DNA of 64,000 nt. Source: Thermococcus cleftensis. Its GTDB lineage: Archaea; Methanobacteriota_B; Thermococci; Thermococcales; Thermococcaceae. Position numbers and translations under genes: made by a program. How positions within the stretch are numbered: the first letter of the stretch is position 1; every line of letters starts with the position of its first letter. Location: NCBI RefSeq assembly GCF_000265525.1, contig NC_018015.1:372001-436000 (forward strand), in the 5' to 3' direction. The notes under the pieces were generated by a model. That model ran no database searches and was not told the origin of the DNA. It saw nothing but the letters and a program-made list of their open reading frames with translations. Positions 1 to 64,000 of the stretch are shown in pieces.

Positions 1-61
1 GATGGAGGAGTTCTACGAGGAGCCAATGAGCCACACGGTGCCCGTTAGGGACGTCTGCTGA
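1..61 (+). CDS. 3' end of an unidentified gene, cut by the window edge
   Basis: An open frame enters from the left edge and stops at TGA 59-61. The visible tail is about 19 residues, ends in VPVRDVC and is rich in glutamate. A T-rich stretch (ATTTTTCTTTT) follows at once and would suit archaeal termination. The tail is too short to assign to a family. It lies on the same strand as the Toprim and dnaG genes but is separated from them by a TATA box, so it belongs to a different transcript. Confidence 0.45.
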   Translation, partial: MEEFYEEPMSHTVPVRDVC

Positions 62-144
62 GTACATTTTTCTTTTGGAGCCTCGCCCCTCACGGCAGGG
101 AGGAGGTCAGTATGAACATAAACGTGTCAAAGAGCCTCCAATAA

Positions 145-151
145 GCTTATA
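145..151 (+). promoter_or_regulatory. TATA box of the Toprim-dnaG transcript
   Basis: CTTATAA preceded by a purine-rich stretch. The expected transcription start, about 25 bases downstream (around 172), lies 3' of the TTG at 158 and 5' of the ATG at 185. This is why ATG 185 is preferred as the start of the next gene. Confidence 0.6.
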
Positions 152-184
152 ACCTCGTTGTTTCGTTATCCAACCGACGGCGAA

Positions 185-586
185 ATGTACGCCGAAAACT
201 ATAAAAGATTCCTGGAGCTTATAGACAAACTGCGAGAGTTTGAGGGTGCCCTCATCGTCGAGGGCATGCGAGACGAGGTGGCTCTGAGGAATCTGGGGGT
301 CAGGGCGGAGATAATAAGACTCTCCCGCCTGCCTCTGGCGGAGGTCGCGCTCATCGCGTCATCACATAAAGAGGTCATCATACTTACCGACTTCGACAGA
401 AAGGGCGAAGAACTCGCGAGAAAGCTCCTCCGATATCTGGAGGGCTACCCCTGCAGGGTCGATACAGAGACGCGCAGGGAGCTCAAGAGAATAGCGAAGA
501 AGGACATTAAAGGTATCGAGGATCTCTACAGCCTGTACATCAAGATCGTCTCCGTTTCTGACCCCCTGGCGGAGGGGATTCGATGA
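185..586 (+). CDS. small Toprim-domain protein (DnaG-like, UPF0292 type)
   Basis: A 133-residue protein that is essentially a lone Toprim domain, the metal-binding fold of primases, topoisomerases and OLD nucleases. The two Toprim signatures are visible: IVEGMRDE near residues 24-31 (the E-G-x-x-D motif) and LTDFDRKGEEL near residues 70-80 (the DxD motif). The start at 185 is chosen because the TATA box at 145-151 would begin transcription after the upstream in-frame TTG at 158. The stop overlaps the first ATG of dnaG (ATGA), so the two genes are probably translationally coupled. The cellular role is not established; neighbourhood with primase suggests nucleic-acid metabolism, which is inference. 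Confidence 0.85.
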   Translation: MYAENYKRFLELIDKLREFEGALIVEGMRDEVALRNLGVRAEIIRLSRLPLAEVALIASSHKEVIILTDFDRKGEELARKLLRYLEGYPCRVDTETRRELKRIAKKDIKGIEDLYSLYIKIVSVSDPLAEGIR

Positions 587-1974
587 AGAGGAAGAAGACC
601 GTGCTTCACCACATTTTGGCCGAGAAGCAGAAGTTTGAAAAACGAAAAGAGGGTGGTGGTATGTCAGCCAAAGATGAGTTTGGAACTACCAAATACGTTA
701 TCTATGCAGAGTTTGAGGCTAACGGCATTGTTGAAAGGCCCGATGTCGTTGGGGCCATTTTCGGGCAGACAGAAGGTCTTCTAGGTGACGATCTAGACCT
801 TAGGGAGCTCCAGAAGACCGGAAGGATTGGAAGAATAAGGGTTGAGGTCCACACAAAGGCCGGAAAGACCTACGGAACTATAACCGTCCCCTCGAGCCTA
901 GACAGGGTCGAGACTGCTATCCTCGCCGCTGCGCTAGAGACCATTGACCGCGTCGGCCCGGCCGAGGCCAAGATAAAGGTTCTCCGCATCGAGGACGTCC
1001 GCGCAACGAAGAGGAAGTACATCATCGAAAGGGCCAAGGAGATACTCGAGAGCCTCATGGAGCAGGAGATTCCGGAAACGCAGGAGCTAACGGAGGAGGT
1101 CAAGAAAGCCGTCCGCGCCAAGGAGCTCATAGAGTACGGTCCGGAGAAGCTTCCGGCCGGCCCGCACGTGCCGTTCTCTGACTCAATCATAGTCGTTGAA
1201 GGAAGGGCCGACGTGCTCAACCTCCTCAAGCACGGCATAAAGAACGCCATAGCCGTTGAAGGAACCTCCGTTCCAGAGACCATCATAAAGCTCAGCAAGG
1301 AGCGCATCGTTACGGCCTTCACAGACGGCGACCGCGGCGGCGAGCTCATACTCAAGGAGCTCCTCCAGGTTGCTGATGTGGACTACGTGGCTCGCGCGCC
1401 GGAGGGCAAGGAGGTCGAAGAGCTCACCAAGAAGGAAATAGTCAAGTCCCTCAGGAGCAAGGTTCCGGCGGAGCAGGTCATAACGGAGATATTCTACAAG
1501 GGCAGGAACTTCTACGAGGTCCTCAGGGAGAAGGAGAGGGCCAAGGTAAAGGAGGAGAGGAAGGAGAACAAACCCACTCCTGCGGTCGTTCCCGCACAGC
1601 CCCAGAAAGCGGAAGAGAAAAAGCCCCAGCCCGAACCCAAGAAGGAGGAACGCATAATAAAGCCCATACAGCAGCCGAAGCAGAGCGAGCTCGACGAGTT
1701 CAAGGAGTTCGTCGAGAAGGTTAAGGCCTCCAAGGAGTCCGTCGCCCTGCTCTTGGACAAGGACAAAAAGGTAATAGCCGAGATACCGGTCAGGGAAATG
1801 ACGAACCAGCTCAGGGAGCGCAAGGACGTCTACGCAGTTGTGTTCAACGGCGTCATAACCCAGCGCCTCATCGACACTGTAAGTGAGAGTGGCGTGAAGT
1901 ACCTCGTCGGCGCAAGGAAGTACAACGTCGTCAGGAGGCCAATAAACCTCAAGATAATAACCTTCGCGGAGTGA
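583..1974 (+). CDS. dnaG: archaeal DnaG primase
   Basis: Archaeal-type DnaG of up to 463 residues. The N-terminal half carries the archaeal DnaG signature (GQTEGLLGDDLDLREL) followed by a central Toprim domain with IVVEGRADVLNLL (E-G-x-x-D) and FTDGDRGGE (DxD). A charged, proline-rich linker around residues 320-370 leads to a C-terminal domain. In archaea DnaG associates with the exosome and can make RNA primers. Two starts are possible: ATG 583, which overlaps the previous stop, and ATG 661, which has GGTGGT directly before it; the shorter form would be 437 residues. Both keep all conserved parts. No intein or break is seen. Confidence 0.95.
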   Translation: MKRKKTVLHHILAEKQKFEKRKEGGGMSAKDEFGTTKYVIYAEFEANGIVERPDVVGAIFGQTEGLLGDDLDLRELQKTGRIGRIRVEVHTKAGKTYGTITVPSSLDRVETAILAAALETIDRVGPAEAKIKVLRIEDVRATKRKYIIERAKEILESLMEQEIPETQELTEEVKKAVRAKELIEYGPEKLPAGPHVPFSDSIIVVEGRADVLNLLKHGIKNAIAVEGTSVPETIIKLSKERIVTAFTDGDRGGELILKELLQVADVDYVARAPEGKEVEELTKKEIVKSLRSKVPAEQVITEIFYKGRNFYEVLREKERAKVKEERKENKPTPAVVPAQPQKAEEKKPQPEPKKEERIIKPIQQPKQSELDEFKEFVEKVKASKESVALLLDKDKKVIAEIPVREMTNQLRERKDVYAVVFNGVITQRLIDTVSESGVKYLVGARKYNVVRRPINLKIITFAE

Positions 1975-2024
1975 CCCTCCGCGATCTTTTTAACTCTTCT
2001 AAGTAATTCTTCCAGGGGATTGCC

Positions 2025-2195
2025 TTGAGGACGAACATATTGCCCTTCGGCATAGGACTCATACTGTCCAGCATTCTCGCGATCCTGGTGGGATACCCTG
2101 GCGCCGGACTGTTCCCCGGAGTCATCGGCTCCCTCGTCATGTTCCCCTAGGCCCTTGCGGACGAAAAGCCGAGAAAGGAATGGACCAAGGAGTAA
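2025..2195 (+). pseudogene. small two-helix membrane protein interrupted by an in-frame TAG
   Basis: A TTG start at 2025 sits behind AGGGGAT and behind a TATA-like TTTTTAAC near 1986-1993. It opens a 41-residue hydrophobic protein (segments around LILSSILAILVGY and VIGSLVMFP) that ends at TAG 2148-2150. The same frame continues after the TAG for 14 codons with a charged tail ending KPRKEWTKE and a TAA at 2193. A hydrophobic core followed by a short charged tail looks like one 56-residue protein broken by a single-base change. The family is not recognised. The alternative is that the 41-residue form is the real product. Confidence 0.5.
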
Positions 2196-2203
2196 CTTTA
2201 TAA
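2196..2203 (+). promoter_or_regulatory. TATA box of gltX
   Basis: CTTTATAA lies 33-40 bases before the gltX ATG and predicts a leader of about 10 bases that includes the GGTGAGG ribosome binding site at 2226-2232. Confidence 0.65.
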
Positions 2204-2235
2204 CTCCTCTCTCCCTTCTCCCACCGGTGAGGAGA

Positions 2236-3957
2236 ATGAACGTGGAGGAGCTAATCTGGAAGTACGCGCTCATAAACGCTTACACCCACAAGGGGAAGGC
2301 AAACCCCAAGGCCGTTATCGGAAAGGTTCTCGGTGAGAACCCAGAGCTCAGGCCAAAGGCGAGGGAGATAATCCCGCTCGTGAACGAGGTAGTCGAGAAG
2401 GTTAACGCCCTCTCGCTCCAGGAACAGGAGGCAAAGCTGAGGGAGCTTTACCCCGAGTTCTTCGAGGAGAAAAAAGCAGGGAAAGAGGAAAAGAAAGGCC
2501 TCCCACCCCTCCCGAAGGCCGAGAAAGGAAAGGTCGTTACACGCTTCGCCCCCAACCCCGATGGAGCCTTCCACCTCGGGAACGCGAGGGCCGCTATTTT
2601 GAGCCACGAGTACGCTCGTATGTATGACGGTAAATTCATACTCCGCTTCGACGACACAGACCCTAAGGTGAAGAGGCCCGAGCCGATTTTCTACGAGTGG
2701 ATTAAAGAGGACCTCGAGTGGCTCGGCTTCAAGATTGATGAGGTGCACATCGCCAGCGACAGGCTCGAAATCTACTACGACTACGCGGAAAAGCTGATTA
2801 AGATGGGAAAGGCCTACGTCTGCACCTGTCCGCCGGAGAAGTTCCGCGAGCTAAGGGACAAGGCCATCGCCTGCCCCCACAGGGACGAGCCGGTTGAGGT
2901 TCAGCTCGAGCGCTGGAGGAAGATGCTGAACGGCGAGTACAAAGAGGGCGAAGCGGTAGTTAGAATAAAGACCGACCTCAAGCACCCGAATCCAGCGGTT
3001 AGGGACTGGCCGGCGCTGAGGATAATTGACAACCCCAATCACCCGAGAACGGGCAACAAGTACCGCGTCTGGCCGCTCTACAACTTCGCCTCTGCCATAG
3101 ACGACCACGAGCTGGGCGTTACCCACATCTTCCGCGGACAGGAGCATGCAGAAAACGAGACGAGGCAGCGCTACGTCTACGACTACTTCGGCTGGGAATA
3201 CCCGGTAACGGTTCACCACGGGAGGCTGAGCATTGAAGGCGTTATCCTCAGCAAGTCGAAGACGAGGAAGGGCATTGAAGAAGGAAAATACCTCGGCTGG
3301 GACGATCCGAGGCTCGGAACGATTAGGGCCCTGAGGAGGCGCGGGATAAGGCCGGAAGCTATTAGAGAGCTAATCATCGAGGTCGGGCTGAAGAGGAGCG
3401 ACACGACGGTGAGCTGGGACAACCTCGCAGCGATAAACAGGAGAATCGTCGAGCCGATAGCGAACCGCTACTTCTTCGTTGCAGACCCGGTTCCGATGTA
3501 TATTGAGGGCTATGGCGAAGAGTTCACGGCCGAGATACCACTCCACCCAGATTACCCCGAGAGGGGCGTTAGAAGGCTTAAGTTCACACCTGGGAAGCCG
3601 GTCTACGTCTCGAAGGACGATATGGAGCTCTTCAAGCCCGGGAACTTCGTAAGGCTCAAGGATCTCTTCAACGTCGAAATCATCGAGGTGAGCGAAGAGG
3701 GGATTAAGGCAAAGTTCCACAGCGTTGAGTACGAAATAGCTAGGGAGAACAGGTGGAGAATGGTTCACTGGGTCACAGAGGGGAAGCCATGCGAGGTGTG
3801 GGTGCCCCAGGGAGAGGAACTCGTGATAAGACACGGCCTCCTCGAAAGCGACGCCAATGTGAAAGTTGATGAGGTCGTTCAATTCGAGCGCTTCGGCTTT
3901 GTGAGGATAGACGAGGTAAAAGATGGAAAGGTGAGGGCGATCTTCGCCCACAAGTGA
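2236..3957 (+). CDS. gltX: glutamyl-tRNA synthetase
   Basis: A 573-residue archaeal/eukaryotic-type GluRS that charges tRNA-Glu. It has an N-terminal alpha-helical extension of about 100 residues, then the class I Rossmann core with the HIGH-type motif (PNPDGAFHLGNARA, His near 112) and the KMSKS-type loop (ILSKSKTRKG). A C-terminal beta-barrel anticodon-binding region follows, as in GlnRS and archaeal GluRS. CTCPPEKF and IACPHRD supply cysteines in the insertion. The start at ATG 2236 is preceded by GGTGAGG and a TATA box; the frame is open upstream but lacks a better start. The length matches the family. Confidence 0.97.
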   Translation: MNVEELIWKYALINAYTHKGKANPKAVIGKVLGENPELRPKAREIIPLVNEVVEKVNALSLQEQEAKLRELYPEFFEEKKAGKEEKKGLPPLPKAEKGKVVTRFAPNPDGAFHLGNARAAILSHEYARMYDGKFILRFDDTDPKVKRPEPIFYEWIKEDLEWLGFKIDEVHIASDRLEIYYDYAEKLIKMGKAYVCTCPPEKFRELRDKAIACPHRDEPVEVQLERWRKMLNGEYKEGEAVVRIKTDLKHPNPAVRDWPALRIIDNPNHPRTGNKYRVWPLYNFASAIDDHELGVTHIFRGQEHAENETRQRYVYDYFGWEYPVTVHHGRLSIEGVILSKSKTRKGIEEGKYLGWDDPRLGTIRALRRRGIRPEAIRELIIEVGLKRSDTTVSWDNLAAINRRIVEPIANRYFFVADPVPMYIEGYGEEFTAEIPLHPDYPERGVRRLKFTPGKPVYVSKDDMELFKPGNFVRLKDLFNVEIIEVSEEGIKAKFHSVEYEIARENRWRMVHWVTEGKPCEVWVPQGEELVIRHGLLESDANVKVDEVVQFERFGFVRIDEVKDGKVRAIFAHK

Positions 3958-4008
3958 TGCTCTCTTCTCCTCTGCTTTTGATTTTGAAGATAAAAAGACG
4001 GGGAAGAA

Positions 4009-5298
4009 TCAGGCGCTCTTCTGTGGGACCAGACTGTCCCCAAAGAGACCGAAGAGCACGACTATCGCCGCAAGGATTCCGGAGACTATGTACACTCCGC
4101 CGGCCCTGAATACACCGAAGAAGGCGTAGAGACCACCCACCGCCAGGATAAGTGCGCTTATTGCAATGACTGCCATTGCCGGAGTCGAGAGCTTCTCCTT
4201 TGAGGACACCACTGGATAAAGCTCGTATATAGCCGTGAAGAAGGTCGCGACGACGACGGCCTTGAGGATCATGTCCGCTATAGTTGGCGGGGAGTCAAAG
4301 ATTCCTATGAGGAGCGACGCACCGATTAGGTAGGTTGCGGCCTTGCTCCTGCCGACTCCAAGGAGGGACTCGATGATCTGGAGACCAACCTCAGCCGTTG
4401 GAAGCAAGCTGGTCACTCCAGCGAAGAACGCAGATAGGCCTATGAGGAGCAGCAGAGTCTGGTAGTCGGCCAGTATGTCCGGCAGATCTCCAAGCATCTG
4501 AATGGCTCCCTCTTCGCCACCGTAAACGTACTGGATAAGTCTCTCGGGAGTCGTGGGTGCGATGGCGTAGACGACTATCACCGTGGAAAGGACACCGATG
4601 AGCAGTTGAATCAGGATCCCAGTTCCGATTATGACCTTGGCGTTGAAGCGCTCGTTGATGAAGCTGCCGAGCATCAGGTAGAAGGCAAATCCAAGACCGA
4701 CCCCATAGATGGCTCTCTCCGCCGCGGCCTTTATCATGGCAAGGTTTATGTCATGTCTGGCAACCATCATGTGCTTGGCTATACCAAGGAACGATGCATT
4801 CTCTGGTATCTGAGTCTTAAAGGCAAAGGCTGTGATGAAAACAGCAACAACGAAGATTATCGAACCGAACGCCATTATCGCGAAGGTCTTCTCCTTGGCC
4901 CTGGTGAGTATCAGGAAGACTATGGCGAACATTAGTATCTTCGCTACCAACCTGGCTACAGTTCCCGTGCCGAGAACCGGCGAGAGCACCGTCAGCATGG
5001 TGTTGGCAGTGTAGTATGACAGGAACATCGCTACAACCACGAAGATAGACAGCACCATCGCTGGCCTCTTGGAGACCTTATTGTACAGCTCGACGAAGTA
5101 GTAGCCGGACTTCATGACGGTCTCCGCCTCGAGTATGGCCACATAGGTCAGTATTGCCAAGAACACTATGTACACTGCCATTCCCGTTATGCCGTACTGG
5201 AGCCAGAACTGGGGAAACAGCCCTATGCTACCAATGCCGGTGGCGAATCCGGCCACCAGGAATATCAGATACAGGGTCCACTTCTTCACTTCATCCAT
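4009..5298 (-). CDS. sodium-dependent transporter of the NSS/SNF type
   Basis: A 429-residue integral membrane protein with about 11-12 hydrophobic segments. The first helix contains a glycine-rich unwound stretch (GFATGIGSIGLFPQFW) that resembles the G-x-G-N-x-x-R-F-P motif of neurotransmitter:sodium symporters, which take up amino acids with Na+. The classical Trp-Arg pair is not conserved, so the substrate cannot be named. The ATG at 5298 follows GGGGTGA. An ATATTTTTAA promoter-like element lies about 50 bases upstream. The gene converges on gltX and has its own terminator-like T tracts. Confidence 0.7.
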   Translation of the reverse strand: MDEVKKWTLYLIFLVAGFATGIGSIGLFPQFWLQYGITGMAVYIVFLAILTYVAILEAETVMKSGYYFVELYNKVSKRPAMVLSIFVVVAMFLSYYTANTMLTVLSPVLGTGTVARLVAKILMFAIVFLILTRAKEKTFAIMAFGSIIFVVAVFITAFAFKTQIPENASFLGIAKHMMVARHDINLAMIKAAAERAIYGVGLGFAFYLMLGSFINERFNAKVIIGTGILIQLLIGVLSTVIVVYAIAPTTPERLIQYVYGGEEGAIQMLGDLPDILADYQTLLLLIGLSAFFAGVTSLLPTAEVGLQIIESLLGVGRSKAATYLIGASLLIGIFDSPPTIADMILKAVVVATFFTAIYELYPVVSSKEKLSTPAMAVIAISALILAVGGLYAFFGVFRAGGVYIVSGILAAIVVLFGLFGDSLVPQKSA

Positions 5299-5439
5299 GA
5301 TTTCACCCCCAGAGGGTCGTTCAAACTTTACAATGAACGCTTCCAGTTAAAAATATGTCCCCTCAATAGGGAAAGTCCAAAAGTTCCAACGGGTATTCTT
5401 AGGTACAATACAGTGCAAAGATGAAACAAAAGGGAAAAA

Positions 5440-7932
5440 TCAACGGTCAATGGCTTTCCACTTAACCAATCCCAGCAGGAACCTGTGGGGGAGCTTCTCG
5501 TGGTGCGGGTAAACGCGGAGGGCGTAGTGCCAGCAGGGGTCGCCGAGGTGCCCCAGCGCGCTCCCCTCGTAGGTGTAGAGCCACCTGCCCTCTCCAATCT
5601 TCACGGGGTGCCTCAGCTCCACGATGTGGGGCTTCTCGACGTGATACCCCTCGGCCCTGACGCCGTAGTAGAGCTCGACGCGGACGTCCTCAGGTTTAAG
5701 GCCGTCGAGGATCACCTCGACCTCGAGCTTCCCGTCCCCGATCCTGACGTCGCCGAACTCAACGCCGTGCCAGGATTCCATCACCCTGTCCTTCCAGGCC
5801 GCTATCTCCCTCGCGCCCCGGTAGTTTTCCCTCGTGAGCCAGATGTGGTTGCTCATGGCCTTGGAGTAAAAGCGGTCCATGTACTCTTTGACCATTCTGT
5901 GTGTGCTGAAGCGCGGGGCTATGCTCTTGATGCTCTCCTTCATCATGTATATCCATCTCTCCCTGTTGCCGTAGTAGGTCGGGATTATCTCCCTCTCCAG
6001 GAGGTCGTAGAGGGCCTGGGCGTCCTTGACGTCGTCCTCCTCTGTCTCAGGCTCGGTGCTCTCCTCGCCGATGACCCAGCCGTTCTTGCCGTTGTAGCCC
6101 TCGACCCACCAGCCGTCGTAGATGCTCGCGTTTAGAACACCGTTCAGGCCGGCCTTCATTCCGCTCGTCCCGCTCGCCTCCATCGGCCTGCGCGGGTTGT
6201 TGAGCCAGACGTCAACACCAGCGACCATAAGTCTCGCGCTCCCCATGTCGTAGTTCTCCATGACGAATATCTTGCCCCTGAACTCGGGCATCTGGGAGAC
6301 CTCGTAGACCCTCCGCAAGAACTCCTTGCCGGCCTCGTCGCGCGGGTGAGCCTTGCCGCCGAAGACTATGTAGACCGGCCTCTCCGGGTCGTTGAGTATC
6401 CTCCTCAGCCTCTCGAGATCCGTGAAGAGAAGCGTGGCGCGCTTGTAGGTGGCGAAGCGCCTGGCGAAGCCTATTACAAGTGCGTTCTCGTCGATGTTCG
6501 GCAGTGGGTCGTTCCTGCCGAGGCGCTGGTTCCTCTGCATTACCTTCCGCCTGAGCAGTTCGATGAACTGCCTCTTTGCCTCGAGGTGGGCCTCCCAGAG
6601 CTCCCCGTCAGGAATCCTCTCAACGGCGTACCAGATGCCCTCGAGGTTCGTGTGCTCGCGCCAGACCTTCCCGATGTAGCGGTCGAAGAGCTTGCGCATC
6701 TCGTTGTGGACCCAGGTCATGGTGTGGACGCCATTGGTTATGCCCTCAATGGGTATCTCCTCTATCGGAACGCCGGGCCAGAGGTCCTTCCACATACGCT
6801 TGCTGACCTCGGCGTGGAGCTGGCTCACGCCGTTCACGTAGCTCGACGTCCTTATGGCCAGGAGGGTCATGTTGAGCTGGTCGCCCTCCCTGCCAAGCTC
6901 GAGGAGCTCTTCCCTTCCCTCGAGGAACTTGGCCAGCCTCTTCTTAACCTCTTCAATCGGGAACCTGTCGTGACCAGCAGGAACGGGCGTGTGGGTGGTG
7001 AATATCGTCGTTCCGCGGACTATGCTCAGGGCCTCCGTGAAGGTAAGCCCTTCCTCCATGTACCAGGCCATTCTCTGTAGGTTCGCAAAGGCGGGGTGAC
7101 CTTCGTTGAGGTGGACGACGCCTGGCTCAATGCCAAGCCTGCGAAGGAGGCGCATTCCGCCTATACCGAGGAGGATCTCCTGCTTTATCCTCTTGTCCAT
7201 CTCGGCGTTGTAGAGGTAGTCACATATCGTCCTGTCGTCGGGGCCGTTCTCGGGAACGTCCGTATCGAGGAGGTAAATCTTGACCCTCCCGACCTGAACC
7301 TCGAAGGCCCTCGCGTAAACGACCCTATCCTCTATCGGAACCTCAATGAGGAGGGGCTTTCCGTCCCTGTCCAAGACCGGCTTTATCGGCATCTCCTCCG
7401 GTCTGTACTCCGGGAATATCTCGACCTGCCTCCCGTTCCCGTCAATCTCCTGGCGGAAGTAGCCGTGCTTGTAGAGCAGGCCGACCGCTATGAAGGGCAA
7501 GCCAAGGTCGCTGGCGGTCTTGACGTGATCTCCGGCCAGAATTCCCAAGCCGCCGGAGTAAATCGGCAGGCTCCTGCTTATGCCGTACTCCATGCAGAGA
7601 TAGACAATCGGCTTGTCCCACTTGGGGTAGTTGGTGGAGAACCAGGTCGAGTCGGGGTTCATGTAGGCCTCGAACTGGTCCATGACGAGTTCATAGAGGT
7701 TCATGAAGTCGTCATCACGAAGGAGCTCTCTGAACCTGGATTCAGGGGTATCTAGCAGGAGCTTAACCGGGTTCTTGTGCTCCCACCACAGCTCTGGGTC
7801 TATTCTCTCCCAGAGCCTGGTTGCTCTCCTGTTCCAGCTCCACCAGTAATTGTAGGCCAACTCGGCCAGTCCCTTCAGAGGGTGAGGGAGCTTCTCCCTG
7901 ATTGTATCGTGCACGCGTTCAACTTCGGCCAT
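5440..7932 (-). CDS. malP: maltodextrin (alpha-glucan) phosphorylase
   Basis: An 830-residue GT35-family phosphorylase that releases glucose-1-phosphate from maltodextrins with pyridoxal phosphate. The N-terminal archaeal/bacterial region (LAYNYWWSWNRRAT) and the C-terminal catalytic block with the PLP lysine (EASGTSGMKAGLNG) are present, with VFGGKAHPRD before it. Two starts are possible: ATG 7944 and ATG 7932. The second is preferred because GGTGGT stands four bases before it. A glycolytic motif lies between the TATA box and the start. pckG lies immediately upstream on the same strand but serves the opposite direction of metabolism, so separate transcription is likely. Confidence 0.95.
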   Translation of the reverse strand: MAEVERVHDTIREKLPHPLKGLAELAYNYWWSWNRRATRLWERIDPELWWEHKNPVKLLLDTPESRFRELLRDDDFMNLYELVMDQFEAYMNPDSTWFSTNYPKWDKPIVYLCMEYGISRSLPIYSGGLGILAGDHVKTASDLGLPFIAVGLLYKHGYFRQEIDGNGRQVEIFPEYRPEEMPIKPVLDRDGKPLLIEVPIEDRVVYARAFEVQVGRVKIYLLDTDVPENGPDDRTICDYLYNAEMDKRIKQEILLGIGGMRLLRRLGIEPGVVHLNEGHPAFANLQRMAWYMEEGLTFTEALSIVRGTTIFTTHTPVPAGHDRFPIEEVKKRLAKFLEGREELLELGREGDQLNMTLLAIRTSSYVNGVSQLHAEVSKRMWKDLWPGVPIEEIPIEGITNGVHTMTWVHNEMRKLFDRYIGKVWREHTNLEGIWYAVERIPDGELWEAHLEAKRQFIELLRRKVMQRNQRLGRNDPLPNIDENALVIGFARRFATYKRATLLFTDLERLRRILNDPERPVYIVFGGKAHPRDEAGKEFLRRVYEVSQMPEFRGKIFVMENYDMGSARLMVAGVDVWLNNPRRPMEASGTSGMKAGLNGVLNASIYDGWWVEGYNGKNGWVIGEESTEPETEEDDVKDAQALYDLLEREIIPTYYGNRERWIYMMKESIKSIAPRFSTHRMVKEYMDRFYSKAMSNHIWLTRENYRGAREIAAWKDRVMESWHGVEFGDVRIGDGKLEVEVILDGLKPEDVRVELYYGVRAEGYHVEKPHIVELRHPVKIGEGRWLYTYEGSALGHLGDPCWHYALRVYPHHEKLPHRFLLGLVKWKAIDR

Positions 7933-7945
7933 GGCAACCACCATA

Positions 7946-7962
7946 TATCATTCTGGGTGATA
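7946..7962 (-). promoter_or_regulatory. Thermococcales glycolytic motif before malP
   Basis: On the minus strand the sequence reads TATCAC-CCAGA-ATGATA, eleven of twelve positions of the published TATCAC-N5-GTGATA motif bound by the TrmB-like regulator Tgr/TrmBL1. The TATA-like TTTTTAAGG lies upstream at about 7979-7987, so the motif is on the downstream side of TATA. That arrangement is known to repress glycolytic genes when sugar is absent. Confidence 0.7.
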
Positions 7963-8026
7963 CTTAGTTATCGGCGACCTTAAAAAGTCTTGCCGCTCGG
8001 CGTTTGCCGAAAAGAGGAGAGAAAAG

Positions 8027-9904
8027 TCAGGCCCCCTCAAAGGTGAAGGGGCTGATGTAGTCGCCGTACCTTTCCCTCGCCTCAAGGAGCCTCTTCCTTT
8101 CCTCCTCGAGAACCTCGAAGAGCTCCTCCGGAACCTCTTTGACCTGTTCGCGGTAGATCTTCTCTATCCTGTCAATCTTGGCGAGCAGTTCCGGAACCCT
8201 TATCGTGAACTGCTTCTCGTAGGCCTCCCTGCTGTAGTCCTTGTTGAGGACCTCCCTGAAGAGCCTCTTTAAGTCCTCGTACTTCGGAATGTAGCCTATC
8301 GGCGTCTCTATGGCATCGACATCGCCGTGAACCCTAAGCTCCATCCACTTGAGCCACACCGCTTTATCGAGCTTGTGGTTGAGCCAGTTGCCGTTCTCGT
8401 CGCGGAGGAAGTAGTTCACCGCGAATATCTTCGGGGCCCTCCTCAGCTTCTCCCCGAACCGCAGGTAGTTCCTGATGTAGTCGCCGAGCGGAACGCTCAT
8501 GAAGTCGAGTATCGCCATCGGGTTGAAGGCCCTTATCCCCTCCTTTCCGAGCGTTGCCGCTGTGGTCTCGCTCTCGAGTGAAGCCCCCATCGTTATGACG
8601 CCGTGCTTCCAGTCGAAGGCTTCCCTGACAGGGGGCCAGGTATCCCTGTCCCTCCCCCCGAAAATCATTCCCCCCACTTCAACTCCACACGGGTTCTCAA
8701 GGGCTTCAAGATCGACGTTCGGGAAGTGCTCGAGCGAAACGGTGAAGCGGGCGTTCTTGTGGCTGGGCGGTATCTCGTTCCCTTCCGCATCTTTCTTGCC
8801 CTTCCACCACTTCCCGCTGTGGTTCTCGCCCTCGTCGGGAATCTCGATTCCCATCTCGTTCCAGTAGGGCCTTCCGTCCTTGACGAGGACGTTGGAGAAG
8901 ATTATCTCGACCGGGGAGTGGAGAACCTGCCAGATTATCGGGTCGTCCTCCGGGTTCACGCCCTGGATTATGCCGAAAACTCCTTTCTCTACGTTCGCAC
9001 CCCTAGCTACGCCGTTCACGGGGAGGATGAACGTCAAATCGTCGCCGACTATGTTCTCCCAGGGTATCATGGCCGTTGAGGTCTTCCCGCACATACTCGG
9101 ATAAGCACCCGTGAAGTAGGTCTTCCTGCCGTTCGGGCCGTTTACCCTCATAAGGAACATGTGCTCGCTGAGCCAGCCCTCCCTTACCGCTTTCTGAATC
9201 GTGAGCCTGAAGGCGAGCTTTTTCAGGCCGATTGTGTTTCCTCCGTACTGGGTGTTCACGGAATATACGGTCTCGTCGAGAAGGTCGATGTAAATCCTCC
9301 TCTTATCGAGGTTCCTGCTTGTCTTCCTCTCGTCGAGCTCTCCAGCCGAATGGACGAAGCGGAAGAAGCGAGCGTTTCTGCCCAAGCGCTTGAACTCCTC
9401 ATAGCCCTTCCTGTAGAGAATGAACTCCGAGTGGGCAACGTAGGCCGAGTCGGTGAGCTGAACGGCCGGGATCGTGAATATCGAGTTCTTGGGCCCAAGA
9501 ACGAAGAAGCAGACGAACAGCTCCTTGCCACGCATAACTCCCCTCATGAGCTCCCTTATCTCCCTGAGCCCCTCATCTCTGTCTTTCGTGTTGAGGAATG
9601 GAATCTCCTTTCCACCCGGGACGAGGAGCTTGGTGTTGGCCTTGTCCCTCGCCTGGTCGTAGTAGTTGTCGTAGTGAACAGTGTGGTTGGGCGTTTCAAG
9701 CATCTTTTCCTCGCCGTAGTAGAGGGCCTTCCAGCGGACGTACAGCTCGTCCTCCTCGCTGTCGGTGCAGACGAAGACCTTGCTCGGCTCGAGCCACTCA
9801 ATCCACTCCGCCAGAAAAGCGTGAAGCTCGGGGTTGTCGATGGCCTTTATCTTTTCGAACTGCTCCCGTTCAAGGAGCCTTTCAAGCCTCTCAAGGGCGT
9901 TCAT
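8027..9904 (-). CDS. pckG: phosphoenolpyruvate carboxykinase (GTP)
   Basis: A 625-residue GTP-type PEPCK that interconverts oxaloacetate and PEP. The kinase loop is visible as YPSMCGKTSTAM, together with the active-site segments VNTQYGGNTIGLKKL and RDRDTWPPV. The length and the N-terminal FVCTDSEED segment match archaeal members. ATG 9904 follows GGAGGCGAT. The promoter has an ATTTTAAGG TATA element about 35 bases upstream, and a tandem 12-base repeat (9962-9993) lies beyond it in the region shared with the divergent nucleotidyltransferase gene. The gene serves gluconeogenesis or anaplerosis in Thermococcales. Confidence 0.97.
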   Translation of the reverse strand: MNALERLERLLEREQFEKIKAIDNPELHAFLAEWIEWLEPSKVFVCTDSEEDELYVRWKALYYGEEKMLETPNHTVHYDNYYDQARDKANTKLLVPGGKEIPFLNTKDRDEGLREIRELMRGVMRGKELFVCFFVLGPKNSIFTIPAVQLTDSAYVAHSEFILYRKGYEEFKRLGRNARFFRFVHSAGELDERKTSRNLDKRRIYIDLLDETVYSVNTQYGGNTIGLKKLAFRLTIQKAVREGWLSEHMFLMRVNGPNGRKTYFTGAYPSMCGKTSTAMIPWENIVGDDLTFILPVNGVARGANVEKGVFGIIQGVNPEDDPIIWQVLHSPVEIIFSNVLVKDGRPYWNEMGIEIPDEGENHSGKWWKGKKDAEGNEIPPSHKNARFTVSLEHFPNVDLEALENPCGVEVGGMIFGGRDRDTWPPVREAFDWKHGVITMGASLESETTAATLGKEGIRAFNPMAILDFMSVPLGDYIRNYLRFGEKLRRAPKIFAVNYFLRDENGNWLNHKLDKAVWLKWMELRVHGDVDAIETPIGYIPKYEDLKRLFREVLNKDYSREAYEKQFTIRVPELLAKIDRIEKIYREQVKEVPEELFEVLEEERKRLLEARERYGDYISPFTFEGA

Positions 9905-9961
9905 GGTATCGCCTCCGGAAAGAGTTGAGCGATGCCTTAAAATAGTTTGCCGGGGAAATTT

Positions 9962-9993
9962 AGTTCGGTGATGCTCCCATAAGTTCAGTGATG
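9962..9993. promoter_or_regulatory. tandem direct repeat in the pckG / nucleotidyltransferase divergent promoter
   Basis: AGTTCGGTGATG (9962-9973) and AGTTCAGTGATG (9982-9993) differ at one base and are spaced exactly 20 bases apart, two DNA turns. The complement carries CATCAC half-sites resembling one arm of the glycolytic motif. The repeats lie upstream of the pckG TATA and also upstream of the TATA (AGTATATTAA, near 10008-10017) of the divergent gene, where an activator would bind. Confidence 0.45.
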
Positions 9994-10048
9994 AATGGCG
10001 TGCGCAAAGTATATTAACGGGCAGTGATACATTCAGGTGGTGCGCGTG

Positions 10049-11134
10049 ATGAAGGCAGTCATTCTAGCCGGCGGAAGGGGAACCAGACTGCTTCCCCTCA
10101 CAGTGTACAGGCCTAAGCCGATGATACCCTTCTTCAACAGGCCCCTGATGGAGTACGTCCTCCAGAGCCTCATAAAGGCCGGTGTCGATGAGGTCTACGT
10201 CCTGGTAGGCTACTTGAAGGAGCGCATAATGGATTACTTCGGCGACGGGAGTGAGTGGGGGGTTGAGATTCACTACTCCAACGGCGATAACATAAAGCTC
10301 GGAACCGCGGGGGCCACCAAGAGGGTGGTAAAGCATATGGACGATACCTTCTTCGTCGTTTCGAGCGATGTCCTCACCAATCTAGACATGACGGCTCTCT
10401 ACAAGTACCACAGACAAAAGAAGGCCCTCGCCACGATAGCCCTCTCGCAGGTGGACGAGCCTACCCAGTACGGCATAGCCATAGTGAACAACGACGGAAG
10501 AATTCAACAGTTCAAAGAGAAGCCAAGGCCGGAGGAGGTCTTCAGCAACCTAGTCAATGCCGGAATCTACGTATTCGAGCCAGAAGCCTTTGATCTCGTC
10601 CCAAAGGGCAGGAACTTTGACTTTTCCAAGGACCTGTTCCCAAGAATGCTGGAAAACGACCTGCCCCTCTACGGCTTCCCTTTCAGGGAGTACTGGAACG
10701 ACGTCGGCAGGCCTTCCAGCTACCTCCAAGCCACCGAGGACGTCTTTCTGGGAAGACTGATGCTTCCGCACGTAAGGACCGAGAGTCTGAAGGGCAACCT
10801 CGAGTATGGAGGGGCGCTCTTTACGGGAAGGCGCTGTGTCTTGAGACGGCCAGAAATCAGAGGCTTCGCGGTCCTAGGCGATGATGTGGAGATAGGCAGA
10901 AACGTTAAAATAGAGCGTTCGGTGATATTTTCGGGTGCCGTCATAGAGGAGGGAACTGAGATAAGGGAGGCCATAATCGGGGAAAACGTCCACGTGGGAA
11001 AAGGCGTTGTTATACAGCCTGGCAGCGTTATAGGTGACAACACGCTCATAGAGGACTTCAGTAAGATCGGATCCAACGTCAAGATCTGGGTGGAGTCCCG
11101 GATTGGAAAGGAGAGCATAATACTGCCCGATTGA
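10049..11134 (+). CDS. sugar-phosphate nucleotidyltransferase with left-handed beta-helix (GMPP-like)
   Basis: A 361-residue NTP-transferase. The N-terminal catalytic domain has LAGGRGTRLLPLT and the PKPM lysine segment (RPKPMIPFFNRP). The C-terminal third is a hexapeptide-repeat beta-helix (from about residue 250: IGRNVKIERSVIF, IEEGTEIREAIIGENV). This layout is that of GDP-mannose pyrophosphorylase-like and UDP/dTDP-glucose pyrophosphorylase-like enzymes. The start at 10049 is chosen because AGGTGGTG lies just upstream. The next gene begins five bases after the stop and encodes a mutase-like protein, so the pair resembles bacterial fusions of a nucleotidyltransferase with a phosphomannomutase domain. 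Exact nucleotide and sugar are not determined. Confidence 0.85.
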   Translation: MKAVILAGGRGTRLLPLTVYRPKPMIPFFNRPLMEYVLQSLIKAGVDEVYVLVGYLKERIMDYFGDGSEWGVEIHYSNGDNIKLGTAGATKRVVKHMDDTFFVVSSDVLTNLDMTALYKYHRQKKALATIALSQVDEPTQYGIAIVNNDGRIQQFKEKPRPEEVFSNLVNAGIYVFEPEAFDLVPKGRNFDFSKDLFPRMLENDLPLYGFPFREYWNDVGRPSSYLQATEDVFLGRLMLPHVRTESLKGNLEYGGALFTGRRCVLRRPEIRGFAVLGDDVEIGRNVKIERSVIFSGAVIEEGTEIREAIIGENVHVGKGVVIQPGSVIGDNTLIEDFSKIGSNVKIWVESRIGKESIILPD

Positions 11135-11138
11135 GGTG

Positions 11139-11852
11139 ATGAAAGTGGAGGTGTACTACTCCCCAAGGTTCAACCCCGAGGAGCTCGCCCTTCTTGGAAG
11201 GGCCATAGGGACCATATCGCACGGGACGATAATAGTCGGAAGGGACGGAAGGGCCATATCGAGGTACGGAAAGAGGGCGATGGTGGTTGGAATAGTGAGC
11301 ACGGGCTCGACGATAATGGACGTCCGCCTGATTCCCCTCATAGCCCTCAAGGACTTCGCCATGAGAAAGGGCCTGCCCCTGGCTTACGTCTACTACTACG
11401 GCGGCGTCCGCGTTTACGTCAGCGGAATAGACGGCGACGAGATAAACGCCATTCTCGAGAGCAGGAGCTTCATCGAGGCCCAGCCGAACGACATAGGGGC
11501 GACCGTTTACTACCCCAACGCCCTCGATGATTTCCTGCACGAGATATTCAAGCACTACAACTTCCGCATCGAGGGTAAAGCCCTTGTTGATGCCATGAAC
11601 ACCCCCGCGGTGCTCTTCTTCCCGCGCATGAGCGACCACTTCGGCTTCGATGCCGAGCTTATAAACGATATGATGACCAGCTACCTGCCTCCCAAGCCAA
11701 AGGAGGTCTTCATACACAAACTCCAGAAGGGAGACTACGACTTTGGACTTCGCTTCAGGCCAGAGGGGGTTGTGGAGTTCTACAGGGACGGCGAGGAGTT
11801 TGAGTTCGGAAGCATGTGGAAGCTGCTCGACCACATGAAGAAAAACCTCTGA
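11139..11852 (+). CDS. degenerate phosphohexomutase-like protein, probably non-catalytic
   Basis: A 237-residue protein. Reading it against the true mutase encoded at 58938-60308 shows matched blocks: TIIVGRDGRAISRYGKRAMVVGI corresponds to the mutase segment VVVGRDTRVSGEMLKNALISGL, and GDYDFGLRFRPEGVV corresponds to the domain III segment GADFGVAQDGDADRA. The catalytic serine loop (TASHNP in the mutase) is replaced by YVYYYGGVRV, and the metal loop DGDADR is replaced by FRPEGV. The fold is therefore inferred to be alpha-phosphohexomutase without activity. It is co-transcribed with the nucleotidyltransferase, so a regulatory or structural subunit role is the simplest inference. Confidence 0.6.
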   Translation: MKVEVYYSPRFNPEELALLGRAIGTISHGTIIVGRDGRAISRYGKRAMVVGIVSTGSTIMDVRLIPLIALKDFAMRKGLPLAYVYYYGGVRVYVSGIDGDEINAILESRSFIEAQPNDIGATVYYPNALDDFLHEIFKHYNFRIEGKALVDAMNTPAVLFFPRMSDHFGFDAELINDMMTSYLPPKPKEVFIHKLQKGDYDFGLRFRPEGVVEFYRDGEEFEFGSMWKLLDHMKKNL

Positions 11853-11951
11853 ATTTTTTGATTCTTTTTAAATCCCCCTTAAAAATTTTCACGGAAAAGC
11901 GTTAAAAGGGGCTTTCCGTTATCCACCACGTTCATTTTGGGGGTGACACCT

Positions 11952-12575
11952 GTGGGAATGTTCATTGTCATCGAGGGCATCGATGGTGCAGGAAAATCAA
12001 CCCAGGCGAAGCTTCTCGCCGAGTGGTTCGAGAAAAAGGGACACGAAGTCGTCCTGACGAAGGAGCCAACCGATACCGCCTTCGGAAAGCTCATCAGGAA
12101 ACTCGTTCTGACGGGTGGAAAAGAGGGCATCATAGACGGTGCCAGGATAAGCCACGAGGCGGAGGCTCTTCTTTTCGCCGCCGACAGAGCCGAACACGTT
12201 GCCAAGCTGATAAAGCCCTCGCTCGAGGCTGGTAAAATAGTCATATCCGACCGTTACTTCTACTCCTCGCTCGCATACCAGTGGGCGCGGGGACTCGACC
12301 TCGAGTGGCTGATAGACTTAAACCGCTTTGCCATAAGGCCGGACCTCGTGATTCTTCTCGATCTTCCAGTGAAGGAGAGTATGAAGCGCATAAACGGGCG
12401 GAGCATAAAAACCGAGTTCGACAAGATAGCGGAGCTCCAGAAGAGGGTGCGCGAGAACTATCTCAAGCTAGCGGAGCGCTTCCCAGAGATCAAGATAGTA
12501 AACGCCCTCGCGAGCGTCGAGGACATTCACAACGACATAGTGGCCCTCGTCGAGCACGAGCTGTCGCTGAGGTAA
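11952..12575 (+). CDS. tmk: thymidylate kinase
   Basis: A 207-residue dTMP kinase that makes dTDP. It has a Walker A loop ([12 protein letters not shown]), the DR-Y/F motif ([12 protein letters not shown]) and a C-terminal helix. GTG 11952 is chosen because GGTGA lies five bases upstream; ATG 11958 is the alternative and removes only two residues. Promoter-like AGCGTTAAAAGG lies about 50 bases upstream. The gene is separate from its neighbours. Confidence 0.92.
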
Positions 12576-12660
12576 GGGGGTCGGCCAGTGCCAGTCTCAT
12601 CATAGGTAGCGGTCAGACCGGTAAACGCTCGTCATTCCCTCCCTTTCCTTGACGGTTGCA

Positions 12661-12670
12661 TTTTTAAAAG
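12661..12670 (+). promoter_or_regulatory. TATA box of the 12.7-kb guide RNA
   Basis: TTTTTAAAAG is centred 24 bases before the first base of the terminal stem of the C/D RNA at 12690, the normal archaeal TATA to start-site distance. Confidence 0.6.
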
Positions 12671-12689
12671 GTTCACCCCAATGATTTTC

Positions 12690-12746
12690 GGCCGATGACG
12701 AGCGTTAGCCACGCTGACGATGATGACAAGAGGGTTAGCCGAGGCC
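12690..12746 (+). ncRNA. C/D box 2'-O-methylation guide RNA
   Basis: Order of elements: stem GGCC (12690-12693), C box GATGACGA (12694-12701), 12-base guide (12702-12713), D' box CTGA (12714-12717), C' box ATGATGA (12720-12726), 12-base guide (12727-12738), D box CCGA (12739-12742), stem GGCC (12743-12746). Both guides are exactly 12 bases, the archaeal norm. The terminal C box has C in place of U, and the D box has C at the partner position. The 3' part overlaps the end of the convergent deacetylase-like gene. Predicted target complements are CGUGGCUAACGC and CUAACCCUCUUG. Confidence 0.75.
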
Positions 12747-13472
12747 CCTTCTACCGTCTCTGTTTTCACACCCCGCCACAGATCTCAAAAAGGCCTTCAG
12801 GAATTCTACGCCGGCTTCGTTGTTGGCGGCCCCGGGGTGGAGTGAAAGGAAGAACGTCCCCCGCGTAAATGCACTGGAGGCCCTGGCGCTGGCCAGTTGG
12901 TAGTCGAGAAGGGGTTCTGGGAGATACCACGTGTACTCGCGGTTGTAAATCGGCTCAGCGGTTCCATTGGGGAAGTAGATAAAGTCCTCACCGATGACGG
13001 TTATGTTGTGGTCGAGGAGAACACCCAGGGCGGGCTTTGAAAGGGAGTAGCGAGGGGCTATGAAGTACTCGGGAGTCGCGTTGATGACCGCCAGAGCATC
13101 AAGGCCGAGCTCGAGCTTTCTCCCCGCGGTGCTCGCGTTGCAGTCGAACTCGTCCCCAACGTGGGTGTAGCCGTGGAGTTCCACGTGGTAGCCCTCGCGC
13201 TTCAGCCCTTCAATGAAGTCCATAAAAGCCTTGTACTTCCACATCGGCATCTTTCCGCCGTGGTCGGGAATCACGAAGAGGTAGGTCTCGTTCTGAAGGC
13301 CGTATTCATCTATGAGGGCTGTTATCTCTTCGAGCTGGGGAAGGTAGGCGGGGCTGACGTCGTGGATGAGAATCGCAAAGCGGCCGAAGGCCGGGAGATA
13401 AGCTGGACTGCCAAGGGAGCTAGAGGAGAGCAGGACGAGAAACAGTACCGCGAACACCTGAAGCCTCTTCAT
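12735..13472 (-). CDS. secreted polysaccharide deacetylase-like protein (DUF2334 type)
   Basis: About 245 residues. A signal peptide or anchor (RLQVFAVLFLVLLSSSSL) precedes a NodB-like fold: ILIHDVSP holds the catalytic-type Asp, HGYTH holds the two zinc-type histidines, and SLHPG supplies the C-terminal histidine. These are the marks of the DUF2334 branch of carbohydrate esterase family 4-like enzymes. The substrate is unknown. The start at ATG 13472 gives a proper signal peptide. A TTTTTA element about 25 bases before that ATG suggests a leaderless transcript. The last three bases overlap the guide RNA on the other strand. Confidence 0.7.
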   Translation of the reverse strand: MKRLQVFAVLFLVLLSSSSLGSPAYLPAFGRFAILIHDVSPAYLPQLEEITALIDEYGLQNETYLFVIPDHGGKMPMWKYKAFMDFIEGLKREGYHVELHGYTHVGDEFDCNASTAGRKLELGLDALAVINATPEYFIAPRYSLSKPALGVLLDHNITVIGEDFIYFPNGTAEPIYNREYTWYLPEPLLDYQLASARASSAFTRGTFFLSLHPGAANNEAGVEFLKAFLRSVAGCENRDGRRGLG

Positions 13473-13506
13473 CAAAGAGAGAAGGAAAGAAGGCGTAAAA
13501 ACCTTT

Positions 13507-14367
13507 CTAAAGGTGCTTCCTGAGGAAGTCACCAACCCTGACCTTCCACTCCTCCGGGTGGAGCTTCAGCGTCCTGACGTGGGGCGCATCGGTGACCCAG
13601 AGCTCGACGGAGGGGTTAACCTTCTTGTTCCTCTCGTAGAACTCCCTAACCTCTTCAACCTTCACGAGGGGGTCCTTCTCGCCAGCTATGAGGAGAAGGG
13701 GCTTACTGACCCTGTCAGCGTATTCCAGCATGTTGAGCTCCCTCGCCCCGCTGAAGAGCTTGGTGAAGGGCTTGACGAGGTGGTAGAGCCACTCGGGGAG
13801 GCTGGCAAAGTACCTCAAGCCACGCGCCCCCGTCCTGTCGAGGTCTATCGGCGGTGAATCCGCGACGCCACAGGCTACGCGCTCGTCCTCGGCTAGGGCC
13901 CTTATCGTCACAACGGCACCCATCGAGAAGCCGACGAGGCCTATCCTCCCGGCCTTCTCCGGGTGGTTCTTCTCGAGCCAGTCTATGGCGGAGAGAACGT
14001 CGATGAGCTCCCTATCGCCGACCGTGGTGTACTTCCCCTCGCTCTTCCCATGCGCCCTGAAGTCAAAGACGAGGACGCTGTAGCCCTCATTGAGAAGGAA
14101 CTCCATCGTCTGCTTCATGTAAACGTCGTCCCACCTGCTCCTCGTGTATCCGTGGAGAGGGATAACCGTTTTTTCGCCGTTGGGAACCCACCACCCGCTG
14201 AGCCTGAGGCCGTCCCTCGTCTCGATCGTCACCTCATCGTAGTCGAAGCCCAGCTCCCTTGGCGTCCACTCGCCCACGAAGCGGGGCGGCTTGACCATCT
14301 TGTAGCCAACGAAGGCCAAGAAGACGAGGACAAGGAGAAAAAGGGCAAGGAGAAGCCCGACTATCAT
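13507..14367 (-). CDS. membrane-anchored alpha/beta hydrolase
   Basis: A 286-residue protein with one N-terminal membrane helix (IVGLLLALFLLVLVFLAF) followed by an alpha/beta-hydrolase domain. The oxyanion segment is PLHGYTRSRW, the nucleophile elbow is GFSMG, the acid is near AGEKDPLV and the histidine is in DAPHVRT. The nearest general type is the serine aminopeptidase/monoglyceride-lipase-like S33 group; the substrate is unknown. The ATG at 14367 overlaps the stop of the upstream MFS gene (ATGA) and follows a run of G, so the two genes form an operon. Confidence 0.8.
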   Translation of the reverse strand: MIVGLLLALFLLVLVFLAFVGYKMVKPPRFVGEWTPRELGFDYDEVTIETRDGLRLSGWWVPNGEKTVIPLHGYTRSRWDDVYMKQTMEFLLNEGYSVLVFDFRAHGKSEGKYTTVGDRELIDVLSAIDWLEKNHPEKAGRIGLVGFSMGAVVTIRALAEDERVACGVADSPPIDLDRTGARGLRYFASLPEWLYHLVKPFTKLFSGARELNMLEYADRVSKPLLLIAGEKDPLVKVEEVREFYERNKKVNPSVELWVTDAPHVRTLKLHPEEWKVRVGDFLRKHL

Positions 14368-15686
14368 TCCGTTCCCCCCCTGGTTCCTTCCACCTCGAGG
14401 TTCTTCATGAACCACACCATTGGCATCGCCAGGAGGACGAGCAAGGCCCCGATCGGGAAGAGCACCCTGTAGTTTTCACCCGCGAGCTGGACTATGGCGC
14501 CGCCTATCGTGCCCGCCAAGAGGACGGGCAGGGAGCGGGTGGCCTCGAAGAAGCCGTAGTAGCGGCCGGTGAAGGCCTCGCGCTCGAACCTGGTAAGCAG
14601 GTCGCCGATGACCGGGTAGGACGCGGCCATGAGGATACCCCAGCCAATGCCCGCTATCCCAAGGGCGATGGTTATCTCGGCCTCGGTGTGGATGAACCAG
14701 CCCCAGATCTGGGGCAGGGCGAAGATGACGCCGCCCACTATTATGCTGAGGCGCCTGCCGAGCCTGTCGTAGATTATCCCGCCGGGCAGCGCGCCGAGGA
14801 GGACGGTAACGTTGAAGAGGGCCATCAGGTAGAGGCCGAGCGATGTCACGGCCTTTATGTTCTCCTCGCTCGCGGAGCCGTGGAGTATGTAGGCCAGTAT
14901 GCCGTAGAGGAAGATGGCTATGAACTCGAAGCTCATCCACCAGAGGGTCTGAGCGGCGTAGAACTTGAGGAAGTCGCGGTTCTCGACGATGCTCTTGAGG
15001 TATCCCCAGAGGCTCTCGTTCTCCTCTATCTCCGGCGCCTCTGGCTCCCTGATGATGAAGTAGACGAAGAGGGCCGCACCGATGAGGAAGGCGGCGGTGA
15101 CAATAAATGGTATCTTGAGGTAGGGCGTCTGGGCCAGGGCCTTAATCCCCTCGCTCTCCCCGGTCTCGGCCACGGCCAATGCCATGAGGTAGCCGGCCAG
15201 GCCGAAGAGGAAGAGGTTGCCGGCCCACTCGAGGAGGGTTATGACGCCGCTCGCCTTGCCCCTGTGGCCGCTCTCAACGGTGTCCGGCATGAGGGCGCGG
15301 TACTGGGCGGTGTAGACGTGCATCGACAGGTAGAAGAAGCCCAGGGTTAAGGCGAAGCCCCACAGGGGGACGCCCATGGCGTAGCCGGTGTATATCATCA
15401 GGACGGCCACCCCCGCCATCAGGCCACCGACCATTATGAAGGGCCTCCTCCTGCCGTGGCGGGAGCGGAGGGTATCGCTGTAATAGCCGAGGAGAACCGG
15501 AATGAACAGGCCTATAAGGCCCTCGATGGCCAGTATCGTTCCCTTAACGAAGGCCGACTCGGTGTAGCTCGAGAGGAGCGGGAAGGACAGTCCCTTGTTG
15601 AGCGCCCAACCAACGCTCCTGCTGAAGCCGAGCAGGGCAAGACTCAAAACAACACCCCATTGAAATCCTCGCCCTCCCGATTTCAT
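14364..15686 (-). CDS. MFS transporter, SLC45/GPH-like
   Basis: A 440-residue carrier with 12 predicted membrane segments. The loop 2-3 motif is GYYSDTLRSRHGRRRPF, and its second-half equivalent is GGIIYDRLGRRLS. The RxGRRRPF form is typical of sucrose/maltose-type (SLC45-like) and glycoside-cation symporters, so a sugar or glycoside is a reasonable guess. The start at ATG 15686 follows GGTG. It is followed by an overlapping hydrolase gene. The promoter shares the CTATATAGACTATA element with the next MFS gene at the same 19-base distance from the start codon. Confidence 0.8.
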   Translation of the reverse strand: MKSGGRGFQWGVVLSLALLGFSRSVGWALNKGLSFPLLSSYTESAFVKGTILAIEGLIGLFIPVLLGYYSDTLRSRHGRRRPFIMVGGLMAGVAVLMIYTGYAMGVPLWGFALTLGFFYLSMHVYTAQYRALMPDTVESGHRGKASGVITLLEWAGNLFLFGLAGYLMALAVAETGESEGIKALAQTPYLKIPFIVTAAFLIGAALFVYFIIREPEAPEIEENESLWGYLKSIVENRDFLKFYAAQTLWWMSFEFIAIFLYGILAYILHGSASEENIKAVTSLGLYLMALFNVTVLLGALPGGIIYDRLGRRLSIIVGGVIFALPQIWGWFIHTEAEITIALGIAGIGWGILMAASYPVIGDLLTRFEREAFTGRYYGFFEATRSLPVLLAGTIGGAIVQLAGENYRVLFPIGALLVLLAMPMVWFMKNLEVEGTRGGTE

Positions 15687-15704
15687 CACCTACCCTCCCG
15701 TTGG

Positions 15705-15720
15705 CTATATAGACTATATA
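15705..15720 (-). promoter_or_regulatory. shared operator-like element, copy 1
   Basis: CTATATAGACTATATA begins 19 bases upstream of the MFS start codon. The first 14 bases are identical to 17125-17138. A TATA-like GTAAAAACTT (minus strand, 15731-15740) lies further upstream, so the element would sit at or just after the transcription start, as expected for a repressor site. Confidence 0.55.
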
Positions 15721-15783
15721 CCTGGGAAGGAAGTTTTTACCTTTTCGGTTCAACTAACAAAGGAACAAAGGAAAAGAAAGGAC

Positions 15784-17106
15784 TCAGTCCATGTCCGGAA
15801 TGTAGTCCAGGGCGTCACCCTTCGTGCGGACGACGTCCCCGCGCCTGACGAACTGCATCGCTATCGCCGCCAGAATAAAGAAGGCCGTGGCGAATGGCAG
15901 CAGAGTCCTGTAGCCGATGACGTCGAGGAAGGCCCCAGCAAAGGGCGGGGCGACGAGGTTGGCCGCCTGGCTGAAGAAGTAGTAGAGCCCGGTGTAGCCG
16001 CCGAGCTTCTCCTCGGTGGTCATGTCCACGACCATCGGCAGGGAGTTCACGTTCACCATCGCCCAGCCCATTCCACCCACGAAGAACAGCCCCATCAGCG
16101 TCATCACCACAGGGTCGCTCAGGGAGCTGGACTGGGGCCTGGAGCTCTCGCCGACGAAGTAGGCCGCGAGCATTATCGCGACGATGATCATGAGGCCGAG
16201 GGTTATCGTCCTCCTCCTTCCGAAGCGGCCGCCGATGAAGCCGGCTGGAATTGCAAAGAGCATGAAGCTCAGGCTGAAGACGCCGAGCATGAAGGCCCCG
16301 GTGCTCTCCTCGATGCCGAGGTAGTACTTGGCGTAGCTGGTGAAGAACGTCTCCAGGGAGTTGAAGGCTATGAACCAGAAGAATATCGCTATGAGAACCG
16401 CGAGTAGGCTCTTCTCGTGGCTGGCAAAGACGTCCTTGAGGTTCTCCCTCAGCTCACCGAAGCTCTTGTGGGAGGTCTCCGAGAGGAGCTTTCTCAGGCT
16501 CACCTTCTCCCCCGGCTTCCTGTACTCATCGGGCTCGGGGACGAAGAGTATCACGAGCAGGTTCGCGAGGAGCATCACGGCCGCGCCGAAGTAAAAGGGG
16601 TAGGCGTAGTTCATGTCGTAGAGGACCTTGCCGCCGAAGTAGGCCAGCAGGGCGCCGAGGCCGCCCATGAAGTTGATTATACCGTTGGCCTGGGAGCGCT
16701 TCTCGCTGGGCGTTATGTCGGGCATGAAGGCCACGACCGGAGAGCGGAACAGGGCCATGAAGAAGTTCATGAAGATTATAGTCCCCATGAAGAGGGCGAG
16801 GTTTTCGTACTCCCTCGCTACCGGAATGAGCGCGAACATCAGGGCCGCGGACGGGGCGCCGAGTAGAATGTATGGCTTTCTCCTGCCCAGCCTCGTCCGC
16901 GTCATGTCGCTCAGAGCGCCGAGGAACGGGAGTAACAGCACCGCGAAGAGGTTGTCTATGGTCATTATGAAGCCCGTCACCGTCTTGCTGAGGTGGAATG
17001 TGTCCTGCAGGAATATCGGTATGTAGGCGTTGTAGAGCGCCCAGATGATGCTTATGCCGAAGAACCCGAATCCAAGGACGAATATCCGACTGTATTTGAA
17101 CTCCAA
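15784..17106 (-). CDS. MFS transporter, SLC45/GPH-like
   Basis: A 440-residue, 12-segment carrier related in style to the next MFS gene. It carries the loop motif GALSDMTRTRLGRRKPYI and the second-half equivalent GGRFGRRRT. A sugar or glycoside substrate is inferred from the family. The start is TTG 17106, preceded by GGGGTGGG with short spacing; there is no in-frame ATG at this position. The promoter carries the shared 14-base element at 17125-17138, and a TATA-like TTAAAAG lies beyond it that may also serve the divergent glycerophosphodiesterase gene. Confidence 0.8.
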   Translation of the reverse strand: MEFKYSRIFVLGFGFFGISIIWALYNAYIPIFLQDTFHLSKTVTGFIMTIDNLFAVLLLPFLGALSDMTRTRLGRRKPYILLGAPSAALMFALIPVAREYENLALFMGTIIFMNFFMALFRSPVVAFMPDITPSEKRSQANGIINFMGGLGALLAYFGGKVLYDMNYAYPFYFGAAVMLLANLLVILFVPEPDEYRKPGEKVSLRKLLSETSHKSFGELRENLKDVFASHEKSLLAVLIAIFFWFIAFNSLETFFTSYAKYYLGIEESTGAFMLGVFSLSFMLFAIPAGFIGGRFGRRRTITLGLMIIVAIMLAAYFVGESSRPQSSSLSDPVVMTLMGLFFVGGMGWAMVNVNSLPMVVDMTTEEKLGGYTGLYYFFSQAANLVAPPFAGAFLDVIGYRTLLPFATAFFILAAIAMQFVRRGDVVRTKGDALDYIPDMD

Positions 17107-17124
17107 GTTCCCACCCCCATGATA

Positions 17125-17138
17125 CTATATAGACTATA
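17125..17138 (-). promoter_or_regulatory. shared operator-like element, copy 2
   Basis: CTATATAGACTATA begins 19 bases upstream of the TTG start of the second MFS gene, the same distance as copy 1 before the other MFS gene. It is flanked so that ACTATAGT forms a small palindrome. Confidence 0.55.
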
Positions 17139-17203
17139 GTGACGGGAAATCTACTCCGAGAAACTTTTAAGGATTTTGAGTCCATACCTGAGCGGCAGAG
17201 GAG

Positions 17204-17956
17204 ATGACAATTGCAGACAGTGAACAGGTTTTCATCTTGGGCCACCGTGGGTTCAGAGGAAGGCTTGAAAACACACTTCCAGCATTCAGGAGAGCGCTCC
17301 AGTACGCGGACGGAATAGAGTTCGATGTCAGACTAACAGGAGATGGAAAGCTCGTAACCCACCACGATGCGGCTTTCAGCTCAGGCGGCTCTTCCCACAG
17401 GCTCCGGGAGCTGACGTTGAGAGAAATAAGGAAGCTTCACCCCCTGGGCCGGCTCATACCGAGGGTCGAGGAAGTGCTGGACGCTTTTCCAGGTGCGGTT
17501 TTCAACGCGGACGTCAAGGAAAGTGAGGCCGTTGAACCGGTACTGAGGGCTGTGGAGAGGAAAGGCAGGGTTGAGAGCACAGTGTTCTCCTCCGATGATC
17601 CAGCGGTGGTGTCCCTCCTCATGAGGGAGTGTCCGGACTGTAAGGCAGGCTTCTCAATAACCGGCTATCCCTCCGCGGTGGTGCTCCCGAGGCTCAGGTG
17701 CATATATTCCGTCCACGTACCGATAGATGTCGTAACCTACATCGGCTACAGGAATCTCATTGTCCTTCTTCGGGCGCTCAGGAGGAGGGGCTTGAGGATA
17801 TACCTCTGGAACTACAAAATGAACGAACTGATCTGGATCCCAAGGCTGCTCCCCCTCGCGGACGCAGTCATCTCGGACGACCCTGCCAGGTTGAGGAAAG
17901 GTTTTTACGGGGAGGGAGTATTTTCCTGGGGCGATTCCAATGTGGGAAAGGGATAA
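17204..17956 (+). CDS. glycerophosphodiester phosphodiesterase
   Basis: A 250-residue GDPD-family TIM barrel that would hydrolyse glycerophosphodiesters to glycerol-3-phosphate and an alcohol. The catalytic block is present: [12 protein letters not shown] (His-Arg-Gly and Glu-Asn), [17 protein letters not shown] and the FNADVKE strand. The ATG at 17204 follows GAGGAG, and a CTTTTAAGG TATA element lies near 17164-17172. The gene overlaps the next GDPD gene by 17 bases and heads a run of glycerol-metabolism genes. Confidence 0.85.
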
Positions 17957-18686
17957 GGTTATAGTGCTCGGCCACAGGGGTTACATGAGCAGGTTCCCCG
18001 AGAACAGCCTTTTAGCGTTCAGGAAGGCGATCGAATCGGGTGCCGATGGAATCGAGCTTGACGTCTGGCTGACGGGGGACGGGAAAGTCATAGTAATGCA
18101 CGACGAGACCATAGACAGGACGAGCGATATGAGCGGAAGGCAGAAGGAGATGACGCTTGAGGAGCTCAGGAAGGCGGACATAGGGATGGGCGAGAGGATT
18201 CCAACGCTGGAGGAGGTCTTCGCGGTTCTGCCCGAGGGTGCCCTAATCAACGTTGAGCTCAAGGACAGGGACGCGGTGGAGAAAGTGGCCGAGATAGTGA
18301 AAGCCAACAATCCTCGGAGGGTAATGGTCTCGTCCTTTGATATTGAAGCCCTCAGGGAATACCGAAAGCACGACGAGGAAACCACGATGGGGCTTCTCAT
18401 AGACAGGGAGGAAGTGGTCCCCCTGATTCCGAAGCTGAAAGATGAGCTCAACCTCTGGTCAATAAACGTTCCGATGGAGGCAATCCCCCTACTCGGCTTC
18501 GAGAAGACCCTTCAGGCCCTTCACTGGGCGCGCTCCCTCGGCCTTAAAGTGGTTCTCTGGACCGAGAACGATGGGCTCTTCTACGCCGACGACAACCTCG
18601 CGAGGCTTAAGGGCCTCTTCGAGGTCGTCATAGCGAATGACGTAGAGAAGATGATCAGATACCTCAGAGAACTGGGGCTCAGGTGA
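17940..18686 (+). CDS. glycerophosphodiester phosphodiesterase, second copy
   Basis: A 248-residue GDPD-family enzyme with the full set of marks: [30 protein letters not shown], and NVELKD. It overlaps the preceding paralogue by 17 bases, and the two are probably one transcript. The pair differs enough not to be a recent duplication. Its product, glycerol-3-phosphate, is the substrate of the dehydrogenase encoded downstream. Confidence 0.9.
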
Positions 18687-18739
18687 TTCCATCGAAACCG
18701 TTAATACCCCCTCACCATTTCTTTAACCCCGGTGATATC

Positions 18740-20221
<1,482 letters not shown>

Positions 20222-20266
20222 GCTTTGGGTGGACATTTCTGTCCATCAAGATGCTGTTCGCCACTG

Positions 20267-20276
20267 TCCTTTTTTC
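20267..20276 (+). terminator. oligo-T terminator after glpK
   Basis: CCTTTTTTCT lies about 45 bases after the glpK stop and before the separate promoter of the dehydrogenase gene. A T-run of this kind is the usual archaeal termination signal. Confidence 0.4.
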
Positions 20277-20310
20277 TAATGTCCTTAAAGGTTCTTTCCT
20301 TGCCCTTTTG

Positions 20311-20327
20311 CCCAACTAAAGGTTGGG
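20311..20327 (+). promoter_or_regulatory. inverted repeat abutting the glycerol-3-phosphate dehydrogenase promoter
   Basis: CCCAAC-TAAAG-GTTGGG, a perfect six-base inverted repeat, ends six bases before the TATA element CTTTAAAA (20333-20340). Its placement over the BRE side suggests a regulator site; a transcribed hairpin is unlikely because it lies upstream of the predicted start. Confidence 0.4.
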
Positions 20328-20380
20328 GAAAGCTTTAAAACGGTGGAAGCCCTTTCTCAAGTTAAATCGAGGTGAAGATC

Positions 20381-21868
20381 ATGAAGACAAAGGTGGCCAT
20401 AATAGGGGCTGGCATAAGCGGGGCCAGCATAGCGAGGGTTCTCAGTAAATACGAGAACCTTGAGGTTCACCTGATTGAGAAGGCCCCGGACGTTGGCTGG
20501 GGAGTCAGCAAGGCCAACACGGCTTTGATCCACGGCGGTTACGACGACGACCCTGACAAGTACCCGACGAGGGCGAAGCTGTGCATAAGGGGAAACCGTC
20601 TCTGGCACCGGTGGGTGAAAGAGCTTGAGATCCCCCACGTCTGGAACGGGGCCCTGATAGTTGCAACCAGGGAGGAGGACTTCGACGAGCTTGAGAGGCT
20701 TTTGGAGCGCGGGAGAAGGAACGGCGTCCCCGAGATGAGGATCGTAGATAAGGAAGAGCTCTTCCACCTCGAGCCCGGCCTGACGAAGGAAGCCATCGGG
20801 GCGCTATGGGTGCCGATAGTGGGGCAAATAGGCCCGATTCCAGCTGTCATAGCGATAACCGAGAACGCCGTGGCGAACGGCGTTAAGACTCACCTCGAGA
20901 CCGAGGTTACCGGAATAAGGGTCGAGAACGGCGAGGTTAAGGGGGTTGAAACTAGCAACGGCTTCATCGAGGCGGATATAGTAATCAACGCCGCCGGTCT
21001 CTACGCTGACAGGATAGCGAGAATGGCCGGCATAGACTACTTCGAGATACACCCGAGAAAAGGGGAGTACTGGATCTTCGACGACGACGTTCCAGGGCCG
21101 AGGAGGGTCCTCTTCCCGACTCCAACTCCGATAAGCAAGGGAATAGTCGTGACAACCGAGATATCCGGCCATCTGATGATAGGGCCAAACGCCCAGGATT
21201 TGCCGCCAGAGGAGAAGGAAAACCTCGCCACCACCAGGGAGGGGCTTGAGCAGGTCTGGGAAGGAGCCAAGAAGCTCTGGCCACAGTTACCACCTAGGAG
21301 CAAGGTGATCAGGACCTTCGCAGGCTTAAGACCTGAACCCACCGGCGGGGACTTCATAATCAGGGCGGAGGAAGAGGTCTGGGGCTTCATAAACGTGGCT
21401 GGAATCCGCTCGCCCGGGCTGACGAGCGCTCCGGCCATTGCGGAGGAAGTGGCGGAGATAATCCAGCGCGACCTCGGAATCCAGCTCAGGGAGAAGTCCA
21501 AGTGGAACCCCTACAGGAGGGAGATAAGCCACCTCTTCATGATGAGCCCGGAGCAGGTTAACGAGGCCGTAAAGAGAAACCCCTCCTACGGAAAGGTCGT
21601 CTGCAGGTGCAACAACGTGAGCGAGGGGGACATTCTGGAGGCCATCGAGAGGATGAAGCTCATAGGCGTTAAGACGCCGAGCGTCGATTCCGTGAAGTTC
21701 AGGACGAAGGCAACCACCGGAACGTGCCAGGGAAGCTTCTGCAGGCCGAAGATAGTCGAGCTTCTGGCCAGGGAGTACGGCGTCGAACCCTGGAAGGTCA
21801 CGCTGAAGGGTAAGGGGAGCGAGATTGGAGTGGGTGACGTCAAGGCCCTCCTCAGGGGTGATGCCTGA
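20381..21868 (+). CDS. FAD-dependent glycerol-3-phosphate dehydrogenase with C-terminal [2Fe-2S]-type cysteine domain
   Basis: A 495-residue DAO-fold enzyme related to GlpA. The N-terminal FAD loop is AIIGAGISGASIARVL. After about residue 400 comes a BFD-like domain with four cysteines (VVCRCNNV and TGTCQGSFC), which would hold a [2Fe-2S] cluster. It would oxidise glycerol-3-phosphate to dihydroxyacetone phosphate. ATG 20381 is chosen because GAGGTGA lies five bases before it. Its stop overlaps the start of the next gene by one base, giving a three-gene unit. The electron path presumably runs through the two following products. Confidence 0.9.
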   Translation: MKTKVAIIGAGISGASIARVLSKYENLEVHLIEKAPDVGWGVSKANTALIHGGYDDDPDKYPTRAKLCIRGNRLWHRWVKELEIPHVWNGALIVATREEDFDELERLLERGRRNGVPEMRIVDKEELFHLEPGLTKEAIGALWVPIVGQIGPIPAVIAITENAVANGVKTHLETEVTGIRVENGEVKGVETSNGFIEADIVINAAGLYADRIARMAGIDYFEIHPRKGEYWIFDDDVPGPRRVLFPTPTPISKGIVVTTEISGHLMIGPNAQDLPPEEKENLATTREGLEQVWEGAKKLWPQLPPRSKVIRTFAGLRPEPTGGDFIIRAEEEVWGFINVAGIRSPGLTSAPAIAEEVAEIIQRDLGIQLREKSKWNPYRREISHLFMMSPEQVNEAVKRNPSYGKVVCRCNNVSEGDILEAIERMKLIGVKTPSVDSVKFRTKATTGTCQGSFCRPKIVELLAREYGVEPWKVTLKGKGSEIGVGDVKALLRGDA

Positions 21869-23124
21869 TGTTCCCGAGGATTCCGATGCTGAACTACGAC
21901 GTCGTCGTCATCGGCGGCGGTCCCGCTGGAATGGCCGCCGCGGTGAGGGCGAAGGAACTCGGCCTGAAGGTTCTGCTCCTCGACGAGAACGACCACCTCG
22001 GCGGAATCCTTCCACAGTGCATACACCCCGGCTTCGGATTGCACTACTTCAGGGAGGAGCTGACCGGCCCGGAGTTCGCGGCGAGGCTGGCCAGAAAGAT
22101 GGTGGAGCTCGGGGTGGAGTATAAAACGGCCGCGAGGGTGCTCGAAATCAAAAACTACTCCGACCTTGAGAAGGTGGTCGTCTTCACATCACCGAGCGGT
22201 GCCTACGGGGTCTGGGCCAGGGCCGTTATCTACGCCGCCGGGGCGAGGGAGAGGCACGCCTTCGAGATAGGAATAGTCGGCGACAGGGTTTCCGGCGTTT
22301 ACACCGCCGGAGAGGCCCAGACGCTGATGGACATCTACGGGATAATGCCGGGCAGGGAGGTTGTGATAGTCGGTTCCGGCGACGTCGGCCTCATAATGGC
22401 GCGCCGCTTCGCCCTTGAAGGGGCGAAGGTGAAGGCGGTGATAGAGCTGATGCCCTACCCCGGCGGTTTGGCCAGAAACGTCATAATCCTGAGGGACTTC
22501 GATATTCCGCTCTACCTGAGCCACAAGGTTGTCGAGGTGCGGGGCAGGGGAAGGGTCGAGAGGGTGAAGGTAGTAAAGGTGGACGAGAACCTCAACGAAA
22601 TCCCCGGAAGTGAGTTCTGGATCGAGGCGGATACACTGATTATCTCCGCCGGACTGGTTCCGAACGTCAAGAAGCTGACGGCCATAGGCGTTGAGATCGA
22701 CCCCTCCACCGGTGGCCCGGTTGTGAACGACAGGCTCGAGACGAGCGTTCCGGGGATTTTCGTGGCCGGAAACGCCCTCCTCATCAACGACCTGGTCGAC
22801 TACGTCGCCGAGCAGGGTGAACTTGCCGCTGAAGGAGCCAGGGAGTTCATCGAGAACGGCGGGATAGGGAGCAGGAAGTGGGTTAAGGTCGAGAAGGGTG
22901 AAAACGTCCGCCTTCTCGCTCCGCACTATCTGAGCGGCGATAGGGACGTTTACCTCTACCTCCGGGTCGCGAGGCCGATGGAGGACGTCGAGCTTAGAAT
23001 CCCCGAAATCGGCAAGAAGATGAAGCTCCCGGTGGTCAAGCCGGCGGAGATGCTCAGGGTAAAGCTGAAGGCAGAGGAGATCAGGAAGGCTGAGAAGCTC
23101 ACAGTGGAGGTGGTGAGGGTATGA
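21868..23124 (+). CDS. FAD/NAD-dependent oxidoreductase of the glycerol-3-phosphate operon
   Basis: A 418-residue pyridine nucleotide-disulfide oxidoreductase-type flavoprotein. It has two dinucleotide loops, VVVIGGGPAGMAAAVRA near the N-terminus and EVVIVGSGDVGLIMARR near residue 165, and a late FAD motif (GIFVAGNALLIND). A single cysteine lies in PQCIHPGFGLHYF. Proteins of this type sit beside GlpA-like dehydrogenases in Thermococcales and many Firmicutes and are thought to pass electrons between the dehydrogenase and NAD(P). ATG 21868 overlaps the previous stop; ATG 21886 is an alternative. Confidence 0.88.
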   Translation: MFPRIPMLNYDVVVIGGGPAGMAAAVRAKELGLKVLLLDENDHLGGILPQCIHPGFGLHYFREELTGPEFAARLARKMVELGVEYKTAARVLEIKNYSDLEKVVVFTSPSGAYGVWARAVIYAAGARERHAFEIGIVGDRVSGVYTAGEAQTLMDIYGIMPGREVVIVGSGDVGLIMARRFALEGAKVKAVIELMPYPGGLARNVIILRDFDIPLYLSHKVVEVRGRGRVERVKVVKVDENLNEIPGSEFWIEADTLIISAGLVPNVKKLTAIGVEIDPSTGGPVVNDRLETSVPGIFVAGNALLINDLVDYVAEQGELAAEGAREFIENGGIGSRKWVKVEKGENVRLLAPHYLSGDRDVYLYLRVARPMEDVELRIPEIGKKMKLPVVKPAEMLRVKLKAEEIRKAEKLTVEVVRV

Positions 23125-23465
23125 TTTACCGCTTCACCTGCATCGTCTGCCCCCTCGGCTGCGCTGTTGAGGTGAAAGTAGAGGACGGCAGGGTCGTTGG
23201 AGTTACCGGCCACACCTGCCCCCGCGGTGAGGAGTGGGCGGTTCAGGAAGTTACGAACCCGAAGAGGGTGGTGATGAGCGTCGTGCCAGTTGAAGGCGGA
23301 GCTTTGCCAACGGTGAGCGTTAAAACCGCGGAGCCAGTTCCAAAGGAGAAGATACCTGAGCTCATGAGGTTTTTGGCGAAGCTGAAGCTCAGGGCCCCGG
23401 TCGAGGTCGGGGAAGTGGTTGCCGAGTGGAACGGAATAAAAATAGTGGCCACGAGGGGGGCTTAG
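23121..23465 (+). CDS. four-cysteine partner protein (DUF1667)
   Basis: A 114-residue protein with CIVCPLGC near the N-terminus and HTCPRG about 30 residues later, a four-cysteine arrangement that could bind zinc or an iron-sulfur cluster. This matches the DUF1667 family, which is regularly encoded after GlpA-like and NAD/FAD oxidoreductase genes. It overlaps the previous gene by four bases (ATGA). The role is inferred to be a small redox or assembly subunit of the glycerol-3-phosphate dehydrogenase complex. Confidence 0.85.
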   Translation: MIYRFTCIVCPLGCAVEVKVEDGRVVGVTGHTCPRGEEWAVQEVTNPKRVVMSVVPVEGGALPTVSVKTAEPVPKEKIPELMRFLAKLKLRAPVEVGEVVAEWNGIKIVATRGA

Positions 23466-23470
23466 CCCCC

Positions 23471-24277
23471 TCACCAGAATATTTCCTCGAAGTCCCCAGC
23501 GCTCTCTATCCCCTCAGGGGCCTTTATCTCAACGGGCTCGTTGATGTTCGAGAGGGCGACGCTCTCGTGAAGGGTCACGTAGATGTCAGTCGTTCTGCCG
23601 TCATAGCCCTTTACCGCCAGGATAACCTCCATGTGGGTCTCGATGAAGGTTGGGGTTCCGTCCTTCGTCAGGTGAACCTCCACCCAGCCGGAGTTTGTGG
23701 TGACGTTCACCCATCTCTCGCCATCGACGCTCCAAAGCTCGTTGAAGTATCCACTCTGGTTGGTGGCGTTCACGAACTCCCAGAAGGTCACGTTCACACG
23801 GAAGGCGTAGCCATCGGAGAGCTTCTCTATGGTGACGTTCTTTTCCTTGAGAAGGTTCCTGATGTAGTCCACGTTGAGCGATCCCTGGGCACGGGAATAG
23901 AGGTCATCGTCGGGGGAGACGTTGTACCACTTCCCATCGACCATGAAGTAGACGCTGGAGTTATTGACGAAGTAGGGCCAGTTCATATTGACGTCCATTC
24001 CCATCATGTGCATCGTTATGCTCATGTTACCTCTCTCCAGTCCGGCCGTGTTGTTGAAGACGCCAAGGACGCGACCCGACATCGTGAAGTTTATCGTCTT
24101 GTTGCCCTCCGGATCGGTGAAGTGCATGCTCATTGAAAAGTTCTGGTCGTAGCTGGCCGTTTCTATGCTCTGGAGGGCCTCAAGGACCTTCTCCTCGGTG
24201 AGGCCAACGCCCTTCCCGATGCAGCCGCTTGCCAGCACCACAACTGCCATCAAAATTAGAGCCACAGCCCTCTTCAT
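23471..24277 (-). CDS. secreted lipoprotein of unknown function
   Basis: A 268-residue protein. It has a lipoprotein signal (KRAVALILMAVVVLASGC, cysteine of the lipobox near residue 18), then a beta-rich extracellular domain with many asparagines in N-x-S/T contexts. The pattern (SIETASYDQNFSMSM near the N-terminus, later GKWYNVS and HLTKDGTP) resembles LolA/LppX-like lipoproteins of Thermococcales; a second gene of the same style lies at 26296-27057. ATG 24277 follows GGAGGTAG. Function is unknown. It converges on the DUF1667 gene with five bases between the stops. Confidence 0.75.
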   Translation of the reverse strand: MKRAVALILMAVVVLASGCIGKGVGLTEEKVLEALQSIETASYDQNFSMSMHFTDPEGNKTINFTMSGRVLGVFNNTAGLERGNMSITMHMMGMDVNMNWPYFVNNSSVYFMVDGKWYNVSPDDDLYSRAQGSLNVDYIRNLLKEKNVTIEKLSDGYAFRVNVTFWEFVNATNQSGYFNELWSVDGERWVNVTTNSGWVEVHLTKDGTPTFIETHMEVILAVKGYDGRTTDIYVTLHESVALSNINEPVEIKAPEGIESAGDFEEIFW

Positions 24278-24342
24278 CGTACTACCTCCAGTTGTCCTCA
24301 TAGGCAAGTGGAAGGGTTGGTTTAAATACTTTTTCTGTTCAA

Positions 24343-24375
24343 ATTTTGCACACCACTGGCAAGAGTTTGCAAAAT
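24343..24375. promoter_or_regulatory. inverted repeat upstream of the lipoprotein promoter
   Basis: ATTTTGCA (24343-24350) and TGCAAAAT (24368-24375) form a perfect eight-base inverted repeat with a 17-base gap. It lies just upstream of the TATA-like GTATTTAAACC (minus strand, about 24320-24330) of the lipoprotein gene. Confidence 0.4.
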
Positions 24376-24385
24376 GTGGAAACGA

Positions 24386-25003
24386 TCACCAGGGTTCCCG
24401 CTCCCAAGGATTGGGATAGGGTATCTTGCCGAGCTGATCCCTCAGGTACTTCCTGAGTAGGGGTTTAAACCAGCCGATGAGAACCTGCCAGCAACGGGTT
24501 TCCTCAATGTCGTAAGTCCTGTAAATATCAACGTAGTCCACCAAGACGCTACTGTTCCCCGGGCCGTAGTTGAGGGAGTGGGTGATGTTGAAGGAAACCT
24601 TCCTGAGGGTTTCTTGCTCGTAAACTGCCTTGAGCCGGTAATGGGTGCTCAAAAAACTGCCGTTCTCGTCTCTGGAGAGAACTAAAACGGAGTAATCGCC
24701 CGCGCTGATGAGCCTCCTTGACCGGGCCTTCCGCTCGAATTCCGCTATCACCACGTTGGGGTCGTTGAACTTCCTGGAATCGTTCTCCCCCGGGAAGTAG
24801 GAGCTAACGAACTTCACCTCCCACTCATCGTTTATTTGGTAGTAGGCCCGAAAGATGCCTGGACAGGCGACGCCAAAGCCCATCTCCGAGAACGACATAA
24901 AACCCCGGCTTTCAAGCCCGTAGCGGTAGGTGTAGCCATTCAACGACATTGGGGCCAGGAACAGGAGGAGAACGACCACGAACACCTTCCACCGCCGCGA
25001 CAT
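24386..25003 (-). CDS. exported protein of unknown function
   Basis: A 205-residue protein with an N-terminal hydrophobic helix (WKVFVVVLLLFLAPMSL) that is a signal peptide or anchor. The rest is a soluble beta-rich domain with an Arg/Lys-rich tail near the C-terminus (PLLRKYLRDQLGK). No family is recognised. The start at ATG 25003 is chosen because GGGTGGTG precedes it. It is the last gene of a four-gene minus-strand run that starts with the PrsW-type protease. Confidence 0.65.
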   Translation of the reverse strand: MSRRWKVFVVVLLLFLAPMSLNGYTYRYGLESRGFMSFSEMGFGVACPGIFRAYYQINDEWEVKFVSSYFPGENDSRKFNDPNVVIAEFERKARSRRLISAGDYSVLVLSRDENGSFLSTHYRLKAVYEQETLRKVSFNITHSLNYGPGNSSVLVDYVDIYRTYDIEETRCWQVLIGWFKPLLRKYLRDQLGKIPYPNPWEREPW

Positions 25004-25025
25004 AGTGCACCACCCGAGCGAGGCA

Positions 25026-25282
25026 TCAGCGCTTCCACAGTCCAAGCATCTCGAAGCTCCCCTCGGTTTCTACAACCTCCCTCCGGTTCCAATCGATGTG
25101 GCTCCTATCGCTTCTCCATGTGAAGCGTCCGCTCTCAAGCTCCGCCCTCCAGCAGAAGGAGTCCAGGCTCTCGATGGAGGAGACGACGTCGTCCACCGAG
25201 GGCGGATTATTCCAGCCCACGCCGCCCACAGAGCGATGGTCAGCAGGAGAAGGCCCGCAATAACTGCCGCCAGCGTCCTCAT
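25026..25282 (-). pseudogene. small anchored protein with a frameshift
   Basis: From ATG 25282 one frame encodes a membrane segment (TLAAVIAGLLLLTIALWAAW). A second frame, entered near 25225, encodes the soluble part (PPSVDDVVSSIESLDSFCW through EMLGLWKR) to the stop at 25026. Read separately, the first frame continues into low-quality Ser/Pro/Gly-rich sequence typical of a wrong frame. The two halves together give a plausible protein of about 85 residues with an N-terminal anchor. The break lies in the G-rich stretch TGTGGGCGGCGTGG. Either a real single-base indel or a sequence error fits. Confidence 0.5.
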
Positions 25283-25343
25283 CGAACCCACCAAAAAAGT
25301 TAATGCCAGCAGGTTATAAGGTTTACTATTGAAAAGAAGAAAT

Positions 25344-25547
25344 TTAGAGCGCCTCAAACTTCTGCAGGAATATCCGGAGATCCGTCCTGAAAGGCTCCTC
25401 GGCGCGGGGGAGCTCCTCGCTAAGGAGTCGGAGGAAGTGCTCCTCGTCGGTGGCTTTCTCCCAGAGCCTTTTGACGAGCTCTTCCAGCCTGTCGTAGTAC
25501 TCCACGTAGGGTCTTGCCTCAAAGAGAGCCTCCTCAAGCCGGTTCAC
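25344..25547 (-). CDS. small acidic helical protein
   Basis: A 67-residue protein made of predicted helices rich in Glu, Leu and Arg (ELVKRLWEKATDEEHFLRLL). The GTG start at 25547 is preferred: GAGGAGGG stands about seven bases before it, and its GTGA overlaps the stop of the PrsW-type gene, a classic coupled arrangement. An upstream in-frame ATG at 25580 lacks such a signal. No family is recognised. Its position suggests co-expression with the protease. Confidence 0.6.
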   Translation of the reverse strand: MNRLEEALFEARPYVEYYDRLEELVKRLWEKATDEEHFLRLLSEELPRAEEPFRTDLRIFLQKFEAL

Positions 25548-26251
25548 GGACCGTCCCTCCTCTTGAACCAGTAATACCATATTCTACTCCTGTCCTCCGC
25601 CCGACCCATAATAAGGAAGTAGCGGAGCAGGGCCAGGTTCAAGATTATGAAGAATATCAGCAGAACGTTGTACGCTGGAACCGCGGCACTCAGGAAAGCG
25701 TAGTAGTCCCAGACGAAGTGGAGCACGATGGCCAGCAGGAAGTATGGAAGAACCGAGTCCACCTTCCCCTCGGCCTTCATTCCGTAGCCAACACCGACTA
25801 TGGCACTCCAGGTGGCATGGGCGAGTGGCGTCAGAAAAGCACGGGTCACCGTCACCGCCACACCCCAGCCGAGACCGTACATAAAGTTCTCGGTGGCTGC
25901 GAAGCCCAGACCAGCGGCGACTCCGTAAACGAGGCCGTCCATTATGCCGTCCATCTGACCGGCCTTGAACGGCCACCGTATGGCCAAAGCCTTCGCAGGC
26001 TCTTCAACGATCCCCGCCACGAGGGCGACGTAGAATGCTGAGGCTGGCAGGATCGGCTCTATTGCGCCTCCAAGGGTGAGGAAGCTCTCAAGCACGTAGG
26101 CAATTCCTATCGAGAGCGTTCCCCCCAGCAGGAACGTTCCAAGGACGTACCTCCTTGGTTCAGGCTCGTACCTGTCGGCGTGATAGAAGTACCATAGTAT
26201 AACGAGCGCCGGACCGTAGGCAAAGAACGCTATAACGCTTAGGGCATCCAC
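25544..26251 (-). CDS. PrsW-family intramembrane metalloprotease
   Basis: A 235-residue membrane protein with about eight hydrophobic segments. The PrsW/CAAX-type catalytic marks are seen in order: VEEPAKALAIRW (E-E-x-x-K), ENFMYG, LAHATWSA and LHFVWDYYAF. PrsW cleaves an anti-sigma factor in Bacillus; archaeal members have no known substrate. The start is GTG 26251 after GGGTGA; the ATG four bases later is out of frame. It heads a compact operon with three small genes that include exported proteins, which are possible partners. Confidence 0.85.
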   Translation of the reverse strand: MDALSVIAFFAYGPALVILWYFYHADRYEPEPRRYVLGTFLLGGTLSIGIAYVLESFLTLGGAIEPILPASAFYVALVAGIVEEPAKALAIRWPFKAGQMDGIMDGLVYGVAAGLGFAATENFMYGLGWGVAVTVTRAFLTPLAHATWSAIVGVGYGMKAEGKVDSVLPYFLLAIVLHFVWDYYAFLSAAVPAYNVLLIFFIILNLALLRYFLIMGRAEDRSRIWYYWFKRRDGP

Positions 26252-26295
26252 GACCTATTCACCCAAAACTAGAGGGAAAAGGAGAATTTAAAGGT

Positions 26296-27057
26296 TTAGC
26301 ATTTTCCAAGGAACTCCCCGAGGTCAATCCCCTGTTCCTCGAGGTAATCGATGAGCTCCCTGGGAGGCTCAACCGTGGCTGAGTCCGGGTTCTTTATCTC
26401 TATGGTGGTTACATCAACCCACTCGGCCCCGTTCTTCTCGTAGTAGACGGTCCGCTTGACCTCCACGGGGATAAGATCCTTCGTGAGCTTAACCTCGACC
26501 CTCGTCCGATAAGCGTTCGTGACGTTTGTTCCGATTGCCGTCCCCCCAGTCTCGTTGGCGTATATGAGGTAGTAACCGTCCTCCTCGATAACCCTGACGT
26601 TCTCCATGTCCAGTACCTTCCAAAGTCCGTCCAAAACCGTGGAGTTCATGTTTGGCCCCTCGCCCGGCCCGTAGCACGCGGCTTCCCAGGTCACCGTACC
26701 GTTCCTGTCGATGTAGCTCGCGTAGCCCTTGGAGGTGGTGTAGTAGTAGGCCAGGTAGTAGGAGCCGCCCCCGACGGTACTGTTCGAGAGCGTGGACACT
26801 GCCTTCAGCTTTTTCTCGAAGTCTATCGCGCCCTCGGTCCTAAGCTGGGCCACCAGCCTCGTTCCATTGTAGCTGTCCACTCTCATCACGTACTCGTAGC
26901 TCTTCAGGGACGTTATGGCCTTCTCCATGTCTTCCTGAGTGAACGGAAGGTTTCCAGTGGTCGTGGTGGTTGGAGAAGGGGACGTTCCACCCCCGGAGAT
27001 GCAGCCGGCGGCGAGAACGATTAAAGCAATGAGCAGGCCGATGTAGCGTGCCTTCAT
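26296..27057 (-). CDS. secreted lipoprotein of unknown function
   Basis: A 253-residue protein with a lipobox (LIVLAAGC, cysteine near residue 19) and a Thr/Pro/Ser-rich linker after it (TSPSPTTTTTG), which is a common surface tether in Thermococcus. The remaining domain is beta-rich and resembles in style the lipoprotein at 23471-24277 (a VMRVDSYNGTRLVAQLR strand near the start and a late KLTKDLIPVEV strand). ATG 27057 follows GGGTGAT. Its function is unknown; LolA-like lipid or hydrophobic ligand binding is a guess. Confidence 0.75.
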   Translation of the reverse strand: MKARYIGLLIALIVLAAGCISGGGTSPSPTTTTTGNLPFTQEDMEKAITSLKSYEYVMRVDSYNGTRLVAQLRTEGAIDFEKKLKAVSTLSNSTVGGGSYYLAYYYTTSKGYASYIDRNGTVTWEAACYGPGEGPNMNSTVLDGLWKVLDMENVRVIEEDGYYLIYANETGGTAIGTNVTNAYRTRVEVKLTKDLIPVEVKRTVYYEKNGAEWVDVTTIEIKNPDSATVEPPRELIDYLEEQGIDLGEFLGKC

Positions 27058-27187
27058 TTCATCACCCGGAGTAAGTTCCCGGCCTACTATTAAAATGTTA
27101 GCCTTCCGGAAACCTCACCGTCGAGTTTTGTTAGGACAACCGAAAAGGTTTTAAATCTGCCCATCTATGGAACAATGGTGAGTAAAA

Positions 27188-27472
27188 ATGCCCTATATTG
27201 GCTTGGCCAAGAGCCCGTACGGTCCCCTGAGAACCCAAGAGGCTGTCTTGAAGGAACTCACGAAAAGGGGCTTTAGGGTAGGATTCTTCAAACACCATTG
27301 GGCCGGTGATCTACCATTCGGTCTCATAGTTGCCGAGACAGACAGGGGTGACGTCGCTATCCGCTGGGCGTTGGGGCGGGAGTTCAGCCTCAAGATTGAA
27401 GAAGTGGACAGGGAAACCTACGATGAGTTCGTGGAGGACACCATAGAATACACCAACGCCGACTCCGGCTAG
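27188..27472 (+). CDS. conserved-looking small protein of unknown function
   Basis: A 94-residue soluble protein, no signal or membrane segment. It has a mix of strands and helices with an acidic C-terminus (ETYDEFVEDTIEYTN). The ATG follows GGTGAG, and AGGTTTTAAATC about 40 bases upstream is a good BRE-TATA, so expression is likely. No family is recognised. The stop overlaps that of the convergent HAD gene by four bases. Confidence 0.6.
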   Translation: MPYIGLAKSPYGPLRTQEAVLKELTKRGFRVGFFKHHWAGDLPFGLIVAETDRGDVAIRWALGREFSLKIEEVDRETYDEFVEDTIEYTNADSG

Positions 27473-28140
27473 CGCTCCTGCTTGACCCTTTCCACGACGT
27501 CAAACAGGCTCCAGAGGTCGTGTATTATGTGAAGGTGGGGGATCAGAGCCAGTTTCTCGCGATTTTTCTCAACGAACCTGGCCGTGAAGGGGAAGTAATA
27601 CCACACGTACTCGGTGTTCTCATCGCCGTGACCGATGAAGCGCCAGGGCTTGTCGTCCACCCAGATTAAAGTCTCGTTCCCGTACTTCTCGCGAACCAGC
27701 TTAAAGGCCTCGTCTATGGTCATATCGTGGCCAAAGACTACGACGTCGTCAAAGAGGTCGTATATCCCCATTTCCTTCAGCCGTCTGACCTTCATTCCGT
27801 CTATGAAGTCCTCGGCGGAGAAGGAGATTACAGTGTGCCCCTCCTCCTTGAGTTTCCTCAAAAGCTCCGGGGAATCGTCGATTGGTCTGCTAAGCTTGGC
27901 CCTCTCCTCAAACCAGGTCTCGAAGAACTTCGTGCGCAGGAAGAACGGGGGTTTGGATTTTTTCTTGTGCTTCCCGAAGGCAGGCCTCTCAAACTGGAGT
28001 TCGATTTTAGTCAGCAGCTTGGCCCACAGTGCCTTCCCCGGGAGCCATCGGTAGCGCCTCTCCAGGGCCCGCCTGAACGCCTCTTCGATGCAGGTGTAGG
28101 TGTCAGCCAGCGTTCCATCGAAGTCGAAGGCTATTATCAT
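27469..28140 (-). CDS. HAD-superfamily hydrolase
   Basis: A 223-residue HAD phosphatase-like enzyme. Motif I is FDFDGTLADT (nucleophile Asp and acid/base Asp), motif II is the ISFSAED serine, and the Mg-binding acidic motif is WVDDKPW. The cap is a basic helical region (FGKHKKKSKPP). ATG 28140 is chosen because GGGGGT lies just before it; the frame is open a few codons further. The substrate is unknown. It is convergent with the preceding small gene. Confidence 0.8.
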   Translation of the reverse strand: MIIAFDFDGTLADTYTCIEEAFRRALERRYRWLPGKALWAKLLTKIELQFERPAFGKHKKKSKPPFFLRTKFFETWFEERAKLSRPIDDSPELLRKLKEEGHTVISFSAEDFIDGMKVRRLKEMGIYDLFDDVVVFGHDMTIDEAFKLVREKYGNETLIWVDDKPWRFIGHGDENTEYVWYYFPFTARFVEKNREKLALIPHLHIIHDLWSLFDVVERVKQER

Positions 28141-28342
28141 GGCTACCCCCATACCCCGAAGGGGAAGCCAAATTTAAGCGTTGCCCCAAACAACGGAAAT
28201 ATTATACGGTTGCAACAGCACGATAAGATACAGAAAATTCCCAGGGTATAACTCACGTAACTCAAAAAAGTTTTAAATTTTAATTCTCCCATAGTGCTGC
28301 ATGTCCACTTCCAATAGAATCTAAAAACAAAAGGGTGATAAA

Positions 28343-29638
28343 ATGAGGAAGGTAGGGGCCGTCGTTCTGGTTCTCCTCGTCCTCGGTGGGCTGGGCCTCG
28401 TGAGCGCCTGGCCGACCGACGGACCGACCCTCGACAACCCCATGAACGTCCACCAGAAGCTGACCTACAAGGCCATACAGGCGGTTTACAGGGACAACCC
28501 GACCCTCGGTTCGATCCTCATGCAGTACCAGGACCAGCTCCTCTACGGAGCCTACGACGAGGACTGGCGCGGCGGGAGCATAGAGTTCAACGGGAAGACC
28601 TACACCCTCCAGAGCCAGTACCACTTCCACGACCCTATGGATCACTCGGAGCTAATCACCGTTGACCTCTTCGGCGACCGCGACAGCTCCGGAGCCGACA
28701 TGGCCCAGAAGCTCTACGAGCAGGCGGTTCAGCTCTGGAAGCAGGGCAACAGGGAGGAGGCCATGCTCTACCTCGGCAGGGCGGTTCACATACTCGAGGA
28801 CATGAGCATGCTGGTGGCACACACCACCCCTGCCCTCTTCGAGGACCTCGAGCAGTTCAGCTACATCGAGGACGCCCACGACTTCGTTGAGAACGATATC
28901 TCCCCCACCGTCGCCGACGACATACTCAACGACCGCGTTCCCCTCGACCTCACGCCGATAAAGTGGTGGCAGATCCCGCAGGAGAAGCAGCGGTTCATCT
29001 ACGGCTACGACATCTATATAGCCGACAACGAGAACGGTCACATGAGCCTCGCCAACGGCGTTGCCTGGGCCTACGCTGACTTAATAGCCCACAACTCTTG
29101 GCGCTACATGCTCTACTCGACCGGCAAGGACATCAACCTCTGGAGCGAGCGCGGCCACCTCGGAAGCTACTTCTGGACCAGGACCCTCAAGAAGGGCGAC
29201 TGGAGCGTCCTCAAGCTCGAGTTCAAGGGCGCCAGCTCGATAACCCTCGTCTTCAAGGACATCGACATGCAGAACGCCTACTTCAAGACCCTCGGCTACG
29301 TCGAGATCTACGACAAGAACTGGAACCTCATAGCCCGCTACGCCCAGGACCCGAACCCGCTCGTCGATACCAGCGTCACCGTTCCGGGTGACACCGTCTA
29401 CATCTACACCTACGTGAGCAATGACGACTGGCTCGACGACGACGTGGACGGCTGGGCCATAAGGAACATCGAGCTCCACGCCAACTTTGACGTGAACGCC
29501 CCGAGTGGCTTCAAGACCCTCGACGGCAGGGAGTACAGCCTCGTCCAGTGGGCGGTCTACGAGACCATGCAGTACGACATAAGGGCCATTGCCGGCCTGA
29601 TGGAGAAGTTCTTCGAGGACGTCGGCGTTACCGGCTGA
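28343..29638 (+). CDS. secreted zinc-dependent phospholipase C-like protein
   Basis: A 431-residue exported protein. After the signal peptide (VVLVLLVLGGLGLVSA) the predicted mature chain begins with Trp-Pro. In bacterial zinc phospholipase C the N-terminal Trp of the mature enzyme is itself a zinc ligand, and the other ligands have counterparts here: NVHQKLT, QYHFHDPMDHSE, and AVHILEDMSMLVAHT. The C-terminal 150 residues are beta-rich, like an extracellular binding domain. The S1/P1 nuclease relatives share the fold, so the substrate may be a phospholipid or another phosphodiester. ATG 28343 follows GGGTGAT; a GTTTTAAATTTT promoter lies about 70 bases upstream. Confidence 0.7.
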   Translation: MRKVGAVVLVLLVLGGLGLVSAWPTDGPTLDNPMNVHQKLTYKAIQAVYRDNPTLGSILMQYQDQLLYGAYDEDWRGGSIEFNGKTYTLQSQYHFHDPMDHSELITVDLFGDRDSSGADMAQKLYEQAVQLWKQGNREEAMLYLGRAVHILEDMSMLVAHTTPALFEDLEQFSYIEDAHDFVENDISPTVADDILNDRVPLDLTPIKWWQIPQEKQRFIYGYDIYIADNENGHMSLANGVAWAYADLIAHNSWRYMLYSTGKDINLWSERGHLGSYFWTRTLKKGDWSVLKLEFKGASSITLVFKDIDMQNAYFKTLGYVEIYDKNWNLIARYAQDPNPLVDTSVTVPGDTVYIYTYVSNDDWLDDDVDGWAIRNIELHANFDVNAPSGFKTLDGREYSLVQWAVYETMQYDIRAIAGLMEKFFEDVGVTG

Positions 29639-29652
29639 GGCCTTTACCCCCC

Positions 29653-29664
29653 TTATTTTTCCTT
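29653..29664 (+). terminator. oligo-T terminator
   Basis: TTATTTTTCCTT directly follows the phospholipase C-like gene and precedes the promoter (GCATATATTC) of the glycine decarboxylase genes. Confidence 0.4.
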
Positions 29665-29761
29665 AACAGTGGTACACGGTTCTGCCCTCCCGGCGGCACA
29701 AAGCATATATTCTCAGCTCCCAACTTTCAACGACCGTCTTAAAGCTCAGAAGGTGATAGGT

Positions 29762-31108
29762 ATGGGGAGGCACTACCTTCCAAACCTGGCGCATAGAGAT
29801 GAAATGCTGAAAGAAATCGGCTTCAATTCGATTGACGAGCTCTTCTCCGACGTCCCGGCCGGAATGGTCAAGGAGTTCAACCTTCCGGAGGGAAAGAGCG
29901 AGTACGAGGTCTTCCTCGAGCTCAGCGAAATCCTCTCAAAGAACAGGACCGTCCTTGAAATGCCGAGCTTCCTCGGGGCGGGGACGTACTTCCACTACGT
30001 TCCAGCCCACGTCAAGTACCTCATCGAGAGGAGCGAGTTCTTGACGGCCTACACTCCTTACCAGCCCGAGATAAGCCAGGGAATGCTCCAGGCCCTCTTC
30101 GAGTACCAGAGCATAATGGCGGAGCTTTACGGTCTGCCCGTTGTCAATTCCTCGATGTACGACTGGGGGACGGCCATAGCCGAGGCCGCTCTGATGACGG
30201 TCAGGCTCCACAGGGGCAAGAGAAAGCGCTTCCTTGTCCCAAAGGCCCTCAGCCCGGAGAAGAGGGCGGTGATAGCGACATACACGCGCGGTGCCGGGCT
30301 GGAGATAGTTGAAGTTCCCTGGGACGAGGAAGGCAATCTTGACCTTGAAAAGCTCAAGGAAGCAGTTGGCGAAGCCGCCGGCGTCTACGTCGAGATGGCC
30401 AACTTCTTCGGTTTAGTCGAGGAGAACGTGAGGGAAATCGGCGAGATTGCCCACGATGCGGGGGCCTACTTCGTGGTCGGAGCAGACCCAACGATGCTCG
30501 GGCTTTTCGAGGCGCCGGGTGAGCTCGGCGCTGACATAGCGGTCGGAGAGGCGGCATACCTCGGCAACCCCATGAACTTCGGCGGCCCGAGGGCCGGAAT
30601 CTTCGCCGTCAGGAACGACAAAAAGCTCATACGCCAGATGCCGGGCAGGATAATCGGAATGACGAGAGACGCGGAGGGAAGGAGGGCCTTCGTCATGACC
30701 CTCCAGACGAGGGAGCAGCACATAAGGCGCGCAAAGGCGACCTCGAACATATGCTCCAACGAGGCGTTGGTGGCCGTTGCCTCAGCGATACACCTCGCGA
30801 GCCTCGGGCCGAGGGGCTTGGCCGAGCTTGGCGAGGCAATCCTCAAGAACACGGCCTACCTCAGGAAGAGGCTGAGCGAAGTCGCTGAGATTCCCTTCGA
30901 GGGGCTCTACTTCAAGGACGTGCCAGCGAGGTTCGAAAAGCCCTACAGCGAGGTGCACGAGGCCCTCTTGGAGAGGGGAATCCACGGAGGCTACTACGTC
31001 GGGAAGCACTTCCCGGAGCTCGGCGAGACTGCCCTCTTTGCCGCGACAGAGACGACGAGGAAGGAATGGGTAGATGCCCTCATAGAGGCCCTCAGGGAGG
31101 TGGCCTGA
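29762..31108 (+). CDS. gcvPA: glycine dehydrogenase (decarboxylating) subunit 1
   Basis: A 448-residue N-terminal half of the glycine cleavage P protein, which in archaea and many bacteria is split in two. It begins [19 protein letters not shown], a typical GcvPA start, and contains the aminotransferase-fold block [29 protein letters not shown] 29762 is chosen because AGGTGATAGG lies right before it; the longer open frame starts within the promoter. The stop abuts the start of gcvPB, so the two are co-transcribed and form a heterodimer. No gcvT, H or L gene is nearby. Confidence 0.95.
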
Positions 31109-32614
31109 ATGTTCCGGCAGGCTAAATGGGACGAACCGCTCATCTTCGAGCTCTCCCGCAAGGGGAGGGTCGGCTACACCCTTCCGAGGCCGATTGAAGA
31201 TGTAAGCGTTGAGATTCCGGAGAAGCTCAGGAGGAAAAGCCCGCTGAACCTTCCTGAGCTGAGCGAGCCCGAGATAGTGAAACACTACACCCGCTTGAGC
31301 GAGATGAACTACGGCGTTGATTCGGGCATCTACCCGCTCGGCTCGTGCACCATGAAGTACAACCCCAAGATAAACGAGGAGATAGCTTCACACCCGGGGG
31401 TTGCCTACATTCACCCCTACCAGGACGAGAGGACCGTCCAGGGAGCGCTAAAGATAATGTGGGAGCTGGAGCAGTGGCTCAAGGAGATAACCGGAATGGA
31501 CCGCTTCACCCTCCAGCCCGCTGCCGGTGCCAACGGCGAGTTCACGGGCGTTTCGATAATCAGAGCCTACCACCTCGACAACGGCGAGCCACAGAGGGAC
31601 GAGATGCTCGTTGCTGACTCGGCCCACGGAACCAATCCGGCCAGTGCCGCCATGGCCGGTTTCAAGGTCATCGAAATTCCCTCGACCGAGGAGGGAACGA
31701 TGGATCTGGAGGCCCTTGAGAGCGCGGTGAGCGAGAGAACGGCCGGGTTGATGCTCACGAACCCCAACACCCTTGGCATCTTCGAGGACGAGATACTGGA
31801 GATAGCGAGGATAGTCCACAGGGCCGGCGGGCTGCTCTACTACGACGGTGCCAACCTCAACGCAGTGCTAGGAAAGATCAGACCCGGTGACATGGGCTTC
31901 GACATAGTCCACCTCAACCTCCACAAGACCTTCTCAACCCCGCACGGCGGCGGTGGACCTGGAAGCGGGCCGGTCGGCGTCAAGGACTTCCTCAAGGACT
32001 ACCTGCCGGTTCCGCTGGTCGGCTACGATGAGGAGCGCGGTTACTACCTCGACTACGACGTGCCCAAGAGCATCGGCAAGGTCAAGGAGCTCTACGGCAA
32101 CTTCGCGGTTATGGTCAGGGCCCTCGTTTACCTCAAGGTAATGGGAAGGGAGAGCCTTAAGAACGCGAGCGAGGTAGCTGTTCTAAACGCCAACTACATC
32201 ACCCGGAAGCTGAAAGGGACAAGGGGCTACTCCCTGCCCGGCAAGGAGCTGAGGAAGCACGAGGTGGTCTTCTCCGCCGAGCCGATGAAGAAGGAAACAG
32301 GGGTTACAGCGATGGACGTAGCCAAGAGGCTACTCGACTTCGGAATGCACGCGCCGACGGTTTACTTCCCGCTTATCGTCCACGAGGCGTTGATGATAGA
32401 GCCGACCGAGACCGTGAGCAGGGAGGAGCTCGACGCCTACGTCGAGGCCCTCAGGAGGATAAGCGAGGAAGCTTACAGCAATCCGGAGATCGTTAAGAGC
32501 GCACCGCACAACACGGCGGTGAAGCGCGTGGACGACGTTCTGGCGGCAAAGAAGCCGGTTCTCAGCTGGAAGATGTACCGCGAGCTGAGGGAGAGGGGCG
32601 AGGTAGAATACTGA
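31109..32614 (+). CDS. gcvPB: glycine dehydrogenase (decarboxylating) subunit 2
   Basis: A 501-residue C-terminal half of the P protein. It carries the PLP lysine in [20 protein letters not shown], the [16 protein letters not shown] block and the [13 protein letters not shown] segment. It decarboxylates glycine and passes the aminomethyl group to lipoyl GcvH. The ATG directly follows the gcvPA stop with no gap. Confidence 0.96.
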
Positions 32615-32660
32615 CTACCTTGCTTCCCCATTTCTTCTTATTCAATTCTAGCCAGAAAAG

Positions 32661-32668
32661 CTTATAAA
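32661..32668 (+). promoter_or_regulatory. strong TATA box
   Basis: CTTATAAA with a preceding GCCAGAAAAG BRE, 48-55 bases before the ATG at 32716. It resembles the promoter before rpoH (GAAAAGCTTATATA). Confidence 0.6.
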
Positions 32669-32715
32669 TGGAAGGCACAAATATGTAATAGAAAACTTAC
32701 ATGTGGGTGATCCAT

Positions 32716-33009
32716 ATGACAGTTGGTGTTGGACGTGTTGAAAACGCCAAGTACGGGGTGGGGTTTGATGAATACGTGGTTCCCGTCAGGGGGTTCCTCC
32801 TCCAGAGGGGCAAGCTGGCGGGAATATACGTGAAGGACGGGATCATTCCCGTGACAGAGGAGCTTCCCAAAGAGGTCCATCAGGCCGTTGTACACGGCCA
32901 CATCAAGAAGGAGGTAACGGTGAGGGAGATACACTACGGTGAAGAGGACATAATAGAAGTTCTCATAGAAGCTGACTATCAGAGCTGGACCATCTTCACA
33001 ACGAGCTGA
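32716..33009 (+). CDS. small protein of unknown function
   Basis: A 97-residue soluble protein with alternating short strands (VVPVRGFLLQRGKLAGIYV) and no cysteine, signal peptide or membrane helix. ATG 32716 follows GGTGATCC, and a strong TATA lies upstream, so it is likely expressed. No family is recognised. It stands alone between gcvPB and a group of tRNA genes. Confidence 0.6.
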   Translation: MTVGVGRVENAKYGVGFDEYVVPVRGFLLQRGKLAGIYVKDGIIPVTEELPKEVHQAVVHGHIKKEVTVREIHYGEEDIIEVLIEADYQSWTIFTTS

Positions 33010-33258
33010 GATCTATGCCTCCCTACCTACACACAATAGGCAACGGTTTTAAGCGAGCAACTTATCCTACGAATTTTGGTCAAAAAGCGTTTCCAAGCCT
33101 CATCAAAAGTCGTAGCTCCCTGTTGCACGTTCAAAGATATGGTTTCTCAATCCAAGGCCAGCGTTTAATTATGAGAACCCTTTTGGCCACGTTAGAACTG
33201 ACACTTCAAACAGAGCTACAATCCCCTATCAAACCCCACAAGGCGAAGTTTGTTAGAA

Positions 33259-33335
33259 TGGAGCCCCGGGCGGGATTTGAACCCGCGACCGGCGGATTAC
33301 AAGTCCGCCGCCCCGCCAGGCTAGGCTACCGGGGC
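33259..33335 (-). tRNA. tRNA-Thr (anticodon TGT)
   Basis: The minus strand folds as a full cloverleaf: acceptor GCCCCGG/CCGGGGC, anticodon stem GGCGGA/TCCGCC with loop CTTGTAA (anticodon TGT), T arm GCGGG-TTCAAAT-CCCGC, and encoded CCA. A TATA element (TTTATAT on the minus strand, around 33361-33367) lies upstream of its 5' end. Confidence 0.97.
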
Positions 33336-33434
33336 ACGGTCTAAAGACCTTCCGAGGGAGATATAAAGTTTTCGCAGTTCCTGCCCACACCGTAAGATTT
33401 ATAAATCCACTCCGTATTCCCTACATTGGGTCGT

Positions 33435-33510
33435 GCCGCCGTAGCTTAGTCGGTAGAGCGCCGGACTGTTAATCCGGCGGTCCCCGGTTCGAGTCCGGGC
33501 GGCGGCGCCA
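33435..33510 (+). tRNA. tRNA-Asn (anticodon GTT)
   Basis: Cloverleaf with acceptor GCCGCCG/CGGCGGC, anticodon loop CTGTTAA, T arm CCCGG-TTCGAGT-CCGGG and encoded CCA. TTTATAAATC at 33398-33407 is its promoter. It is probably co-transcribed with tRNA-Met, which begins five bases later. Confidence 0.97.
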
Positions 33511-33515
33511 GTAGT

Positions 33516-33593
33516 GGGCCCGTAGCTCAGCCTGGTCAGAGCGCGCGGCTCATAACCGCGTGGTCGGGGGTTCAAAGCCCCCCGGGCCCACCA
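33516..33593 (+). tRNA. tRNA-Met, elongator (anticodon CAT)
   Basis: Cloverleaf with acceptor GGGCCCG/CGGGCCC, anticodon loop CTCATAA, T arm GGGGG-TTCAAAG-CCCCC and encoded CCA. The acceptor does not start with the AGC expected of archaeal initiator tRNA, so the elongator form is favoured. Confidence 0.93.
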
Positions 33594-34125
33594 CAACAGC
33601 CCTTGCTTGCGCGAGCGCTGGCGGAAGAGTAAGTGTCTTTTCCAAAAGGTGCTTGTTTTTATGATGTGTTCGTTCTTTAAATTGCCATTCTTTAGGAGTT
33701 GCTCCTCGAGAGGTGTCAGAAGATACGCCCCCGCCTGGAGGCCCAAAATGCCGGCCATATTGCAGAATGAGACCAAGTTTATGCGAACTTTTGCCAGATA
33801 TGACAAGTTATCCCGTCAATGGTACAACTTGTGTCTACATAAACCCACTAGAATCGGCAAATCTACGGAAAAGACCTGCCACTTTGCTCTCTCCACTGAA
33901 GTTTGGATTCCGAACCCCAGCCGAGCCTTTATAAGTCTTTCCGTTTTCGGTGGACATTGAAGTACATCAGAGTCCTTTTTCGGGCCAGAAAACGGTTCTT
34001 AAACTTTACGCAACCGATATAAACCCCTACGGGCCAGATACCACTCGAAAAGCTTATATACCGAAACCCGCAGGTGTGAGGTAGTGATAATCGTTCTTAA
34101 AAAACGTTAAAGGGGGCAATTCTCG
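33594..34125. other. 532-base intergenic region between tRNA-Met and rpoH
   Basis: No convincing gene is seen. The part after the tRNA contains TTGCTTGCGC (33603-33612) and a small inverted repeat CTTTTCCAAAAG (33637-33648); both words recur in the hairpin-rich region after tRNA-Cys. The middle is AT-rich and featureless. From about 33920 it becomes the promoter region of the RNA polymerase operon with three TATA-like elements. Confidence 0.5.
33927..34060 (+). promoter_or_regulatory. tandem promoters of the RNA polymerase operon
   Basis: Three TATA-like elements: CTTTATAAG (33927-33935), CGATATAAA (34015-34023) and GCTTATATA (34052-34060), the last with the best BRE (CTCGAAAA). The nine-base word CGGGCCAGA occurs at 33981-33989 and 34030-34038, upstream of the second and third boxes. 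The third would give a leader of about 40 bases for rpoH. Confidence 0.5.
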
Positions 34126-34374
34126 GTGGCGACGAAAAAGGAGTTTGATATATTCACGCATGAGCTGGTTCCCGAGCACAGAATCCTCAGCGAGGAGGAG
34201 AAGGAGGAACTCCTCAGAAAGTACAGGATCAGGATCTCACAGCTCCCACAGATCAAGGCCTCGGACCCGGCCGTCGTCGCCCTTGGGGCAAAGCCGGGAG
34301 ACGTCATTGAGATAAAGAGAAAGAGCCCAACGGCGGGCTACTATTACTACTACCGTCTTGTGGTGGAGGACTGA
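34126..34374 (+). CDS. rpoH: RNA polymerase subunit H
   Basis: An 82-residue protein equivalent to the C-terminal domain of eukaryotic Rpb5, part of the lower jaw of the polymerase. The typical segments [14 protein letters not shown] and [16 protein letters not shown] are present. The start codon is GTG 34126, preceded by GGGGGC. It is the first gene of the rpoH-B-A'-A'' operon. Confidence 0.97.
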
Positions 34375-34391
34375 TTCTGAGAGGTGAGATT

Positions 34392-37300
34392 ATGGCATCG
34401 AGAGGACCCACCGTTGTTGATGTCACCCCTGACGACCTCTGGCTCGTTATGGAAGCCTACTGGAAGGAGAGGGGACTTGTAAGGCAGCACCTTGATTCTT
34501 ACAACGCCTTCATCGACCACGGAATGCAGCAGGTTATAGACGAGTTCGGTGGCCTCAAGCCCGACATTCCGGACTTTGAGGTCAAGTTTGGTAAAATCCG
34601 CCTGGGCGAGCCCGAGTTCCAGGAGGCCCAGGGCCAGAGGAAGCCCCTCTATCCAATGGACGCCAGGATAAGGAACCTGACCTACTCGGCCCCGCTCTAC
34701 CTCGAGCTTATTCCAGTTATCAAGGGAATAGAGCAGGAACCCGTCGAGGTTCGCATCGGCGAGCTCCCGATAATGCTCAAGTCCAAGGCTTGCAGGCTTT
34801 ACGGCCTCAGCGACGAGGAGCTTATAAAGCTCGGCGAGGACCCGAAGGACCCCGGAGGATACTTCATCATCAACGGCTCCGAGAGGGTTATAGTCTCCAT
34901 TGAGGACCTCGCCCCCAACAAGACCCTGGTGGAGAGGGACGAGAGGCAGAACAGGATAATCGCCAAGGTCTTCTCCTACAGGCACGGCTACAGGGCCCTG
35001 ATAACGGTAGAGAGAAGGAAGGACGGAATACTCTACGTGAACATACCGAACGTCCCCAGGCCAGTTAAGTTCGTCTACGTCATGCGCGCCCTCGGTCTCC
35101 TCAGCGATAAGGAGATAGTTGAAGCTGTCAGCGACGACCCGAGGATACAGCAGGTTCTCTTCGACAACCTCGAGGACGCCAGCGACATAACCACCCAGGA
35201 GGAGGCCCTCGATTACATAGGAAAGCTCTCCCTCCCAGGCCAGCCCAGGGAGTACAGGCTCAGGAGGGCCGAGCACATTATAGACAACAACCTCCTGCCC
35301 CACATGGGCGTCGAGCCCGAGAGGAGAAGGGCCAAAGCTTACTACCTCGGTATGATGGCCCTCAAGGTTCTGGAGCTTTCACTTGGCCTCCGCGGCGAGG
35401 ACGACAAGGACCACTACGCCAACAAGAGGCTCAAGCTGGCGGGAGACCTCCTCAGGGACCTCTTCCGCGTTGCCTTCGGCCAGCTCGTCAAGGACATGCA
35501 GTACCAGATGACCAAGACCTACCAGAGGAAGGGCGAGCGCTACACCTTCGAGAACATACAGCGCTTCGTGAGGAACTCCATAAGGCCGGACGTGCTGAGC
35601 GAGAGGATTGAGCACGCCCTCGCGACCGGTGCGTGGCCAGGTGGAAGAACCGGTGTCAGTCAGCTCCTCGACAGGACCAACTACATGAGCACGCTCTCTC
35701 ACCTCAGGCGCGTCACTTCCCCGCTCAGCAGGGACCAGCCCCACTTCGAGGCCCGTGACCTCCACGGAACCCACTGGGGAAGGATATGCCCGACGGAAAC
35801 GCCGGAAGGTCCAAACTGTGGTCTGGTCAAGAATCTTGCTTTGATGGCCCAGATAACCACCGGAATCCCGGAGAAGGAAGTCAGGGAGTACCTGAGCAAG
35901 CTCGGCGTCGTTCCCATCGAGGAGAGAAGGCCGAACCCGAGCCTCTGGAGGATTTACCTCAACGGAGTTCTCATTGGGACCATCGAGGACGGCGAGAGCC
36001 TGGTAAAGAGGATAAGGAGCGATAGGAGAAGCGGAAGGATAAGCGACGTCATAAACGTTGCCTTATACCAGGACGAGGACGTCAAGGAGATATACGTGAA
36101 CAGCGATGACGGTAGGGTCAGGAGACCCCTCATCATCGTCGAGAACGGCAAGCCGAGACTCACCCGCGAGCACGTCGAGGGCATAAAGACCGGCCAGCTC
36201 ACCTGGAGCGACCTCATCAAGATGGGCATCATCGAGTACCTCGACGCTGAGGAGGAGGAGAACGCCCTCGTCGCCACTTGGCCCTGGGAGGTTACCGAGG
36301 AGCACACCCACCTCGAGCTGATGCCCGCTGCGATTCTCGGAATACCTGCCTCACTCGTTCCGTACCCGGAGCACAACGCGGCCCCGCGTAACACCTACGG
36401 TGCCGGTATGGCCAAGCAGAGCCTCGGCTTTGGAGCGGCCAACTTCAGGATAAGGGTGGACACGCGCGGCCATCTGATGCACTACCCGCAGGTCCCGCTT
36501 GTGAACTCGAGGATAATGAAGGCAGTCGGTTTCGAGGAGAGGCCAGCTGGCCAGAACTTCGTGGTCGCAGTTCTCAGTTACTCGGGATACAACATGGAAG
36601 ATGCCGTCATAATGAACAAGGCCTCCATAGAGCGCGGCTTGGCTCGTTCAACCTTCTTCAGAACCTACGAGGCAGAGGAGAAGCGCTACCTCGGTGGCCA
36701 GACCGACCGCTTCGAGGTTCCCGACCCGACAATACAGGGCTATCTGGGCGAGAAGTACTACAGGCACCTCGACGAGGACGGCATAATCTTCCCGGAGTCC
36801 AAGGTCTCCGGCAAGGACGTTCTCGTTGGAAGAACCTCCCCACCGAGGTTCCTTGAGGAACAGAGCGGCCTTGGAGGCATAATTCTCCAGGAGAGGCGCG
36901 AGACGAGCGTAACGGTAAGGCCCAGTGAGAGGGGTATAGTGGACAAGGTCATCATAACCGAGACCGGCGATGGGACCAAGCTCGTGAAGATAACCACCAG
37001 GGATCTCAGGATCCCAGAGCTTGGAGACAAGTTCGCCTCGAGGCACGGCCAGAAGGGTGTTATCGGCCTCATAGTCCCGCAGGAGGACATGCCCTGGACC
37101 GAGAGCGGAATCGTCCCGGACCTCATAGTGAACCCCCACGGTATCCCGAGCCGTATGACCGTCGGGCAGCTCATAGAGGCAATAGGTGGAAAGGTTGCGG
37201 CGCTGAAGGGAAGGAGAGTGGACGGTACAGCGTTCATCGGCGAGCCAGAGGAGAAGCTCAGGAAGGAGCTCGAGGAGCTTGGATTCAAGCACAGCGGAAG

Positions 37301-37760
37301 GGAAATCATGTACGACGGCATAACCGGAAGAAGGCTCGAGGCTGATATATTCGTCGGCGTCATCTACTACCAGAGGCTCCACCACATGGTAGCTGACAAG
37401 ATGCACGCCCGTTCGAGGGGTCCAGTTCAGGTTCTCACCAAGCAGCCGACCGAGGGTAGGGCCAGGGAAGGCGGTCTCAGGTTCGGTGAGATGGAGCGTG
37501 ACGTCCTCATCGGACACGGTGCAGCGATGCTCCTGATCGAGAGGTTGCTCGAGGAGAGCGACAAGACCGAGGTCTGGGTCTGCGAGAGCTGTGGACACCT
37601 AGCCTTGGAGGACAAGCGCAGAGGAAAGGTCTACTGCCCGGTCTGTGGAGAGGAAGAGAGGATAAGCAAGGTGGAGATGAGCTACGCCTTCAAGCTGTTG
37701 CTGGACGAGCTGAAGGCCATGGTGATAAGGCCCTCCCTCAACATAACCGACAGGGTGTGA
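34392..37760 (+). CDS. rpoB: RNA polymerase subunit B
   Basis: An undivided 1122-residue B subunit, as in Thermococcales, without the B'/B'' split of methanogens and without an intein. It shows the fork and hybrid-binding blocks ([18 protein letters not shown]), the nucleotide-binding region ([23 protein letters not shown]) and a C-terminal zinc ribbon (CESCGHLA and CPVCGEE). ATG 34392 follows GAGGTGA. Confidence 0.98.
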
Positions 37761-37764
37761 TATC

Positions 37765-40482
37765 ATGCAGTCGATGAAGAAGGTCATCGGGAGTATCGAG
37801 TTCGGAATCCTCTCACCTCAGGAAATCAGAAAGATGAGCGCGGCCGAGATCACCGTCCCCGACACCTACGACGACGACGGCTACCCGATAGAAGGTGGCC
37901 TGATGGACAAGAGGCTCGGCGTGGTGGACCCGGGTCTCAGGTGTGAGACCTGCGGTGCCAGGGCTGGAGAGTGCCCGGGCCACTTCGGCCACGTCGAGCT
38001 CGCCAGACCGATAATCCACGTTGGCTTCGCCAAGACCATTCACCGCGTTCTGGAGAGCACATGCAGGGAGTGCGGAAGGATAAAGCTCACCGACGAGGAG
38101 ATAGAAGAGTACATGCACAAGTTCGAGGTCATGGGCGACAGGAAGAAGGCCAAGGACAGGCTCATCAAGGAGATACACAAGAAGGCCAAGGAGAGAATGG
38201 TCTGCCCGCACTGTGGAGCGCCACAGTTCCCGATCAAGTTCGAGAGGCCCACCATCTACTGGGAGCTCAGGAAGGACGAAGAAGGTAACGAGTACAGGCA
38301 CAGAATGATGCCGAGCGAGGTTCGTGACAGGCTTGAGAAGATACCCGACAAGGACCTGCCACTCCTCGGACTCCACCCCGAGAAGGCCAGGCCGGAGTGG
38401 ATGGTTCTCACCGTCCTGCCGGTTCCGCCCGTTACCATGAGGCCATCAATCACCCTCGAGAGCGGTATCCGCGCCGAGGACGACCTCACCCACAAGCTGG
38501 TCGATATTATCCGTATCAACAACCGCCTCAAGTCCAACATCGAGGCCGGTGCGCCCCAGCTCATCATCGAGGACCTCTGGGACCTCCTACAGTACCACGT
38601 TACCACCTACATCAACAACGAGACCTCAGGCATTCCGCCGGCCAAGCACAAGAGCGGGAGGCCCCTCAAGACCCTCTCCCAGCGTTTGAAGGGCAAGGAA
38701 GGCCGCTTCCGTGGAAACCTCAGCGGTAAGCGCGTGAACTTCTCAGCCCGTACGGTCATCAGTCCGGATCCGATGATAAGCATCAACGAGGTCGGCGTTC
38801 CCATAGCGGTCGCAATGGAGCTGACCGTTCCTGAGAAAGTGACCGAGTTCAACTTCGAGAAGCTCAAGAAGATGGTCCTCAACGGGCCCGAGAAGTACCC
38901 CGGCGCCAACTACGTCATAGACCCGGAGGGAAGAAGGATACGCCTCATGGAGAACAACCTCGAGATAATAGCCGAGAGGCTCGACCTCGGCTGGACGGTC
39001 GAGAGGCATCTCCTCGACGGCGACATAGTGCTGTTCAACAGGCAGCCCTCGCTCCACAGAATGAGCATAATGGCCCACCGCGTCCGCGTTATGCCCTACA
39101 GAACCTTCCGCCTCAACCTCTCCGTCTGCCCGCCCTACAACGCCGACTTCGACGGTGACGAGATGAACCTCCACGTTCCGCAGACGGAGGAGGCTCAGGC
39201 AGAGGCGAAGATACTCATGGAAGTCCAGAACCACATCATCTCGCCTCGCTACGGCGGCCCGCTCATAGCTGGAATCCAGGACCACATCTCCGGTGGCTAC
39301 CTGCTCACCCGCGAGGGAGCATACTTCACCCGCTCAGAGGTCGAGCAGATGCTCATGTTCGCGGGAATTAACGTGGACAAGCTTCCAGAGCCGGACAAGG
39401 TTGAGAACGGCGTTGAACTGTGGAGCGGAAAGACGATATTCTCGCTCCTCCTGCCGGACGACCTCACGATCTGGTACCGCAACAAGCTCTGCGACGAGCC
39501 GGAGCGCTGTGAGGCCCTTGAGAAGCTCATCGAGGAGAAGCTCGTTCCTGACCCAGAGGAGGTCAGGAAGCTCGCCTACGACGGCTTCACCTACATTCAG
39601 AACGGAAAGCTCCTCAGCGGTGCCATAGACAAGAAGGCCTACGGCAGGGAGGACGGAAAGCTGCTCGACATCATCGTGAGGGAGTACGGCGTCGAGAGGG
39701 CCAGGCAGTTCCTCGACCAGGTGACCAAGCTGGCCATATGGGTCATAACCCACAAGGGCTTCACGACCGCGATAGACGACGAGGACCTGCCGAGGGAGGC
39801 CCTTGACAGAATACACGAGATAATCCGCGAGGCCGAGGAGAGGGTGGAGAGGCTCATTGAAGCCTACAAGAACGGCGAGCTTGAGCCCCTACCGGGCAAG
39901 ACCCTCGAGGAGACCCTCGAGAGCAACATCATGGCGGTTTTAGCCGAGGCGCGTGACAACGCCGGTAAGGTCGCTGAAAAGTACCTCGGTATGGGCAACC
40001 ACGCGGTCATCATGGCCAAGACCGGAGCGAGGGGTAAGATGCTCAACATCACCCAGATGGCGGCGATGCTTGGCCAGCAGTCCATTCGTGGAAAGCGCCT
40101 CTACCGTGGCTACCGCGGAAGGGTTCTGACACACTTCAAGCCCGGCGACCTTGGAGCCAGGGCCAGGGGATTCGTCACCAACTCCTACAAGAGCGGTCTA
40201 ACGCCCCAGGAATACTTCTTCCACGCCATGGGTGGTAGGGAAGGACTGGTTGACACGGCCGTCAGGACGGCCCAGAGCGGTTACATGCAGCGCCGTCTGA
40301 TAAACGCGCTCCAGGACCTCAAGGTGGACTACGACGGAACCGTCAGAGACCCAACCGGAATCATCGTTCAGTTCAAGTACGGTGAGGACGGAATAGACCC
40401 GATGAAGAGCTGGCAGGGTAAGACAGTCGATGTGGACAGGGTCATCGTTAGGACCCTCATCAAGATGAGGGGAGGTGAGTGA
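37765..40482 (+). CDS. rpoA1: RNA polymerase subunit A'
   Basis: A 905-residue A' subunit. The N-terminal zinc sites are [17 protein letters not shown] and CRECG/CPHCG, and the catalytic magnesium loop is [10 protein letters not shown]. No intein interrupts it. ATG 37765 is used, with GGGTGTGAT upstream; ATG 37774 is possible. The stop overlaps the ribosome binding region of rpoA2. Confidence 0.98.
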
Positions 40483-40483
40483 A

Positions 40484-41659
40484 ATGGTCGCAGCGAAGAC
40501 CATCAGGAGCCTCGTTGACAAGGCTGACCTCCCGGAGAACCTCAAGGAGGAACTCTACGAGAAGCTCGTCAGGTACAATGAGAAGTACAAGCTCAAGAAG
40601 GCCGAGATAGAGGCAATAATCGAGGAGACCGTGAAGGAGTACCAGAGGGCCCTCATCGAGCCGGGAGAGGCCATAGGAACCGTCGCGGCGCAGTCCATAG
40701 GTGAGCCCTCAACCCAGATGACCCTTAACACCTTCCACTATGCAGGTGTCGCGGAAATCAACGTCACCCTAGGTCTGCCAAGGATCATCGAGATTGTCGA
40801 TGCCAGGAAGAACCCCTCAACACCCATCATGACCGTCTACCTCGACGAGAAGCACCGGCACGACAGGGAGAAGGCCCTCGAGGTGGCGAGGAGGATAGAG
40901 GGAACCACCCTCGAGAACCTCGCCCGCGAGACGAGCATAGACATACTCAACTACGAGTTCATAGTGGACATCGACCCGGAGAGGCTTGAAAAGGCCGGCC
41001 TCGACATGGAGAGGATTCAGAGGAAGCTTGAAAGCTCCTTCAAGAGCGCTGAGTTCGAGATCGATGGATACACGCTCATTATGAGGCCCAAGAAGGTCGG
41101 AAAGCTCTCCGACCTGAGGAGGCTCGCCGAAAAGGTTAAAAAGCACCGCCTTAAAGGCCTGTCGGGCGTCGGGAAGACCATCATAAGAAAGGAAGGCGAC
41201 GAGTACGTCATCTACACCGAGGGCTCGAACTTCAAGCAGGTGCTGAAGGTTCCGGGCGTTGATCCAACCAGGACGAGGACCAACAACATCTGGGAAATAG
41301 CGGAGGTGCTAGGCATAGAGGCCGCCAGAAACGCCATCATCGAGGAAATAGTGAACACGATGCGCGAGCAGGGTCTCGAGGTGGACGTCAGGCACATCAT
41401 GCTCGTCGCCGATATGATGACGCTCGATGGAGTCATACTGCCCATAGGCAGGCACGGAATAGTTGGGGAGAAGGCCAGCGTGCTTGCCAGGGCCGCTTTC
41501 GAGATCACAACCCAGCACCTCTTCGAGGCCGCCGAGAGGGGCGAGGTCGATCCCCTCAACGGTGTGGTCGAGAACGTGCTGATAGGGCAGCCGGTTCCAG
41601 TCGGAACCGGAATGGTCAAACTGGCGATGAATCTCCCCCTGAGACCGAAAAGGGAGTAG
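40484..41659 (+). CDS. rpoA2: RNA polymerase subunit A''
   Basis: A 391-residue A'' subunit that completes the largest subunit: trigger loop ([16 protein letters not shown]) and the C-terminal cleft region. ATG 40484 is preferred because GGGGAGGTGA lies five bases before it; an in-frame GTG at 40475 overlaps rpoA1. The gene ends with TAG, showing that TAG acts as an ordinary stop in this genome. Confidence 0.98.
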
Positions 41660-41672
41660 GGAGGTGTGATGT

Positions 41673-42418
<746 letters not shown>

Positions 42419-42428
42419 GGTGATGATC

Positions 42429-42872
42429 ATGCCGGGAAAGAAGGCCCCATATGGAGAGTTCGCTGGTAGAAAGCTCAAGCTCAAGAGGAAGAAGTTCCGC
42501 TGGAGCGACATAAGGTACAAGAGGAGAGTTCTCAGGCTCAAGGAGAAGAGCGACCCGCTCGAGGGTGCTCCGCAGGCCAAGGGTATCGTTCTTGAGAAGA
42601 TAGCCGTCGAGGCCAAGCAGCCGAACTCGGCTATGCGTAAGGCAGTTAGGGTTCAGCTCATCAAGAACGGTAAGGTCGTCACCGCTTTCACCCCGGGTGA
42701 CGGTGCTATCAACCACATCGACGAGCACGACGAGGTCATCATCGAGGGAATCGGCGGTCCAAAGGGAGGTTCCATGGGTGATATCCCAGGAATCAGGTAC
42801 AAGGTCGTCAAGGTGAACAGGGTCAGCCTCAAGGAGCTCGTCAAGGGAAGGAAGGAGAAGCCGAGGAGGTGA
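42429..42872 (+). CDS. rps12: ribosomal protein S12 (uS12)
   Basis: A 147-residue uS12 of the archaeal/eukaryotic S23 type. The [16 protein letters not shown] segment that lies at the decoding site is intact. ATG 42429 is chosen because GAGGTGAT lies just upstream. It ends four bases inside the ribosome binding site of rps7. Confidence 0.97.
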
Positions 42873-42877
42873 AGAGA

Positions 42878-43525
42878 ATGGCCAAGCCACTCACCGAGCG
42901 CTTTTACCAGCCTAAGGAGCTCAAGGTCATGGGCAGGTGGAGCGTTGAGGACGTCACCGTGAACGACCCCTCGCTCAGGCCCTACATCAACCTCGACGCT
43001 AGAATCCTCCCGCACAGCCACGGAAGGCACGCCAAGAAGGCCTTCGGCAAGGCCCAGGTCCACATCGTCGAGAGGCTCATCAACAAGGTCATGCGCAGCG
43101 GTGCCAGCGGTCACAAGGTCGGCGGTCACTTCATGAGGAGAGAGCACCGCTCCCTTATGAGCAAGAAGATGAAAGCTTATGAGGTAGTCAAGGAGGCCTT
43201 CATGATCATCGAGAGGAGAACCAAGCAGAACCCGATACAGGTTCTCGTGAGGGCCATCGAGAACTCCGCCCCGAGGGAGGACACGACCACCATAGCCTTC
43301 GGTGGGATACGCTACCACATGGCCGTCGATGTTTCCCCGCTCAGGAGGCTCGACATAGCCCTCAAGAACATCGCCCTCGGTGCTTCCGCCAAGTGCTACA
43401 GGAACAAGACCAGCTACGCTCAGGCCCTCGCCGAGGAAATCATAGCTGCAGCCAACAGGGACCCGAAGAGCTTCGCCTACAGCAAGAAGGAAGAGATCGA
43501 GAGGATTGCCCAGTCCTCACGCTGA
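42878..43525 (+). CDS. rps7: ribosomal protein S7 (uS7)
   Basis: A 215-residue uS7 of archaeal length with [20 protein letters not shown] and [18 protein letters not shown] segments. ATG 42878 is preferred because GAGGAGGTGA precedes it. It is the last gene of this polymerase/ribosomal transcript; the elongation factor genes that often follow rps7 in archaea are not here, and an AT-rich stretch follows instead. Confidence 0.97.
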
Positions 43526-43595
43526 GGGCTGGCGGGATTTCCCACTATTCTTCTGCTTTTCTATCCCAGTCTCTTGGAAAGGTTTTTTGTGCCTG

Positions 43596-43808
43596 ATGCG
43601 TATTCTTTTCCTAGTGGTCAGGGTTGGGAAGCGTAAATTCCAAACCATCGACTTTGGGAATGGGATTGTTTTGATCCCGGTTGATGAGGATATTGAGCTC
43701 AGAGGTCTTCTGAAGTTCGATAAATCCGCTAGGGAAATCATGCGAGAGATTCGCGAGGAAGAGAGGGCACTTGAAGAACGCAAACTCCGCCGCCTTGGAC
43801 TGCTCTAA
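43596..43808 (+). CDS. small antitoxin-like protein
   Basis: About 70 residues. A short beta-rich N-terminus (FQTIDFGNGIVLIPVDEDIELRGLL) leads into a charged helix (KSAREIMREIREEERALEERKL). This shape resembles AbrB/VapB-type antitoxins of Thermococcales, but no PIN toxin follows. The start is uncertain: ATG 43596 or GTG 43614, neither with a clear ribosome site. The gene lies between rps7 and an AT-rich stretch. Confidence 0.5.
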   Translation: MRILFLVVRVGKRKFQTIDFGNGIVLIPVDEDIELRGLLKFDKSAREIMREIREEERALEERKLRRLGLL

Positions 43809-43842
43809 GCTCCCCAGTATTATACTCTCCGGGAGGAGGGAA

Positions 43843-43932
43843 ATGGAACTTCGGGACTATTTGATGCCGGGGGAGTATATCCTTACCGTCTTCACTAATC
43901 TTGATATTTCTCCGGGGGACTTAATGGATTAG
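43843..43932 (+). CDS. tiny reading frame, possibly a gene remnant
   Basis: A 29-residue frame whose ATG follows an excellent GGGAGGAGGG site and a TATA-like GTATTATACTC at 43817-43827. The peptide (start MELRDYLMPGEY) resembles nothing recognised. It stands where the toxin partner of the preceding antitoxin-like gene would be expected and may be a truncated remnant. Confidence 0.25.
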   Translation: MELRDYLMPGEYILTVFTNLDISPGDLMD

Positions 43933-44058
43933 CAGTAACTAATAAACGGAATATTATTCAGCACAAAATCAGGAGTAGGTAAACTTTTCAGAAAAAACCG
44001 CCAAGAAGACATCAAGAACCTTAAGTCCGTATTTTTCAAAAACACACCCCTAATAAAG

Positions 44059-44328
44059 ATGAAAGTCTACGAGGGGTCACTAGGAAGTTCAAAGATCATT
44101 TCATTAACAAGATGTGTCAAATTTGTTCGTAATGATTGTTCATGGAGTTATAGGGAAGACGGGATTATAGGAATTCTTAAATCCAAACTGAGTGGTCCCC
44201 AGATATCAGAAATTAAGGAAACCCTGGAGCACACGTTAATGCCCCTAGCTTTGAAGACAGAATACCATTACTCTGAAAAAGATAAGGCATGGATTATTAA
44301 GTTCATCTTTAAACCCCAAGAAGAATAA
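44059..44328 (+). CDS. orphan AT-rich small gene
   Basis: An 89-residue soluble protein (start MKVYEGSLGSSKII). Its codons and the 130 bases before it are clearly more AT-rich than the surroundings, which suggests acquisition from elsewhere. There is no clear ribosome binding site before the ATG. No family is recognised. It converges on the phosphodiesterase gene with two bases between stops. Confidence 0.5.
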   Translation: MKVYEGSLGSSKIISLTRCVKFVRNDCSWSYREDGIIGILKSKLSGPQISEIKETLEHTLMPLALKTEYHYSEKDKAWIIKFIFKPQEE

Positions 44329-44330
44329 TT

Positions 44331-45458
44331 TTATGTACTGCTCACTAAACTCCTCCCCGCCATATTCCCCGGCTTCTCTATCCCGAAGAACCTCAGTATC
44401 GTGGGTGCTATGTCCATCAGCGAGGCGTGTTCAAGCTCAACCTTCTCAAATCCCCACAGTATCAGCGGAACCTTCACAACTGGCTCGTTCATCGAGCCAT
44501 GCATTCCCTTAACCCAGTGGCTCACTCCCTTTATCCCCCTGCACATTCTGTGGGAGCAGAACCAGTAACCGGGCCTGGCCGAGACTATCAGCTCGCCGCT
44601 GTTCGGGCTGTTTAGGTGCTCCAAATCCTCCCGGAAGAAAACCGCACCAACGCCGGGTGCTCTCCTGAGGATTTCAAAGGCCTCCTCCGCCTCGTTCGGG
44701 TTCCTGAGGTAGACGTGTGCTCCGCCTCCAGAGGAAACCCGGAGCGTCTCGATTCCGTGCTTCCTCAGGTAAGTTCTCAGGTTCACCCAGGTGTGCACCT
44801 CCTCCTGCCCGTGGTCGGCGAAGATTACGAAGGCGTACTCGTCCTTCAACCTTTCCCACAGTGCCCTCACTGCAGTATCAACGGTCTCGACGGCCTTCAG
44901 AGCCCCCTCACTCAGCGGGCCGTGGTCGTGGCCCATGCCGTCTATCGAGGCGAAGTGGACGAGGAGTAGGTCAGGCCTGCACTCCTCGTAGAGGTAGATG
45001 GCCGAGTTTAGAACCCACAGGTCCTTCCTCCAGTCACGCCCGTGAATCCTGTAGAGCTTGTCGCTCGCGAAGAAGGGCGGAAAGATTCTAACATCAGTCC
45101 CGCTGAAGGGTGGCATCGTGTAGCCGGAGACGCTGGCAGTTCTAACGCCCCTGGAGCGGAGCAAATCAACGACGGTCGGTGCCTTTATGACCCTGTGGGG
45201 GTTGAAGGCAACCTCGTAGTCGTAGAAGTTAATCTTCCTGTCGGCGAGCCTGTCGTAGTAGCCGTTCTCAACGACCCCGTGGTCCTTCGGCCAAACTCCA
45301 GTCATCACGCTGGTGTGAACCAAATCTGTCAGCGTCGGGAAAATTGAATCAACTACGGTAAAACTTCCACTCTCAGCTAACTCGCTGAGGAACGGCATGT
45401 GCTTCAGGTTGTAAACCCCGTTGCCATCGAGGCTTACGAGGGCGAGCTTTTTTCTCAT
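44331..45458 (-). CDS. type I phosphodiesterase / nucleotide pyrophosphatase-like enzyme
   Basis: A 375-residue alkaline-phosphatase superfamily enzyme. Metal and nucleophile positions are visible: VSLDGNG at the N-terminus, FPTLTDLVHTS (Thr nucleophile), FASIDGMGHDHGP, FADHGQEEVHTW and GMHGSMNEP. Archaeal relatives hydrolyse phosphodiesters, pyrophosphates or phosphonoacetate-like substrates; the substrate here is not known. ATG 45458 is chosen because GGTGAT lies just before it. A guide RNA gene lies immediately upstream on the same strand. Confidence 0.8.
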   Translation of the reverse strand: MRKKLALVSLDGNGVYNLKHMPFLSELAESGSFTVVDSIFPTLTDLVHTSVMTGVWPKDHGVVENGYYDRLADRKINFYDYEVAFNPHRVIKAPTVVDLLRSRGVRTASVSGYTMPPFSGTDVRIFPPFFASDKLYRIHGRDWRKDLWVLNSAIYLYEECRPDLLLVHFASIDGMGHDHGPLSEGALKAVETVDTAVRALWERLKDEYAFVIFADHGQEEVHTWVNLRTYLRKHGIETLRVSSGGGAHVYLRNPNEAEEAFEILRRAPGVGAVFFREDLEHLNSPNSGELIVSARPGYWFCSHRMCRGIKGVSHWVKGMHGSMNEPVVKVPLILWGFEKVELEHASLMDIAPTILRFFGIEKPGNMAGRSLVSST

Positions 45459-45467
45459 TTCCATCAC

Positions 45468-45528
45468 CGGTGTCAGCCTGACGTGCAGTCATCACGCCTC
45501 AGTGGGATGGAGTGGTCATCATCCACCG
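45468..45528 (-). ncRNA. C/D box 2'-O-methylation guide RNA
   Basis: On the minus strand: stem CGGTG (45528-45524), C box GATGATGA (45523-45516), 13-base guide, D' box CTGA (45502-45499), spacer GGC, C' box GTGATGA (45495-45489), 12-base guide (45488-45477), D box CTGA (45476-45473) and stem CACCG (45472-45468). All boxes are canonical and the terminal stem pairs perfectly. Target complements would be UGGGAUGGAGUGG and CCUGACGUGCAG. The RNA ends ten bases before the phosphodiesterase start, so it may share a transcript with it. Confidence 0.85.
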
Positions 45529-45531
45529 TTC

Positions 45532-46782
45532 CTATTTCTCGACCCGGTATAAATTCCTTCCGAGCCACTCGTCTAACGTTTTTTGCCTCGCGAGGCTTCC
45601 CAGTATGTAGCTCCTCCTGAGGTACTCCTCGAACGGGTGCTCGAGACGCCGTTTTATGGCATCGAGCGCCTCGTTGAGCGTCTCGAAGCGACCGATGGGG
45701 TTTCCCATCGCCTTCTTCACTCCGAGGCGAATCTGCCAGACTCCGACGGGGGCATAGTACTCGGGTGTAACCTCTCGGAAGACAACGGCTCTGGCCTGCC
45801 TCCTCCTTTTCCTCAGCGCCTCCAGAACGCTCAGCCGGGCGGCGTGGTAGGCTCCGGCCGTTTCCTTGACGTACTCCCTCCTCCCGCGGAAGTCCTCGTA
45901 GTCGTGAATGACGCTTGGCCTCTCGCTCCCGAAAAGCGACCCCTTGAGCCAGACCTCGAGCAGTTCAAAGGCGTAGCCCTCGGGCATGAGCAGAACGGCG
46001 TAGCGGTTGCCGAGGAAGCGGTAGAAGTAAACTTCATAGTCGTTTATCTCGGGATAGCGGAGTATCTCGCGCCGCAGGTTCTTTCCTATCGTGTCCTGAA
46101 CTGCCGTGATGCTCCACCGCGTCGGAACGAGCTTTTTGTCCACCCCGAGGAGTCCGGCCGAGAGGAGCCTTATGATGTAGTACTCGTCAAAGCCCCAGTT
46201 GTAGAGCCTCATTATGGCCGCTTCTGCCTTCAGCTCGTCGCTCACGACGTAGTCCGTCCTCCTCGGAATCCGTGGGTTCTCCGTGAGTTCAAAGTCGAGT
46301 AGCTCAGCCTTCGGCCCTATGGGTGGTGCAAACTCGCTCGGGAGAACCTTGAGGACGGGCTTCCTCTTGAGGATTATCTCGCTGTCAACGGGCTTCACCG
46401 ACATGGCCAGCTCCTGGACCTCGCTCAGAATCCTCCCGCTTTTTCTGACGTTCACATCGGCTCTCGTCTCGCCCATGACAAGAAGGGAACGGTAGTAAAG
46501 AATATCGCGAATCGTCTTGTCCTCCCACTTGAGAGGGCTGTCGAGGTGGCTCGTGTTCCCTTCAATCGGAGGGACGAGGGGGCCTATCCTCACCTTGGGG
46601 TAGCCGTACTCCCCGACGAAGACGCTCGGCGGGGAGGAGCCGAAAAGGTGGCGTTTGTTCAGTTTTCCTTCGACGGTGCGGGCTACCCTGAAGCGTTCAA
46701 GAATCGGACAGGTGGGCCTGCCGCAGAGGAGCTTTCGACCCTTGCAGACTGCGCAGAGCTTGGAGTTGAAGAGCTCGGTCAT
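45532..46782 (-). CDS. nreA: DNA repair protein NreA-like
   Basis: A 416-residue protein of the Nre family (former DUF650/DUF651). The N-terminal zinc motif is LCAVCKGRKLLCGRPTCPI, and the C-terminus ends with QKTLDEWL, a PCNA-interacting (PIP-box-like) motif as described for archaeal NreA. The core block LLVMGETRADVNVRKSG is typical. ATG 46782 has no ribosome site; a CTTTTACG TATA-like element 25-32 bases upstream suggests a leaderless mRNA. The frame stays open upstream through two tRNA genes, which is an accident of GC-rich sequence. Confidence 0.9.
   Translation of the reverse strand: MTELFNSKLCAVCKGRKLLCGRPTCPILERFRVARTVEGKLNKRHLFGSSPPSVFVGEYGYPKVRIGPLVPPIEGNTSHLDSPLKWEDKTIRDILYYRSLLVMGETRADVNVRKSGRILSEVQELAMSVKPVDSEIILKRKPVLKVLPSEFAPPIGPKAELLDFELTENPRIPRRTDYVVSDELKAEAAIMRLYNWGFDEYYIIRLLSAGLLGVDKKLVPTRWSITAVQDTIGKNLRREILRYPEINDYEVYFYRFLGNRYAVLLMPEGYAFELLEVWLKGSLFGSERPSVIHDYEDFRGRREYVKETAGAYHAARLSVLEALRKRRRQARAVVFREVTPEYYAPVGVWQIRLGVKKAMGNPIGRFETLNEALDAIKRRLEHPFEEYLRRSYILGSLARQKTLDEWLGRNLYRVEK
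45547..45555 (-). promoter_or_regulatory. TATA box of the 45.5-kb guide RNA
   Basis: AATTTATAC on the minus strand, centred 23 bases upstream of the terminal stem of the guide RNA. It lies inside the last codons of nreA. Confidence 0.6.
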
Positions 46783-46872
46783 CTGAGGGGTGTGGGTGAG
46801 AGGACGTAAAAGCTTTGCCCCGCCAAAAAACTTAAAAACCCTCCCCTGTTCATATAACTCGGGCATTGGAGT

Positions 46873-46958
46873 GCCGCGGTAGCCTAGCCTGGTAGGGCGC
46901 CGGCCTGCTAAGCCGGTGGGCGCTGCCCACAGGGGTTCAAATCCCCTCCGCGGCGCCA
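46873..46958 (+). tRNA. tRNA-Ser (anticodon GCT)
   Basis: Acceptor GCCGCGG/CCGCGGC, anticodon loop CTGCTAA, long variable arm (GTGGGCGCTGCCCAC), T arm GGGG-TTCAAAT-CCCC and encoded CCA. CTTAAAAAC near 46829-46837 is a likely promoter. Confidence 0.97.
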
Positions 46959-46979
46959 AAATCTTTCTCTGGGTCGAAT

Positions 46980-47054
46980 GCCGGGATAGCCTAGAGGCGA
47001 GGCGAGGGACTGCAGATCCCTTCCACCCGGGTTCAAATCCCGGTCCCGGCTCCA
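46980..47054 (+). tRNA. tRNA-Cys (anticodon GCA)
   Basis: Acceptor GCCGGGA/TCCCGGC, anticodon loop CTGCAGA, T arm CCGGG-TTCAAAT-CCCGG and encoded CCA. It lies 21 bases after tRNA-Ser and is probably on the same transcript. Confidence 0.97.
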
Positions 47055-47163
47055 CAATCTTATCCTTTAAATTGTAAAACGAGAGTGATTCCAAGTCAAA
47101 AACACCCCCAATTAAAATCACACTGAATATACCCAATTTTAAGGAGAACCACAAACTTTTGGT

Positions 47164-47360
47164 GAAGCTTTTTCCAAAAGCTTCCTGTACTCTCAAACCC
47201 CCGAAGTGGGCTACACCCCACGAACCCCGTTTTTCTCCAAAATCCTGTTTGGTCAATCTTTGCTTGCGCAAAGCTAGCTGGCCTCGGGAGTGGTGGTCTC
47301 CGCACCCGTCGGTGCCGGGCCAAACGTTCAGCCCGAAGGGAGCGTAAGCGCATCGGCCAG
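47164..47360. other. hairpin-rich intergenic element after tRNA-Cys
   Basis: This gene-free stretch (47055-47404) contains a chain of perfect inverted repeats: GAAGCTTTT-TCC-AAAAGCTTC (47164-47184), GTGGG-CTACAC-CCCAC (47206-47221), CTTTGC-TTGC-GCAAAG (47258-47273). Then comes a branched unit closed by CTGGCC (47278-47283) and GGCCAG (47355-47360) that encloses GGAG/CTCC (47287-47301), GCACC/GGTGC (47302-47315) and GGGC/GCCC (47317-47334). It could be a structured RNA, a palindromic intergenic repeat or the remnant of a mobile sequence; the strand is undetermined. Confidence 0.5.
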
Positions 47361-47404
47361 TGGAGTTTATAAAGCGGGAAAAGATATGCCTTTCGGTGGT
47401 GACG

Positions 47405-47608
47405 ATGATAAGGGTAAGGGTCCTCGGAAGGGGTATAGAGAGGGAGATTGAGTGGAGAAGGGGCCTCAAGGTATCTGACGTGCTCCGCGAGGTCGGCTTC
47501 AACACGGAAAGCGCCATAGCCAAGGTGAACGGTAGGGTTGCCCTGGAGGACGAGAAGATCGAGGACGGCGTTACCGTTGAAGTAATCCCAGTGGTCTCGG
47601 GAGGCTGA
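47405..47608 (+). CDS. MoaD/ThiS-family ubiquitin-like protein
   Basis: A 67-residue beta-grasp protein that ends in Gly-Gly, the site of C-terminal adenylation and thiocarboxylation in sulfur carriers and in small archaeal modifiers (SAMPs). The segments AIAKVNGRVALEDEKIEDG and VEVIPVVSGG are typical. ATG 47405 follows GGTGGTGAC; a GTTTATAAAG TATA at 47365-47374 puts transcription start just before it. Whether it serves molybdopterin, thiamine/tRNA thiolation or protein tagging cannot be told from the sequence. Confidence 0.85.
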   Translation: MIRVRVLGRGIEREIEWRRGLKVSDVLREVGFNTESAIAKVNGRVALEDEKIEDGVTVEVIPVVSGG

Positions 47609-47662
47609 CCTCCTCCCCACCCTGAAGGGAGAGGCCTTTTTCAATTTTCTCTTGGTGAGGGC

Positions 47663-47991
47663 ATAGGAATTCAAATCCCTAACGAAAAACTGACCGAGAT
47701 TGTAGTGACCCGCGAACTAAGCGACTTTTTCTGTATGAGCTTTTTAAGGAGAAGCTTGACCGGGCGATGCTGTATGAATACGCACAAAAACCCAACGTTA
47801 AGGCTCCATTCGAGACGTGATATGAACGAGCGGATATCGTTCATTAGAACGTACGTTGAAAGGTTGAAGAAGAACCCCAATGAAGTGTTCAAAGAGCAGG
47901 TAGAGTTCATAAACTCCCTAATGAAATCAGCCAAGACCTTCCGCTGAGTAAAAAGGAGTATCTCAAAATGAAAGGGGAACTGAGGGATTAG
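47663..47991 (+). pseudogene. decayed small gene with lost start and several frame breaks
   Basis: An SD sequence GGTGAGGGC stands directly before ATA 47663, where a start codon is expected; the frame then reads IQIPNEKLTEIVVTREL. Near 47735 the sensible reading jumps to another frame (LFKEKLDRAMLYEYAQK) that hits TGA in FET-stop-YER. Near 47825 it returns to the first frame (SFIRTYVERLKKNPNEVF), and near 47943 it shifts again (LSKKEYLKMKGEL) to TAG 47991. Joined, the parts give one protein of about 105 residues, acidic and helical. Its end runs four bases into the convergent aminotransferase gene. The family is not recognised; an antitoxin-like protein is a guess. Confidence 0.55.
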
Positions 47992-49184
47992 CTCAGTCTC
48001 TTCCTCATGAAGGCCTCGAAGTTGTCCATGGCCTCCTCCAGTATCTCCACCGGAGGCAGGAAGACTATCCTGAAGTGCCAGTCTCCAGCGTAGCCAAAGC
48101 CCGAGCCATGGACGAAGAGCACGTGCGCCTCGTGGAGGGCGTCGAGGACGAACTCCTTGTCGCTCTTCCACTTCGAGCGCTCCTCTATGCGCGGGAAGAT
48201 GTAGAACGCTCCCTGGGGCTTCGTCGTGCTTATCCCAGGAATCTCGGTGAGGCGCCTGTAGATGTAGTCCCTCCTCTCCTTGAGCTTCGCCATATACCTC
48301 TCCAGGTAGTCCATCGGACCGGTCAGGCCGGCTATCGCGGCAAATTGTGCAGGGGTGCTGGGGCATATCCTTATCCTGGCCATCTTGTCTATAGCTTCCC
48401 TGACCTCCTCAAGCTTGCCCTCGGGGTCAACGTAGTAGAAGTAGCCGAGGCGCCAGCCGGTGGCGAAGTAGACCTTGGAGAGGCCGTTCATGACTATAAC
48501 CGGAACGTCCTTCGTGAGGGAACCCGGGGAAACGTGCTTCCCCTCGTAGGTCATGAGGTCGTATATCTCGTCGCTGATGACGGGCAGGTCGTACTCGCCG
48601 GCGAGGTCGAGTATCTCCTTTATCGTCTTCTTCTCGTAGAGAGCGCCGGTTGGGTTGTTGGGGTTTATCACGGCTATGGCCTTCGTCCTCTCGTTGATCT
48701 TCTTCCTCATGTCGTCTATGTCCGGCTGCCAGCCGTTCTCCTCAACCGTCAGGTACTCATTTGCGATTCCTCCATAGAACTTGACCAGGCCGACGTAGGG
48801 TGGATAGCTGGGACTCGGAACGAGGATGTTGTCGCCGGGGTTGAGGAGGGCCCCGAATATGAACTGGAGGGCCTCTGTGACGGCCGCGGTGACGCGAACG
48901 TCCTCGGGGGTTATATCAACGCCGTTCTTCCTCTTTTCCCTCGTGACTATGGCCTCCCTGAGTTCCGGAAGGCCCTCGCTTGGTCCGTAGTAGTTGTGCC
49001 CCTCCTTTATGGCACGACAGTAGGCTTCTTGCATGTGCTCCGGTGGCTGAAAGTCGTACTTTCCGGGATCGCCTATGTTAAGGCGGATAACCTTTATTCC
49101 CTTCCTCTCAAGCTCTCTTGCCGGAAGGACAACGTCTCTGATGGCGTATTCTATCCCCATCGCCCTTTCCGATGCGCGAATCAT
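47988..49184 (-). CDS. alanine aminotransferase-type class I PLP aminotransferase
   Basis: A 398-residue fold-type I aminotransferase. It shows NYYGPSEGLPELREAI, the NPNNPTGALY motif, DEIYDLMTYEG and the PLP lysine in MNGLSKVYFATGWRLGY. The sequence matches from memory the alanine aminotransferase of Pyrococcus furiosus closely over its whole length. It would link pyruvate and glutamate metabolism and make alanine during sugar fermentation. ATG 49184 is chosen because GGTGGT lies just upstream and the conserved protein begins MIRAS. Confidence 0.93.
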   Translation of the reverse strand: MIRASERAMGIEYAIRDVVLPARELERKGIKVIRLNIGDPGKYDFQPPEHMQEAYCRAIKEGHNYYGPSEGLPELREAIVTREKRKNGVDITPEDVRVTAAVTEALQFIFGALLNPGDNILVPSPSYPPYVGLVKFYGGIANEYLTVEENGWQPDIDDMRKKINERTKAIAVINPNNPTGALYEKKTIKEILDLAGEYDLPVISDEIYDLMTYEGKHVSPGSLTKDVPVIVMNGLSKVYFATGWRLGYFYYVDPEGKLEEVREAIDKMARIRICPSTPAQFAAIAGLTGPMDYLERYMAKLKERRDYIYRRLTEIPGISTTKPQGAFYIFPRIEERSKWKSDKEFVLDALHEAHVLFVHGSGFGYAGDWHFRIVFLPPVEILEEAMDNFEAFMRKRLS

Positions 49185-49239
49185 ATCAACCACCGTCTGA
49201 ATGAGGCAAAATTCCTCGTAAAAACCTTTGCCCGGGAGG

Positions 49240-49247
49240 TTTAAAAG
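49240..49247 (+). promoter_or_regulatory. TATA box of the 49.3-kb guide RNA
   Basis: TTTAAAAG centred 24 bases before the terminal stem of the guide RNA at 49267, with a GGGAGG purine stretch before it. Confidence 0.6.
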
Positions 49248-49266
49248 GCATGTCGAGTAGTTTTTC

Positions 49267-49333
49267 GGGGCGATGACGACTAGCAAGCAAACTGACGGCT
49301 CACAGATGATGACGTGAACACCCTCCGAGCCCC
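49267..49333 (+). ncRNA. C/D box 2'-O-methylation guide RNA
   Basis: Stem GGGGC (49267-49271), C box GATGACGA (49272-49279), 12-base guide (49280-49291), D' box CTGA (49292-49295), spacer, C' box ATGATGA (49306-49312), 12-base guide (49313-49324), D box CCGA (49325-49328), stem GCCCC (49329-49333). The five-base terminal stem is perfect. It has the same C-for-U change in C box and D box as the RNA at 12690. Target complements are UUUGCUUGCUAG and AGGGUGUUCACG. Confidence 0.82.
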
Positions 49334-49364
49334 TCGATACGTTTATCCAATTGGGCGGGGAGAC

Positions 49365-50722
49365 TCCTTCCGAAAGGGAGGAGATGAAAGCCCGAAGACT
49401 TTAAATGACAACGCATATTAGAAACTAATAGGTGGTTTCCCACGTATCTCACCCAGAAGAACCACCTCAGGGTGGACAAGAAGACCTACAAAATTCTCCG
49501 AACGCTGACCCACCTATCCAGGAGCCTCTACAACCTCACACTTTACACGGTTAAACAACACTACGAGCTGAACGGCACTTTTCTGCCATACGTGAAGGCC
49601 TACCACCTCGTGAAGGACAGCGAGCCTTACAAACTCCTTCCGAGCCAAGCCGCACAGCAAACGATGAAAATCGTGGAGAGAAACTTCCGCTCCTTCTTCC
49701 ACGTCCTCAACGAGAGGCGGAAGGGTAACTACAACCGTCCGGTAAGGCCGCCGAAATACCTCCCCAAGGACGGCCACTTCCTCCTCATTTTCCCCTACCA
49801 GTCCTTCAGGGTTAAAGGGGACAGAATAATCCTCTCCCTCGGCAGGAACTTTGCCAGAAAATATGGAGTCCAGCACCTCGAATTCACCCTCCCGAAGAAC
49901 GTTAAAGGCCACAGGATAAAGGAAGTCCGCATCGTGCCAAGATACAACGCCCTCTGGTTCGAGATTGAATATGTTTACGAGGTTGAACCCGAGAGGAGGG
50001 ATTTAGACCACTCAAAATACCTCGCCATTGATTTGGGCCTTAACAACTTCGCCACCTGTGTCTCCACCACCGGGACTGCCTTCATCATCGAAGGCCGGGG
50101 GTTAAAGAGCTTCAACCGGTGGTGGAACAGGGAGAAGGCCCGCCTTCAGAGTCAATACGATAAGCAAGGCGTGAAGTTTGGAAAGAAGATGGCTTGGCTT
50201 TTGAGGAAAAGAAATAACGTGATTAACGACTTCATGAACAAGGCGGTGAGCTACATCGTGAACTACTGCCTTGAGAACGGGATTGGCAACATTGTAATTG
50301 GTGAGCTGAAAGGGATAAAGCAGAACGCCAACCTTGGCAAGAGGAACAACCAGAATTTCCAGTATGTTCCGTTCGGCCTTTTCAAGCAAAAATTGAAGGC
50401 GAAGTGCGAGCGTTACGGGATTAACTACAGTGAGGTTGATGAGGCGTACACGAGCAGGGTTGATGCCCTCGCTCTGGAGCCTATTGGGAAAAAGAAGGAA
50501 TACCTTGGGAGGCGGGTGAAAAGGGGACTTTTCCAGTCCTCAACTGGAACGCTGGTTAATGCCGACGTGAACGGTGCGTTGAACATTTTGAGGAAGGTAG
50601 CCGGCGATTCCCCCCTCAGGGGGATAGCCGGTAGTGGCCGTGTGAACCGGCCAGTGAGGGTGAGGCTACCTTGGGGTGGTCTCACTCCTCACGAAGCCCC
50701 ACCTGTGAGAGGGGTAGTTCAC
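49365..50722 (+). mobile_element. IS200/IS605-group element with tnpB only (IS1341-like)
   Basis: The left part holds a strong hairpin, TCCTTCC-GAAA-GGGAGGA (49365-49382), like the subterminal hairpins recognised by Y1 transposases. It is followed by tnpB and a 3' end full of stem-loops. No tnpA is present, so movement would need one in trans. There are no terminal inverted repeats or target duplication, as is normal for the group. Exact ends cannot be fixed from this copy alone; the right end probably lies near 50722. It sits between a guide RNA and lysO. Confidence 0.6.
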
Positions 50723-50725
50723 TAA
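49472..50725 (+). CDS. tnpB: TnpB RNA-guided endonuclease-like protein
   Basis: A 417-residue TnpB from GTG 49472. The RuvC triad is intact: AIDLGLNNFAT (Asp), VIGELKGIK (Glu) and NADVNGALNIL (Asp). The zinc-finger cysteines usual between the last two motifs are absent; the region reads EAYTSRVDALALEPIGKKKEY. The true N-terminus probably starts 10 codons earlier: GGTGGT followed after five bases by ACG TAT CTC (49442), where ATG TAT would fit, and the frame there reads YLTQKNHLR. So the natural start appears mutated from ATG to ACG. TnpB proteins cut DNA using an omega RNA from the element's right end. Confidence 0.85.
   Translation: MDKKTYKILRTLTHLSRSLYNLTLYTVKQHYELNGTFLPYVKAYHLVKDSEPYKLLPSQAAQQTMKIVERNFRSFFHVLNERRKGNYNRPVRPPKYLPKDGHFLLIFPYQSFRVKGDRIILSLGRNFARKYGVQHLEFTLPKNVKGHRIKEVRIVPRYNALWFEIEYVYEVEPERRDLDHSKYLAIDLGLNNFATCVSTTGTAFIIEGRGLKSFNRWWNREKARLQSQYDKQGVKFGKKMAWLLRKRNNVINDFMNKAVSYIVNYCLENGIGNIVIGELKGIKQNANLGKRNNQNFQYVPFGLFKQKLKAKCERYGINYSEVDEAYTSRVDALALEPIGKKKEYLGRRVKRGLFQSSTGTLVNADVNGALNILRKVAGDSPLRGIAGSGRVNRPVRVRLPWGGLTPHEAPPVRGVVH
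50600..50722 (+). ncRNA. omega RNA candidate at the 3' end of the tnpB element
   Basis: Four consecutive stem-loops: GCCGGC/GCCGGT enclosing CCCCC-TCA-GGGGG (50600-50632), TGGCCG/CGGCCA (50635-50653), GTGAGG-GTGAG pairing with CTCAC-(T)-CCTCAC (50654-50692), and CCCC/GGGG (50697-50714). They overlap the last 40 codons of tnpB. Known omega RNAs arise from this position and end at the element boundary, with the flanking host DNA as guide. Here the guide would cover the start region of lysO. Confidence 0.6.
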
Positions 50726-50745
50726 CCTTCAGAGGAGGGGTTTAC

Positions 50746-50991
50746 ATGAACATCTTTATCCCACTAATCGCGGGCGTTCTCGTAGGCTACGTTCTCCGCA
50801 GGAAAGAGCGTAAGGTGAACGTTGATGCCCCCATGAGCGCCGCACTGCTGCTCCTAATATTCTTCATGGGTGTCGAGGCAGGGAAGGTGAAGATAGATGC
50901 CCTGTGGCTCCTTAGTTCGTCCACAGTATTCGCGGCCCTCACCATAGCGGGCAGCGTTGGGATCGCTCTCCTCGTGGGGGGAAAGGGATGA
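50746..50991 (+). CDS. lysine exporter LysO-like, N-terminal half
   Basis: An 81-residue protein with three hydrophobic segments, matching the first part of the LysO/DUF340 family (NIFIPLIAGVLVGYVLRRK; ALLLLIFFMGVEAGKVKI). In bacteria LysO is a single chain that exports lysine; here the family is encoded as two overlapping genes. ATG 50746 follows GAGGAGGGG. The tnpB stop is only 20 bases upstream, so the normal promoter of the pair has been displaced by the element. Confidence 0.75.
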   Translation: MNIFIPLIAGVLVGYVLRRKERKVNVDAPMSAALLLLIFFMGVEAGKVKIDALWLLSSSTVFAALTIAGSVGIALLVGGKG

Positions 50992-51569
50992 GGTTTCTGG
51001 CCTACGTTCTGGTCGCGCTGATTGCAGGGATACTCACAGGGCACTTCTACGCCCCGGAGTTCGGCAATCTCTATGAAATCATGCTCTACCTGCTGATACT
51101 GATAATCGGAATAGACCTTGGTCAGAGCTTCCGGCTCGCGGAGATCAGGAAGCTCGGAAGGCTCGCCATAAAGCTGCCCCTCGGCACCCTCCTGGGCTCA
51201 CTCCTGGGCGGCCTCGTCGCTTCCCTGCTCCTGGGGATAGAACTCAGGTGGGGGCTTGCAGTTGCCGCCGGCTGCGGCTGGTACAGCCTCACAGGACCAC
51301 TGATCGCACAGTATTCAGCAGTCTACGGAACGCTCGGCTTTTTGGCAAACCTCACGAGGGAAATATTCACGGTTCTCCTGTATCCTGTGGCGATAAAGAA
51401 AATACCAAAGGAGCTGGCCGTCTCCATGGGAGGTGCTACAACGATGGATACCACGCTACCGATAATGACGAAGTTCGGAGGGAGCGAGGTGGCGCTTATA
51501 GCCTTCGTCCACGGCTTCGTGCTCACCGCTATGGTGCCCTTCGTTGTCCCGTTTATCCTTCAGTTCTAA
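50988..51569 (+). CDS. lysO: lysine exporter LysO-like, C-terminal half
   Basis: A 193-residue membrane protein with about six segments, the second part of the LysO family. The characteristic AAGCGWYSLTGPLIAQ and SMGGATTMDTTLPI blocks are present. ATGA overlap with the previous gene suggests coupled translation and a two-subunit carrier. Export of lysine is inferred from the family. Confidence 0.8.
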   Translation: MRFLAYVLVALIAGILTGHFYAPEFGNLYEIMLYLLILIIGIDLGQSFRLAEIRKLGRLAIKLPLGTLLGSLLGGLVASLLLGIELRWGLAVAAGCGWYSLTGPLIAQYSAVYGTLGFLANLTREIFTVLLYPVAIKKIPKELAVSMGGATTMDTTLPIMTKFGGSEVALIAFVHGFVLTAMVPFVVPFILQF

Positions 51570-51630
51570 CCAATAATCTTTTAAGTTCAAACGATTTAGG
51601 TTTTATGTGTAAACTCAATCGGTGATGAAG

Positions 51631-51810
51631 ATGGCCGAGGTTGAACTCGTTTTCAAGGTTTTGAAGGAAGCAGGGAAGCCCCTCAAGAGCAAGGAGATAG
51701 CCGAGCTGGCCGGCATCGACAAGAAGGAAGTGGACAAGGCCATAAAAGTGCTCAAAAAAGAGGGTAAGATAATCTCACCGAAGCGCTGCTACTACGCACC
51801 CGCCGAGTGA
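51631..51810 (+). CDS. small winged-helix DNA-binding protein
   Basis: A 59-residue protein that is a single winged helix-turn-helix: helix LVFKVLKEAG, turn and recognition helix SKEIAELAGIDKKEVDKAIKVL, and wing KKEGKIISPKRCYYAP. Similar mini-regulators are frequent in Thermococcales. ATG 51631 follows GGTGATG. TATA-like TCTTTTAAG near 51579-51587 gives it its own promoter. Its 3' end overlaps the convergent ferritin-like gene by 19 bases. Confidence 0.8.
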   Translation: MAEVELVFKVLKEAGKPLKSKEIAELAGIDKKEVDKAIKVLKKEGKIISPKRCYYAPAE

Positions 51811-52370
51811 GTCCCGTACCTCTCACCAAGCTTTTTAAGGATAGCCTCGTGCTGTTCCTCGTTCCTCTTTATCTCTGTGACAATGCCCCTAACTACCGGG
51901 TGGAATGCCCTCCTTGAGAGCCTATCGTAGAGCTCTAGCATCTTCTCTTGGAGCTCGAGGTACCTCCCAAGCAACTCACTAAGCTTTCCGTCTCCATTCT
52001 CAGGCAGTACCACTTCCGTCGGGAAGTCCTTTAGGTACTCCTCGATTATCTCTTCCGGGGGAACCCTGGCACCCATTGCACCAAAGCCCATGGGCATCAC
52101 AATCGTGGGCAGGCCAGGGATTAGTGCCACATCACTCACGTCCTCCCCGCTCCCATACTCCTCGACGAGCTTCAAGGACTCATGGTACGCTCTCTCAAGG
52201 GCCTCCATCAGGTGCCTGTGAAAGGCAGTGTCTATAGCCATTCTAAGGAGCAGAGCCCTCAGATCTGCATACTCCGGATCCTTGAGCTTTTTGAGGAGCC
52301 TCCGGTACTCCTTTTCCGCCTTTGCCTCCAGCTTTTTCAGTTCCTCCACGGTAGTTATCATTTCCTCCAT
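51792..52370 (-). CDS. ferritin-like helical protein
   Basis: A 192-residue, mostly alpha-helical protein. Two helix pairs carry Glu/His patterns that could hold a di-metal site: IDTAFHRHLMEALERAYHE and EIKRNEEQHEAILKKL. The central stretch (IPGLPTIVMPMGFGAMGA) is a Gly/Pro/Met-rich loop. It resembles the ferritin-like/rubrerythrin-type superfamily; the role is unknown. ATG 52370 follows GGAGGTGGG. Confidence 0.6.
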   Translation of the reverse strand: MEEMITTVEELKKLEAKAEKEYRRLLKKLKDPEYADLRALLLRMAIDTAFHRHLMEALERAYHESLKLVEEYGSGEDVSDVALIPGLPTIVMPMGFGAMGARVPPEEIIEEYLKDFPTEVVLPENGDGKLSELLGRYLELQEKMLELYDRLSRRAFHPVVRGIVTEIKRNEEQHEAILKKLGERYGTHSAGA

Positions 52371-52464
52371 GATCCCACCTCCAGACATTTTAATAACCTA
52401 TTGTTATTTAAATGTTTTGGTTCAGTTCGCAAAACTTTTTTAAAGCCTCGCGGCTACCGGGGTT

Positions 52465-52551
52465 TGCAGGCACTATCATGCCTCACGGCTCGGGGGTGTC
52501 CGAGGCTGGGGCGAGTAGGAACCCACCGGGCCTCTGCGTGGAGGTGAGAGA
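52465..52551 (+). promoter_or_regulatory. structured leader of rpl44e with a small overlapping reading frame
   Basis: A CTTTTTTAAAG TATA (52435-52445) predicts transcription from about 52465. The leader holds GGCA-CTATCA-TGCC, CTCGG-GGGTGT-CCGAG and CCTC-TGCGTG-GAGG; the last one pairs with the ribosome binding site GGAGGTGA. An ATG at 52478 opens a 25-codon frame whose TGA (52553-52555) overlaps the rpl44e ATG. This looks like a leader able to control ribosomal protein synthesis; it is inference from sequence only. Confidence 0.45.
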
Positions 52552-52836
52552 ATGAAGTACCCGAAGCAGATAAGGACTTACTGCCCCTACTGTAAGAAGC
52601 ACACGATCCACAAGGTCGAGAAGGTCAAGAAGAGACCGAGGAGCGAGCTCAGCCAGGGTCAGAGGCGCTTTAGGAGAATCATGAAGGGTTACCGTGGTTT
52701 CCCGAGGCCGAACCCGGCCGGAAGGGAGAAGCCGGTCAAGAAGCTCGACCTCAGGTTTAGGTGCACCGTGTGCGGCAAGGCCCACACCAGGGGACAGGGC
52801 TTCCGCGTTAAGAAGTTCGAGCTGGTGGAGGTGTGA
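52552..52836 (+). CDS. rpl44e: ribosomal protein L44e
   Basis: A 94-residue L44e (eukaryotic L36a family) with two CxxC pairs, [13 protein letters not shown] and [11 protein letters not shown], for one zinc. The [20 protein letters not shown]-type central part is conserved. GGAGGTGAGAG precedes the ATG. It is followed by rps27e after three bases. Confidence 0.97.
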
Positions 52837-52839
52837 TCC

Positions 52840-53037
52840 ATGGCGCTCCCGAAGAACCTTATCCCGATGCCGAGGAGCAGGTTCCTCCGCGTCAAGTGCA
52901 TAGACTGCGGCAACGAGCAGATAGTCTTCAGCAACCCGGCCACCACCGTCAGGTGCCTCGTCTGCGGCGCGACCCTCGTCGAGCCGACCGGCGGTAAGGG
53001 CGTCATCAAGGCCAAGATACTCGAGGTTCTCGAGTGA
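52840..53037 (+). CDS. rps27e: ribosomal protein S27e
   Basis: A 65-residue zinc ribbon with CIDCGN and CLVCGATL pairs. It lies directly after rpl44e, the usual order in archaea. TTTTTCTTTCCTTT after the stop is a probable terminator. Confidence 0.97.
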
Positions 53038-53138
53038 GCTTTTTCTTTCCTTTGCCTCCGTGCCTGGAAACTTCTGCTAAACTTTAAATACCTCTTTTCG
53101 TAACTTATCCCGGCAGAGAAAATTTTGAGGTGATTGAA

Positions 53139-53966
53139 ATGCCGAGGAAAGCCAGAGAATACCCGGAAGAGGGAGAGTTTGTGGTCGCCACCGTCAAGAG
53201 CATTCACCCTTACGGTGCATTTCTCAAGCTCGACGAGTACCCCGGAAAGGAGGGATTCATGCACATAAGCGAGGTCGCCTCCACATGGGTTAAGAACATC
53301 AGGGATCACGTTAAAGAGGGCCAGAAGATAGTCGCCAAGGTCATACGCGTGGATCCGAGCAAGGGGCATATAGACCTGAGCCTCAAGCGCGTCAACCAGC
53401 AGCAGAGGAAGGCCAAGCTCCAGGAGTACAAGCGCGCCCAGAAGGCCGAGAACCTCCTCAAGATGGCGGCTGAGAAGACAGGAAAGGACTTCGAAACCGC
53501 CTGGCGCGAGGTCTGGGTTCCCCTCGAAGAGGAGTACGGGGAGGTTTATGCCGCCTTCGAGGACGCGGCCCAGAACGGAATGGAGGTTCTCCAGGGCCTC
53601 ATCAGCGACGAGTGGATTGAGGCTCTGAAGCCGATAATTGAGGCCTACGTTGAGATACCCACCGTCACCATCGACGCCGAGTTTGAGATAACCGTTCCGA
53701 AGCCGAACGGTATAGAGATAATCAAGGAGGCTCTCATCAGGGCAAGGGACAGGGCCAACGAAGAGAGGGAGATAGAGGTCAAGTTCTCCTACCAGGGCGC
53801 TCCGAGGTACAGGATCGACATCACCGCCCCGGACTACTACAAGGCCGAGGCGGTTCTGGAGGACATAGCCGAGGAGATACTCAGGGTCATTAAGGAAGCC
53901 GGCGGAGAGGCCACGCTCATTAGAAAGGAGAAGCGCATAAAGAAGGTCAAGAAGAGGGGTTCGTGA
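53139..53966 (+). CDS. eif2a: translation initiation factor aIF2 subunit alpha
   Basis: A 275-residue aIF2-alpha: N-terminal S1 domain (GAFLKLDEYPGKEGFMHIS), a helical domain, and a C-terminal alpha-beta domain that binds the gamma subunit. It helps deliver initiator tRNA. ATG 53139 is chosen because GAGGTGATTG lies just before it. AACTTTAAATACC near 53077-53089 is its promoter. The stop overlaps the start of nop10. Confidence 0.96.
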   Translation: MPRKAREYPEEGEFVVATVKSIHPYGAFLKLDEYPGKEGFMHISEVASTWVKNIRDHVKEGQKIVAKVIRVDPSKGHIDLSLKRVNQQQRKAKLQEYKRAQKAENLLKMAAEKTGKDFETAWREVWVPLEEEYGEVYAAFEDAAQNGMEVLQGLISDEWIEALKPIIEAYVEIPTVTIDAEFEITVPKPNGIEIIKEALIRARDRANEEREIEVKFSYQGAPRYRIDITAPDYYKAEAVLEDIAEEILRVIKEAGGEATLIRKEKRIKKVKKRGS

Positions 53967-54145
53967 TGCACTTCCGGATAAGGAAGTGTCCCAGCTGCGG
54001 GCGCTATACGCTCAGGGAGACCTGCCCTGTCTGCGGTGAGAAGACCAAGGTAGCCCATCCGCCGCGCTTCTCGCCGGAAGACCCGTACGGCGAGTACAGA
54101 AGGAGGCTGAAGCGCGAGCAGCTGGGCCTTGTTAGGAGGGAGTGA
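53966..54145 (+). CDS. nop10: H/ACA ribonucleoprotein subunit Nop10
   Basis: A 59-residue Nop10 with zinc cysteines KCPSCGRYTL and TCPVCGEK and the PPRFSPEDPYGEYRR segment that contacts Cbf5. ATG 53966 overlaps the aIF2-alpha stop by one base. The aIF2-alpha, nop10, PAC2 order is usual in archaea. Confidence 0.97.
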   Translation: MHFRIRKCPSCGRYTLRETCPVCGEKTKVAHPPRFSPEDPYGEYRRRLKREQLGLVRRE

Positions 54146-54148
54146 GAG

Positions 54149-54949
54149 ATGAAAGAGACCACCATCTACGTCCTTGAGAGACCCCAGCTGAGGGATCCCG
54201 TGTTCATCGAGGGCCTTCCAGGCATTGGGCTAGTCGGGAAGCTAGCGGCCGAACATCTCATTCAGGAACTCAACGCCATCAAGTTTGCAGAGCTCTATTC
54301 ACCCCACTTCATGCACCAGGTTCTCATCAAGAAGGGCTCGATAGTCGAGCTAATGAAGAACGAGTTCTACTACTGGAAGAACCCGGACGAGAACGGCCGG
54401 GATATCATAATCATCACCGGCGACCAGCAGGTTCCACCAACGGACAGCCCCGGTCACTTCGAGGTAGTTGGAAAGATGCTGGACTTCGTGAGCGAGTTTG
54501 GGGTCAGGGAGATAATCACAATGGGCGGCTACCAGGTGCCCGAGCTCCAGGGCGAGCCGAGGGTTCTGGCGGCTGTAACCCACGAGGAGCTGGTCGAGCA
54601 CTATCAGAGAAGGCTCGAGGGCTGTCAGGTGGAGGTAATTTGGCGCGAGGACGAGGGAGGGGCCATAGTAGGCGCCGCCGGACTGCTCCTCGGCATGGGT
54701 AAGCTCCGCTCTATGTACGGGATAAGCCTTCTCGGCGAGAGCCTGGGCTACATCGTCGATGCCAAGGCGGCAAAATCCGTCCTCCTGGCGGTGACGAAGA
54801 TACTGGGCATCGAGATCGACATGACTGCCCTCGAAGAGCGCGCCAAGGAGACGGAGGAGATACTCAGGAAGGTCCAGGAGATGCAGAGGGCGATGCTGGA
54901 GCAGCAGATGCCACCGGCCCCGGAGGAGGAAGACAGGGGCTACCTCTGA
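54149..54949 (+). CDS. PAC2-family protein (proteasome assembly chaperone-like)
   Basis: A 266-residue PAC2-domain protein. Characteristic strands are FIEGLPGIGLVGKLAAEHL and IITMGGYQVPEL, and the C-terminus is a charged helix (EEILRKVQEMQRAM). Archaeal members have been described as proteasome assembly chaperones or ATP-grasp-like partners; the function here is not proven. It starts three bases after nop10. Confidence 0.88.
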   Translation: MKETTIYVLERPQLRDPVFIEGLPGIGLVGKLAAEHLIQELNAIKFAELYSPHFMHQVLIKKGSIVELMKNEFYYWKNPDENGRDIIIITGDQQVPPTDSPGHFEVVGKMLDFVSEFGVREIITMGGYQVPELQGEPRVLAAVTHEELVEHYQRRLEGCQVEVIWREDEGGAIVGAAGLLLGMGKLRSMYGISLLGESLGYIVDAKAAKSVLLAVTKILGIEIDMTALEERAKETEEILRKVQEMQRAMLEQQMPPAPEEEDRGYL

Positions 54950-55096
54950 GCCCCCGTTCGTTTCTTTTCTGAAGATTTAAACTGAAAACCGCCGTTGCAA
55001 ACCTTTGGTTGGTAATACCCGGTTTAAAAAACGCTTTTATTTCGTGCCACTTTTCTACTAATTGATGACACTAAGGACCTCAGGGAGGTGTTTGAG

Positions 55097-55711
55097 TTGC
55101 ACATTCCAGACGGACTGCTGAGCACACCGGTAATAGTGATTACATACGCAATAACGATAGCCGGAATAGCCTACGCGGTGAGGAAGCTCAGAAACTTCCC
55201 GGAGGAGAAGATACCGCTCCTCGGGCTCTTCGCGGCAGGAATCTTCGCGGCGCAGATGGTGAACTTCCCAATAATAGGTGGTGTCAGCGGGCACCTGCTG
55301 GGAGCAACTCTAGTTGCAATAATGCTCGGGCCCTATGCGGCAGTAATAGTCATGACCGCGGTTCTTCTAATACAGACACTACTCTTCGGTGATGGGGGAA
55401 TAACGGCAATAGGAGCCAATATTCTCAACATGGGACTGATTGGGGCTTTCATAGGCTACGCCGTTTACACAAAACTCAAGGACATCAACGAGACCCTCGC
55501 GATGGGTCTAGCCTCTTGGCTCTCCGTCGTTCTTGGAGCTGCCCTCGCATCGGTCGAGATAGGCCTCAGCCACAGCCTTCCGTTCCTCAAGGTGCTCACC
55601 CTGATGGTCGGCTACCACTCGATAATCGGAATCGGTGAGGCCGTACTCACCGTCCTGATAGTCCACGCCATAAGGGCAAAGCTTCCATCGGTGGAGGGGG
55701 TGCCGGCATGA
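55097..55711 (+). CDS. cbiM: cobalt/nickel ECF transporter substrate-binding membrane subunit CbiM
   Basis: A 204-residue membrane protein. The start TTG 55097 gives the N-terminus MHIPDG, where His2 together with the free amino end binds the metal in CbiM/NikM proteins; GGAGGTG lies seven bases upstream, so the earlier GTG 55088 is rejected. PIIGGVSGHLLGATLV and the FGDGGITAIGANI region with conserved Gly and His follow. It heads a four-gene transporter operon. Co2+ and Ni2+ uptake cannot be distinguished. Confidence 0.93.
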   Translation: MHIPDGLLSTPVIVITYAITIAGIAYAVRKLRNFPEEKIPLLGLFAAGIFAAQMVNFPIIGGVSGHLLGATLVAIMLGPYAAVIVMTAVLLIQTLLFGDGGITAIGANILNMGLIGAFIGYAVYTKLKDINETLAMGLASWLSVVLGAALASVEIGLSHSLPFLKVLTLMVGYHSIIGIGEAVLTVLIVHAIRAKLPSVEGVPA

Positions 55712-55956
55712 GGACGGTCTTTAAGGGTTTGCTCATTATAGCCGTCGTACTGGCGGTGGTTCTCCCCTTAGCCTCAAGCAACCCGGACGGGCTGGAGGCC
55801 ACGATGGAGAAAGTCGGCCTTGAAGAGAACCCAGTTTACCACGCTCCCCTTGATTACGGGGAAACCTGGGGTCAGAGCGTAGTTATGGGCCTGCTCGGCA
55901 TAACCCTAACCTTCGCAGCTGGCTATGCTCTAGCAAAGCTTGCAAAGGGTGCCTGA
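55708..55956 (+). CDS. CbiN-like PDGLE-domain subunit
   Basis: An 82-residue protein with an N-terminal and a C-terminal membrane helix and the SSNPDGLEATMEKVG block that names the PDGLE family. Such proteins replace CbiN/NikN beside CbiM in metal ECF transporters. The start overlaps the cbiM stop (ATGA). Confidence 0.88.
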   Translation: MRTVFKGLLIIAVVLAVVLPLASSNPDGLEATMEKVGLEENPVYHAPLDYGETWGQSVVMGLLGITLTFAAGYALAKLAKGA

Positions 55957-55957
55957 G

Positions 55958-56617
55958 GTGTACCTGCCTTTCATTTTCCTTTACGCGATTGGGGTTGTAA
56001 CGAGAAAGAGCATCACGGAGTTAGCCTATTTTGGGCTCCTTTTCCTTGTCGTTGTGCTCACAATGGGGCCAAAGAGGGGTGTTTTCAAAAAGCTCGGCTT
56101 CCTTCTCGGCTTCGAGGGACTTCTGTTTATCATGGCACTCTTCAATCCGGGACAAGCAATCTTAGAGACCCCTCTTGGGCCGATAACCCATGAGGGAATC
56201 CACTCGTTTTTCATGCTCCTGGGGAAGGCTTTCCTCTCCGCCGGAACGGCCGTGGTAGTGACCAGCTCGGTGGGCTTCTCCAGGATACTCGCCGAGATGG
56301 AGGCACTGAGGTTTCCAAGGATACTAACCCTGACCCTGGCCTTCACATACCGCTACCTCGACATTTTCGTGGACGAGGCAACGAGAATGAAGCGCGCCCT
56401 CGACTCAAGGGCCTTTGGGATCGGGAAGAAGGAATACTACAAAAAGCTCGGCTCCCTCATCGGCGAGATATTCGTCAGGGCTTACCTCAGGAACGGGAGG
56501 ATATACCGGGCTATGCTGGCGAGGGGCTTCGGGGAGTTCCCGCACCTTGAGGAACCGAAGCCGAGTGTTTGGACCGCAACACTTGCCCTTCTCGCTCTGG
56601 GGGGACTGCTGCTATGA
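55958..56617 (+). CDS. cbiQ: ECF transporter transmembrane subunit CbiQ
   Basis: A 219-residue energy-coupling T component with about five membrane segments and the ARG-type coupling motifs (ALDSRAFG and AMLARGFGEF) that contact the ATPase. The start is uncertain: GTG 55958 follows the previous stop closely, with GTG 55949 and TTG 55940 as in-frame alternatives. The stop overlaps the ATPase start (ATGA). Confidence 0.9.
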   Translation: MYLPFIFLYAIGVVTRKSITELAYFGLLFLVVVLTMGPKRGVFKKLGFLLGFEGLLFIMALFNPGQAILETPLGPITHEGIHSFFMLLGKAFLSAGTAVVVTSSVGFSRILAEMEALRFPRILTLTLAFTYRYLDIFVDEATRMKRALDSRAFGIGKKEYYKKLGSLIGEIFVRAYLRNGRIYRAMLARGFGEFPHLEEPKPSVWTATLALLALGGLLL

Positions 56618-57405
56618 TAGAGCTGAGAGACCTTTACTTCTCCTACTCCGGCAGTGAAGTGCTGAGGGGAATAAACCTCGCGATTGAGAAGGGAGAACTC
56701 TTCGGATTCCTCGGACCAAACGGGGCTGGAAAAAGCACCCTGCTCCTCCATTTCAACGGGATCCTCAGGCCAAAGAAGGGCAAAGTTCTTGTGGACGGCC
56801 TTGATCCTTCAAAAAAGCCAAGGGAGGCCAGGAGAAAAGTTGGTATAGTCTTTCAGGACCCCAACGACCAGCTGTTCTCGCCGACCGTCTTTGAGGACGT
56901 TGCATTCGGCCCTTACAACCTCGGCCTCAGGGGGGAGAAGCTGAGGGAGCGGGTTCTCTGGGCCTTGAGAAAGGTAGGCATGGAGAACTATGCAGACAGG
57001 GAAACCAAGGAGCTCAGCTTTGGTGAGAAAAAGAGGATAGCGATAGCCACAGTCCTTGCCATGAAGCCACAGATAATAGTATTCGATGAACCCTTCGCCA
57101 ACCTCGATTTCAGGGGCAAGAGGCTGATGCGGGAGCTCATGCTCGAACTGAAGGGGGAGGGAAAGACCGTTATCTTAGCTTCCCACGAGGCCGATTACCT
57201 CTCGCTCTGCGACAGGATAGCCCTTATGGACCGCGGAAGGATTATCACGGTCGGGACTCCCGAAGAGATACTTGGAAATCCAGGACTCCTTAGGGAGCAC
57301 AATCTGGACGTGCCCCCACTGGTAGAGCTGTTCCTGAACCTCGGCCTGCCAGTACCGAAGAGCGTGAACGAGGGGGTAGAGATTCTGAGGAAATGGCGGG
57401 CTTGA
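56614..57405 (+). CDS. cbiO: ECF transporter ATPase CbiO
   Basis: A 263-residue ABC ATPase. Walker A is GPNGAGKSTLL, the Q-loop is FQDPNDQLFSPT, the signature is LSFGEKKR and Walker B is IIVFDEPFANLD, followed by the switch histidine in ASHEADYLS. It drives cobalt/nickel uptake with CbiM and CbiQ. It is the last gene of the operon. Confidence 0.95.
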   Translation: MIELRDLYFSYSGSEVLRGINLAIEKGELFGFLGPNGAGKSTLLLHFNGILRPKKGKVLVDGLDPSKKPREARRKVGIVFQDPNDQLFSPTVFEDVAFGPYNLGLRGEKLRERVLWALRKVGMENYADRETKELSFGEKKRIAIATVLAMKPQIIVFDEPFANLDFRGKRLMRELMLELKGEGKTVILASHEADYLSLCDRIALMDRGRIITVGTPEEILGNPGLLREHNLDVPPLVELFLNLGLPVPKSVNEGVEILRKWRA

Positions 57406-57506
57406 TATGCACATTTCAGTTGAAGCTTGCCATTTTAAAGCAAAAAATTTACAGCAAATTTTAAAAATACTACAGGTCATGTTGAATCTGGTGATACGTC
57501 CTGAGA

Positions 57507-58849
57507 GTGAGACTGAAAACATTGGCAGTACTAATTTTGATAACGCTCTTTATCGGAATGCCAGGATTGGCGGAATGGATACCGCCGAAGGACGGAATGC
57601 TCATAGTCTTGACGGACGAGAAGGGGAACCCCTTAGGGGACTCTCCGAGGACTACGAGATTCAGGTTCAGGTGGACGTGGCCACACCGGAGGGCATCAAA
57701 ACGGTTGGACATTACAGAATTAAAAGGTCCGGTTTCTGGAAGCTCGATACGACGAGGAGCACCGTAAAGATGGACAACGTGAGGAAATTGTTCCCAGGGA
57801 TAAGTGAGGAAAAGCGCTACGGTGTCAGGGTTTCCGTCTGGATTATGGATAGGGAGAATGGCCTCCTGTACAGGGGCACCGGCTCGACGTTGCTCTCGAG
57901 GGAAGACTTGGACGGGACATGGAAGAGGGTTGAATTGGAGATTCTTGAGAAAGAACCCCTGCCGTCACCTGTCCGGGAAGGAGGGTACCACTACGAATGG
58001 AGACTCGCTGAGGACTCCTGGGAGGCCGAAGACTTCCTGACAGTTCCCCTTCTCATCATCGACAACAGAAACGGGAGGGGGAAGCTTCAGGCGTCGATTT
58101 CATTTAGGGCAGACTACAAGACAGAGTTTTCTGCCACTCTAGCCCATGGAACAGACCTTGAAGTGAAGTTCGGGAGCGGTGATCCGGTCAAGGCACTCTC
58201 GTCGTCCGTGACGATATATGGAAAGAAGTGGGTCCCCGTCGAGGGGCACTATTACTTTTACCGCTCCATCGATGTCCCCAAAGGAAAGGTCGGCTACATC
58301 TACGTCCTGGCAAAGCCCTACTACAGGCACGAGAAGGAGTACATCTGTGCGGGGGGAATGGGGGCATACGGTTGCAGTGAGACGGGAAGGGAAAGGATAG
58401 ATGTTGGGATTTACGACGTTAAAGTCAGAAGGGGCGTCAATGGGTACATAATGTACGGCGGTTCTGAGGTAAAGACACCTCAACTGGACCCAACGTTTTA
58501 CAGGTTCACCAGGAAGTCCCTCAGGACACCGCTGAGTGCCGGCGAAGGAATAAGCCTTGCATACTTGTTCAACGGCATTGGTGGAAAATGCGGTATGAAG
58601 TTTGGTGTAGGGATTCCAGTGGGTGCAATTGCGGTTGCCTTCGGCGCCCCAGCACCGGTTGCCGGACTCGTTGCTTCAGTCCAGTACGAGAAGACCAAGA
58701 GCGTATCAATAGATGGTGGAGTTCAAAACTACGGTTCCTTTGTAATGATAAGCGCCTTCGAGAGCGCGCAGAAATACAAGTTCAAAGCCGGATGGTTCAG
58801 CTCCTGCTCCGTGAACGTTCCAATGGGCTTCTACATCAGAAGTGGCTGA
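57507..58849 (+). pseudogene. secreted protein gene with a single-base frameshift near its 5' end
   Basis: GTG 57507 opens a signal peptide (LAVLILITLFIGMPGLA) and continues to DEKGNPLG, then runs out of frame. The sensible body (LSEDYEIQVQVDV onward, about 400 residues, beta-rich, four cysteines near YICAGGMGAYGCSE, GGKCG and SSCSVN) lies in the next frame. The junction is the run GGGG at 57636-57639; one more G would restore a single frame. The body by itself lacks a signal peptide. No family is recognised. A TATA-like TTTTAAAAATA lies at about 57459. Confidence 0.6.
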
Positions 58850-58937
58850 CGTTTTTCTCTTGGCGCCCAGGAGGCGGTCAGCCCCCGGCTCTATTTATTA
58901 TTTGAATGGATTGATAAAAAGAGGAGACGGGCAAAAA

Positions 58938-60308
58938 TCACCTTCTTATAGCCTCTTCCAGAAGCCCCAGCCCGAGCTCGAGGTACTCCCTGGCTTTTTC
59001 CTCGCTCTTCGCCTCGCTGAAGACCCTAATTATCGGCTCCGTTCCGCTGGCCCTCACGAGTACCCAGCCGTCTTCAAAGAGAATTTTGGTTCCGTCGGTG
59101 GTGTCCACCCTGTAACCCTTCTTTTCAGCGAGCTCCGCCACCTTCGCCACTATCGCCTTCCTGTCGCCCTCAACGTGCCTCTTCGTCTTGAACTGGTAGT
59201 ATTTCGGAAGCTCATCAATCAGCTCGCTGAACTTCTTGCCCGACTTTGCGAAGATCTCGACTATTTTTGCCGTTGTCATCGCCCCGTCCCTGCCGAGCAC
59301 GAAGTCCGGAAAGATTACACCCCCGTTCTCCTCGCCGCCGATGGTTCCGTTGTGTTCAAGGAGTGCCCTCGCAACGATGAGGTCGCCTACCTTCGTCCTC
59401 AGCACCTCCGCGTTGTTCCTCTTCGCTATGTCATCGAGCAGGTTAGAGGTCGCTATCGTGGTAACGAGAAGCCCACCGCCGTTCTCCCTCAGAACGGCAT
59501 CGGCAACGAGCGCGAATGTCTTGTCGCCCTGTATGAAGCGGCCGTTCTCGTCTATGAAGACAGCCCTGTCGGCGTCGCCGTCCTGGGCGACCCCGAAGTC
59601 GGCACCCAAAGCCTTCACAATCTCCATGAACCCCCTCAGGTTCTCCTCGTTGGGCTCGGGGTTTCTAGCAGGAAAGTGGCCGTCGGGGTGGGCGTTCACG
59701 CTCACCACTTTACAGCCGAGCTCCCTGAGGAGGTAGGGGAGCGTTAGAGAGCCGGCGCCGTTGGAGACATCGACGACCACGAAGGGCCTCCTCTTCCTTA
59801 TCGCCTCAACGTCAACGCGAGCCTTTATCGCCTCGATGTAGGGCTTGATGATGTCCTCCTCCCTGACCTCGCCTATCTCGTCCCACCTGGCCCTGTCGAA
59901 GTCCTCTTTAAAGAAGACCTCCTCGACAACCGCTTCTCTCTCCTTCTTAAGTCCCATGCCGTTCGGTTCGAGGAGCTTTATGCCGTTGTATTCGGGTGGA
60001 TTGTGGGAAGCGGTTATAACGGCCCCACCGTCGGCCTTGAAGTGAGCCGTGGCCCACTGGATTGCAGGCGTTGGAGCGATGCCGACATCAATGACGTCGC
60101 AGCCGACGCTGAGGAGGCCGCTTATCAATGCGTTTTTCAGCATCTCCCCGCTAACGCGGGTGTCCCTGCCGACTACGACGAGCGGCCTTTTCCTCCCCTC
60201 CCTCCTGAGCATGGTTCCGAAGGCCATGCCCATCTTGAGGGCAAACTCAGGCGTTATCTTCTCGTTCGCTATCCCCCTGACGCCGAAGGTCCCAAAGAGC
60301 CTTCCCAT
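58938..60308 (-). CDS. phosphohexomutase (phosphomannomutase/phosphoglucomutase/GlmM-like)
   Basis: A 456-residue alpha-D-phosphohexomutase. The catalytic serine loop is ITASHNPPEYNG, the metal loop is QDGDADRAV, the sugar loop is GEENGG and the phosphate loop is RASGTEPIIRVF. It would convert mannose-6-phosphate to mannose-1-phosphate, or glucosamine-6-phosphate likewise. ATG 60308 follows GAGGTGA. It lies downstream of manC, which uses mannose-1-phosphate, so phosphomannomutase activity is the simplest reading. Confidence 0.93.
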   Translation of the reverse strand: MGRLFGTFGVRGIANEKITPEFALKMGMAFGTMLRREGRKRPLVVVGRDTRVSGEMLKNALISGLLSVGCDVIDVGIAPTPAIQWATAHFKADGGAVITASHNPPEYNGIKLLEPNGMGLKKEREAVVEEVFFKEDFDRARWDEIGEVREEDIIKPYIEAIKARVDVEAIRKRRPFVVVDVSNGAGSLTLPYLLRELGCKVVSVNAHPDGHFPARNPEPNEENLRGFMEIVKALGADFGVAQDGDADRAVFIDENGRFIQGDKTFALVADAVLRENGGGLLVTTIATSNLLDDIAKRNNAEVLRTKVGDLIVARALLEHNGTIGGEENGGVIFPDFVLGRDGAMTTAKIVEIFAKSGKKFSELIDELPKYYQFKTKRHVEGDRKAIVAKVAELAEKKGYRVDTTDGTKILFEDGWVLVRASGTEPIIRVFSEAKSEEKAREYLELGLGLLEEAIRR

Positions 60309-60318
60309 CGCTTTCACC

Positions 60319-60723
60319 TCACATCAGCGCGTTGGCGAACTTCAGTATTGCCATCACAAATATGTACAGTCCGTAAATGAACGCTCCAGCCTGCAGGAGG
60401 GACACGAGCACCTTTACGGGCTTCAGCTTCCCCGATAGAAGGGGCACCGGGAGACCTATAAGTATCGCCGCGAAGAGATAAACCACGGCGTTCTTTATAG
60501 CAGTGTAGTCAATGGGCACGCTCACCTCCGGGTAGGTGACGGTCACCCGCTGGTCGCCGACAGTAAAGCTTATCTCCGCGTTTTGAAGTCCCACGACAAT
60601 GACGTAGGCCATTATCAGAATGAACAGGAGCGTTGGAAGGAGGCTCAGCGAAAGCGAGGCTATTGAGCTACTGAACCTCTCCCACTCATCGCCACAGTTC
60701 TTGGTTTTCTCTTTATTGGACAT
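60319..60723 (-). CDS. small membrane protein of unknown function
   Basis: A 134-residue protein with three to four membrane segments (LLPTLLFILIMAYVIVVGL; AVVYLFAAILIGLPVPLL; AGAFIYGLYIFVMAIL) and an external strand-rich loop between the first two. ATG 60723 is chosen because GAGGAG lies nine bases upstream; ATG 60732 is possible. It lies between manC and the mutase gene on the same strand with close spacing. No family is recognised. Confidence 0.65.
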   Translation of the reverse strand: MSNKEKTKNCGDEWERFSSSIASLSLSLLPTLLFILIMAYVIVVGLQNAEISFTVGDQRVTVTYPEVSVPIDYTAIKNAVVYLFAAILIGLPVPLLSGKLKPVKVLVSLLQAGAFIYGLYIFVMAILKFANALM

Positions 60724-60736
60724 AGCTCCCATCTCC

Positions 60737-62134
60737 TCAATCTCTCCCGAAGTCATCAGCAAAGCGAACTATATCGTCCTCACCAAGGTATTCCCCAATC
60801 TGGGTCTCTATGACCTCTAAGACGACCTTGCCCGGGTTCTCAAGGCGGTGTTTAACTCCCGCTGGAATGAAGGTGCTCTCCCCCGGCCTGAGGAGTATCT
60901 CCCTGTCTCCAACGACGACCCTGGCGGTGCCCCTGACAACCACCCAGTGCTCAGAACGGTGGTAGTGCATCTGGAGGGACAGCTTCTTGCCGGGCAGAAC
61001 GGTTAAACGCTTTATCTTATAGCGCTCACCCTCCTCAAGAACTGTGTAACTTCCCCAGGGACGATAGGCCGTCCTGTGGACGAAGACCCTCTCGTCGCCG
61101 CGCTCCTTGAGGAGCTTATAGACCTCCTTAACGCGCTGGCTCTCCCCGCGATGAGCGACGAGGAGGGCATCGTCGGTGTCGATTATTATGAGATCCTCAA
61201 CACCGACAGTTGCCGTTAAGCGCTCGGTCATCACGAGGTTATTGCGGGAGTTGAGGGCTATGTAATCGGAATTTTTCCCGCTCACCCTCACGGCGTTTCC
61301 GCTCTCGTCCTTTTCAAGGACGTCGTAGATTGCGTCGAAGCTCCCCAGATCGTTCCAATAGGTGTTGAGGGGAACCACCGCAGCCTTGCCGGTCTTTTCC
61401 ATGACGCCATAGTCCACGCTTACGTCCGGGACGGCGCGGTAGGCTTCCTCCACACTTCCGGCATTCTCGAAGGCCTCCCAGACCTTTGGGGCATGAACTT
61501 TGACTTCCTCGATGAAAACCCCCGTCCTGAACATGAACATGCCGCTGTTCCAGAGGTAGTTCTCCTCGACGTACCTCTTTGCCGTCTCTAGGTCGGGCTT
61601 CTCCTTGAACTCGGCCACGGTGTAGCCGATGACCCCACCCTCGCTTTGAATCTTCCCGCCCGGCCTTATGTAGCCGTAGCCGGTGTGTGGCCTGGTCGGC
61701 TTTATTCCGAAGGTAACGAGGTATCCCTCTGCCAGCTTCTCCGCGTTCCTAAATGCCCGCTCGTAGGCCTCACCGGCCTCTATTAGGTGGTCACTCGGAA
61801 GAACCGCGACGGTGGAATCGCCGAAGGTCTCCTCTACCCTGAGCACCCCCCACAGTATCGCCGGCAGGGTGTTCCTCCCCTCAGGTTCGAGCAGAACGTT
61901 TTCCTCCGGAAGCTTGACTCCAAGCTCGCCCAGGTCGTCCAGAACACGGAACTTATAGTCCCTATTGGTAACAACAAAAATTTCCTCAGGCCTGGAAAAC
62001 TTCAGAGCCCTCTCGACGGTCTTCTGGAAGAGCGACCTATCGTCAAGGAAGCGGACGAACTGCTTCGGCATCAGCTCCCTGCTCAGTGGCCACAGCCTCG
62101 TTCCCCTGCCGCCGGCTAGAATCAGCGACTTCAT
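60737..62134 (-). CDS. manC: mannose-1-phosphate guanylyltransferase / mannose-6-phosphate isomerase
   Basis: A 465-residue bifunctional type II enzyme. The N-terminal nucleotidyltransferase has LAGGRGTRLWPLSRELMPKQF, and the C-terminal cupin isomerase has RPWGSYTVLEEGERYKIK and QMHYHRSEHWVVVRGTA with the zinc histidines. It makes GDP-mannose. ATG 62134 is chosen because GGGGTGGT lies just upstream. A TTAAAAAC TATA lies about 45 bases before it. Confidence 0.95.
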   Translation of the reverse strand: MKSLILAGGRGTRLWPLSRELMPKQFVRFLDDRSLFQKTVERALKFSRPEEIFVVTNRDYKFRVLDDLGELGVKLPEENVLLEPEGRNTLPAILWGVLRVEETFGDSTVAVLPSDHLIEAGEAYERAFRNAEKLAEGYLVTFGIKPTRPHTGYGYIRPGGKIQSEGGVIGYTVAEFKEKPDLETAKRYVEENYLWNSGMFMFRTGVFIEEVKVHAPKVWEAFENAGSVEEAYRAVPDVSVDYGVMEKTGKAAVVPLNTYWNDLGSFDAIYDVLEKDESGNAVRVSGKNSDYIALNSRNNLVMTERLTATVGVEDLIIIDTDDALLVAHRGESQRVKEVYKLLKERGDERVFVHRTAYRPWGSYTVLEEGERYKIKRLTVLPGKKLSLQMHYHRSEHWVVVRGTARVVVGDREILLRPGESTFIPAGVKHRLENPGKVVLEVIETQIGEYLGEDDIVRFADDFGRD

Positions 62135-62199
62135 GGCAACCACCCCAGTTCACTGCACTACTTACGCTCTTCAGGTTTTTAACCTTGGCGAAGGAAAAA

Positions 62200-63627
<1,428 letters not shown>

Positions 63628-64000
63628 TCACTCCTTCCACTTCGGGTTGTCCACGACCTTGACTTCCCCGTTCTCCTCGACGACGAGCTTGGCGAAGCCC
63701 TTTTCCTTTATGCTCCCGTAGTCGTGGCCCGCATCGGCCGGATAGATCGCCAGGAATATGAAGGGCTCGTCCCCGGTATTGACCGTCCTGTGGGCCCAGT
63801 ATGGCGGGACGTAGACGACCGTTCCGGGCTCCATCGGAACCCACTCGGCCTTTCCTTCCGGCGTCTGGAGGAGCATTCCGCCCCTGCCCTTGATGGCATA
63901 GTAGATTTCAGCCCTGTCGGCCTTTGAGTGGAAGTGGCCCTTCGTGAAGAAGAACTCCTTGCCCACCTTGCCGGGGTAGAGGACGGTCGTTGCAAAGTTG
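63628..64000 (-). CDS. pgiA: cupin-type glucose-6-phosphate isomerase, 5' end outside the window
   Basis: The last 123 residues of a cPGI. The cupin metal motif is KGHFHSKADRAEIYYAIKGRGG, split by strands and followed by VYVPPYWAHRTVNTG with the fourth ligand histidine. The TTVLYPGKVGKEFFFTKG part identifies the archaeal enzyme. It converts glucose-6-phosphate to fructose-6-phosphate directly after ADP-glucokinase in the pathway and lies on the same strand upstream of it. The N-terminus and promoter are beyond position 64000. Confidence 0.95.
   Translation of the reverse strand, partial: NFATTVLYPGKVGKEFFFTKGHFHSKADRAEIYYAIKGRGGMLLQTPEGKAEWVPMEPGTVVYVPPYWAHRTVNTGDEPFIFLAIYPADAGHDYGSIKEKGFAKLVVEENGEVKVVDNPKWKE

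Follow-up and report, generated by a model that had tools for sequence, protein, structure and literature searches.

A palindrome upstream of two MFS carrier genes of Thermococcus cleftensis is a probable operator of the Thermococcales phosphate regulon

Two MFS carrier genes within the 64,000-nt stretch of the Thermococcus cleftensis genome analysed here (the window) are each preceded by a copy of a palindrome, and both copies are probably operators of the Thermococcales phosphate regulon, with the fusion protein AbrB-PhoU as the most likely regulator, repressing at high phosphate. Across the Thermococcaceae, the palindrome is linked almost exclusively to genes encoding PiT phosphate permeases, while its presence at MFS genes is confined to a few lineages.

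The palindrome in two MFS promoters

The window contains just two copies of the 14-mer CTATATAGACTATA, at 15705-15718 and 17125-17138. Both begin 19 nt upstream of a start codon on the minus strand, namely the ATG of MFS1 (15686-15684) and the TTG of MFS2 (17106-17104), in agreement with the initial annotation. In a simulation of 20,000 promoter pairs of matching composition, drawn from a first-order random model, none contained a 14-base run at equal distance and 0.01% contained any common 14-mer, so the repeat before MFS1 and MFS2 is beyond chance. What had been overlooked is the symmetry: the 14-mer covers the greater part of a palindrome of 15-17 bp, (C)TATATAG-N-CTATATA(G). Operator 1 (15705..15721, no strand assigned) belongs to the MFS1 promoter, its end being 19 nt from the ATG, and holds the perfect 15-bp core TATATAGACTATATA at 15706-15720, i.e., TATATAG-A-CTATATA. 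Operator 2 (17125..17141, likewise without strand; CTATATAGACTATAGTG) has its core at 17126-17140, with two mismatches to TATATAGNCTATATA, and is located in the divergent promoter region of MFS2 and a gene of the glycerophosphodiester phosphodiesterase (GDPD) family. The separate TATA-like elements reported initially were also seen further upstream. That of MFS1, GTAAAAAC (15733..15740, minus strand), has CGAAAA, a possible BRE, upstream of it, and its core is kept in relatives as ACCGAAAANGTAAAAAC in the promoter alignment. That of MFS2, CTTAAAAG (17164..17171, minus strand), is found in orthologous promoters as well and, reading CTTTTAAG on the plus strand, may also serve GDPD1.

Both carriers comprise 440 aa and match Pfam MFS_1. 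MFS1 (14364..15686, minus strand; E 3.9e-24) has orthologues in 77 of the 94 family genomes, and its end is overlapped by the gene of an alpha/beta hydrolase that has a membrane anchor at its N-terminus (13507..14370, minus strand; Pfam Peptidase_S15/Hydrolase_4). The open frame of a DUF2334 protein (12735..13535, minus strand; Pfam DUF2334, E 2.6e-32) in turn overlaps the end of the hydrolase gene, making it a possible third member of the MFS1-hydrolase unit. MFS2 (15784..17106, minus strand; TTG start; E 7.4e-52) has orthologues in 64/94 family genomes. Divergent from it is GDPD1 (17204..17956, plus strand; Pfam GDPD, E 3.5e-18), the start of which lies ~62 nt from the end of operator 2, followed by an overlapping gene for a second glycerophosphodiester phosphodiesterase, GDPD2 (17940..18686, plus strand; Pfam GDPD, E 1.3e-36). 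Downstream of this pair, a glycerol kinase-like gene starting at 18740 displays an in-frame TAG at 18893-18895 (codon 52) with the frame open on both sides. The TAG is due either to a sequencing error or to disruption of the gene.

Distribution in the genome and the family

A genome search, as the initial annotation had proposed, showed copies to be rare rather than numerous and unrelated, as only four sites with at most two mismatches are found in the 1.95 Mb genome: those of MFS1 and MFS2/GDPD and two in PiT promoters. The PiT sites are located at 43899-43913, 36 nt upstream of the gene for a 306-aa permease, and at 1207557-1207571, ~12 nt upstream of the ATG of the gene for a 320-aa permease, and the two proteins match Pfam PHO4 with E values of 1.5e-53 and 3.5e-75, respectively. 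A search of PiTC, the third PiT gene of this genome, found no strong palindrome site. Sites with three mismatches were left out of the analysis because their count over the whole genome is at background level (20 versus 26 for a reversed control pattern).

With at most one mismatch, the palindrome is present in 89 of 94 Thermococcaceae genomes covering all six genera, including all 74 that are near-complete (74/74), and the table sum of forward-strand matches is 186 compared to 20 for the reversed control. For inspection of neighbouring genes, 124 distinct sites with 0-1 mismatch were fetched. PiT genes, of three kinds (A, B and C), follow 99 of these, while five sites precede MFS1 or MFS2 homologues, four lie between arsC and an ACR3-type gene, and 16 are in other places, several of them within genes. 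Among the perfect sites examined, 48/49 precede PiT genes, the remaining one being the MFS1 site of the window. The full site spans ~17 bp, CTATATAGNCTATATAG, with a C before the core in most PiT sites and often a G after it. The operator is hence common to phosphate-uptake genes across species, as in a phosphate regulon.

This distribution bears directly on the initial proposal of a dedicated, sugar-responsive repressor acting on the two carriers and the coupled hydrolase. While such a repressor would agree with the equal spacing of the site before two carriers, the site is an operator of PiT genes family-wide and most MFS orthologues are without it, leaving the proposal extremely improbable, and it was rejected on account of the family-wide PiT operator. 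What stands of the original operator reading is that the element is common to both promoters, but it is not exclusive to these carriers.

Several other arrangements were observed. Some PiTA promoters hold two overlapping tandem palindromes 9 bp apart (L235, L165, L158 and L222, at 1501-1524 in each), an arrangement that suggests two dimers next to each other on the DNA. The sequence TATGTAG[GC]CTATATA is kept between arsC and the ACR3-type gene in four species of two genera (L044:2033-2047, L079:2002-2016, L081:2067-2081 and L220:1501-1515), and these sites could connect arsenate resistance with the phosphate regulator. In addition, three genomes of a single genus have TATATAGACTACATA or its complement conserved upstream of a DNA helicase-like gene (L051:2043-2057, L019:1501-1515 and L021:1501-1515).

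Position of the site and direction of control

In PiTA and PiTB promoters, an AT-rich peak is found 22-32 nt upstream of the palindrome centre, as expected of a TATA box if the start coincides with the site, and the distance from the centre of the TATA-like element to that of the palindrome is ~24 nt for MFS1 and ~35 nt for MFS2. Given the usual archaeal TATA-to-start spacing, the site would fall over the transcription start or the beginning of the leader. The earlier placement of the element over the predicted start or leader, downstream of a separate TATA-like box, is consistent with this. Location over the predicted transcription start suggests a repressor position and, because of this overlap, repression when phosphate is plentiful.

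It could be argued that the element, being TA-rich and including TATATA, is merely the TATA box of both genes, yet a separate TATA-like element lies upstream, and the centre of the PiTB palindrome is so close to the start codon (~20 nt, an interval that includes a Shine-Dalgarno-like GGTGG) that a TATA box there would misplace the start. Moreover, a TATA box, expected ~26 nt upstream of the transcription start, does not require exact dyad symmetry with C/G at fixed positions. This identity was rejected on position and symmetry, the AT-rich peak being distinct from the palindrome, and its probability is close to negligible.

Activation instead of repression is unlikely, though two arrangements speak for it: between the divergent ars genes, both TATA-like elements have the palindrome on their upstream side, an order that suits activation better than repression, and in a genome of a sister family (G113), the site is also upstream of a TATA-like element. 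At PiTA, PiTB, MFS1 and MFS2, in contrast, the TATA-like element is followed downstream by the site, which covers the predicted start. The ars arrangement could mean that the regulator works in another way there or that the site serves a related protein.

MFS promoters in relatives

The starts of ~60 MFS1 and 56 MFS2 genes were read. Sites with 0-2 mismatches were found at MFS1 in the window genome (G000) and in G054, G060, G066 and G057, and at MFS2 in G000, G062 (one mismatch) and G024 (two mismatches), while nearly all other MFS1 and MFS2 promoters read are without the site. The MFS1 promoter core, ACCGAAAA.GTAAAAAC, is the same in seven relatives, making this a transporter promoter in which the core is kept and the operator differs from that of orthologues. 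In the MFS1 promoters of L089, L091, L094, L103 and L106, the position that holds the phosphate palindrome in G000 is occupied by the inverted repeat TTTTGACA-N6-TGTCAAAA, intact or decayed, which looks like the operator of some other regulator.

Because the MFS orthologues of most species are without the site, both carriers look like late recruits to an old phosphate regulon, captured in G000 and a few other lineages. Perhaps the GDPD gene divergent from MFS2 was recruited too. In G054 and G060, an MFS1 homologue and a divergent GDPD gene flank the operator, which is ~62 nt away from the start of GDPD, as in the window. Since the operator separates MFS and GDPD genes in these two genomes and in the window, it is a fair guess that the carriers and the GDPD enzymes have a joint role in glycerophosphodiester use.

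A candidate regulator

AbrB-PhoU is the most likely candidate for the palindrome-binding regulator. The fusion protein (304 aa) is encoded by a single-copy gene at genome positions 1292044-1292955, one of four PhoU-domain loci, and consists of an N-terminal MazE/AbrB domain (PF04014, E 3.5e-12) and a PhoU domain (PF01895, E 9.6e-14). A structure search gave no solved structure for any close relative. Homologues are present in 91/94 family genomes, a universality shared with other transcription factors, so co-occurrence does not single AbrB-PhoU out. The promoter of its gene has CTATATA or a close variant in 40 of 40 cases read, and in the 20 closest promoters CTATATA is invariant, located between a variable spacer and the start, while in two genomes of genus g5 the half-site is further upstream. 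In the genome studied here, this promoter holds only the half-site, with no palindrome site within three mismatches.

Further evidence comes from the sister families of the class, where 9 of the 15 loci read associate the AbrB-PhoU homologue with pstSCAB-phoU, the gene being divergent from it, close to it or located at its end, and Pfam confirmed the pst or phoU neighbours at all three loci tested (3/3). The sole match to ATATAGNCTATRT in the 2.8 Mb of G113 is positioned ~50 nt upstream of pstS, in front of a pst operon that ends in the AbrB-PhoU gene; as this pattern was framed after the site had been seen, the match is supportive and not independent. The AT-rich pst intergenic regions of sister families contain many TATATA runs and, except for G113, were treated as uninformative.

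The operator could instead be bound by another factor, e.g., a winged-helix protein, with AbrB-PhoU acting elsewhere. Within the Thermococcaceae, AbrB-PhoU was not seen adjacent to a palindrome-bearing operon or to phosphate transport genes, its own promoter has a half-site only, and winged-helix proteins make up 73% of the transcription factors listed for P. furiosus (PMC6316755). On the other hand, the pst adjacency in sister families, the conserved half-site, located where an operator would be, and the pst match of G113 all point to AbrB-PhoU, and binding by another factor appears rather unlikely.

Phosphate as the probable signal and a proposed mechanism

Phosphate is not the only anion that could be considered as the signal, as the best NCBIfam match of both PiTA and PiTB is the sulfate permease CysP. 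If the PiT-family genes encoded CysP-like sulfate permeases, the regulon would respond to sulfate or sulfur. However, the two scores (100 and 186 bits) are well under the cut-off of 400, PiTC genes carry the operator in other genomes, PiTC in this genome is followed by a PhoU-like DUF47 gene, and the links to GDPD, ars and pst genes indicate phosphate. A sulfate or sulfur signal is therefore very unlikely. Phosphate also fits expression data from T. kodakarensis, where the phosphate transporter gene Tk2061 and other phosphate genes rise in iron(II) medium, where the solubility of phosphate is low (PMC12827226), an agreement that is not a direct test of the operator.

From these sequence patterns, we infer AbrB-PhoU binding, repression, phosphate as the signal and the substrates of the carriers, and the following mechanism can be proposed. 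A dimer of AbrB-PhoU, with an AbrB domain of the MazE type, would bind (C)TATATAG-N-CTATATA(G) over the transcription start, and with plentiful phosphate, the bound regulator would block initiation. When phosphate is scarce, the regulator would be released, allowing PiT phosphate permeases to be made and, in this species, the two MFS carriers and the hydrolase as well. The divergent glycerophosphodiesterases are perhaps co-induced, and the extended response would serve the scavenging of organic phosphate.

More broadly, it could be speculated, with somewhat less than even confidence, that this is a one-protein archaeal phosphate switch, ancient in the class, where AbrB-PhoU senses phosphate status via PhoU and acts at TATATAG-N-CTATATA as a direct repressor of PiT or Pst promoters. 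Individual lineages would then have brought genes for organic-phosphate scavenging under its control, and some species the arsenate-resistance genes too. A search of the literature on archaeal and Thermococcales phosphate regulation and for the exact motif strings, with RegPrecise outside its scope, found no description of the operator or, at the DNA level, of how these archaea control phosphate genes. If true, the proposal names a candidate regulator together with its operator and regulon, all open to direct testing in a genetically tractable Thermococcus, and makes organic phosphates the substrate class to try for the two unassigned MFS carriers.

Comparison with known systems

The proposed regulon resembles Pho regulons, i.e., the bacterial PhoB/PhoR system and the archaeal PHO stimulon, in its targets, phosphate uptake and possibly organic-phosphate scavenging, and in the proposed involvement of a PhoU-domain protein. 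The PHO stimulon of Methanosarcina mazei includes pstSCAB-phoU and phoA (PMC6864096). The model presented here differs in having no two-component system, in a palindrome situated over the predicted transcription start and in targets that are mainly PiT permeases. PhoB-type sites are direct repeats, unlike this palindrome. The candidate regulator has both domains known from AbrB/MazE and PhoU proteins, but in fused form, and the fusion would join DNA binding and a phosphate-signalling domain in one protein. Finally, the Thermococcales glycolytic motif (TrmBL1/Tgr) is likewise a palindromic archaeal operator common to many promoters. That motif reads TATCAC-N5-GTGATA and has sugar-metabolism targets, whereas the site described here differs in sequence, spacing and target genes (PiT) and falls outside that group, bearing out the initial view that the element is distinct from the glycolytic motif.
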